Shown here: in pieces, positions 1 through 32,731 of the stretch | Position numbering within the stretch: the first letter of the stretch is position 1 | How the letters are laid out: each line of letters starts with the position of its first letter | DNA from: Solirubrobacteraceae bacterium | Lineage (GTDB): Bacteria > Actinomycetota > Thermoleophilia > Solirubrobacterales > Solirubrobacteraceae | DNA length: 32,731 bases | Assembly: GCA_024711025.1 (NCBI GenBank) | Contig: JANJTP010000064.1 | Location: 1 to 32,731 of the forward strand | Direction: 5' to 3' | Notes under the pieces: generated by a model | What the model saw: only the letters and a program-made list of their open reading frames with translations | The model's database searches: none | What the model was told of the DNA's origin: nothing | Program-made: the position numbers and the translations under genes

Positions 1-47
1 GGTCGCCCGCCGCTCACTGCTCGGCGCCCCGCCGCGGTGGCGCGCCG

Positions 48-494
48 TCAGCGGCGGGCGCCCTCGCGGCGCGCGCTGAACGCGATCCGCCGCGACGCGC
101 AGCGGTGCCCGATGCCGGCCTGGCCGCGCACGCGCAGCGCCCCGCTCAGCCGCCCGCGTCGGAGGAAGCGCCCGCGCACGGTCCAGCGCTCGGCGAGCTC
201 CCCGCCGCGAAACGAGAACGAGCCATCGCGACCGATCGGCGCGCCCGGGGCGACACGCAACGCCAGCGGGCCGATCTCTCCGAGCACCTCGCACGCGTAG
301 CGCCGCACGGTGACCCGCAAGAGCGTCACCCGACCGCGGGAGACGCGAATCGCGACGCCCGCCCGCTCGGCGGTGGCGCCGCGGTAGACGCCGGGGCGCG
401 GGAAGCCGTCGGCGGCCGCAGCTGGCGAGAAGACGAGGGTCGCCACCGCGAGGACGAGCGCCGCGCGCGGGGCCGGCGAGGAGGCGAGCCGCAC
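48..494 (-). CDS. Exported protein of unknown function
   Basis: The reading frame opens at a GTG at 539, but a second GTG at 494 is preceded by AGGG at a suitable distance and puts a signal peptide right at the N-terminus, so I prefer 494. The first 30 or so residues are an Ala/Leu/Val-rich hydrophobic run ending in an AAAAD-type signal peptidase site. The mature part (about 120 residues) alternates charged and beta-branched residues, with repeated phrases such as GRDGSFSF and TVRGRFLRRGRLSGALRV and two Cys that could pair. This looks like a small secreted beta-sheet protein of a kind common in Solirubrobacterales genomes. I recognise no catalytic motif and assign no function. It is transcribed away from the metalloprotease gene. 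Confidence 0.6.
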   Translation of the reverse strand: MRLASSPAPRAALVLAVATLVFSPAAAADGFPRPGVYRGATAERAGVAIRVSRGRVTLLRVTVRRYACEVLGEIGPLALRVAPGAPIGRDGSFSFRGGELAERWTVRGRFLRRGRLSGALRVRGQAGIGHRCASRRIAFSARREGARR

Positions 495-961
495 GCGGCC
501 GACCCTACCGCGCGTCGCTCGACATGTCGTGCCGGTCACTGAAGGCGACGACCGACTCTGTTGCGCTCGCGACGGCTACATCACCATGCGAACGCTATGT
601 GTGCATCTGGCCGGAGATCCCTCGCGTGACTGCTGTCCCGAGATGTCACGAGTGGGGCATGCGCCTACACCCGGTGTCGCAGGCCCCCGTCCGGCATGGA
701 TCAGCGCTGCGATCCGGGACGATCGGTGAGCACCGTCGTTGAGACGCCCACGCTGTTGACCTACTCGACGGCTATCGAGTACGTTGCCCGTTCGAGTCTC
801 GTGGAGGCCGCGCCGTGCGCATCCGAGCATGTACACCGTGGTGCTGCGGTGGGCCCGGTTCCCAGGAAGGGAGAACGCGATGTGCGTTACCGGTCGTTGG
901 AGGGTCCGGCAGGCAGACTCAGTGCTCGGAGCCCGGGGCTGCGCAGCAGAGACGCTTCAGG
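495..961. other. Intergenic region upstream of metalloprotease
   Basis: This gap of over 400 bp is AT-richer than the rest of the window. It holds a candidate promoter with an embedded dyad (756-785) and a short reading frame from ATG 880 with a strong Shine-Dalgarno (AGGAAGGGAG). That frame runs out of phase into the metalloprotease gene to 1059. Nothing else is recognisable. Confidence 0.5.
756..785 (+). promoter_or_regulatory. Candidate promoter with embedded 7-bp dyad
   Basis: TTGACC at 756-761 is followed after 18 bp by TACGTT at 780-785. Between and overlapping them is a perfect inverted repeat, TACTCGA (762-768), six bases, TCGAGTA (775-781). The position suggests a repressor site, but the downstream metalloprotease start lies about 180 bp away, so the link is uncertain. 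Confidence 0.35.
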
Positions 962-1555
962 ATGAAGCGAACATGCCTCGTCCTCACCGCGACGGCGAGC
1001 GTCTCCGTCGCGATGCCTGGCACGGCACTTGCGCAGGAACCGGATGCGGCGATCTGTGAGGCGCCATCGCGAGTCGGAGCGGGTGACACTACGCGCGTCG
1101 AGATAACACGTGGACACCATTCGTGGGACTACACTACGAATTCATGTGGCTACGGGGATCAGGACAACACAACGTCGGACTGGGTGGGAACGACGGCGAC
1201 CGGGTTTCACACCTACGATGATGGAACAGACGTCGTGGACTTCGGCGACATGAGCAATGTCGGAGAGAGCGACAGCATAACGATCGGCGTGACGGGCATT
1301 TGGTGGACTGGCACGACGCTCGTAGGCACGGACCAGCGATTCAATCAGAGTAAAGCCTGGAACCATTCCGGCTCCTCGTGTTGTTACGACGTCTGGAACG
1401 TCGCTGCGCATGAAACTGGGCACTCGATCGGCTTGGACGACATCACCGGCTCGAGCCACGAGGAGCTGTCGATGTACGGCAGCACGTATCCGGGCGATGT
1501 GAAGCGCCGGACTCTTGCCCGAGGGGACATTCTCGGCATGCGAGCCAAGTACTAA
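962..1555 (+). CDS. Secreted matrixin-like zinc metalloprotease
   Basis: The frame is open from 815, but the ATG at 962 gives a classic signal peptide (MKRT, hydrophobic core, ALA cleavage site near residue 24), so 962 is preferred; its ribosome site is poor. The 197-residue product carries HETGHSIGLDD at residues 150-160, a HExxH-xxG-xxD zinc site in which Asp160 replaces the usual third His, as in snapalysin-type metzincins. About ten residues later comes a Met-turn (LSMYG, Met171), then the matrixin-like ending with GDILGMRAKY. It is predicted to be an exported endopeptidase with Glu151 as general base. Cys pairs near residues 32/62 and 140/141 may form disulfides. The DNA is AT-richer than its neighbours, which hints at a different history. 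Substrate unknown. Confidence 0.75.
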   Translation: MKRTCLVLTATASVSVAMPGTALAQEPDAAICEAPSRVGAGDTTRVEITRGHHSWDYTTNSCGYGDQDNTTSDWVGTTATGFHTYDDGTDVVDFGDMSNVGESDSITIGVTGIWWTGTTLVGTDQRFNQSKAWNHSGSSCCYDVWNVAAHETGHSIGLDDITGSSHEELSMYGSTYPGDVKRRTLARGDILGMRAKY

Positions 1556-1625
1556 CGGCGTCACCGTGGCTCAGGCGTGGTCAGCAGGTAGGGCGCGCTC
1601 TCGGCGGTGCGGCGGCTGGGGTGCG

Positions 1626-2513
1626 ATGAGGCGCGTCGCGGTCGTTCTGTTCGCGACGTACGCCGTCGCGGCTCCAGCCGCCGCCGATCCTGCTCTGCGG
1701 GTGGAGCTGGCCCCCGCTGAGCTGCGCTTCCCCGGAATGTCGTCTCTTGCCTACAGGGTTCAGATCACGACCGGGGCGACTGTGGAGCGCTTCTCGCTGG
1801 AGCTGAGGACGGCGCGCTTACCGGACGGCGGCGCGGGGATGGCGCCTGCTGGTCAGCCGGCGCTTGATGGGTCCGGCGTGGTGACGGGAGGGAGCATCCA
1901 GGTCGCCCTCCCGGGCTGCTCGCCTACTCATAACCTGTTCCATGGCTATGAGCCCGTCACGGTTAAGGTCGATCTCGTGATTCCGGCCAACACGAGAACG
2001 GCGCTGGTGGCTTCGTACCGTGCCGGAGCCTTCACGCCGTGGCCCCAAGCGAGCATCGGCGTGCGGGTACGTGCGCTGCGTCGGCTGAGCAACGGACGGG
2101 TCGGCACGCTCTCAGTCGCCGAGCGGGACGTGCCCACCCCGAAGCCGCGACTGCGCCTGCAACAAAGCGGCGTGAGAATGGCGCTCTGGACCCACCCCCA
2201 CAGCGATGCGACGATCAACGGCAGGGCGAGCCGAATCGCGCGGGGCCGGCCGATCACCGTCGCCGGCTCGACTTGGCCGCATCTGCGCGAGGAGCGCATC
2301 CGACTCGCTGTCGTGGCTCCACGCTCCAGCCGCCTCCAGACCTTGGCTCGTGTTCGAACGGACAGCCGCGGGCGGTTCCGGTATCGAGGCTGGCGCCCGC
2401 GGGCGCTCGGGCGCTATCAGCTGTGGGCGTTCTACGCCGGGCGTGAGGGCCGGTTCGTTCCGGATCACAGATGCCCCCGCGGCTTCACGCTCGTCGCGGG
2501 GGCCGGAGGCTGA
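1626..2513 (+). CDS. Exported protein with C-terminal beta-sandwich-like region
   Basis: The frame is open from 1515, but the ATG at 1626 is followed at once by a signal peptide (MRRVAVVLFATYAVAAPAAA then DP), giving a 295-residue precursor. The C-terminal 100 residues have the rhythm of a bacterial Ig-like or carboxypeptidase-regulatory-like fold: a GRPITVAGSTW strand, a hydrophobic RIRLAVV strand, TDSRGRFRYRGW, then LGRYQLWAFYAG. The N-terminal half is also beta-rich (FSLELRTARLP, VTVKVDLVIPA). No catalytic residues or sorting motif were found. It lies just downstream of the metalloprotease on the same strand. The most I would say is a secreted structural or binding protein. Confidence 0.65.
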   Translation: MRRVAVVLFATYAVAAPAAADPALRVELAPAELRFPGMSSLAYRVQITTGATVERFSLELRTARLPDGGAGMAPAGQPALDGSGVVTGGSIQVALPGCSPTHNLFHGYEPVTVKVDLVIPANTRTALVASYRAGAFTPWPQASIGVRVRALRRLSNGRVGTLSVAERDVPTPKPRLRLQQSGVRMALWTHPHSDATINGRASRIARGRPITVAGSTWPHLREERIRLAVVAPRSSRLQTLARVRTDSRGRFRYRGWRPRALGRYQLWAFYAGREGRFVPDHRCPRGFTLVAGAGG

Positions 2514-2518
2514 TCAGC

Positions 2519-2977
2519 ATGGACCCGACCAGTTCCCCGCGAGGTGCGAGGGGACGTCGGCCTCGGCAGGCCGCGCGGTTACAACGCCTGCCGTCGCTCC
2601 GCCTCACGGCCCTCGCGATCGCCGTCGCGATCGCCGTCGCGATCGCTGGCTGCGACCAGGATGGCACCGAGCGCCGCCCGCCTGCCGCGTCGGCGCAGGT
2701 CAGCGTGCCGGGCGTCGTCGGCCTGCCGCTCAGCCGCGCGACGTGCGCGCTCGCCGAGCGCGGTCTGCGCTGGCGGCTGGGAGCCGGCGAGCCGGTCCTC
2801 GCGCGGCCGGCGGTGCCTTGCGGCGGTTCGGGTGTCGCCGTCGCCCCGGATCCGGGGGTCGTCCGGCAGCGGCCCGCCGCCGGAGCGGAGGTCCGCCCGG
2901 GGACGGTCGTCGTCCTGATCGACAGGTGCCGGCGCGAGCGTGCGCGCTCGCACCGGCCGGGCTTCGGCTGCCTCTGA
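2519..2977 (+). CDS. PASTA-domain lipoprotein
   Basis: The ATG at 2519 begins six bases after the preceding stop and gives 152 residues. A basic N-region leads to a hydrophobic segment AIAVAIAVAIAGC, whose IAGC is a lipobox with Cys45 as the lipidated residue. Residues about 61-136 match a PASTA domain: VPGVVGLPLSRATCALAERGLRW, then VRQRPAAGAEVRPGTVVVLI. PASTA domains in actinobacteria usually occur in Ser/Thr kinases and penicillin-binding proteins, where they sense peptidoglycan. Here a single repeat sits on a membrane anchor with no enzyme domain. The codons for the hydrophobic core are three copies of a 12-bp repeat. The role is probably at the cell envelope, but this is inference from the fold. 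Confidence 0.7.
   Translation: MDPTSSPRGARGRRPRQAARLQRLPSLRLTALAIAVAIAVAIAGCDQDGTERRPPAASAQVSVPGVVGLPLSRATCALAERGLRWRLGAGEPVLARPAVPCGGSGVAVAPDPGVVRQRPAAGAEVRPGTVVVLIDRCRRERARSHRPGFGCL
2614..2649 (+). repeat. 12-bp tandem repeat, three copies
   Basis: CGCGATCGCCGT occurs twice and then as CGCGATCGCTGG. The copies are in frame and encode the alternating Ala-Ile-Ala-Val core of the PASTA lipoprotein signal peptide, so copy changes would lengthen or shorten the hydrophobic segment by four residues. Confidence 0.8.
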
Positions 2978-3095
2978 CGCCCCCGCGACCCGCTGCGATC
3001 GCCGGCGCCGGTGAGCCGATCGGGAGGCCGGCGCAAGGGGCTGACGCTGTTCGCCGTCGCCTATCCGACCGCGCCGTCTCACCCGGCCGGCGGCG

Positions 3096-3101
3096 TAGGG
3101 T
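3096..3101 (+). promoter_or_regulatory. Candidate -10 box of leaderless ppk2 promoter
   Basis: TAGGGT ends six bases before the ATG at 3108, so transcription would start at or next to the start codon. The DUF5996 gene has the same arrangement. No clear -35 is visible. Confidence 0.4.
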
Positions 3102-3107
3102 CTGCCG

Positions 3108-3977
3108 ATGGACTTCGAGGGGCGCTACCGCGTACGGCCCGGGAAGCTGCGACTTGACGATCTGGACCCCGCGGACACGGCGAAGCTGACGAAGGACGAC
3201 GCCGCAGGGCTGCGCGAGCGCGATCTCGCGCGGCTCGCCGAGCTGCAGGAGCGGCTCTACGCCGAGAGCGCCCGCTCGCTGCTCGTCGTCTTCCAGGCGC
3301 TCGATGCGGCGGGCAAGGACGGCACGATCGGGCATGTGCTCAGCGGCCTGCACCCGCAGGGCGTGCAGGTGACGGCGTTCCGCGTACCGAGCGAGCTGGA
3401 GCGCGCGCACGACTTCCTCTGGCGCTGCCAGCTCGCGCTCCCCCGGCGGGGGCGGATCGGGATCTTCAACCGCTCGCACTACGAGGAGGTGCTTGTCGTG
3501 CGCGTGCATCCGGAGCTGCTCGCCGGCCAGCGGATCGATCCGGCCCGGGCGGGCGACGAGCGCTTCTGGCGCGAGCGCTACGAGGCGATCTCCACGTGGG
3601 AGCACCACCTCGCGCGAAATGGCACGCGGGTCGTGAAGCTGTTCCTCAACGTCTCGCGGGGGGAGCAGCGTCGGCGCTTCCTCGATCGCGTTGAGGAGCC
3701 CGACAAGCTGTGGAAGTTCTCGGCGGCCGACGTGCGCGAACGTCGCCATTGGGGCGCCTACCGCGCCGCCTACGAGCAGGCGCTCGCCGCGACGAGCACC
3801 GAGGAGGCTCCGTGGTACGCGATTCCCGCCGATCACAAGTGGCTGATGCGCACCGCCGTCGCGTCGATCCTCGTCCATCACCTCGAGGCGATGGATCCGC
3901 GCTACCCGGAGCCCGGCCCCGGCGAGCGTGAGGCGATGGACGAGGCGGTCGCCGAGCTCCGGGCGGAGAGCGCGTAG
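3108..3977 (+). CDS. PPK2-family polyphosphate:nucleotide phosphotransferase
   Basis: This 289-residue protein has the family layout: an N-terminal helix with LQERLYAESARSLLVVFQALDAAGKDGT containing the Walker A loop (about residues 64-72), then SGLHPQGVQVTAFRVPS, the DFLWR motif, the Walker B segment IGIFNRSHYEEVLVVRVHPE (about 117-136), and a C-terminal WYAIPADHKWLMR block. PPK2 enzymes move phosphate between polyphosphate and nucleoside mono- or diphosphates in the cytoplasm. The match is to the PPK2-related branch often annotated as polyphosphate:AMP/ADP phosphotransferase. Length is normal and all motifs are intact. Which nucleotide is preferred cannot be read. The gene stands alone, probably with a leaderless mRNA, and is convergent with the next regulator gene. 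Confidence 0.93.
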   Translation: MDFEGRYRVRPGKLRLDDLDPADTAKLTKDDAAGLRERDLARLAELQERLYAESARSLLVVFQALDAAGKDGTIGHVLSGLHPQGVQVTAFRVPSELERAHDFLWRCQLALPRRGRIGIFNRSHYEEVLVVRVHPELLAGQRIDPARAGDERFWRERYEAISTWEHHLARNGTRVVKLFLNVSRGEQRRRFLDRVEEPDKLWKFSAADVRERRHWGAYRAAYEQALAATSTEEAPWYAIPADHKWLMRTAVASILVHHLEAMDPRYPEPGPGEREAMDEAVAELRAESA

Positions 3978-3984
3978 CGCGGTG

Positions 3985-4012
3985 GCCGGTCGGCGGCCGT
4001 TGAGAGACCGGC
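3985..4012. terminator. Possible hairpin between convergent genes
   Basis: GCCGGTC (3985-3991) and GACCGGC (4006-4012) are perfect complements with a 14-nt loop, just after the ppk2 stop and before the end of the minus-strand regulator. There is no T-run, so termination is only a suggestion. Confidence 0.3.
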
Positions 4013-4095
4013 GGCGGCCGGTCGGGAAGGCAGGGGGGACGGCCGCACATGGCGGCTCGCGGAGGCCCTTCGCCCTGCGAGCAAGCGGGTGGGCG

Positions 4096-4734
4096 CTACT
4101 CGGGCAGGCCCAGCACCTCGACCATGCAGCCCGCGCAGTCCGGGTCGCGCGGCTCGAACGCGCTGAGCCGCGCCTGCGGCGCGAGGCCCTCGAGCAGCCC
4201 CTCGGTCACCCCTCGGTGCAGACGGCAGACCACGTCGGCGCGTCGCCGGGCGGCGGCTCGGTAGGTGCAGCGCCCGAGCCTGACCCGCAGGGTGCCGGCC
4301 GGCGCCGGTTGCACCTCCGGCTCGAAGCCGGCGAGCTCGAGGCGGCGCAGAAGCTCCGTCCGAGCCTCAGCCTCGACGTGCCCCTCCGTCGTCATCGCGC
4401 GGCCGACGCGGCGCCCGGTGGCCTCGGCGTCGCCAGGCCCCTGTGGGCGCTCGGCGAGCGCCTCTGCGAGCCAGGTCGCGAGATCGGCCTGGGCGGCCGG
4501 GGCGGCCAGCGCGAGGCGACCGGCGTCCGTCAGCGACCAGCGGTCGTGCGGACGACCGGGGCCGTGGACGACGCGCTCCGCGACGACGAGCCCGTCCGTC
4601 GCCAGCCGCACGAGCTGGGCCCGCACGCCGTTGCGGTGCAGCCCGAGCAGGTCGGCGGCCTCGCGCGTCGTCAGCGCCGCATCGCTCTCGCCGAGCGCCT
4701 GCAGCAGTCGAGCCCGGGTGGGAATGGCCTGCAT
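4096..4734 (-). CDS. HTH regulator with Cys-rich C-terminus, probable Fe-S sensor
   Basis: The frame is open to 4800, but translation from there would run through the operator region, so the ATG at 4734 is preferred (212 residues). Residues about 8-70 form a winged helix-turn-helix (LTTREAADLLGLHRNGVRAQLVRL, then GRPHDRWSLTDAG), as in ArsR/SufR-like regulators. The C-terminus has four Cys: C156, C170, C200 and C203 (RCTY; VVCRLHRGVTEGLLEGL; DCAGC). This resembles Fe-S-binding regulators of the SufR type, although the spacing is not the classical SufR one. It is divergent from a ferredoxin gene, and the shared intergenic region holds two similar dyads. I infer a repressor of the ferredoxin and of itself that responds to Fe-S status or redox; this is not proven by sequence alone. 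Confidence 0.8.
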   Translation of the reverse strand: MQAIPTRARLLQALGESDAALTTREAADLLGLHRNGVRAQLVRLATDGLVVAERVVHGPGRPHDRWSLTDAGRLALAAPAAQADLATWLAEALAERPQGPGDAEATGRRVGRAMTTEGHVEAEARTELLRRLELAGFEPEVQPAPAGTLRVRLGRCTYRAAARRRADVVCRLHRGVTEGLLEGLAPQARLSAFEPRDPDCAGCMVEVLGLPE

Positions 4735-4753
4735 GGTCGACACCGGACGATGA

Positions 4754-4773
4754 TCGCACACATTATTGTGCGA
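4754..4773. promoter_or_regulatory. Operator-like dyad O1 (regulator/ferredoxin)
   Basis: TCGCACA, six bases, TGTGCGA: a perfect 7-6-7 inverted repeat. It covers the proposed ferredoxin -35 box (TTGTGC, 4766-4771) and lies 20 bp upstream of the regulator start, so it could control both directions. Confidence 0.6.
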
Positions 4774-4794
4774 ACGCGAATCATGCGGTAGTTT
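4766..4794 (+). promoter_or_regulatory. Candidate ferredoxin promoter
   Basis: TTGTGC (4766-4771), 17 bp, TAGTTT (4789-4794). Transcription would begin near 4801, about 29 nt before the GTG start. O1 overlaps the -35 and O2 overlaps the end of the -10 and the start site, a typical repression layout. Confidence 0.5.
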
Positions 4795-4812
4795 GCACAT
4801 TCACGTATGCGA
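4793..4812. promoter_or_regulatory. Operator-like dyad O2 (regulator/ferredoxin)
   Basis: TTGCACA, six bases, TATGCGA: the same 7-6-7 geometry as O1 with five of seven arm positions complementary. O1 and O2 centres are 39 bp apart, close to four helical turns, so dimers would sit on the same face of the DNA. Confidence 0.5.
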
Positions 4813-4829
4813 ACCCCTTGGAGGCGCCC

Positions 4830-5093
4830 GTGACGTACGTCATCAATGAGCCCTGCATCGGCACGAAGGACGCCAGCTGCACCGAGGTCTGCCCGGTCGA
4901 CTGCATCCATCCGACGCCGAGCGACCCCGACTGGAACGACCACGAGATGCTGTTCATCGACCCCGAGGAGTGCATCGACTGCGACGCCTGCGTCGAGGCC
5001 TGCCCGGTCGACGCGATCACCCCGGAGGACATGGTCCCGCCGGAGTGGCAGAAGTACATCGAGATCAACGCGGCTTACTACCGCCGCGACTGA
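4830..5093 (+). CDS. fdxA: Seven-iron ferredoxin ([3Fe-4S][4Fe-4S])
   Basis: The start is a GTG at 4830 with GGAG six bases upstream. The 87-residue acidic protein begins TYVINEPCIGTKDASC and has the two cluster sites of bacterial 7Fe ferredoxins: C-x7-C-x3-CP near the N-terminus (CIGTKDASCTEVCPVDC) and a complete CxxCxxCxxxCP (CIDCDACVEACP). The ending PPEWQKYIEINAAYYRRD is also typical of the actinobacterial form. These are soluble electron carriers for P450s, oxidoreductases and other low-potential enzymes. The partner is not identifiable here. It lies divergent from a Cys-rich HTH regulator and upstream of a membrane protein, probably in one transcription unit with the latter. Confidence 0.95.
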   Translation: MTYVINEPCIGTKDASCTEVCPVDCIHPTPSDPDWNDHEMLFIDPEECIDCDACVEACPVDAITPEDMVPPEWQKYIEINAAYYRRD

Positions 5094-5181
5094 CGGGCGC
5101 CCGGGTGCCCGGGCGCCCCGGGCCGACCGGTCAGGTCGCGCCCGTCATCGGCGCTCGCATCGCTACCGTGCCGTGCTCGAC

Positions 5182-6504
5182 GTGAGCGATGTAGTCCAGT
5201 CAACCGATAACCCGGCAGCCGGCGCGTCCGCGCCGGCGAAGCGGTCGTGCCCCCGCACCGGCCGCAGCCGCGGGGACGCGCTCGCGGCCGGGCGGATCCG
5301 CCCGAGCGACATGCTCGTCGTCTTCCTGCTCGCGGGCGCGTCGATGATCCTGCTCGGCGGGCTCGCCGCGCTGATCGGCGAGCTCGGCGACTGGTGGTAC
5401 GGACGCTGGCTGGCGCTGCACCTCGTGTTCGTCGGCGGCATCTCGCAGCTCGTCCTCGGCGCGGCGCAGTTCTTCGCCGGAGCGTTCCTCGCCACCGATC
5501 CGCCGCACCGGCGGATCCTGCGGGCACAGCTCGTCTGCTGGAACCTCGCGGTCGTCGCGATCTCGATCGGTGTGCCCACCGGGGTCACGGCACTCAGCGG
5601 CGCCGGCGGCGTGCTCGTCCTCGCGGTGCTCGCGCTGTTCGCGCTCGCCCTGCGCCAGATGCAGCGCCGCTCGCTGCAGCGCCAGCCCTGGGCGGTGCGC
5701 TGGTACTTCGCGGGCGCCGCGTTCCTGGCGGTCGGGGCGTCCCTGGGGCCGGTCCTCGCCGACGGGGTGGCCTGGGCGCACGGGAGCCTCCTCGCCGCAC
5801 ACCTGACGCTCAACCTGGGCGGCTGGTTCGGCGCCGCGATCGTCGGCACGCTGCACACGTTCTACCCGTCGCTGACCGGTACGCGGCTGCGCTTCCCGGC
5901 GCTGCAGCGCCCGACGTTCCAGCTCTGGGCCGGCGGCATCGCGCTGCTGGCCATCGCATGCGCCTTCGACCTACGGGTGCCGGCGGCGCTTGCCTGGACG
6001 GGCCTCGTCGTCGCCTCGGCACTGCTGTGCCTGAACGTCTTCGCCAGCTCGCGCGCCGCGATCCAGCGCTCGCTGTCCGAGCGGCTTGTGCTCGTCGCGC
6101 AGCCGATGCTGCTGCTGGGCGCGCTGACCGGCCTCGCGATCACGATCTCCTCGGGCGCCTCGGCCGCGCTCGTCGGCGCCGACCGGGACGTCGTCGCGGT
6201 GCTGCTGGCCGGCGGCTGGATGGCGTTGACCGTCGCGGGGTCGCTCCTTCACCTGCTCGGGCTGATGTCGCGCGTGCGCAACCTCGCTCGCCCGGCGCGT
6301 CCGGAGGCCGCCGGCGCCTGGCAGCGAGGGCTACCGCCGGCCGCCGCGGCGCTCGTCGTGCTCTGGGCGCTCGCGCGGCTGCTGGAGGAGGGGGCGCTCG
6401 CGCAGGCCGCGGAGGCGCTTTTCGGCGTCGCCCTCGTTGCGCTCGCCGCGATGATCGCCATCGCCGCGGTGCGCGCGATACGTGCCGCCCCGCTGAGGTT
6501 CTGA
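5182..6504 (+). CDS. Multi-pass membrane protein, NnrS / haem-copper-oxidase-like
   Basis: The frame is open from far upstream; GTG codons at 5173 and 5182 are the likely starts (about 440 residues), though the membrane part begins only at MLVVFLLAGA (5311). About 11-12 hydrophobic segments follow. Two segments carry a His and a Gly-rich face: LHLVFVGGISQLVLGAAQFF and HLTLNLGGWFGAAIVGTLHTFYP. The second recalls the H-x-NLxGW...G-x-x-x-x-xYP pattern of NnrS proteins and cbb3/NorB-type oxidase subunits, where His can bind haem or metal. I cannot confirm a full set of ligands, so the assignment is tentative. It follows the ferredoxin by 88 bp on the same strand, which suggests a redox-linked membrane role. 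Confidence 0.6.
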   Translation: MSDVVQSTDNPAAGASAPAKRSCPRTGRSRGDALAAGRIRPSDMLVVFLLAGASMILLGGLAALIGELGDWWYGRWLALHLVFVGGISQLVLGAAQFFAGAFLATDPPHRRILRAQLVCWNLAVVAISIGVPTGVTALSGAGGVLVLAVLALFALALRQMQRRSLQRQPWAVRWYFAGAAFLAVGASLGPVLADGVAWAHGSLLAAHLTLNLGGWFGAAIVGTLHTFYPSLTGTRLRFPALQRPTFQLWAGGIALLAIACAFDLRVPAALAWTGLVVASALLCLNVFASSRAAIQRSLSERLVLVAQPMLLLGALTGLAITISSGASAALVGADRDVVAVLLAGGWMALTVAGSLLHLLGLMSRVRNLARPARPEAAGAWQRGLPPAAAALVVLWALARLLEEGALAQAAEALFGVALVALAAMIAIAAVRAIRAAPLRF

Positions 6505-6576
6505 CCGGCGCGGGGGCGCACGGGCGCGACCGCCGCCGGTCGGCGCTCGGCGGCGCCGTCGGCGGGGTGCGGGTCG

Positions 6577-6600
6577 CGCCGGCCGGCGTTGTGGCCGGCG
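6577..6600. terminator. GC hairpin between convergent genes
   Basis: CGCCGGCC (6577-6584) and GGCCGGCG (6593-6600) pair perfectly around an 8-nt loop between the membrane-protein stop and the TetR stop. It is without a T-run and could serve both strands. Confidence 0.35.
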
Positions 6601-6639
6601 GTCACCGCGCGGGTGCGCGACCCTGCCGGCAGGGCTCCG

Positions 6640-7398
6640 TCAGGATCGGGTCGACACCCGCTCGCCGGAATCGCGCCCGGGCTCGCCCGCCGGCGGTTCG
6701 GGCAGCGCCGCGAGGAACGCGCTCGCCGCGGTGGGGGTGAGCTCTCCCTCGGAGCGCTCGGCGAAGAACGTCCGAAACCAGGCGCGCGTGACGATCCACC
6801 CGGCGGTCTCGACGGGGACGCTGGGACCCGGCATCGCCTCGTGCGCGTACCAGACGTAGGCGCACTGCTCGACCATGCACGCCATCGCATCGGCGATGAT
6901 CGCGACGTCGACGCCGTCGATGTCGCGCATCGCGTGGCGTTCGGCGAGCACCTTCGCGTAGCGTGCGACGTGTCGGCGGCGCATCTCCCACCACAGCTCG
7001 CGGAACTCCAGGTCCGTGTTGGCCGCCTCGATGAAGGCACGCATCACATCGCGGTTCTCGTGGTAGTGGCGCAGGTAGCCGACGTTCGACTCGAGGAGGG
7101 CGGCGAACGGCTGCTCGGCGAACGTCGAGCCGTGGGGGCGGCTGGCCTCGTAGAGCTCCTCGTGGATGTCGCCGACGAGGGCCTCGAACAGCGACGTCTT
7201 GTTGTCGAAGTAGCGGTAGAGGCCGCCCATCGAGAGGCCGGCCTCGTCGGCGACGTCGCTCATCCGGGTGCTCGTGTAGCCGTCGCGCGCGACGACCCGG
7301 CGGGCGGCGGCGAGGATGTTGGCCCAGGTGCGCCGGCCCTTGGGCGTCGTGGGCGACGCGGTCGTCCGTCGCTCGTCCGAGGTCTCAGGGGTCGTCAC
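6640..7398 (-). CDS. TetR/AcrR-family transcriptional regulator
   Basis: An ATG at 7428 is possible but has only a pyrimidine-rich leader. The in-frame GTG at 7398 lies seven bases after TACCCT (7411-7406), a leaderless layout, so I prefer it (252 residues). The N-terminal domain is a clear TetR helix-turn-helix: ILAAARRVVARDGYTSTRMSDVADEAGLSMGGLYRYFDNKTSLFEALV. The remainder is an all-helical ligand domain with many aromatic residues (FRELWWEMRRR, EQCAYVWYAHEA, WIVTRAWFRTFF), as in TetR proteins that sense acyl-CoA or other hydrophobic ligands. It is divergent from catabolic operon A, and a shared motif at promoters A, B, C and its own start region makes it the likely regulator of all three. 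The ligand is unknown. Confidence 0.88.
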   Translation of the reverse strand: MTTPETSDERRTTASPTTPKGRRTWANILAAARRVVARDGYTSTRMSDVADEAGLSMGGLYRYFDNKTSLFEALVGDIHEELYEASRPHGSTFAEQPFAALLESNVGYLRHYHENRDVMRAFIEAANTDLEFRELWWEMRRRHVARYAKVLAERHAMRDIDGVDVAIIADAMACMVEQCAYVWYAHEAMPGPSVPVETAGWIVTRAWFRTFFAERSEGELTPTAASAFLAALPEPPAGEPGRDSGERVSTRS

Positions 7399-7420
7399 GG
7401 TCGCGAGGGTAGCAAGCGAA

Positions 7421-7432
7421 AGCGACATCGGA
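7421..7432. promoter_or_regulatory. Fourth copy of the AGCGAYRTC motif at the tetR start
   Basis: AGCGACATCGGA lies between the proposed -10 (TACCCT) of the tetR gene and its upstream region. It fits the palindromic consensus AGCGAYRTCGNT seen in promoters A, B and C and would allow autoregulation. Confidence 0.4.
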
Positions 7433-7462
7433 AAAGGGAAAGAGGGATGGGGGGTAGGATTG

Positions 7463-7513
7463 AAAAAAAAGCGACGTCAGTCTCTTGACAAGGGGTCCGC
7501 AACCGCTCAGGAT
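7463..7513 (+). promoter_or_regulatory. Promoter A with shared regulon motif
   Basis: Eight A residues (7463-7470), GCGACGTC (7471-7478), then TTGACA (7485-7490), 17 bp, CAGGAT (7508-7513). Transcription would begin near 7520, about 59 nt before the amidase GTG. The same elements in the same order occur at promoters B and C. Confidence 0.75.
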
Positions 7514-7578
7514 CTGGATCCCGATGCCTCGCCGGACACTACCCGTCGACCTGTCGCTCCCCGATCCCGGGGCGCGCC

Positions 7579-8979
7579 GTGGCTGAGCTACAACCGGTCT
7601 ACTGGCCGATCGCAGACCTGCTGACGGCCTTTCGCGCGCGGGAGCTCTCGCCGGTCGAAGTCGCGCGCGACGTCCTCGAGCGCATCGAGGTCGCCGACCC
7701 GCAGCTCAACGCGTTCCTCGCCGTGACGGCGGAGCTCGCGCTCGAGCAGGCGCGTCTCGCCGAGGACGCCTATCGCCGGGGTGAGTCCGGGGCGCTCCTG
7801 GGGGTTCCCGTCTCGGTCAAGGACGCCTTCGACCTGGCGGGCGTGCCGACGACGCTGGGCTCGCTGATCCATCGCGACGACGTCGCCGCGGCCGACTCCG
7901 GCGTCGTGGGCCGGCTACGCGCCGCGGGCGCCGTGATCGTCGGCAAGACGAACACCGCCGAGTTCGGCCAATCGGCGACGACCGAGAACCGCCTGCGCGC
8001 CGCGGCGCGCAACCCGTGGGATCCGATGCGGACCCCGGGCGGCAGCAGCGGCGGCGCCGCGGCGTCGGTCGCGGCCGGGCTCGCGACGATCGCGGTCGGC
8101 TCCGACGGCGGCGGCTCGGTCCGCATTCCCGCGGCATTCACGGGGCTGTTCGGGCTGAAGCCCACGCAGGGCCTCTGCCGCGACGAGGGCGCCGCCTTCA
8201 GGGCGATGAGCGACTTCGTCAGCCCGGGGCCGCTCGCGTGGCGGGCGAGCGATGCCCGCGTGATGCTCGAGGTGCTTGCCGGCCGGGCCCTCGCCCCGCG
8301 TGGCCCGGGCCGCCTGCGGATCGCGTGGTGCGCTCGGCCCGAGGGTCGGCCTGTCGCTCCCGAGGTCGCGGCGATCGTCGCCGAGGGCGTCGCCGCGCTT
8401 GCGCGCCTGGGACACGACGTCGCCGCGGTCGACCTGCCGCTGGCGGGTTGGGAGCAGGCATTCGGCCCGCTGGTGCTCGACGAGGAGCGCCGTGAGCGCG
8501 GCCACCTGCTCGAGACGCGCGCCGACGAGCTGTCAAGCTACGAGCTGCAGTCGCTGCGCCAGGCGGCGCGCCTGACATCGGACGAGGTCGAGCTGGCGCG
8601 CCGCGAGCTGATCGCTTACAGAGAGCGGATCGCCGGCCTGTTCGCCGACTACGACCTGCTGTGTACGCCGACGGTCGCCGTGCCGGCGTTCCCGATCGGG
8701 CGCCGCCCGCGCACGATCGACGGCGAGCGGGTCAGCGCGCTGTGGGGGGCGTTCCCGTTCACCGTGCCGTTCAACGTCGCGCTGACGAGCGCAGCGACGC
8801 TGCCGTGCGGCTTCGCCGACGGCATGCCGGTGGGGCTGCAGCTCGTCGCTCGCGCCGGCTCCGACGGGCTGCTCCTCGACGTGTCCGAGCGTGTCGAGGA
8901 GGCGCTCGGCTTCGACCGCGCACCGGTCGTCGAGCGCTGGGCCGACATCGCGGCGGCATCTGGAAGCGGGACGGCTTGA
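7579..8979 (+). CDS. Amidase-signature hydrolase (operon A)
   Basis: A GTG start gives 466 residues, the normal length for this family. The Ser-cisSer-Lys triad of amidase-signature enzymes is visible: Lys81 in GVPVSVKDAFD, the Gly/Ser loop TPGGSSGGAAASVAAG (cis-Ser at 156/157), and the nucleophile Ser180 in GSDGGGSVRIPA. The family cleaves amides to carboxylate and ammonia or amine. It includes GatA, fatty-acid amide hydrolases and many catabolic amidases. No gatB or gatC gene is near, and the gene sits with CoA-thioester enzymes, so a catabolic amidase is more likely than the tRNA amidotransferase subunit. It is the first gene of operon A and its stop overlaps the next start. Substrate unknown. 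Confidence 0.9.
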   Translation: MAELQPVYWPIADLLTAFRARELSPVEVARDVLERIEVADPQLNAFLAVTAELALEQARLAEDAYRRGESGALLGVPVSVKDAFDLAGVPTTLGSLIHRDDVAAADSGVVGRLRAAGAVIVGKTNTAEFGQSATTENRLRAAARNPWDPMRTPGGSSGGAAASVAAGLATIAVGSDGGGSVRIPAAFTGLFGLKPTQGLCRDEGAAFRAMSDFVSPGPLAWRASDARVMLEVLAGRALAPRGPGRLRIAWCARPEGRPVAPEVAAIVAEGVAALARLGHDVAAVDLPLAGWEQAFGPLVLDEERRERGHLLETRADELSSYELQSLRQAARLTSDEVELARRELIAYRERIAGLFADYDLLCTPTVAVPAFPIGRRPRTIDGERVSALWGAFPFTVPFNVALTSAATLPCGFADGMPVGLQLVARAGSDGLLLDVSERVEEALGFDRAPVVERWADIAAASGSGTA

Positions 8980-9725
8980 GCCTCGTCGAGCTGGAGCTGC
9001 GTGACGGCGTCGCGACCGTGGCGCTGGCTGTGCCGGAGCGTCGCAACGCGCTCTCGCGCGAGCTCCTGGTGGAGTTGCGGCGAGCGCTGGGCGAAGCCGA
9101 GCGCCTGGGCGCGGCCGCCATCGTGCTGACCGGCCGGGGCCCCGTCTTCAGCGCCGGCGCCGACCTGGGCGAGCTCACCGGCACGGTCGACGACGTCGCC
9201 GTCGACGACGCGGTCCGAGACGCCTGCCGGGCGCTCGGCGAGTGTCCGCTGCCGGTGCTCGCGGCGATCGAGGGCGGCTGCGTCGGGGCGGCCGTCGATC
9301 TCGCGCTCGCCTGCGACGCGCGGATCGTCGCGCGCGACGCGTTCTTCGCCGTGCCCGCCGTTGCGCTGGGCATCCTCTACAGCCCCGAGGCGCTGGCGCG
9401 GATGGCGGGCCGCGCCGGCCACCAGACGCTCGTCAGGCTCCTGCTGCTGGGCGAGCGGATCGCCGGCGAGCAGGCCGTCGTCACGGGGCTCGCCGCGCGG
9501 GTCTCCCCGCCCGGCGGGGCGCTCGAGGCGGCGCTCGACGCCGCCCGCGGCGCGGTCGCGGGCGATCCGCGGGCCCGCGCGGCGACGAAGCGGGCGCTCG
9601 CGGCGCTCGCCGCAGGGAGCTTCGACGCCGGCGCCTGGCAGGCCGAGCGGCTCGCGCTGCTCGGCTCCGACGAGCGAGCCGAGCGCGTGCGCACCGCGCG
9701 AGAGCGACTTGCCCGACGCGGCTGA
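8976..9725 (+). CDS. Enoyl-CoA hydratase/isomerase-family protein, atypical active site
   Basis: The TTG at 8976 overlaps the amidase stop (TTGA) and has GGAAG about ten bases upstream, giving 249 residues. The crotonase fold is evident: RRNALSRELLVELRRAL, the oxyanion-hole motif SAGADLGEL (about 59-67), IEGGCVGAAVDLALACDARI and VALGILYS. Compared with true hydratases, the first catalytic Glu (in GGGCELA) is Asp108 and the second (in the QPE motif) is Ala128. Simple syn-hydration of enoyl-CoA is therefore doubtful. Other crotonase reactions (isomerisation, hydrolysis, decarboxylation, dehalogenation) use different residues and remain possible. It is co-transcribed with an amidase and a MaoC-like hydratase, which could itself supply the hydratase activity. 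Confidence 0.85.
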   Translation: MSLVELELRDGVATVALAVPERRNALSRELLVELRRALGEAERLGAAAIVLTGRGPVFSAGADLGELTGTVDDVAVDDAVRDACRALGECPLPVLAAIEGGCVGAAVDLALACDARIVARDAFFAVPAVALGILYSPEALARMAGRAGHQTLVRLLLLGERIAGEQAVVTGLAARVSPPGGALEAALDAARGAVAGDPRARAATKRALAALAAGSFDAGAWQAERLALLGSDERAERVRTARERLARRG

Positions 9726-9755
9726 ACGAGACGATCCAGCAGGGAGGAGACCCCG

Positions 9756-10583
9756 ATGCCCACCGCCGATCTGGACCTGACCACGCTCACCGGAACCGAC
9801 CTAGGCGAGCGCACGCTGGCATACGACGAGCGTGACGCGATGCTCTACGCGCTCGCCGTCGGTGCGCCGCCGGAGCGCCTCGACCTCGTCTACGAGCGCG
9901 ACCTGCGCGTGCTGCCTACGCTCGGGCTGGGCCTCGGGCTGTGGGCCGTCGAGGCGGCCGGCGACCTCGGCGTCTACGACCGCACGCGCTCGCTCCACGC
10001 GGGCCAGCGGCTCGAGGTGAAGCGGACGTTCCCGCGCTCGGCGTCGTTCCTCAGCTCGGGACGGGTGAGCGCCGTCTGGGACAAGGGCAAGGCGACGGTC
10101 GTCGAGGTCGAGGTCGACTCCGAGCTGTTCGCCGCGACGTACACGATCTTCATCCCCGGGCTGGGCGGCTGGGGCGGCGAGCGCGGCCCGTCCAGCGTGC
10201 CGGCGCCGGAGGTCGAGATGAAGTGGAGCGAACGGCGTGCGACGCGCCGCGACGCGGCGGCGCTCTACCGGCTCACGGGCGATCGCCACCCGGTGCACAT
10301 CGACCCCGAGGTGGCGCGGGCGGGCGGCTTCGAGCGTCCGATCCTGCACGGTCTCTGCACGCTGGGGATGGCGGCGCTCGAGGTGCCGGCCGCGATCGGC
10401 GCCCATCCGGCCGAGCTGCGCAGCCTCAGCGCGCGGTTCGCGGCACCGGTGCTGCCCGGCGACGATCTGGCGTTCGCGGCGGGTGGACTCGGCGACGGCG
10501 AGCTGGCGTTCGAGGTGCACGGACCCGGCGGCGCGGCGGCGATCTCTGCCGGCCGGGCGGCGTACGGGGCGGCCGGGGGCTGA
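9756..10583 (+). CDS. MaoC-like (R)-specific enoyl-CoA hydratase, double hotdog
   Basis: ATG at 9756 has a strong ribosome site (GGGAGGAG). The 275-residue length fits a double-hotdog protein. The C-terminal half carries the hydratase-2 motif YRLTGDRHPVHIDPEVA, with Asp176 and His181 as the catalytic pair; the usual Asn of GDxNP is His178. It is followed by GFERPILHGLCTLG, the typical MaoC helix. The N-terminal hotdog is degenerate, as in yeast and human hydratase 2. The enzyme is expected to add water to trans-2-enoyl-CoA to give (R)-3-hydroxyacyl-CoA in the cytoplasm. It is the last gene of operon A; its final codons run into a 39-bp tandem repeat that continues past the stop. Confidence 0.9.
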   Translation: MPTADLDLTTLTGTDLGERTLAYDERDAMLYALAVGAPPERLDLVYERDLRVLPTLGLGLGLWAVEAAGDLGVYDRTRSLHAGQRLEVKRTFPRSASFLSSGRVSAVWDKGKATVVEVEVDSELFAATYTIFIPGLGGWGGERGPSSVPAPEVEMKWSERRATRRDAAALYRLTGDRHPVHIDPEVARAGGFERPILHGLCTLGMAALEVPAAIGAHPAELRSLSARFAAPVLPGDDLAFAAGGLGDGELAFEVHGPGGAAAISAGRAAYGAAGG

Positions 10584-10681
10584 TCGACGCAGCGCTCGGC
10601 GCCCCGGCCGGCCGGGGGCTGATCGACGCAGCGCTCGGCGTACGGGGCGGCCGGGGGCTGATCGACGCAGCGCGCTCGGCG
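10571..10681. repeat. 39-bp tandem repeat, three copies
   Basis: A 31-bp core beginning GGCCGGGGGCTGATCGACGC starts at 10571, 10610 and 10649, a constant 39-bp period. The 8-bp linkers alternate between CCCCGGCC-like and TACGGGGC-like, and copy 3 has two extra bases. Copy 1 contains the stop codon of the MaoC-like gene. The junction of copies 1 and 2 forms a perfect 16-bp palindrome (10602-10617). The array fills most of the space between two convergent genes. Confidence 0.85.
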
Positions 10682-10731
10682 CCCCGGTCCGCGGTTCCCG
10701 GACGCGTGCGGCCCGACTCGGCGGGGCGCGG

Positions 10732-11205
10732 TCAGCCGGCGCCGTCGCCGGCGCCGGCGTACGGCGAGACGTAGTCGCCGACGGGCGAGCGCAGGCCGAC
10801 GGCGAGGCGGTTCCAGCCGTTGATCGCGACGATCGCGAACGTCAGCGTCGCGATCTCGGCCTCGTCGAAGAGCTCGAGCAGCGGCTCGTAGGCGTCGTCC
10901 GGCGCGCCGGTCTGCGACACGAGCGTGAGCGCCTCGCACCAGGCCAGCGCGGCGCGCTCGCGGGCGCTGTAGAACGGCGCCTCGCGCCAGGCGGCGAGCA
11001 CGTGCAGGCGCTGCTCGTCGATGCCGCGGGCACGAGCGTCCTTGCTGTGCATATCCAGGCAGAAGGCGCAGCCGTTGAGCTGTGAGGCTCGCGTCTTCAC
11101 CAGCTCGAGCAGATCCGGCTCGAGGCCGCCGCCGGCGACGGCTCGCTCCAGGCCGAGCATCGCGCGGTAGCCGTCGGGCTGAGCCTTGGCGTAGTCGAGT
11201 CGCAT
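10732..11205 (-). CDS. AhpD-like carboxymuconolactone decarboxylase-family protein
   Basis: The frame extends to 11406, but the ATG at 11205 has an ideal ribosome site (CCGGAGGTCACG on the minus strand) and gives a standard 157-residue protein. It contains the AhpD core LELVKTRASQLNGCAFCLDMHSKDAR, with Cys46, Cys49 and His53 (CxxCxxxH) and an upstream Glu. Members are peroxidases or peroxidase-linked disulfide reductases and form helical oligomers in the cytoplasm. The ending TFAIVAINGWNRLAVGLR is also typical. It is divergent from operon B, so it may serve redox protection when the catabolic operons are on. Whether it belongs to the same regulon is not shown; it lacks its own copy of the A8/GCGAYRTC motif. 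Confidence 0.88.
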   Translation of the reverse strand: MRLDYAKAQPDGYRAMLGLERAVAGGGLEPDLLELVKTRASQLNGCAFCLDMHSKDARARGIDEQRLHVLAAWREAPFYSARERAALAWCEALTLVSQTGAPDDAYEPLLELFDEAEIATLTFAIVAINGWNRLAVGLRSPVGDYVSPYAGAGDGAG

Positions 11206-11218
11206 CGTGACCTCCGGT

Positions 11219-11236
11219 GTCAGGGTGGGCCCTGAC
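11219..11236. promoter_or_regulatory. Perfect 7-bp dyad just upstream of ahpD-like gene
   Basis: GTCAGGG, four bases, CCCTGAC, ending 14 bp before the start codon and next to the ribosome site. It may be an operator or a 5' leader hairpin that limits ribosome access. Confidence 0.4.
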
Positions 11237-11294
11237 TTGTAGCCGTCCGGGGAGGTCTCGCGCAACGTGTGCGACCGGTGTTGTCCGCCGACGC

Positions 11295-11343
11295 AAAAAA
11301 AAGCGATGTCGTTCTTGACTTTCTCCCGCGCTCGATTCAAGAT
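11295..11343 (+). promoter_or_regulatory. Promoter B with shared regulon motif
   Basis: Eight A residues (11295-11302), GCGATGTC (11303-11310), TTGACT (11315-11320), 17 bp, CAAGAT (11338-11343). Predicted start near 11350, about 56 nt before the binding-protein ATG. The spacing between the GCGA core and -35 is 12 bp rather than 14 as in A and C. A further dyad, GCTCGAT-5-ATCGAGC (11330-11348), covers the -10. Confidence 0.75.
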
Positions 11344-11405
11344 CGAGCCGTCATGGTGCCGCTGGCTCGGGGCGCCAAACGAGAAGAAGGGGAGACGGAG
11401 GAGCA

Positions 11406-12632
11406 ATGCGCAACATGAGTCGACCGCCCGGGGAGCTCGCCGGGCAACGCCGTCGGCAACGCCGAGCCCGCGGGTTCAGCCTCGTCCTCGCAGCCGCTGC
11501 GCTGGTCATTGCGCTGGTCGCCGCCGGCTGCGGCGGATCGGAGAAGAAGTCGGGGTCGGGCGGCACGATCAAGGTCGGGCTGCTGTGGCCGTTCAACGGC
11601 TTCGCGTCCAACTATGGGCCCGACGGCAAGGCCGGCGTCGAGCTCGCCCTGAAGCAGGCCGGGATGGAGGTCGGCGACAAGAAGATCCAGCTGGTCACCG
11701 CCAACGAGAACGTGCTCGATCCGTCGCAGACGCTGCAGGCGGCGAAGAAGCTCGTCCAGCAGGACGGCGCCGAGGTCGTGCTCGGACCGGTGTTCGGCTC
11801 GAGCCAGCAGGCCGTCGGGCGCTACTTCGCTTCCCGCAAGGTGCTCTCGATCGTGCCGTACACGGCGACGCGGGAGCTCGCCCAGACGGGCACGTACGTC
11901 TCGTGGCCGTCGCTCGACACCAACTTCGCAACGCCGCTGGGCGATTACCTCTACGACAAGCTTGGCTACCGAAGCATCGCGACGCTCGCGCCGGACTACG
12001 TCTATGGCAAGAACCTGATCGAGGGTGCGGTCAAGCCGTTCGTGGCTGCCGGCGGCAAGGTCGCCCAGAGCCAGAAGGTGCCGCTCGGCACCACCGACCT
12101 GCTGCCCTACGCGAGCCACCTGAGCCGCAACGTCGACGCGCTCGTCATGTGGCTCGTGCCGCAGGACGCCGCGTCATTCGTGAAGGCCTACAAGTCGTTG
12201 CGCATCAAGGTCCCGCTGATCATGATCAACGGGATCTTCGATCCGACCTTCCAGGAGATCGGCTCGCAGGTCGAGGGGACGCTCGGCCTGATGGACTGGT
12301 CGCTCGGAATCAAGAACGCGGAGAACACCAAGTTCGTCTCGGAGTTCCGCAAGGCCAACAACGACACGGCCCCCAACAACAACAACGCGGCCGCCTTCGC
12401 CAACGCCCAGATCATGCTCGCGGCGCTGGAGAAGTCTGGCGGCTCGACGAACGTCGACGAGCTGCGCAAGGCGCTGCAGTCGATCGAGGTCCAGACGCCG
12501 TATGGTCCTGCCAAGTTCGACAAGCTGCTTGCCGGGGTGACGAGCCGGACGGTGGTCAAGGCCACGCGTGAGTCCGACGGGCACTACGTCTGGGCGCCGG
12601 TCGAGACCTTCGACTTCGTCCCGGGCTCCTAA
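11406..12632 (+). CDS. Branched-chain-type ABC substrate-binding lipoprotein
   Basis: ATG at 11406 follows a strong GGAGGAG site. A basic N-region and hydrophobic core end in the lipobox LVAAGC, making Cys42 the lipid anchor, followed by a Gly/Ser/Lys linker. The mature part is a type I periplasmic-binding fold: IKVGLLWPFNGFASNYGPDGKAGVELAL, VLGPVFGSSQQAVGRYFASRKVLSIVPYTAT, ATLAPDYVYGKNLIEGA, IMINGIFDPTF. This is the LivJ/AmiC-like family (408 residues, full length). It captures small organic ligands outside the membrane for the downstream permeases. Family members bind branched amino acids, amides, urea or aromatic acids; the link to two amidases makes an amide or acid plausible. It is the first gene of operon B. 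Confidence 0.93.
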   Translation: MRNMSRPPGELAGQRRRQRRARGFSLVLAAAALVIALVAAGCGGSEKKSGSGGTIKVGLLWPFNGFASNYGPDGKAGVELALKQAGMEVGDKKIQLVTANENVLDPSQTLQAAKKLVQQDGAEVVLGPVFGSSQQAVGRYFASRKVLSIVPYTATRELAQTGTYVSWPSLDTNFATPLGDYLYDKLGYRSIATLAPDYVYGKNLIEGAVKPFVAAGGKVAQSQKVPLGTTDLLPYASHLSRNVDALVMWLVPQDAASFVKAYKSLRIKVPLIMINGIFDPTFQEIGSQVEGTLGLMDWSLGIKNAENTKFVSEFRKANNDTAPNNNNAAAFANAQIMLAALEKSGGSTNVDELRKALQSIEVQTPYGPAKFDKLLAGVTSRTVVKATRESDGHYVWAPVETFDFVPGS

Positions 12633-12659
12633 CCGCGGCGGATCGAAGGGAGCGCAGCG

Positions 12660-13508
12660 ATGCTCACGGTGCTCAACGGATTGTCCTTCGGGTTCATCCT
12701 GTTCCTGCTGGCATCGGGGCTGTCGCTGATCATGGGTGCCATGGGCGTGCTCAACCTCGCCCATGGCGCCCTCTACATGGTGGGCGCCTACGTCGGCTGG
12801 TCGGTTGCCGTCGACCAGGATGCGAGCTTCCTGCTCGCGGTCGCCGCGGGTGCGGCCGCCGCCGGGCTCGTCGGGCTGGTGATGGAGCGCGGGCTCTTCG
12901 CGCGTCTCCACGACCGGCTCGACGAGCAGATCCTCGCGGCGTTCGGCTGCCTCTACATCCTGACCGATCTCGTCTCGCTGATCTGGGGGCCGCAGGCGAA
13001 GGCGCCGATCGACGTCCCGGCGCTCGACGGGTCGGTGACGATCGCCGGGTTCTCATACCCGCTGGTGCGCGTGGTGATCATCGGGGTGGGGATCGCGTTC
13101 GCGATCGGGCTCTGGTGGCTCCAGGAGCGCACTCGGGCCGGCGCGATCGTCCGCGCCGGCATGGATGACAGCTCGATGGTCCGCGCGATCGGCATCAACG
13201 TCGAGCTCGTGGTCGCGCTGCTGTTCGTCGTCGGCGCCGCCGTCGCCGGCGCGGCCGGCGTGATCGGCGGCCTGGTGCTCGGCGCGTCGACGTCGTTCGG
13301 CATCGACGTCCTGCTGCTCGCGCTGATCGTAGTCGTGCTCGGCGGCGTCGGCAGCGTCGGCGGCGCGCTCGCCGGTGCGCTGATGGTCGGTGTCGTCGAC
13401 ACCGTCAGCCGGACCGAGCTGCCCGAGGTCTCCTCGTTCACGCTCTACGCGCTGATGACGGTCGTGCTGCTGCTGCGGCCGACCGGGCTCAGCGGCAAGG
13501 CGGCGTGA
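12660..13508 (+). CDS. Branched-chain-type ABC permease (LivH-like)
   Basis: The ATG has the site GAAGGGAG upstream. The 282-residue protein has about eight membrane segments and the family hallmarks GVLNLAHGALYMVGAYVGW near the N-terminus and GASTSFGIDVLLLALIVVVLGGVGSVGGALAGALMVGVV near the C-terminus. This is one of the two permease subunits of a LivHMGF importer, in the cytoplasmic membrane. It follows the binding protein by 27 bp and its stop overlaps the next start, which supports a single operon. Confidence 0.93.
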   Translation: MLTVLNGLSFGFILFLLASGLSLIMGAMGVLNLAHGALYMVGAYVGWSVAVDQDASFLLAVAAGAAAAGLVGLVMERGLFARLHDRLDEQILAAFGCLYILTDLVSLIWGPQAKAPIDVPALDGSVTIAGFSYPLVRVVIIGVGIAFAIGLWWLQERTRAGAIVRAGMDDSSMVRAIGINVELVVALLFVVGAAVAGAAGVIGGLVLGASTSFGIDVLLLALIVVVLGGVGSVGGALAGALMVGVVDTVSRTELPEVSSFTLYALMTVVLLLRPTGLSGKAA

Positions 13509-14485
13509 TGAGCCTGCTGGGGCGCCGCCCGCTGAGAGCGATCGCCATCGGGCTGGTGCTGCTCGTCGCGCTCGTCGTCCTGCCGCTGCCGCTGGCGTCC
13601 TACCACCAGGACCTGGCGACGCGCGTGCTGATCTTCGCGCTGTTCGCGATGAGCCTGGACCTGCTGTACGGCTACGCGGGCCTGATGTCGCTGGGCCATG
13701 CCGCCTTCTTCGGCGTCGGCGGCTACACGGTCGGGCTGCTGATGGTGCAGAGGGACGTCACGAGCCTGTGGGCCGGTGCGGCGATCGCGCTTGTCGCGAC
13801 CGCCGTCGCGGCGGCGATCTTCGGCATCGTCGCGCTGCGGGTCCGTGGGGTCTACTTCATCCTTGTGACGTTCGCGCTCGGCCAGATGCTGGCCAGCCTC
13901 GGCCAGCAATGGCACGTGCTGCAGGCCGGCGGAGCCGAGGCGGTCGCGGGCATCCTCCAACCCGAGATCCCGCCGTTCACGATCCTCTGGGACTCGCTGA
14001 GCTTCTACTACTTCGCACTCGTCGTCGTGGTGGTCGCGACGCTCGGGCTGATCGCGATCGTGCGCTCGCGATTCGGCGACGCGCTCAAGGGGATCCGTGA
14101 GAACGAGACGCGGATGGCCGCCCTCGGCTACGACCCGTGGCGGCTCAAGTACGCCGCGTTCGTCATCTCCGGCGTGTTCGCCGGCATCGCCGGGATCCTC
14201 TTCGCCTACCAGAACGGCCTGATCGCCCCGACGAACGTCGACGTCGCCCAGTCCGGTCTGGTGCTGCTGATGGTGATCCTCGGCGGCGCCGGCAGCCTCG
14301 TCGGGGCCGCGCTCGGAGCGGTCGTCGTCGTGCTCGTCCAGTACTGGGCGACCGATCTCGTCCCCGAGCGGGTCAACCTGGTCATGGGCTCGCTGTTCGT
14401 CGCGACGGTGCTCGTGCTGCGCGGCGGGCTGGCACCGACGCTGGCGCGCGTGGCACGGACGGTCGGCGGGGCGCGGGCGCGATGA
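13508..14485 (+). CDS. Branched-chain-type ABC permease (LivM-like)
   Basis: The ATG at 13508 overlaps the previous stop (TGATG); a GTG three bases earlier is also possible. The 325-residue protein has about nine to ten membrane segments, with the LivM motifs LDLLYGYAGLMSLGHAAFFGVGGYTVG, GIVALRVRGVYFILVTFALGQM and, near the end, LVLLMVILGGAGSLVGAALGAVVVV. It forms the second permease half of the importer. The cytoplasmic loop FGDALKGIRENETRMAALGYDPWRLK is the expected coupling region for the ATPases. Ends with an ATGA overlap to the next gene. Confidence 0.93.
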   Translation: MSLLGRRPLRAIAIGLVLLVALVVLPLPLASYHQDLATRVLIFALFAMSLDLLYGYAGLMSLGHAAFFGVGGYTVGLLMVQRDVTSLWAGAAIALVATAVAAAIFGIVALRVRGVYFILVTFALGQMLASLGQQWHVLQAGGAEAVAGILQPEIPPFTILWDSLSFYYFALVVVVVATLGLIAIVRSRFGDALKGIRENETRMAALGYDPWRLKYAAFVISGVFAGIAGILFAYQNGLIAPTNVDVAQSGLVLLMVILGGAGSLVGAALGAVVVVLVQYWATDLVPERVNLVMGSLFVATVLVLRGGLAPTLARVARTVGGARAR

Positions 14486-15222
14486 CCGCACTGCTCGAGA
14501 CGCGCGAGCTGAGCCGGGCGTTCGGGGGCGTGCGCGCGGTGAACGAGGTGAGCATCACGGTCGAGGCCGGCTCGCGCGTCGCGATCATCGGTCCAAACGG
14601 AGCGGGCAAGACGACGCTCTTCAACCTGCTCGGCGGCCAGCTCTCGCCGACGGCCGGCCGGATCCTCTTCGGCTCGCGGGACATCACCCGCCTGGCGCCC
14701 CACCGGCGATCGCGGCTGGGGATCGCCCGATCGTTCCAGCTCGCCGCGCTGTTCCCGAAGCTGACCGTCGACGAGCAGCTCACGCTCGCCGTGCGCCGTG
14801 CCGGGGAGCGCGGGAGGGAGCGCGGCGAGATCGCGGCCGCCGTGCGCGACGTCGCCGACGCTTGGGGGCTCGAGGGGCGCGGAGCGCTGCTGCCGTCGGA
14901 GCTGGCGTACGGAGAGCAGCGCCGCCTCGAGCTGGCGCTCGCGCTCGCGCAGCGCCCCGGCCTGCTGCTGCTCGACGAGCCCAACGTCGGCCTGACGCAC
15001 GACGAGAATCAGAGCCTGGTGCAGCGGATCCACCGGCTCGGCGCCGACGTGACCGTCGTGCTCGTCGCGCACGACATGGACGTCGTCTTCGGCGTGGCCG
15101 ATCGCGTGATCGTGATGCACCGGGGCGAGGTGCTCGCCGACGGGACCCCGGAGCAGATCCGCTCCGACACCCGGGTGGCCGACATCTACTTCGGGGAGGC
15201 GCTGAAGCATGAGCGTGCTTGA
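14482..15222 (+). CDS. ABC transporter ATPase (LivG-like)
   Basis: ATG at 14482 overlaps the permease stop. The 246 residues contain Walker A GPNGAGKTT (37-45), the Q-loop region RSFQLAALFPKLTVDEQ, a signature AYGEQRRLELALALA, Walker B LLLLDEP and the switch His in VLVAHDMDVVFGVADRV. The signature is AYGEQ rather than the canonical LSGGQ, a known LivG variant. It is one of two ATPases that power the importer. The insertion between Walker A and signature is of LivG length. Confidence 0.93.
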   Translation: MTALLETRELSRAFGGVRAVNEVSITVEAGSRVAIIGPNGAGKTTLFNLLGGQLSPTAGRILFGSRDITRLAPHRRSRLGIARSFQLAALFPKLTVDEQLTLAVRRAGERGRERGEIAAAVRDVADAWGLEGRGALLPSELAYGEQRRLELALALAQRPGLLLLDEPNVGLTHDENQSLVQRIHRLGADVTVVLVAHDMDVVFGVADRVIVMHRGEVLADGTPEQIRSDTRVADIYFGEALKHERA

Positions 15223-15916
15223 GCTCGAGGCCATCCACGCCGCCTACGGCGAGACGCCGGTGCTCGAGGGCCTCTCGCTGACCGTGGAGCCGGGGATGGT
15301 CCTTGCGATCCTGGGCCGCAACGGGATGGGCAAGACGACGACCGTGCGCGCGATCGCCGGCCTGCTCCCCGTGCGCCGCGGCGTCGTCCGGCTGCACGGC
15401 CGGGACGTGACCGGTCATTCGCCACAGCGGCGCGCCCGAGCGGGGATCGGGCTGGTCCCCGAGACGCGGCAGGTGTTCCCGTCTTGCACCGTTCGCGAGC
15501 ACCTCACGATGGCTGCGCGCCGGGGCTCCGACGGAGCGTGGACGCTCGAGCGCCTCTACGACTCGTTCCCCGTCCTGCGTACGCGTGCCCGGGCGCACGG
15601 AGGCGAGCTGAGCGGCGGCGAGCAGCAGATGCTCGCGATCGCGCGGGCGCTCAGCACCAACCCCGACCTGCTGCTGCTCGACGAGCCGACCGAGGGCCTG
15701 GCTCCGGCGATCGTCGACGACATCATCGGCATGGTGCACCGGCTGAAGTCGGAGTCCGGGAACGCGATGATCGTCGTCGAGCAGAACCTGCGCCTGGCCC
15801 TGTCGATCGCCGATCGGGTGGTGGTGATGAGCAAGGGCCGGATCGTGTTCGAGGGCACCGTGGCCCAGTTCGACGCCGAGCCCGAGATCCGCAGGCGGCA
15901 CATCGGTGTCGGCTGA
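15209..15916 (+). CDS. ABC transporter ATPase (LivF-like)
   Basis: ATG at 15209 lies inside the end of livG, with GGGGAGG eight or so bases upstream. The 235 residues include Walker A GRNGMGKTT, IGLVPETRQVFPSCTVREHL (Q-loop), the signature LSGGEQQMLAIARAL, Walker B LLLLDEPTEGLAPAIVDDI and the ending VVMSKGRIVFEGTVAQF. This is the second ATPase of the Liv-type importer and completes a full five-component set. Its last 30 or so bases are nearly repeated 90 bp downstream, at the alternative start of the next gene. Confidence 0.93.
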   Translation: MSVLELEAIHAAYGETPVLEGLSLTVEPGMVLAILGRNGMGKTTTVRAIAGLLPVRRGVVRLHGRDVTGHSPQRRARAGIGLVPETRQVFPSCTVREHLTMAARRGSDGAWTLERLYDSFPVLRTRARAHGGELSGGEQQMLAIARALSTNPDLLLLDEPTEGLAPAIVDDIIGMVHRLKSESGNAMIVVEQNLRLALSIADRVVVMSKGRIVFEGTVAQFDAEPEIRRRHIGVG

Positions 15917-16017
15917 GGTCGATCGACCGACTGCCCGCGGGGCTCGTCCCGCGGGTGCGGACGGCGGGGCGGGCGTGGACGACGGCGGCGCATCGGTGTC
16001 GGCCGAGGTCCATCGAC
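15899..16017 (+). repeat. Imperfect 30-bp direct repeat at livF/amidase junction
   Basis: The segment 15899-15928 (containing CATCGGTGTCGGCTGAGGTC) recurs at about 15989-16017 (CATCGGTGTCGGCCGAGGTC), exactly 90 bp apart. Each copy contains a GTG in the same frame, giving V-S-A-E-V-D-R and V-S-A-E-V-H-R. Between them lies a GC hairpin, CCCGCGGG (15934-15941), six bases, CCCGCGGG (15948-15955). The amidase therefore has two equivalent potential starts separated by a hairpin. Confidence 0.7.
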
Positions 16018-17390
16018 TGGGCGTCGCAGGGCTGGCCGCCGCGTTCCGCGCGCGGGAGCTGCGGCCCGTCGAGGCGGTTGAGGCGTTCTTGGAGCGCATC
16101 GCCGCGCTCGACGGCGAGGTCGGGGCCTTCATCACTGTGACCGCGGAGGAGGCGCGTCGCCAGGCCCGTGCGGCGGAGCGGGCCTTGGCACGCCCGTCGG
16201 GCCGGTCGCGGCCGCTGCTCGGCGTGCCGATCGCCGTCAAGGACCTCGTCGAGACACGGGGCGTGCGGACGACCGCCGCCAGCGCCGTCCTGGCCGATCA
16301 CGTGCCCGAGCGCGACGCGACCGTCTGGCGGCGGCTGCGCCGTGCCGGGGCGGTGCTGATCGGCAAGGCGAACACCCACGAGTTCGCGTACGGGGGGACC
16401 AGCGAGCCGACCCGCAACCCCTGGAGCCTCGAGCACATGGTCGGCGGCTCGTCGGGCGGCAGTGCCGCGGCGCTGGCGGCGGGGATGTGCGCCGCCGCGA
16501 TCGGCTCCGACTCCGCCGGGTCGATCCGGATCCCCGCCGGCTTCTGCGGCGTGTACGGCCTCAAGCCGAGCTGGGGCGTCGTCTCGCGGACCGGCGTGAT
16601 CCCCCTCGCGCCGAGCTTCGACACGGTGGGGCCGCTCGCCCGGTCGCCGGTCGATCTCGGGCTGCTGCTCGATGCGATGGCAGGCTACGACCGGGCAGAC
16701 GAAGGCAGCGCCCGCCGGCGCTGGCGGGGCAGCGCCGTTCCGGCGGCCGGCGCAGAGCTCCCGGGGCTGCGCGTCGGGCTGCTGAGCGACGTCGAGCCGA
16801 TGTCGGCCGGCGTACGCGCTGCGCTGCACTCGGCGGCGGCGGCGCTCGAGGCCGCCGGTGCGATCGTCGTCGAGACGTCGATCGGCGACCTCGATCGGGC
16901 GACCGAGCTGTGCTTCGAGATCATGGCGGTGGAGGCTGCCGACTTCCACGAGCGCTGGCTCGGTGAGCGTCCCGACGACTACTCCCCGTACGTGCGCGAG
17001 CGTATCGGCGCCGGACTGGAGATATCAGGCGTCGCATATCGCCGCGCGCTGGCGGCGGCCCGAGCCGTCGCCGCGCGCTGCGACGAGGTCCTGAGCCGTC
17101 ACGACGTGCTGCTCGGCCCCGGCATGCCGTGCCCGGCCCCGGTCGCCTACGTCGAGACGATGCAGATCGGCGGCCGCACGTATGGCAGGGACTACCTCAT
17201 CTGCCGCAACACCGCGTTCGCCAATGTCGCGGGCATCCCCGCGCTTGCGGTTCCCGGTGGGCTCGAGGACGGGCTGCCCGTCGGTGTGCAGGTCTTCGGG
17301 CCGATGCTGGGGGACCCGCTCGTGCTGCGGGTCGGGGAGGTGCTCCATCGGCGCCTCGGCTGGTGCGGCGCGCCTGCGGATCTCGGCTGA
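15906..17390 (+). CDS. Amidase-signature hydrolase (operon B)
   Basis: GTG at 15906 overlaps livF by 11 bp; an equivalent GTG at 15996 would remove a low-complexity 30-residue extension and fits the usual family N-terminus (HRLGVAGLAAAFRARELRPVE). Counting from 15906 (494 residues), the triad is Lys112 (GVPIAVKDLVE), cis-Ser 182/183 (VGGSSGGSAAALAAG) and nucleophile Ser206 (GSDSAGSIRIPA). It hydrolyses an amide bond to an acid in the cytoplasm. It is only distantly similar to the operon A amidase (SDGGGS there, SDSAGS here), so the two may handle different amides or successive steps. Its place at the end of the importer operon suggests it acts on the imported ligand. Confidence 0.9.
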   Translation: MSAEVDRPTARGARPAGADGGAGVDDGGASVSAEVHRLGVAGLAAAFRARELRPVEAVEAFLERIAALDGEVGAFITVTAEEARRQARAAERALARPSGRSRPLLGVPIAVKDLVETRGVRTTAASAVLADHVPERDATVWRRLRRAGAVLIGKANTHEFAYGGTSEPTRNPWSLEHMVGGSSGGSAAALAAGMCAAAIGSDSAGSIRIPAGFCGVYGLKPSWGVVSRTGVIPLAPSFDTVGPLARSPVDLGLLLDAMAGYDRADEGSARRRWRGSAVPAAGAELPGLRVGLLSDVEPMSAGVRAALHSAAAALEAAGAIVVETSIGDLDRATELCFEIMAVEAADFHERWLGERPDDYSPYVRERIGAGLEISGVAYRRALAAARAVAARCDEVLSRHDVLLGPGMPCPAPVAYVETMQIGGRTYGRDYLICRNTAFANVAGIPALAVPGGLEDGLPVGVQVFGPMLGDPLVLRVGEVLHRRLGWCGAPADLG

Positions 17391-17511
17391 GCGCATCGGC
17401 TCGAGCGCCTTCGGCTCCGTGTGGGAGGGCTGCCGCGGGCCATCTCGAGGGCGTGTCAAGGGAGCGCGGGTCGTTCGAGCCGGTTGGAGCCGGGCAGATG
17501 CCCGAACTCAG

Positions 17512-17562
17512 AAAAAAAAGCGATATCGGTGTCTTGACAGTGCCGCGAACAACCACCATCAT
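17512..17562 (+). promoter_or_regulatory. Promoter C with shared regulon motif
   Basis: Eight A residues (17512-17519), GCGATATC (17520-17527), TTGACA (17534-17539), 17 bp, CATCAT (17557-17562). CGATATCG is a perfect palindrome. Predicted start near 17569. The core-to--35 distance equals that of promoter A. Confidence 0.75.
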
Positions 17563-17572
17563 TGGGCTCGCC

Positions 17573-19219
17573 ATGGTGGAGAGCCGATCTCAGGCGCCTG
17601 AGCGCGACCCCGTGCCCCCGTCCGCCGCAGACCTCGAGCCGCCCCACCCGTGCGCGTCGACCTACCGCCGGGAGGGCTGGTGGCCGGGAGAGCGTCACGA
17701 GCGCCGCTTCGCCCGGCTCGTCGCCGAGGACCCGGGTCGCCTCGCCGTCGCCGACAGTCGCGGGCGCGAGCTGACGCGGCACGAGCTGTGGAGCCGGGCG
17801 AGCTCGCTCGCCGCGCGGCTCGCCGAGCACGGGATCGGGGCCGGTGACGCCGTCGTCGTCATGCTGCCGAACGTCGTCGAGTGGCAGGTCGCGTTCCTGG
17901 CCCTGCTCATGCGCGGGGCGGTCGGCGCGCCCGCACCGATGACGACGGACACCGCGGCGCTGCGCCACACGCTCGACCTGATCGGCGCGCGCGCGATCCT
18001 CGTCGTCGAACGGCACGGCCTGCGGGCGACGGGCGAGGAGGCGCTCGCCGTGGCGCGCGAGGTCGAGTCACGTCCGCTCGTGGCGCGGCTCGGCTCCGAG
18101 GGCGAGTGGACCTGGTCGCGTCGGCCACGGAATGCCCCGCAGACGCCGCGGCACCCGGAGTGGCTCGACCAGATCATGTTCACGTCGAGCACGACGGGTC
18201 TCCCCAAGGCCGTCCAACACTCGGCCGACACGCTCGCCGCGCTGAACATGTGCTTCGCCGAGCGCCACGGCGTCGGCCCCGCCGCGCCGATCTTCATGCC
18301 CTCGCCGCTCGGGCACAGCGTCGGCACGATCCACGGGGGGCGGCTCGCGCTCTACACGGGGGCGCCGCTCGTGATCCAGGAGCGCTGGGACCCCGAGCAG
18401 GCGCTGCAGCTCTCCGAGCGCTACGGCTGCGCCTTCACGGCCGCGGCGACGCCGTTCCTCAAGGACCTCGTCGACCTGCCGGCGCCCGCGGACGGGGTGA
18501 AGCTGTCGTCTCTGCGCACCTTCCTGTGCGGCGGCGCGCCGGTTCCGCCGGCGCTGATGGACCGCGCCGAGCGCGAGCTGCCGGGGACGTTCGTCACGGT
18601 CCTCTGGGGAATGACCGAGGGCGGCGTGACCACCTGCCCACCGGGCGCGCCTCGCGAGAAGCGCGAGACGAGCGCCGGGACGCCGCTGCCCGGCCTCGAG
18701 CTGCGGATCCTCGAGCTCGGCTCGGACGAGCGGGTCGCAAGCGGCGCCGGCGAGCTCGCGATGCGCGGCCCCGGGGTGTTCCTCGGCTACGCCGGCCAGC
18801 CGGAGCTGTACGAGTCGCTGCTGACCGGCGAGCGGTTCTTCCGTACCGGCGACCTCGCCGAGATCGACGCCGACGGCTATCTGCACATCACCGGGCGCCT
18901 CAAGGACCTGATCATCCGCGGCGGCGTCAACCTCTCGCCGATCCCGCTCGAGAACTGTCTCGCCGCGCATCCGGCGATCGCTGAGGTGGCGGTCATCGGA
19001 ATGCCCGACGAGCGCCTCGGCGAGCGCATCTGCGCCGTCGTCGTACCGAGCGGACCGCAGCCGCCCGACCTCGACTCGCTGCTCGCCTGGGCGTCGAAGC
19101 AGGGGCTCAGCCGGCGCCTGTGGCCCGAGCAGCTGCGGATCGTCGCCGACATGCCGCGGACCGCCGCCGGCAAGATCCGCAAGCCCGACCTGCGCGAGCG
19201 CCTGGTGGTGGGCGAATGA
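17573..19219 (+). CDS. AMP-forming acyl-CoA ligase/synthetase
   Basis: ATG at 17573 is only a few bases after the predicted transcription start; the in-frame GTG at 17612 would give a more usual leader, and either is possible. From 17573 the protein has 548 residues and all adenylate-forming motifs: the P-loop FTSSTTGLPKAVQ (204-212 core), WGMTEGG (345-351), RTGDLAEIDADGYLHITGRLKDLIIRGG (424-451) and the catalytic Lys535 in TAAGKIRK. The P-loop reads TSSTTG where TSGTTG is usual. It activates a carboxylic acid with ATP and forms the CoA thioester. In context the acid is probably the product of the amidases. First gene of operon C. Confidence 0.92.
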   Translation: MVESRSQAPERDPVPPSAADLEPPHPCASTYRREGWWPGERHERRFARLVAEDPGRLAVADSRGRELTRHELWSRASSLAARLAEHGIGAGDAVVVMLPNVVEWQVAFLALLMRGAVGAPAPMTTDTAALRHTLDLIGARAILVVERHGLRATGEEALAVAREVESRPLVARLGSEGEWTWSRRPRNAPQTPRHPEWLDQIMFTSSTTGLPKAVQHSADTLAALNMCFAERHGVGPAAPIFMPSPLGHSVGTIHGGRLALYTGAPLVIQERWDPEQALQLSERYGCAFTAAATPFLKDLVDLPAPADGVKLSSLRTFLCGGAPVPPALMDRAERELPGTFVTVLWGMTEGGVTTCPPGAPREKRETSAGTPLPGLELRILELGSDERVASGAGELAMRGPGVFLGYAGQPELYESLLTGERFFRTGDLAEIDADGYLHITGRLKDLIIRGGVNLSPIPLENCLAAHPAIAEVAVIGMPDERLGERICAVVVPSGPQPPDLDSLLAWASKQGLSRRLWPEQLRIVADMPRTAAGKIRKPDLRERLVVGE

Positions 19220-20037
19220 GCCGCCCCGCCAAGATCGCGAGCGGCGTCGCCCGGATCGGCGACATCGCCGTCGCCTACTCGACCGCCGGCGAGGGGCGCC
19301 CCGTCGTCTTCGTCCACGGCCTGGCGGAGTCGCGCGCGAGCTGGGCCGCCCAGCAGATCGCACTCGGCGGGGCGCAGACGCTCGCTTACGACCTGCGCGG
19401 CCACGGCGAGACGACGACCGGCGACGCGGATGGATCGCTGGCACAGCTCGGCGGCGACCTCGTCCGGCTGCTCGAGGCGCTCACCGGCCCCGCGACCTGC
19501 GTCGGCTTCTCGCTGGGCGGCACCGTCGTCCTATGGGCGGCGGCCCACGCCCCGGAGCTCGTGGAGCGCGCGATCGTCCTTGGCACCTCGTCGGTCGTCG
19601 GCCGCTCGGCGGCCGCCTTCTACGAGGAGCGGATCGCGCTGGCGCGCTCCGGTGACCGGGCGGCGTTCGCGGCCGCGCTGCGCGCCGACACGCGGGCGGC
19701 GCTGGCGCGCGACGACGTGGACGTCGACGCGCTGACCATCGCGCGCCTGGCCGCCGTGGGCGACGGCGAGGGCTACGTGAACGCCGCGCGCGCGATGGCG
19801 CGGATGCGCGAGGAGCCGCTCACGCCGCTGCTCGCCGCGATTCGCTGCCACGTCGACGTCGTCGGCGGCGAGCGCGACGCCTTCTGCCCGCGCAAGGCGG
19901 CCGACATCGTCGTCGAGGCGCTGCCGGACGCCGCCTACCACGAGCTGCCCGGCCTCGGGCACCTGATGAACGTCGAGGACCCGGACGCCGTGACGGCGCT
20001 CCTCGCCTCGCTTATCGACAAGGAGAAGAGCGCATGA
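19216..20037 (+). CDS. Alpha/beta hydrolase
   Basis: The ATG overlaps the ligase stop (ATGA). The 273-residue protein has the oxyanion HGLAESRASW, the nucleophile elbow VGFSLGG (Ser), an acid in VVGGERDAFCP (Asp) and the catalytic His in LPGLGHLMNVEDP. This is a complete Ser-Asp-His triad. The sequence resembles 3-oxoadipate enol-lactonase and other carbon-carbon or ester hydrolases, but those cannot be told apart by eye. It is placed between a CoA ligase and a flavin/F420 oxidoreductase, so lactone or thioester hydrolysis within the pathway is plausible. Soluble, with no signal peptide. Confidence 0.9.
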   Translation: MSRPAKIASGVARIGDIAVAYSTAGEGRPVVFVHGLAESRASWAAQQIALGGAQTLAYDLRGHGETTTGDADGSLAQLGGDLVRLLEALTGPATCVGFSLGGTVVLWAAAHAPELVERAIVLGTSSVVGRSAAAFYEERIALARSGDRAAFAAALRADTRAALARDDVDVDALTIARLAAVGDGEGYVNAARAMARMREEPLTPLLAAIRCHVDVVGGERDAFCPRKAADIVVEALPDAAYHELPGLGHLMNVEDPDAVTALLASLIDKEKSA

Positions 20038-21041
20038 ACCGATGGGGTCTCTCGATGGGCGTCAGTCCGCGCGAGCCGCTGAAGAACGTCGCCGAGATCG
20101 CCAAGGCCGCCGACCGCAGCGGCTTCGAGGCGCTCTGGTACATCGACTTCCAGCTCGGGATGAAGGACGTCTACGCCGCGATGAACATCGCCGCGCTGAG
20201 CTCGGAGAACCTGCACATCGGGCCCGCCGTGACGAACCTGATGACGCGGCACCCGACGGTCACCGCGAACGCGATGACCGCGCTCGACGAGCTGTGCGAC
20301 GGCAAGGCGATGCTCGGCCTCGGCGCCGGCTGGTCCGCCGTCCTGGGCGCCGGCGGCAAGCCCAGCAAGCTGGGCGAGATCCGCCGGGGGATCGACGAGC
20401 TGCGCACGCTCTTCACCGGCGAGGAGGTCGAGCTCTACGGCAACACGATCAAGCTTGCCCCGGCGCGGCGCCAGATCCCGATCTACCTCGCCGTCTCGCA
20501 GCCGGGGATGCTGCGCCTCTGCGGCGAGAAGGCCGACGGCGCGATCCTGATGGGCGCCGCCAACAGAGAGTTCTGCGAGTGGCAGCTCCAGTACATCTAC
20601 GAGGGCCTCGAGCGCGGCGGCCGCGATCGCAAGGACCTCACGATCGATCTCGTCGTGACGATGAGCGTCGACGACGACGAGGAGAAGGCGCTCGGCGACG
20701 TCCGCGCCTGGGCGACCAGCCAGGCGGCGACGTTCGACGACTGGAAGGTCGTGCCGCCCGCCTGGGAGCGCTACCGCCCCGAGTTCAAGGCGGCCGCGGA
20801 GGGCTACCACCTCGTCGAGCACCTCTCGCTGCACGCCGGGCACAAGCAGGTCGTCAGCGACGACTTCGTCCGCTCGGTGACGATCACCGGCGACGAGGCG
20901 ACGTGCATCGAGCGCCTGCGTGAGCTGGCGAACCTCGACATCGACCGGATCACGTTCGCGCTGCTGTCCGGCGGGCGGATGCGCCGCCTCGAGCAGATCG
21001 CCGAGCGGATCATCCCCGCGCTCCAGGGAAGCGAGGCCTGA
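20034..21041 (+). CDS. LLM-class (luciferase-like) flavin/F420 oxidoreductase
   Basis: ATG overlaps the hydrolase stop and has AAGGAGAAG just upstream. The 335 residues follow the luciferase-like TIM-barrel pattern of F420-dependent methylene-H4MPT-reductase-like enzymes: MGVSPREPLKNVAEIAKAADRSGFEALWYID, NLHIGPAVTNLMTRHPTVTANAMTALDELCDGKAMLGLGAGWS, RQIPIYLAVSQPGMLRLCGEKADGAIL. These enzymes use FMN or F420 for hydride transfer or monooxygenation. Cofactor and reaction cannot be decided here, and no paired flavin reductase gene is in the operon, which leans towards F420. It may replace the missing acyl-CoA dehydrogenase or hydroxylate the substrate; that is inference. Confidence 0.9.
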   Translation: MNRWGLSMGVSPREPLKNVAEIAKAADRSGFEALWYIDFQLGMKDVYAAMNIAALSSENLHIGPAVTNLMTRHPTVTANAMTALDELCDGKAMLGLGAGWSAVLGAGGKPSKLGEIRRGIDELRTLFTGEEVELYGNTIKLAPARRQIPIYLAVSQPGMLRLCGEKADGAILMGAANREFCEWQLQYIYEGLERGGRDRKDLTIDLVVTMSVDDDEEKALGDVRAWATSQAATFDDWKVVPPAWERYRPEFKAAAEGYHLVEHLSLHAGHKQVVSDDFVRSVTITGDEATCIERLRELANLDIDRITFALLSGGRMRRLEQIAERIIPALQGSEA

Positions 21042-21042
21042 C

Positions 21043-21816
21043 ATGGCAACCGGCAACGATGCGGAGCGGCCGGTCGCGCTCGTCACGGCAGCCGCCGGCG
21101 CGGGGATCGGCTCGGCGATCGCGCGCCGGCTCGCGGCCGACGGGATGGACGTCGTCATCACCGACATCCACGAGGTGCGGGCGGCAAAGCTCGCCGCGGA
21201 GCTCGAGCAGGAGCACGGTCGGCCGTTCACGTCGCTCGTCGTCGACGTCGTCGACTTCGACGCAGTGGGCGCGGCGGTCGAGCGCGTCGTCGCCGAGCGC
21301 GGCTCGCTCGACGTGCTCGTCAACAACGCCGGCTGGAGCAAGATCGAGCCGGTCGCCGAGATGTCGCCGGAGACGTGGCGGCGCTGCCTGGACGTGGACC
21401 TGACGGGCACCTTCAACTGCATGCGCCACGCGCTGCCGCCGATGATCGAGCGCCGACGGGGCAGCATCGTCAACATCTCGTCGATCGCCGGCTGGGAGCC
21501 GACCGACGAGCACGGCGCCGCCTACTCGGCCGCCAAGGCCGGGGTGATGGCGCTGACGCGCGTCGCCGCCGCCGAGGTCGGGCGGCACGGCGTACGCGTC
21601 AATGCGGTCGCGCCGGGGCTGATCTACAACGACTTCCTGCGCAAGATCTACCCCGACGAGTTCTTCTCCGGCTACGCCGAGAGCCGCTCGAAGGTCGGGC
21701 GGATCGGCCAGCCGCAGGACGTCGCGGCGCTCGTATCGTTCCTCGTAGGCGAGGAGGCCGGCTACATCACGGGCGAGGTGTACGGGATCAGCGGGGGCGT
21801 CTTCCCCCACAGCTGA
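21043..21816 (+). CDS. Short-chain dehydrogenase/reductase
   Basis: ATG at 21043 is one base after the previous stop. The 257 residues form a classical SDR: cofactor loop VTAAAGAGIGSAIARRLA (TGxxxGxG with Ala in place of the first Gly), VVITDIHE at the end of strand 2 (Asp, suggesting NAD rather than NADP), NNAG, the Ser in NISSIAG, the YSAAK motif with catalytic Tyr and Lys, and a FabG-like ending GYITGEVYGISGG. It probably oxidises a hydroxyacyl-CoA or alcohol made earlier in the pathway. Last gene of operon C. Confidence 0.93.
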   Translation: MATGNDAERPVALVTAAAGAGIGSAIARRLAADGMDVVITDIHEVRAAKLAAELEQEHGRPFTSLVVDVVDFDAVGAAVERVVAERGSLDVLVNNAGWSKIEPVAEMSPETWRRCLDVDLTGTFNCMRHALPPMIERRRGSIVNISSIAGWEPTDEHGAAYSAAKAGVMALTRVAAAEVGRHGVRVNAVAPGLIYNDFLRKIYPDEFFSGYAESRSKVGRIGQPQDVAALVSFLVGEEAGYITGEVYGISGGVFPHS

Positions 21817-21891
21817 GCGCGGCGTGCGGGCGGGCGCGGCGTTGCTCGCGCTCGCTCGCCGCCGTCGGCCCACCCCACGGCTAGGTACCGA

Positions 21892-21920
21892 TGGAAAAGC
21901 CGCTGCGCCGCGGCTAGGAT
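21892..21920 (+). promoter_or_regulatory. Candidate dodecin promoter
   Basis: TGGAAA (21892-21897), 17 bp, TAGGAT (21915-21920), with start near 21927. The -10 is good and the -35 weak. Confidence 0.4.
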
Positions 21921-21965
21921 CGGCGAGGTCTCAGACCCTCAGACCCGTCCGGAAGGAGTCGTGTG

Positions 21966-22166
21966 ATGAGCGTCGCCAAGGTGATCGAGATCACCGCCTC
22001 GTCGTCGGAGAGCTTCGAGGACGCGATCAACGTCGGGATCGCGAAGGCGGGTGAGACCGTGCGGGGCATCCGTGGCGCGTGGGTCAAGGAGCAGATGGTC
22101 CGGGTCGAGGGCGGCTCGGTCGTCGAGTACCGAGTTGACCTGAAGATCAGCTTCGTCCTCGAGTAG
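21966..22166 (+). CDS. Dodecin-family flavin-binding protein
   Basis: ATG at 21966 is seven bases after AAGGAG; a GTG three bases earlier is too close to it. The 66-residue protein is a full dodecin: VAKVIEITASSSESFEDAINVGIAKAGETVRGIRGAWVKEQ, followed by EYRVDLKISFVLE. The Trp in RGAWVKEQ is the residue that stacks on flavin in the family. Dodecins assemble as hollow dodecamers that bind FMN, riboflavin or CoA and act as flavin stores and photoprotectants. It heads a short stress-like group, and the neighbouring flavin-type oxidoreductase may be coincidence. Confidence 0.95.
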   Translation: MSVAKVIEITASSSESFEDAINVGIAKAGETVRGIRGAWVKEQMVRVEGGSVVEYRVDLKISFVLE

Positions 22167-22187
22167 AGCCTGCGACCGGATGCTCGG

Positions 22188-22619
22188 ATGACCGCGCAAG
22201 GGCATCTCGACATCCTCGACCGCAGCGTCGAGAAGGCCTACGTCTGGGTCAACGACCTCGCCGCCGAGCTCGGTACGACCGATCGGCACGAGGCATATCG
22301 CGTTCTCCGCGCATTCCTGCACGCGCTGCGCGACCGCCTGCCGGTGACCGAGGCCGCGCAGCTCTCGGCGCAGCTCCCGCTGCTGATCCGCGGGATCTTC
22401 TTCGAGGGCTGGCAGCCGAGCCGCACGCCGCTCCACTACCGCGATCCACGGGAGCTGCTCGAGCGAGTGGCCGGGGAGGGTCGGCTGCACGGCGACACCG
22501 AGGCGTCCTTCGCCGTCGCGGCGGCCGCTCGCGTGCTGGCGCGCCACGTCACGAAGGGCGAGATCGATGATGTCCTGCGCACGCTGCCGGACGAGCTTCG
22601 GACGCTCGTCGGCGGCTGA
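22188..22619 (+). CDS. DUF2267 family protein
   Basis: ATG at 22188, 143 residues. The pattern DRHEAYRVLRAFLHALRDRLPVTEAAQLSAQLPLLIRGIFFEGWQPSRTP is the hallmark of DUF2267, a small helical protein of unknown function. The second half (TEASFAVAAAARVLARHVTKGEIDDVLRTLPDELRTLV) looks like a repeat of the same helical unit. Family members often lie beside dodecin, Hsp20 or other general-stress genes, as here. It follows dodecin by 21 bp and is likely co-transcribed. No catalytic residues are known. Confidence 0.9.
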   Translation: MTAQGHLDILDRSVEKAYVWVNDLAAELGTTDRHEAYRVLRAFLHALRDRLPVTEAAQLSAQLPLLIRGIFFEGWQPSRTPLHYRDPRELLERVAGEGRLHGDTEASFAVAAAARVLARHVTKGEIDDVLRTLPDELRTLVGG

Positions 22620-22705
22620 GGCCGGGCGCCGGCACCTGGCCCGTCGGGGATCGGCGTCGCGGGGCACGCGCGCTCCGCCTCGAGCCCGGTCTCGAGCCAC
22701 AGCCT

Positions 22706-22734
22706 CACGGACGACCGGAAGTCCCACGGACGAC
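22706..22734 (+). promoter_or_regulatory. Direct repeats upstream of hsp20
   Basis: CACGGACGAC occurs at 22706-22715 and 22725-22734, 19 bp apart (about two helical turns). A little upstream, CTCGAG-6-CTCGAG (22679-22696) forms a dyad. Neither matches the HspR HAIR element or CIRCE. They are possible sites for an unidentified regulator. Confidence 0.3.
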
Positions 22735-22761
22735 GGACCCACAGCCGATAGGAGGAACGTG

Positions 22762-23214
22762 ATGCCCGCAAGCCTGACCCGGTGGCGCCCGACGCTCGAG
22801 CTCGACGAGCTGCGCACTCGGATGGACCGGATGCTCGAGGACCTCATGGGGGAGGCCCGCGAGGTCCGCGCCCAGTCGTCCTGGTCGCCCGCGATCGATG
22901 TCCATCGCGAGGCGGACAAGCTGGTCGTGTGCGCGGACGTGCCCGGCCTCAAGCCGGACGAGATCAAGGTCGAGGTCGAGGACGACGTGCTGACGCTCTC
23001 CGGCCAGCACGAGGAGAGCGAGGAGGAGAAGGGCCGGGACTTCGTGCGGCGCGAGCGCCGCTACGGCAGCTTCCGCCGCACGATCGCGCTCCCGCGCGAC
23101 GTCGATCCCGATGCGGTCAAGGCGATCACGCACGAGGGTGTGCTCGAGGTGATCGTGCCGATCCCGCCCACGGAGTCGGCGACCCACCGGGTCATCACGC
23201 CGAAGGCGGCGTGA
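22762..23214 (+). CDS. Hsp20/alpha-crystallin small heat-shock protein
   Basis: ATG at 22762 follows TAGGAGGAACGTG. The 150-residue protein has a short N-arm (WRPTLELDELRTRMDRMLEDLM), an alpha-crystallin domain from about 41 to 136 (SPAIDVHREADKLVVCADVPGLKPDEIKVEVEDDVLTLSG, then RYGSFRRTIALP and HEGVLEVIVPIP) and a C-terminal tail with VITPK. It is an ATP-independent holdase that binds unfolding proteins in the cytoplasm. It lies between DUF2267 and a trehalose synthase, another protectant gene. Confidence 0.96.
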   Translation: MPASLTRWRPTLELDELRTRMDRMLEDLMGEAREVRAQSSWSPAIDVHREADKLVVCADVPGLKPDEIKVEVEDDVLTLSGQHEESEEEKGRDFVRRERRYGSFRRTIALPRDVDPDAVKAITHEGVLEVIVPIPPTESATHRVITPKAA

Positions 23215-23282
23215 TCGGTCGAATTGCCGGGGTGCCGCCGCAGCGCGACGGTGCCTCGGCGGTCGACTGCGAGCGCTAGGCC

Positions 23283-24590
23283 ATGAGCGATCCAGTCGGC
23301 GGCGCGCGCCTGCAGCGAGTCCAGCTCAAGCGCAAGGCGCTCGAGTCCTACCGGCGGGTGGTCGGCGACGACGAGATCGCGGCGATCCGCTCCCTCGCAT
23401 CCGAGCTGCGCGGCGCTCGGGTCCTCGAGCTCAGCTCGACCGCGACCGGCGGCGGCGTCGCCGAGCTGCTCTCCTCGCTGGTGCCGCTTCAGCGCGATGT
23501 CGGCCTCGATGTGCAGTGGAACGTGATCCCGGGTGACGCCGAGTTCTTCGAGTTCACGAAGGCGTTGCACAACGGCCTCCAGGGGATGCCGGTCGCCCTC
23601 ACGCCGGCTCGGCGCGAGGAGTACCTGCGCCACAACGCGGCCTACGCCGCCGCGCTCGACGACGGCTGGGACGTCGTCATCGTCCACGACCCGCAGCCGG
23701 CAGCCGTGCGCTCGCTGCTGCCGAATGCCGGGCGGACGCGCTGGATCTGGCGCTGCCACGTGGACTCGTCGACGCCCGACCCGGCAGCGTGGGAGTTCCT
23801 GCGACCGTTCGTGGAGCGCCACGACCGCGCCGTCTTCACCCTCGCGCAGTTCGTGCCGGCCGACCTCTCGATCCCGGTGACGCTGGTCAAGCCGGCGATC
23901 GACCCGCTCAGCTCGAAGAACCGGGAGCTGCCCGGCTACCTCGCGCGCGAGACCGTCGCGGAGCTGGGGCTCGACGTCGCACGACCGCTGATGATCCAGG
24001 TCTCGCGCTTCGACCCGTGGAAGGACCCGCTCGGCGTCGTCGAGGTCTGGCGACGGGCTCGAGCCGTGTTCCCGGAGCTGCAGCTCGGGATGATCGGGGC
24101 GATGGCGGGCGACGATCCGCAGGGCTGGCGGATCTACGAGCAGCTCGACGCCGAGGTCCACGGCGAGCCCGACTGCTTCCTGCTGACCAACCAGCTGGGC
24201 GTCACGGCACACGAGGTGAACGCGCTCCAGCGAGTCGCCGACGTCGTCGTCCAGAAGAGCGTGCGCGAGGGGTTCGGCCTCGTCGTGTCCGAGACGCTCT
24301 GGAAGGGCACGGCGATGGTCGCCGGACGGGTGGGAGGGATCCCCACCCAGCTCGAGGACGGCGTCAGCGGCCGCCTCGCGGAGGGGCTCGACGAGTTCGC
24401 CGCGGCCGTCTGCGAGCTGCTGGAGCACCCGACCCGCGCGCGCGAGCTGGGGACGGCGGGCTGGCACCGCGTTCGCGAGGACTTCCTCATAACCCGCCTG
24501 CTGCGCGACCAGCTCGTGCTGCTGGCGGACGTCCTGAGGACCCCGGGCGCGTCGCGTGACGAGCCGAGCCCGCGGGTCGCCGCGGGTTGA
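23283..24590 (+). CDS. treT: Trehalose synthase TreT-like glycosyltransferase (GT4)
   Basis: ATG at 23283, 435 residues. The N-terminal half has the TreT pattern RVLELSSTATGGGVAELLSSLVPLQRDVGLDVQWNVI and VVIVHDPQPAAVR...WIWRCHVDSSTPDPAAWEFLRPFVERHD. The C-terminal GT-B half has the donor-binding QVSRFDPWKDPLGV and the EX7E motif EGFGLVVSE. TreT makes trehalose from NDP-glucose and glucose in one step. Similarity to archaeal TreT and to related actinobacterial enzymes is clear from these blocks, but the sugar donor is not. Trehalose is a compatible solute, which fits the Hsp20 and dodecin neighbours. Confidence 0.88.
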   Translation: MSDPVGGARLQRVQLKRKALESYRRVVGDDEIAAIRSLASELRGARVLELSSTATGGGVAELLSSLVPLQRDVGLDVQWNVIPGDAEFFEFTKALHNGLQGMPVALTPARREEYLRHNAAYAAALDDGWDVVIVHDPQPAAVRSLLPNAGRTRWIWRCHVDSSTPDPAAWEFLRPFVERHDRAVFTLAQFVPADLSIPVTLVKPAIDPLSSKNRELPGYLARETVAELGLDVARPLMIQVSRFDPWKDPLGVVEVWRRARAVFPELQLGMIGAMAGDDPQGWRIYEQLDAEVHGEPDCFLLTNQLGVTAHEVNALQRVADVVVQKSVREGFGLVVSETLWKGTAMVAGRVGGIPTQLEDGVSGRLAEGLDEFAAAVCELLEHPTRARELGTAGWHRVREDFLITRLLRDQLVLLADVLRTPGASRDEPSPRVAAG

Positions 24591-24615
24591 GCGGCTCGAA
24601 TCTTCCCGCTAGCGT
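24587..24615 (+). promoter_or_regulatory. Candidate leaderless promoter of DUF5996 gene
   Basis: TTGAGC (24587-24592, overlapping the treT stop), 17 bp, TAGCGT (24610-24615), then six bases to the ATG at 24622. No Shine-Dalgarno is present. The same -10/N6/ATG layout is seen at the ppk2 gene. Confidence 0.5.
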
Positions 24616-24621
24616 CCGCCC

Positions 24622-25542
24622 ATGTCCGCCGAGTGGCCGGCGCTCCCGTACGAGGAGTGGACCGCGACCTGCGACACGCTCCATTTGCACACGCAGGTGC
24701 TCGGGAAGCTCGCCGCGACGCTCGCCCCGCCGGGGCCGGAGCTGCAGCACGCCGCGCTGCGACTCACGGCGCGCGGCTGGGAGACGGCCCCGCTGCCGGC
24801 GCCCGACGGCTCGGGGGCGCTCGTGGCGGCGCTCGACCTGCGAGCCCACGAGGCGCTCGTCGAGCACAGCGACGGGCGCGTGCGGCGGATCGCGCTGACG
24901 CCCGACCGGGCGGTCGCCGACGTCACCCGGGATCTGCTGGCGGCGGTCCGCGAGCTGGCCGGCCCGGTCGAGATCGACCCCGTGCCGCAGGAGACGCCGT
25001 GGACGACACCGCTCGACGAGGACCGCGAGCACGCGACGTACTCCCCGGCGCAGGCGGCGACGTACTTCGCGGCGGCGACCCGCGCCGCGCTGGTCCTTGC
25101 CGAGCTGCGCGCGCCGTACCGCGGGCGCTCGACGCCGGTCAACGCGTGGTGGGGCTCGTTCGACCTCGCGGTGAGCCTGTACTCGGGGCTGCCCGCGGAT
25201 CCCCCGGCGCTCGACTTCATCACGCGCAACGCGATGGACGCCCAGGAGGTCGCGGTCGGCTGGTGGCCGGGCGACCCGAGCCACCCGGGGGCCGCGTTCT
25301 ACGCCTACGCCCACCCGGCTCCAGACGGGTTCGCCGGCGCCGCGCTCTCGCCGGCCGCCGCGCGCTGGGACGCGACGCTCGGCGAGTACCTCCTCGAATG
25401 GGACGACGTGCGCGCCGCCCCCGATCCGCGCACCGCCGCGCTCGACTTCGCCCGCTCCGCGGTCCGCCACGCCTGCGAGGTCTGCGGCTGGGATCCGGTG
25501 CTGGCGGGCAGTGCCGAGGGCCGGCCGCCGCCGGTGGCGTGA
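24622..25542 (+). CDS. DUF5996 family protein
   Basis: ATG at 24622, probably leaderless; 306 residues, no signal peptide or membrane segment. It begins WPALPYEEWTATCDTLHLHTQVLGKL and later has the conserved VNAWWGSFDLAVSLYSG, FITRNAMDAQEVAVGWWPGD and FYAYAHPAPDGF. This is the DUF5996 family, common in actinobacteria and of unknown function. The concentration of His, Trp and acidic residues in conserved blocks suggests an enzyme, but no mechanism is known. It follows treT on the same strand but seems to have its own promoter. Confidence 0.85.
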   Translation: MSAEWPALPYEEWTATCDTLHLHTQVLGKLAATLAPPGPELQHAALRLTARGWETAPLPAPDGSGALVAALDLRAHEALVEHSDGRVRRIALTPDRAVADVTRDLLAAVRELAGPVEIDPVPQETPWTTPLDEDREHATYSPAQAATYFAAATRAALVLAELRAPYRGRSTPVNAWWGSFDLAVSLYSGLPADPPALDFITRNAMDAQEVAVGWWPGDPSHPGAAFYAYAHPAPDGFAGAALSPAAARWDATLGEYLLEWDDVRAAPDPRTAALDFARSAVRHACEVCGWDPVLAGSAEGRPPPVA

Positions 25543-25555
25543 GCCGAGGCGCGCG

Positions 25556-27832
25556 TTACGCCGCGACCCTCCGGGGCGGGCGTGCGGCTCCGGGCGCGCC
25601 GTCCGGTCCGGCCTCGGTCGGCGTCTCGATCCGGATGTCCGGCAGCCGGCCCAGCCACCGTGGCAGGTACCAGTTGCGATCGCCGAGCAGACCCATCGCG
25701 GCCGGGATGACCACCGAGCGCACGATCGTCGCGTCGATCAGCAGCGCGACGGCGACGCCGAACCCCATCTGCTGGAAGGCGGCGAGCTGGCCGGTCGCGA
25801 AGCCGGCGAACACGACGACGATGATCAGCGCCGCGCCCGTGATCAGGCGAGCCGTCGAGCCGACCCCGTGGACGATCCCCTCGTACGTGCTGCCACTCGT
25901 CCGATAGCGCTCATGGATGCGGCTGAGCAGGAACACCTGGTAGTCCATCGAGAGTCCGAAGAGGACCGAGAAGAGGAAGACGGGCACCCACGCATCGATC
26001 CGCTCGACCTGCTGGAAGCCGAGGAGGTCGGCGCCGACGCCCTCTTGGAAGACGAGCACGAGCAGGCCGTAGGCGGCCCCGACGGACAGCAGGTTGACCG
26101 CGATCGCCGTCGCCGGGACGACTATCGAGCGGAACGCGAGCAGCAGCAGCACGAAGCTGAGCGACAGCACGAAGGCGATCACGAACGGCAGCGACCCCCC
26201 GACGAGCGCGAAGTAGTCGCGCGCCTCCGCCGGGCCGCCACCGACCGTGACCCGGTCCGCTACGTCCCCGAAGGCCGCGGGCACGTACGTGTCGCGCAGG
26301 CGGTCGATGGCCGCGGAGGCGCGCTCGCTGCTGGCCGCGACGGTCAGCGGAACCGAGATCACGGCGAGGTCCGACGCCGCTCGCCGCGTCGTCGCGCGGG
26401 AGGCGAAGTCACCGTCCGCCGCCAGCGACGCTCGCAGGCGGCTGATCCCCCGTCGTACCGCGGGATCGCCGGGTCGCCCGTCGACGACGACGTCGACGGG
26501 CTGGACCGCGCCCCCCGGGAAGTCACGCTCGAGGGCCGACAGCCCCTGGCGGGCGACGGTGCTCGCCGGCAGGCTCTCGGCGCCCGAGGAGCCGATCTTC
26601 AGCCCGAGGAGCGGTGAGGCGGCCGCGAGCAGCAGCGCGACCGAGACGACGAGGCTGAGCGCCGGCCGGCGCAGGACCGCGCGCACCGCTCCGCCCCAGA
26701 AGCGGCCCTCGCTCCCCGCCGAGGCGGCTACCCGCTCACCGAGCCACGGCACGCGGAGCCGGTCGACGCGGTCGCCCAGGACCATCAGCAGGGCGGGGTG
26801 GAAGGTCAGCGCGACGAGCACCGACACGACGCCGACAACGATCGCACCCAGCGCGAGGCTGCGCAGGATGGTGTCGCGTATCAGCAGCATCCCGAGCATC
26901 GCCAGCGAGAAGGCGGTGCCGCTGAACACGACCGCCCGCGTGGCCGTGCTCGCGACGGTCAGGATCGCCTCTCGCGTGTCCGCCCCGTGGTGGCGCTCCT
27001 CGCGTAGCCGCGAGACGATGAACAGCGAGTAGTCGATGCCCAGGGCCAGGCCCATCGCCACCAGCATGTTCGTGACGAACAGATTGAGGACGAAAACCTG
27101 GCCGATGACCGCGACCAGCCCCAGCGCCACCACGATCGAGATGAGTGCGACGACCAGCGGGATGGCGGCCCCGACCAGCGTCCCGAACACGAGCAGCAGG
27201 ATGATCAGCGCGGCGGGGAGGCCGAACTGGATCTCGCCCTTGCGCAGGTCGTTCTCCGACACCGTGCCGAAGTCCCGCCCGGCGGTGTTCTCGCCTGTGA
27301 TGTTGACCGCGAGCCCGCCACGGCCGTCGGCTCGCTCGACCAGCGGGATCACCTGCTCGATGTGATCGGCGGGCTTTTCGGCGAGCACGAGGGCGATGAG
27401 CGTCGCGTGTCGGTCCTCCGATATGAGGATGCGTCCCCCGGGGTCCGTGTAGGAGGTGATTCGCCGCGCGGCACCGCTGCGGCGCAAGGCGGCGACGAGG
27501 CCGCGGATCCGCGCCGCAAACGCCGCGTCGTCGACGGTCATGGACTCCGAGCGCACGACGATGAGCTCATCGACTGCGTCGGTGTCCGCCAGACGCGCGT
27601 CGATGAGCTGCCGGGCCCGCTTGGAGTCGGGCCTGCTCGTCACATCGCTGTCCGACGTCAGCGCCGAGGGCAGGAGCGCGCCGATCAGCACGAGCCCGAG
27701 GACGGCGATCCCCGCCCAGGTCAGGAGCATCCGCCTCGGGCGGGCGGTGGCGCGCTCGGCGAGCCGCCGCGGGCTGAGCGAGAAGCGCCTGCGCCCGGCG
27801 TCCGACGCGCTCCGGCTCTCATCGCGCGGCAC
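25556..27832 (-). CDS. MMPL-family RND transporter
   Basis: A GTG start with GGGAGGGAG upstream gives 758 residues. The layout is that of MMPL/RND pumps: one N-terminal membrane helix (LLTWAGIAVLGLVLIGALL), an extracytoplasmic domain, a five- to six-helix bundle with GIDYSLFIVSRL, then a second external domain and a second bundle with GLSMDYQVFLLSRIHERY. The two Asp-Tyr pairs in these helices are the proton-relay residues of the family. Such proteins export lipids, siderophores or hydrophobic compounds through the cytoplasmic membrane. There is no neighbouring lipid-synthesis gene or MmpS, so cargo is unknown. It is divergent from the lipid kinase-like gene. Confidence 0.93.
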   Translation of the reverse strand: MPRDESRSASDAGRRRFSLSPRRLAERATARPRRMLLTWAGIAVLGLVLIGALLPSALTSDSDVTSRPDSKRARQLIDARLADTDAVDELIVVRSESMTVDDAAFAARIRGLVAALRRSGAARRITSYTDPGGRILISEDRHATLIALVLAEKPADHIEQVIPLVERADGRGGLAVNITGENTAGRDFGTVSENDLRKGEIQFGLPAALIILLLVFGTLVGAAIPLVVALISIVVALGLVAVIGQVFVLNLFVTNMLVAMGLALGIDYSLFIVSRLREERHHGADTREAILTVASTATRAVVFSGTAFSLAMLGMLLIRDTILRSLALGAIVVGVVSVLVALTFHPALLMVLGDRVDRLRVPWLGERVAASAGSEGRFWGGAVRAVLRRPALSLVVSVALLLAAASPLLGLKIGSSGAESLPASTVARQGLSALERDFPGGAVQPVDVVVDGRPGDPAVRRGISRLRASLAADGDFASRATTRRAASDLAVISVPLTVAASSERASAAIDRLRDTYVPAAFGDVADRVTVGGGPAEARDYFALVGGSLPFVIAFVLSLSFVLLLLAFRSIVVPATAIAVNLLSVGAAYGLLVLVFQEGVGADLLGFQQVERIDAWVPVFLFSVLFGLSMDYQVFLLSRIHERYRTSGSTYEGIVHGVGSTARLITGAALIIVVVFAGFATGQLAAFQQMGFGVAVALLIDATIVRSVVIPAAMGLLGDRNWYLPRWLGRLPDIRIETPTEAGPDGAPGAARPPRRVAA

Positions 27833-28080
27833 GGCAGACTCCCTCCCGATCGCCCGCGGCCCCCCTCAGACACCGGCGCGCGACCGCTCTGACGACCCAT
27901 CGAGTCTACGCCTGCGATGTAAGCGCCCGGGGGTACGGGGCGTTCGTCGCACGGTGCGATGCGCCCGGCCGTGCCGGCGACCGCCTCGAGTCCCGGCGGC
28001 GCTGCTGCGTCGTGTCGGATCCGGGGTAGAGTCGAGGATCCAGTCGATCCGGAGAGACCGTTACGCAGCCGAGGAAGACG

Positions 28081-29397
28081 GTGACCGTGACGCAGCGGAA
28101 GACGAGGCAAGCACCGCCGACGACGTCCCCCGGGGCGCCCGTGAAGCATCGACGACTACCGGCGCTCACCGCGCTCGTGCTGCTGGCTCTCGCCGTGGCC
28201 GGAGCGGCTGCGATCGCGACCGCCACATTCCCACGCGGGCTCCTCGTGCTGCCTCTCGTGGCGCTCGCGCCGCCGCTCGCCTGGTACGCCGTGCTGCGCG
28301 AGGGCGTGCGGCGCTCGGTCGGCCTGCTCGTGGTGGGCCTGATGCTGGCCGTCGCGCTCGCGCTGATGATCGTCGTGGGCCCTCTGCTCGGCGAGCTCGC
28401 GGTCGTCGCGGCTCTCGCATCTGCGTTGGCGGCGGCGCGCGCCGCCTTCGCGACAAGAGCGGATCTCCCGCGCGCACCGCGGCCGGAGCGCGCCGTCGTC
28501 TTCTGGAACCCGAAATCCGGTGGCGGCAAAGCCGAGAAGGCGAAGCTCGACGAGGAGGCGCGCCGCCGCGGAATCGAGCCGGTGAAGCTGAAGCCGGACG
28601 ACGACCTCAAGGCGCTCGTGCGGGAGGCGGTCGCCGGCGGCGCCGACGCGCTTGCAGCGGCGGGCGGCGATGGCACTCAGGCGATCGTCGCCGCCGCCGC
28701 CGCCGAGCACGGACTGCCCTACGCCTGCGTCCCCGCCGGGACGCGCAACCACTTCGCACTGGATCTCGGCGTCGACCGCGACGATGTCGTCGGCGCGCTC
28801 GACGCGCTCGTCGACGGGCGTGAGCGGCGCGTCGACCTGGCCGAGGTCAACGGCAAGGTGTTCGTGAACAACGTCTCGCTCGGGGTCTACGCGCAGGCCG
28901 TCCAGCGCGAGGGCTACCGGGAGGCCAAGCTGCGCACGATCGCCAAGACCGTGCCGGGCACGCTCGGCCCGGACGGCACCCCGCTCGACCTGCGCTGGGA
29001 TGGGCCGGACGGCCGTGAGCACGCCTCCGGCGCGGTCATCCTCGTCTCCAACAATCCCTACCGGCTACGCGCCGTCGGAGCCGGAACACGGACGCGAATG
29101 GACACCGGCGGGCTCGGCGTCGCCGTGTTCGAGCCGGGGCGGGGGCGCGGCAACAGCCCGTGGCTTCAGTGGGCCGTCCCCGACTTCGAGGTGCGGTCCG
29201 ACCGCCCGGTCCCGGCCGGCCTGGACGGTGAGGCCGTCGTCCTCGACGCTCCGGTGCGCTTCACGAGCCGACCGGGGGCGCTCAGGGTTCGCATCGCCCC
29301 GCACCACCCGGGCGCCTCGCCCTCCGCCGGCCTGCCCGACTCGCCGACCGACGCGCTCCGTCGCCTCATAGCGCTCGCCGCGGGCCGGGAACGGTGA
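28081..29397 (+). CDS. Diacylglycerol-kinase-family protein with N-terminal membrane region
   Basis: GTG at 28081 with GAGGAAG upstream; a second GTG two codons later is possible. Of 438 residues, about 25-125 form three to four hydrophobic segments, an addition not seen in plain DgkB/YegS proteins. The catalytic domain follows: WNPKSGGGKAEKAK (nucleotide loop, 142-150), AAGGDGTQ (193-200) and VPAGTRNHFALDLG (217-230). This is the GGDGT lipid/sphingosine kinase superfamily, which phosphorylates diacylglycerol or related lipids. The membrane region may hold it at its substrate. It precedes the SulP gene by 18 bp and is probably co-transcribed. The actual lipid substrate is not known. Confidence 0.87.
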   Translation: MTVTQRKTRQAPPTTSPGAPVKHRRLPALTALVLLALAVAGAAAIATATFPRGLLVLPLVALAPPLAWYAVLREGVRRSVGLLVVGLMLAVALALMIVVGPLLGELAVVAALASALAAARAAFATRADLPRAPRPERAVVFWNPKSGGGKAEKAKLDEEARRRGIEPVKLKPDDDLKALVREAVAGGADALAAAGGDGTQAIVAAAAAEHGLPYACVPAGTRNHFALDLGVDRDDVVGALDALVDGRERRVDLAEVNGKVFVNNVSLGVYAQAVQREGYREAKLRTIAKTVPGTLGPDGTPLDLRWDGPDGREHASGAVILVSNNPYRLRAVGAGTRTRMDTGGLGVAVFEPGRGRGNSPWLQWAVPDFEVRSDRPVPAGLDGEAVVLDAPVRFTSRPGALRVRIAPHHPGASPSAGLPDSPTDALRRLIALAAGRER

Positions 29398-29415
29398 GCG
29401 GGCGGGTCGCTGCTC

Positions 29416-31116
29416 GTGAGCGAGACGCGGTCTGCCCGTGTCGAGCGATGGGTTCCGGGCGTGCGCGTCGCCCGCACGTACGAGCGGCGCTGGCTGCGAG
29501 CCGATTTCGTCGCGGGCGTGGTGCTTGCGGCGATCCTGGTCCCGCAGGGGATGGCGTACGCGGAGCTGGCCGGGCTCCCGGCGGTGACGGGCCTTTACAC
29601 GACGATCGCCTGCCTGGTCGGCTACGCGCTGTTCGGCCCGTCGCGCGTGCTGGTGCTCGGACCCGACTCGTCGATCTCGCCGCTGATCCTGGCCGCGATC
29701 GTCCCACTGCTCGCGGGCGGCGACGCCGGGACCGCGATCGCGCTCGCCGGGATGCTCGCGGTGTTCGTGGGCCTGGTGGAGATCGGACTCGGGCTGGGGA
29801 AGCTCGGCTTCGTCGCCGACCTGCTGTCGAAGGAGGTGCAGGTCGGGTACATGAACGGCCTGGGCATCACGATCATCGTGGGCCAGCTGCCGAAGCTGCT
29901 CGGCTTCTCGACCGACGCTGACAACTTCCTGGACGAGCTGAAGCAGCTCGTCCAGGGCCTGGACCGGACCGACACGACGACGCTCCTCGTCGGCGCCGCG
30001 GTCCTCGCTGTGTTGCTCGTGCTTCCCCGGCTCACGAGTCGAATGCCCGCGATCCTCGTCGCCGTGGTGGGCGCCACCGTTGCGTCGGCCGCCCTCGGAC
30101 TCGCCGCGGAGGGCGTGGCCACCGTCGGTGAGCTGCCCCAAGGGGTGCCCACCCCGACGATCCCATGGACCGACGCCGGCGACGTCATCCCGCTGCTGCT
30201 CGCGGCCGCGGGAATCACGCTGGTCTCGCTGACGGACACGATCGCGACCGCCACGAGCTTCGCGGCGCGGCGTGGCGACGAGGTCGAGCCCGACCAGGAG
30301 ATGGTCGGCATGGGGGCGGCGAACGTCGCGGCCGGGCTCTTCCAGGGCTTCGCGGTCTCGACCAGCGGCTCGCGAACCGCCGTGGCGGAGCAATCGGGGG
30401 CCAAGAGCCAGGCGACCGGCCTCGTCGGAGCCGGACTGGTCGCGGTGCTCCTGCTGTTCCTGAGCTCGCTGCTCGCCGACCTCCCGCAGACGGCGCTCGC
30501 CGCCGTGGTGATCGTCGCCGCGCTCTCACTGATGGATCTCGAGGCGCTGCGCCGCTACCGGCGGGTGCGAAAGAGCGCCCTGGCGATCTCCCTCGTCGCG
30601 ACGACCGGCGTCATCCTGTTCGGCGTCCTCGAGGGAATCATCGTCGCCGTCGCTCTGGCGATCTTCCTGTTCTTCCGCCGTAACTGGTGGCCCCACGGCG
30701 CCGTTCTGGGAACGGTCGACGGTCTCGACGGCTGGCACAGCGTCCGGGTGCATCCCGACGCTCGGCAGACGCCCGGAGTCGTCGTGTACCGCTGGGAGGC
30801 TCCGCTGTTCTTCGCGAACGCCGGCATGTTCCGTCAGCAGATCCGCCACCTGGCTCGCGAGCGTCGGCCGGACTGGATCGTCCTGCAATGCGAGGCGATC
30901 ACCGACGTCGACGTGACGGCGGCCGAGATGCTCGAGCAACTCGACAACGAGCTCAATGCCGCCGGAGTCCACATGGCGTTCGCCGAGATGCGCGCACGCC
31001 TGCAGAACCTCACGCTCCGCTACGGACTCTTCGAGACCCTCGACCGCGACCACTTCTATCCCACGATCGACACCGCCATCGCGGCCATTCAGGCCGATCG
31101 GCCGGACGAGGAATGA
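29416..31116 (+). CDS. SulP-family anion transporter with STAS domain
   Basis: GTG at 29416, 566 residues. Membrane helices start with DFVAGVVLAAILVPQGMAYAELAGLPAVTGLY, the SulP signature, and include GPDSSISPLIL, GYMNGLGITIIVGQLPKLLG and the GFAVSTSGSRTAVAEQSGAKSQATGLV segment. About 11-12 helices are followed by a cytoplasmic STAS domain (from about 440: VVVYRWEAPLFFANAGMFRQQI ... LQCEAITDVDVTAAEMLEQL). SulP proteins carry sulfate, bicarbonate or dicarboxylates by symport or exchange. No carbonic anhydrase or sulfur gene is adjacent, so substrate is open. Length and domains are complete. Confidence 0.94.
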   Translation: MSETRSARVERWVPGVRVARTYERRWLRADFVAGVVLAAILVPQGMAYAELAGLPAVTGLYTTIACLVGYALFGPSRVLVLGPDSSISPLILAAIVPLLAGGDAGTAIALAGMLAVFVGLVEIGLGLGKLGFVADLLSKEVQVGYMNGLGITIIVGQLPKLLGFSTDADNFLDELKQLVQGLDRTDTTTLLVGAAVLAVLLVLPRLTSRMPAILVAVVGATVASAALGLAAEGVATVGELPQGVPTPTIPWTDAGDVIPLLLAAAGITLVSLTDTIATATSFAARRGDEVEPDQEMVGMGAANVAAGLFQGFAVSTSGSRTAVAEQSGAKSQATGLVGAGLVAVLLLFLSSLLADLPQTALAAVVIVAALSLMDLEALRRYRRVRKSALAISLVATTGVILFGVLEGIIVAVALAIFLFFRRNWWPHGAVLGTVDGLDGWHSVRVHPDARQTPGVVVYRWEAPLFFANAGMFRQQIRHLARERRPDWIVLQCEAITDVDVTAAEMLEQLDNELNAAGVHMAFAEMRARLQNLTLRYGLFETLDRDHFYPTIDTAIAAIQADRPDEE

Positions 31117-31194
31117 TCGCCGTGGCCGTGGCCCCGTGAGCGACCACGTGATGTGCCCGAGCCTCGTCCGCTGTGATCGCGACCCCCTGGGGGC

Positions 31195-31254
31195 GCGAAA
31201 GTGTTCGGTACCGATTGTTCGCCGTCAGCCGAACACTTTGGCGAAAGTGTTCGG
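31195..31254. repeat. Dyad/direct-repeat element L upstream of fic
   Basis: GCGAAAGTGTTCGG occurs at 31195-31208 and again at 31241-31254. An inverted copy, CCGAACACTTT, lies at 31229-31239. The inverted copy and the second direct copy form an 11-bp perfect hairpin with a 4-nt loop. The part 31198-31239 has a close relative at 32415-32457. Probably an operator for the fic and ribbon-helix-helix pair. Confidence 0.75.
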
Positions 31255-31977
31255 GACTGGGTGTACGGACGTGGGATCCGGCCGGATACCTGGTCCGATG
31301 GCGAACTGATCTCGCTGGCCGAGGTGCGCCGCGTGCACGCACTCGTGATGACTCCGGTGTGGGACGTCACGCCGCACCCGCAGGCCACCGACCGCGAGGG
31401 CCCCGGGTCGTTCCGCGAGCACGACATCGAGCCCTTCCCGGGTGGCATGCGCCCGCCGCTGTGGCCGGAGGTGCCGGCTCTCATCGGGGGCTGGATCGCT
31501 GACGCGCAGGCCCTTCCCGCGGTGGACGAGTCGACGATCGCCGAGACGCTCGCCGTTCTTCATGCGCGGTTCGAGCAGATCCACCCGTTCCTCGACGGCA
31601 ACGGCCGGACGGGGCGGCTGGTCCTCAATCTTCTACTCGTGCGCCTCGGGATTCCTCCGGCGATCATCTACAAGGGGGACCGTGCCCGGTACCTCGCCGC
31701 GCTGCGGCGAGCCGATCAGGGCGATCCCGGCCCCCTGGGCGAGTTCCTGGCGCGTGCCGTGCTCGACAACCTCTACAAATTCGTCGTGCCGACGATCGTA
31801 GGCCCTGCACGCCTCGTCCCGTTGCCGGCGCTGGCCACCAAGGATCTCTCCGCGAACGCTCTCCGAGTCGCGGCCGTGCGCGGCCGCCTGAAGGCGGCAA
31901 AGGCCGCGGACGGAACCTGGCGCAGCTCACGGGTCTGGGTCGACGAGTACCGCTTTGCACGCTACAAGCGCGCGTGA
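31201..31977 (+). CDS. Fic-domain protein (probable AMP-transferase)
   Basis: GTG at 31201 gives 258 residues, but this start lies inside repeat element L, so the true start may be a GTG further in (31246 or 31261), which still leaves the whole Fic domain. The motif HPFLDGNGRTGR (128-139) is a full match to HPFx(D/E)GNGRxxR with catalytic His128. GPGSFREHDIEPFPGG upstream is the usual flap and target-binding region. No (S/T)xxxE(G/N) inhibitory helix is evident in the protein. The C-terminus (ANALRVAAVRGRLKAAKAADGTWRSSRVWVDEYRFARYK) resembles an excisionase-like winged helix. Fic enzymes usually transfer AMP to Tyr, Ser or Thr of a target protein; some act as toxins. A convergent DNA-binding gene with a matching upstream element lies next to it. 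Confidence 0.9.
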   Translation: MFGTDCSPSAEHFGESVRDWVYGRGIRPDTWSDGELISLAEVRRVHALVMTPVWDVTPHPQATDREGPGSFREHDIEPFPGGMRPPLWPEVPALIGGWIADAQALPAVDESTIAETLAVLHARFEQIHPFLDGNGRTGRLVLNLLLVRLGIPPAIIYKGDRARYLAALRRADQGDPGPLGEFLARAVLDNLYKFVVPTIVGPARLVPLPALATKDLSANALRVAAVRGRLKAAKAADGTWRSSRVWVDEYRFARYKRA

Positions 31978-31984
31978 TCATCGC

Positions 31985-32290
31985 TTAGGCGGCGACGCTG
32001 GCGGGGCGGCGCTGGCCGGGTTCGTAGGCGGAGCGGGCGAGGCGCCCGGCGATGTCATCGAGTTCCAGGAGCGCGTCCCGAGCATCCGTGAGTGCCGCCA
32101 ACGTCTGTTCCTCGGGCGGCGCGTTGAGTGCGACCAGCCGGGCGTGCGTCTCTGGCCGACGCGCGAGTTCACGAGCGACAAGCTTGGCGAGGTAGTCGGA
32201 GACCGAGATCCCGCGCAGCAAGGCGAGCTGGCAGAAGGCCCGCCAGGTCTCGTCGTCGACGCCCATGCGCGTGACCCGGCTGCTCGGCAT
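31985..32290 (-). CDS. Ribbon-helix-helix-like protein, possible antitoxin/regulator
   Basis: The frame is open to 32569, but ATG at 32290 starts a compact 101-residue protein that fits its fold, so it is preferred; the ribosome site is weak. Residues about 3-42 read SSRVTRMGVDDETWRAFCQLALLRGISVSDYLAKLVARELAR, a strand followed by two helices as in ribbon-helix-helix (CopG/Arc) DNA-binding proteins. The rest is a helical, acidic tail (EQTLAALTDARDALLELDDIAGRLARSAY) that could bind a partner. It ends seven bases from the fic stop on the opposite strand. The fic-like repeat lies about 125 bp upstream of its start. I infer a regulator or antitoxin for Fic; known Fic antitoxins are mostly FicA/antitoxin-helix types, so this would be unusual. 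Confidence 0.65.
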   Translation of the reverse strand: MPSSRVTRMGVDDETWRAFCQLALLRGISVSDYLAKLVARELARRPETHARLVALNAPPEEQTLAALTDARDALLELDDIAGRLARSAYEPGQRRPASVAA

Positions 32291-32731
32291 CGTTTCAACG
32301 CGACTCGCATTCAGGGAATGCCACTGTGTGCGCGGTTGTGGGTTCCCGATCTCGAGCAGCACCAGCGGGCCCCGGGGCGGGCGTGATGTCCGGTCACCCG
32401 AATGCCGGCCGTCGAATGTGTGCGGCACAGATTGGTTCCGGGTTGGCCGAACACTTTCAGCCTCGCGCGAGGCGAGACGCTGGCAAGCGGGACTGTGGAG
32501 GATCCGCCGCTCGATTGGCCATGCTCTCCCGGTGGCACCAGCACGGCTCTTCGACGACGTCCGTCGCACGGACGGTTCGCCGTCCGGCTACCCGGGTTCC
32601 GCAGTTTGTGGGCGAACGGATGACCGGATTCGTCAGGCGGGGCCTGGGGTTTTCGAGGTTTCGGGCGGGGGTAGCCGTGTGCCCACGCGCGAGCGGGGCT
32701 CGCGGGGCGTTCGCAGCGGGTGCAGGCGCGG
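32291..32731. other. Intergenic region at right edge
   Basis: No convincing gene was found. It contains the R copy of the dyad element (32415-32457) and a run of short spurious reading frames. The last 90 bases are G-rich and show no structure that I can name. Confidence 0.5.
32415..32457. repeat. Dyad element R, copy of element L
   Basis: AATGTGTGCGG (32415-32425), 21 bases, CCGAACACTTT (32447-32457). Element L has AAAGTGTTCGG, 20 bases, CCGAACACTTT. The right arm is identical, the left arm differs at two positions, and the spacers align (ACCGATTG-TTC in L, ACAGATTGGTTC in R). It lies upstream of the minus-strand ribbon-helix-helix gene. Confidence 0.7.

What the first reader, a model, noticed from the sequence alone, without database searches (positions are those of the whole stretch)
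4754..4812. Twin operators between a Cys-rich regulator and a 7Fe ferredoxin
Two dyads with the same 7-6-7 geometry (TCGCACA/TGTGCGA and TTGCACA/TATGCGA) lie 39 bp apart. They cover the -35 and the -10/start of a well-formed ferredoxin promoter (TTGTGC-17-TAGTTT). The divergent regulator has four Cys in its C-terminus (C-x13-C-x29-C-x2-C), unlike classical SufR spacing. This looks like an Fe-S-sensing switch for one ferredoxin and perhaps the downstream NnrS-like membrane protein.
Basis: partly seen in the sequence, partly recalled or inferred. Interest (0 to 1): 0.6.

Follow-up and report, generated by a model that had tools for sequence, protein, structure and literature searches.

The report
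Nitric-oxide-type switch controlling a ferredoxin
Two matching DNA sites between a regulator gene and a ferredoxin gene are almost certainly the regulator's binding sites, and related bacteria use the same kind of regulator and site to control genes for coping with nitric oxide, so this is probably a nitric-oxide-sensing off-switch.

Summary
In detail: two 7-6-7 dyads (4754-4773, 4793-4812) lie 39 bp apart between a regulator (4734-4096, minus) and a divergent 7Fe-type ferredoxin (4830-5093). By sequence alone the pair is only mildly unusual; comparison makes it real. Of 24 divergent regulator-ferredoxin pairs from Solirubrobacterales, all have at least one operator of the form kTTTnCACA-N7-TGTGnAAAm and 16 have two, nearly always 38-44 bp apart. 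The ferredoxin-side operator usually overlaps a TGnTAnnnT -10 box. The window's sites are a diverged version (N6 spacer, TCGCACA arms); the regulator's recognition helix has diverged too. It is not SufR, which forms a separate clade. It resembles ArnR, the [4Fe-4S] NO-responsive repressor of Corynebacterium, in Cys spacing, conserved His and predicted TRAPP-like sensor fold. The same operators precede RIC/YtfE, DUF2249, DUF59, nar and hemerythrin genes. Best reading: an autoregulated ArnR-like repressor that frees the ferredoxin promoter when NO damages its cluster. The downstream membrane protein is not Pfam NnrS; it is predicted to have a heme-copper-oxidase/NO-reductase fold.

The parts
4096..4734 (-). 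regulator, 212 aa: N-terminal winged HTH (HTH_20), helical linker, C-terminal sensor domain with Cys156, Cys170, His173, Cys203 (plus the protein-specific Cys200)
   Evidence: translation; Pfam; alignments; AF2 model mean pLDDT 87; TRAPP-like match for residues 79-209
4754..4773 (.). operator 1 (regulator side): TCGCACA-CATTAT-TGTGCGA
   Evidence: both sites present in 16 of 24 intergenic regions
4793..4812 (.). operator 2 (ferredoxin side): TTGCACA-TTCACG-TATGCGA, overlapping the putative -10 and start region
   Evidence: orthologous site overlapping a TAnnnT box in 21 of 24 regions
4766..4794 (+). putative ferredoxin promoter TTGTGC-17-TAGTTT (weak match to consensus; the -10 position is supported by comparison)
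   Evidence: not listed by the consensus scan
4820..4824 (+). GGAGG ribosome-binding site of the ferredoxin
   Evidence: sequence
4830..5093 (+). FdxA-like ferredoxin, 87 aa (C-x7-C-x3-CP and C-x2-C-x2-C-x3-CP, a 7Fe pattern)
   Evidence: Fer4 Pfam; FdxA NCBIfam models below cut-off; 65-82% identical next to homologous regulators
5095..5118 (+). G+C-rich hairpin between ferredoxin and membrane-protein gene, no U tail (possible terminator or attenuator)
5182..6504 (+). 12-helix membrane protein (P0002), predicted heme-copper-oxidase/NO-reductase subunit fold; not Pfam NnrS; control by the operators not shown in this genome

Best explanation
The locus is an autoregulated repressor-operator pair. 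A dimeric ArnR-like regulator (winged HTH plus a TRAPP-like sensor domain that holds an Fe-S cluster, probably [4Fe-4S], on Cys156, Cys170 and Cys203 with His173 or Cys200 as the fourth ligand) binds the two operators. Operator 2 covers the -10 region of the ferredoxin promoter and operator 1 covers the upstream promoter region and the regulator's own promoter, so holo-regulator keeps both genes low. Nitric oxide nitrosylates the cluster, the repressor lets go, and the ferredoxin (possibly with the downstream heme-copper-fold membrane protein) is made as part of the NO/nitrosative-stress response. Shown here: sequence, operator conservation and position, invariant Cys3His set, separation from SufR, NO-linked regulon of the family operator. 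Inferred: cluster type, NO as signal, repression as mode, the role of the ferredoxin. The window protein is a diverged paralogue with its own N6 operator; the second copy in the same genome keeps the standard operator and sits beside the nar locus.
For: Operators conserved with the gene pair: 24 of 24 divergent regulator-ferredoxin regions have at least one site, 16 have two, 15 of these spaced 38-44 bp; 70 of 126 best sites scored 12/18 or more against about 1.5 in shuffles. Ferredoxin-side operator overlaps TGnTAnnnT in 16 of 24 (0.3 in shuffles) and TAnnnT in 21 of 24 (5.0). Regulon: in 773 kb of loci 99 operator sites at up to 2 mismatches against 2 control, 78 of them just before the regulator, ferredoxin, RIC, DUF2249, DUF59, P0002-like, hemerythrin or narG genes. 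In the window's own genome the standard operator lies before RIC/ScdA (perfect match), between DUF2249 and a DUF59-membrane protein-NarG run, at the paralogous regulator and before a cupin gene: 9 sites against 1 control. Sensor: Cys156, Cys170, His173, Cys203 invariant in 20 diverse actinobacterial homologues. ArnR has Cys179-x13-Cys193-x29-Cys223, a conserved His and a TRAPPC3-like sensor domain, and NO abolishes its DNA binding (PMC12343034); the window model's sensor half matches TRAPP subunits (2cfh_D, Z 10.7, 127 residues).
Against: No ArnR sequence could be compared directly. The last Cys spacing is x32 with the conserved Cys203 (x29 only if the protein-specific Cys200 is used). The window's regulator has just two detectable sites, neither before a classical NO gene, so its own signal could differ from its paralogue's. 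No operon evidence links P0002 to the ferredoxin here. No expression or binding data exist.
Confidence: 0.7

Rival explanations
1. Fe-S homeostasis switch of SufR type: the cluster reports Fe-S supply or oxidative damage, and the ferredoxin is derepressed when clusters are short, without special regard to NO.
For: Same broad architecture (winged HTH plus C-terminal Cys3 sensor) and a weak SufR_cyano hit (24.1 bits against a cut-off of 178.8); a ferredoxin, DUF59 and an aconitase are among operator-linked genes; SufR itself is reported to react to NO (own knowledge).
Against: Regulators found beside sufB form their own clade (100/100 support, branch 2.1) with C-x12-C-x27-C and no His (PMC6034842). 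None of the family members examined lies beside suf genes, and the regulon is rich in RIC, DUF2249, nar and hemerythrin genes.
Confidence: 0.15
2. Oxygen/redox or nitrate-respiration switch: the cluster senses oxygen rather than NO and couples the ferredoxin to low-oxygen metabolism.
For: Family members sit beside nar genes; many [4Fe-4S] regulators are oxygen sensitive.
Against: The nearest characterised analogue, ArnR, was found not to be an O2 sensor (PMC12343034); repair and NO-linked genes (RIC, DUF2249, hemerythrin) dominate the sites outside the regulator-ferredoxin pair.
Confidence: 0.1
3. Metal (for example zinc) regulator of ArsR type using a Cys3His site.
For: ArsR-like winged HTH; Cys3His can bind zinc; the ArnR paper names a zinc-bound TRAPPC3 as a template.
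Against: The genes identified at the operators include no metal transporter and many Fe-S or NO genes.
Confidence: 0.04
4. The dyads are chance repeats with no role.
For: Core dyad not enriched in the genome; similar twins turn up in 18% of random windows.
Against: Position, spacing and sequence conserved in orthologous regions (24 of 24 with a site).
Confidence: 0.01

Closest known systems
ArnR of Corynebacterium glutamicum ([4Fe-4S], NO-responsive repressor of narKGHJI and hmp; PMC12343034)
   Same: Winged HTH plus C-terminal sensor; three conserved Cys starting C-x13-C and a conserved His; TRAPP-like sensor fold; family operators at nar and NO-response genes; family spread over Actinobacteria
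SufR (cyanobacterial and mycobacterial suf repressor; PMC6034842)
   Same: Same general build: ArsR/MarR-like winged HTH with a Cys3 Fe-S sensor domain
   Different: C-x12-C-x27-C without the His, lies beside sufB, separate clade
NsrR regulons (Rrf2 family)
   Same: Fe-S NO sensor repressor; the ArnR paper names hmp as its chief target, and RIC and NnrS genes are typical NO-regulon members (own knowledge)
   Different: Unrelated Rrf2 DNA-binding domain, not found here
Heme-copper oxidase / cytochrome c NO reductase subunit I (for P0002)
   Same: 12-helix fold, Z 33.0 to cbb3 CcoN and 31.5 to cNOR over 374-387 residues
   Different: No Pfam match; only four invariant His (80, 207, 225, 357) and none in helix 7, so the usual two-metal centre is probably incomplete or altered (inference)

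Membership tests
ArnR family | N-terminal ArsR/MarR-like winged HTH | tested here: met
   HTH_20 28.3 bits over cut-off 27; MarR-type matches for model residues 4-79
ArnR family | Three conserved Cys, first pair C-x13-C, with a conserved nearby His | tested here: met
   C156, C170, H173, C203 invariant; ArnR numbers from PMC12343034
ArnR family | Second spacing x29 to the third Cys | tested here: inconclusive
   x32 to the conserved Cys203; x29 only to the protein-specific Cys200
ArnR family | TRAPPC3-like C-terminal sensor domain | tested here: met
   2cfh_D Z 10.7, rmsd 3.5, 127 residues, model 79-209; further TRAPP chains among Foldseek rows
ArnR family | Significant sequence similarity to C. 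glutamicum ArnR itself | not testable with these tools
ArnR family | Controls nar and NO-defence genes | tested here: inconclusive
   Met for the family operator and for the paralogue in this genome; the window's own variant operator was found only at its own gene pair
[quoted passage not shown]
   needs purified protein
SufR | NCBIfam SufR model over cut-off | tested here: not met
   24.1 bits against 178.8, HTH part only
SufR | C-x12-C-x27-C ligand spacing | tested here: not met
SufR | Groups with regulators adjacent to sufB | tested here: not met
   SufR rows form one clade (100/100) without P0001
NsrR/Rrf2 | Rrf2 HTH domain | tested here: not met
   no Rrf2 hit in Pfam
NnrS (P0002) | Match to Pfam PF05940 | tested here: not met
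   none in 19 homologues nor in the whole genome
FdxA ferredoxin | NCBIfam FdxA model over cut-off | tested here: not met
   FdxA_Actino 79.1 bits against 125, best of 105 families; the 7Fe Cys pattern is present in the translation

The most novel reading that the evidence does not exclude
The regulator, ferredoxin and heme-copper-fold membrane protein form a dedicated NO-handling module in Thermoleophilia: an ArnR-like sensor induces a 7Fe ferredoxin that feeds electrons to an undescribed heme-copper-superfamily protein able to reduce or trap NO, and in this genome a duplicated copy has split off with its own operator code (N6, TCGCACA) beside the nar-linked copy (N7, TTTnCACA).
Probability: 0.15. 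Interest if true: 0.7.

Novelty: new variant of a known kind. Interest (0 to 1): 0.45.

Why it matters
It gives a testable operator and regulon for a large, mostly uncharacterised family of actinobacterial Fe-S regulators. It ties a 7Fe ferredoxin and an unnamed heme-copper-fold protein to nitric oxide in common soil bacteria (Solirubrobacterales). It also offers a natural experiment in how duplicated repressors in one cell avoid each other's DNA sites.

Tried and rejected
Core dyad GCACA-N6-TGTGC as a genome-wide regulon motif: at or below control level, rejected. C-x2-C as a cluster motif: Cys200 unique to this protein. SufR membership: rejected. P0002 as Pfam NnrS: rejected. A solved relative of the sensor domain by sequence: only HTH matches. 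One shared palindrome upstream of the more distant actinobacterial homologues (L140-L220): none evident, so the operator has been shown only for Solirubrobacterales. Close orthologues of P0001: none above about 46-47% identity among 146 family genomes. A first count of -10 boxes included one row whose upstream letters I had typed without source; it was discarded and the count redone from the sequences.

Full report
WHAT IS THERE. The window (a 3.1-Mb genome in 72 contigs, contig C66) holds two dyads exactly where reported: TCGCACA-CATTAT-TGTGCGA at 4754-4773 and TTGCACA-TTCACG-TATGCGA at 4793-4812. To the left, on the minus strand, starts a 212-aa regulator (ATG 4734); to the right an 87-aa ferredoxin (GTG 4830, GGAGG at 4820). 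A 12-helix membrane protein follows (5182-6504). The closest named relatives of this regulator are in Solirubrobacterales/Thermoleophilia, including Conexibacter arvalis, Conexibacter sp. DBS9H8 and Paraconexibacter antarcticus.

IS IT MORE THAN CHANCE? From this one sequence only weakly. The short core is not enriched in the genome and a comparable twin pair appears in 54 of 300 random windows, though the expectation for one 95-bp intergenic stretch is well under 0.01. The longer form TTCGCACA-N6-TGTGCGAA at up to two mismatches occurs only at these two places in the genome. The claim of a 'well-formed' promoter is overstated: both hexamers match consensus at 3 of 6 and the scan prefers another pair.

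CONSERVATION. Homologous regulators (38-46% identical) were collected from relatives and from named genomes (61 loci). A ferredoxin of the same type lies in 40 of the 61 loci and a P0002-like gene in 18. The intergenic regions share a 25-bp operator, kTTTnCACA-N7-TGTGnAAAm: 70 of 126 best sites score 12/18 or more, against about 1.5 expected from shuffles. Of 24 divergent regulator-ferredoxin pairs (the window included), all have one such site, 16 have two, and 15 of those are 38-44 bp apart; the window's pair is 39 bp apart. The ferredoxin-side site starts inside a -10 box: TAnnnT in 21 of 24 (shuffles 5.0) and extended TGnTAnnnT in 16 of 24 (shuffles 0.3). The window reads GGTAGTTTGCACA where L120 reads GGTAGTTTTCCCA. 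The window's own version is diverged: 6 instead of 7 bases in the middle, CG instead of TT in the arms. The regulator's recognition helix is also diverged: Arg34 replaces Pro34, conserved in 42 of 43 homologues, and Gln40 replaces His40, conserved in 41 of 43. Gln40 is also seen in homologues whose operator is standard, so Arg34 is the more likely specificity change (inference).

REGULON. The standard operator in the window's own genome (up to 3 mismatches) has 9 places against 1 for the control pattern: a perfect one before an ScdA/RIC (YtfE) iron-centre repair protein; one between a DUF2249 gene and a run of DUF59, a membrane protein and NarG; two at the paralogous regulator; one before a cupin gene; the rest unassigned. 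In ten further genomes sites again fall at ferredoxin-regulator pairs, RIC, P0002-like genes and, in one genome, between an aconitase and a flavoprotein. Over 773 kb of collected loci there are 99 sites at up to 2 mismatches against 2 for the control, and 78 lie within 250 bp before a regulator, ferredoxin, RIC, DUF2249, DUF59, P0002-like, hemerythrin or narG gene. The loci were chosen for the regulator (and a few for the operator), so the regulator and ferredoxin counts are partly by design; RIC (6), DUF2249 (5) and the rest less so. RIC, DUF2249, hemerythrin and nar genes are recurrent members of NO and nitrate regulons (established knowledge). The window's variant operator has no further good site in the genome, so the window's regulator appears to serve its own gene pair only.

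THE REGULATOR. Pfam sees only the HTH, and no solved structure is related to the sensor half by sequence. Alignments show the sensor's invariant residues: Cys156, Cys170, His173, Cys203. Actinobacterial homologues across the phylum share this Cys3His set and lie beside DUF59, DUF2249, NnrS-like, nar and ferredoxin genes; in two genomes of about 5.5 Mb (L213, L214) the regulator again sits next to a ferredoxin and DUF2249. Regulators beside sufB form a separate clade with 100/100 support, C-x12-C-x27-C and no His, like M. tuberculosis SufR Cys203/216/244 (PMC6034842). ArnR of C. glutamicum has Cys179/193/223 (x13, x29), a conserved His, a TRAPPC3-like sensor domain and a [4Fe-4S] cluster; NO ends its DNA binding (PMC12343034). 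The AF2 model of the window protein (mean pLDDT 87) has a MarR-type N-terminal half and a C-terminal half that matches TRAPP subunits (2cfh_D, Z 10.7, 127 residues; 2bjn, 6aq3, 7b6d). This is independent support for kinship with ArnR. Since ArnR itself could not be aligned, I call it ArnR-like and not a proven member.

THE MEMBRANE PROTEIN. P0002 has no Pfam match, NnrS included. Its model (mean pLDDT 87.5) has the heme-copper oxidase fold: Z 33.0 to cbb3 CcoN (387 residues, 3.3 A) and 31.5 to cNOR. Four His are invariant in 19 homologues (80, 207, 225, 357). Helix 7, where classical members carry their His pair, has none, so a normal active site is doubtful (inference). Homologues in sister genomes carry the operator themselves or follow the regulator. 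In the window a strong hairpin lies between ferredoxin and P0002, so co-transcription is open.

MECHANISM. Best reading: cluster-loaded regulator dimers sit on both operators, block the ferredoxin -10 and their own promoter, and leave when NO nitrosylates the cluster; ferredoxin then supports repair or detoxification. My estimates: operator function and autoregulatory layout about 0.95; Fe-S cluster as sensor about 0.85; NO as the signal for this copy about 0.7. Which enzyme the ferredoxin serves is unknown; the heme-copper-fold protein and RIC-type repair are candidates.

VERDICT. A sound observation with a partly right interpretation. It is a new variant of a known kind: an ArnR-like NO switch with a ferredoxin target, a defined operator and a duplicated copy with its own operator. 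To my knowledge (own knowledge and the literature searches, which cover open-licence papers only) neither the operator nor this regulon has been described in this group.

Noticed in passing
window 5182-6504: Membrane protein with no Pfam family but a predicted heme-copper-oxidase/NO-reductase subunit I fold (Z 33) and only four invariant His; possibly an undescribed branch of that superfamily.
   Followed up: partly
L136 (G000:C24:50000-62771): Second copy of the regulator in the same genome (44% identical) beside NarG, DUF59, DUF2249, an OsmC-like protein and a CRP/FNR regulator, with standard N7 operators.
   Followed up: partly
L237 (G536:C1:2864151-2864687): Regulator homologue directly beside narG that has lost the cluster Cys (sequence APFLAIAARHAPVLYAFRRG), with an intact copy about 4 kb away: a possible apo-type paralogue.
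   Followed up: no
L186:8062 (G404:C2:35061): Operator-like site between an aconitase gene and a flavoprotein oxidoreductase: the regulon may include a central Fe-S enzyme in some species.
   Followed up: no
L186:4584 and L107:9450: Perfect operator matches before a small unknown membrane protein and near a rhodanese and a sulfite/nitrite-reductase-like gene; targets not assigned.
   Followed up: no
window 5095-5118: Ten-pair G+C hairpin without a U tail right after the ferredoxin stop codon; may end or attenuate transcription.
   Followed up: partly
window 3108-3977: PPK2-type polyphosphate kinase upstream of the regulator; the rest of the window (amidase, branched-chain-type ABC binding protein, trehalose synthase, MMPL, sulfate permease) shows no NO link.
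   Followed up: no
genus of the window (g1): Fourteen of sixteen same-genus genomes lack the regulator at E 1e-20; the other two (L015, L016) carry a 38-39% homologue, L016 beside narG and a P0002-like gene.
   Followed up: partly
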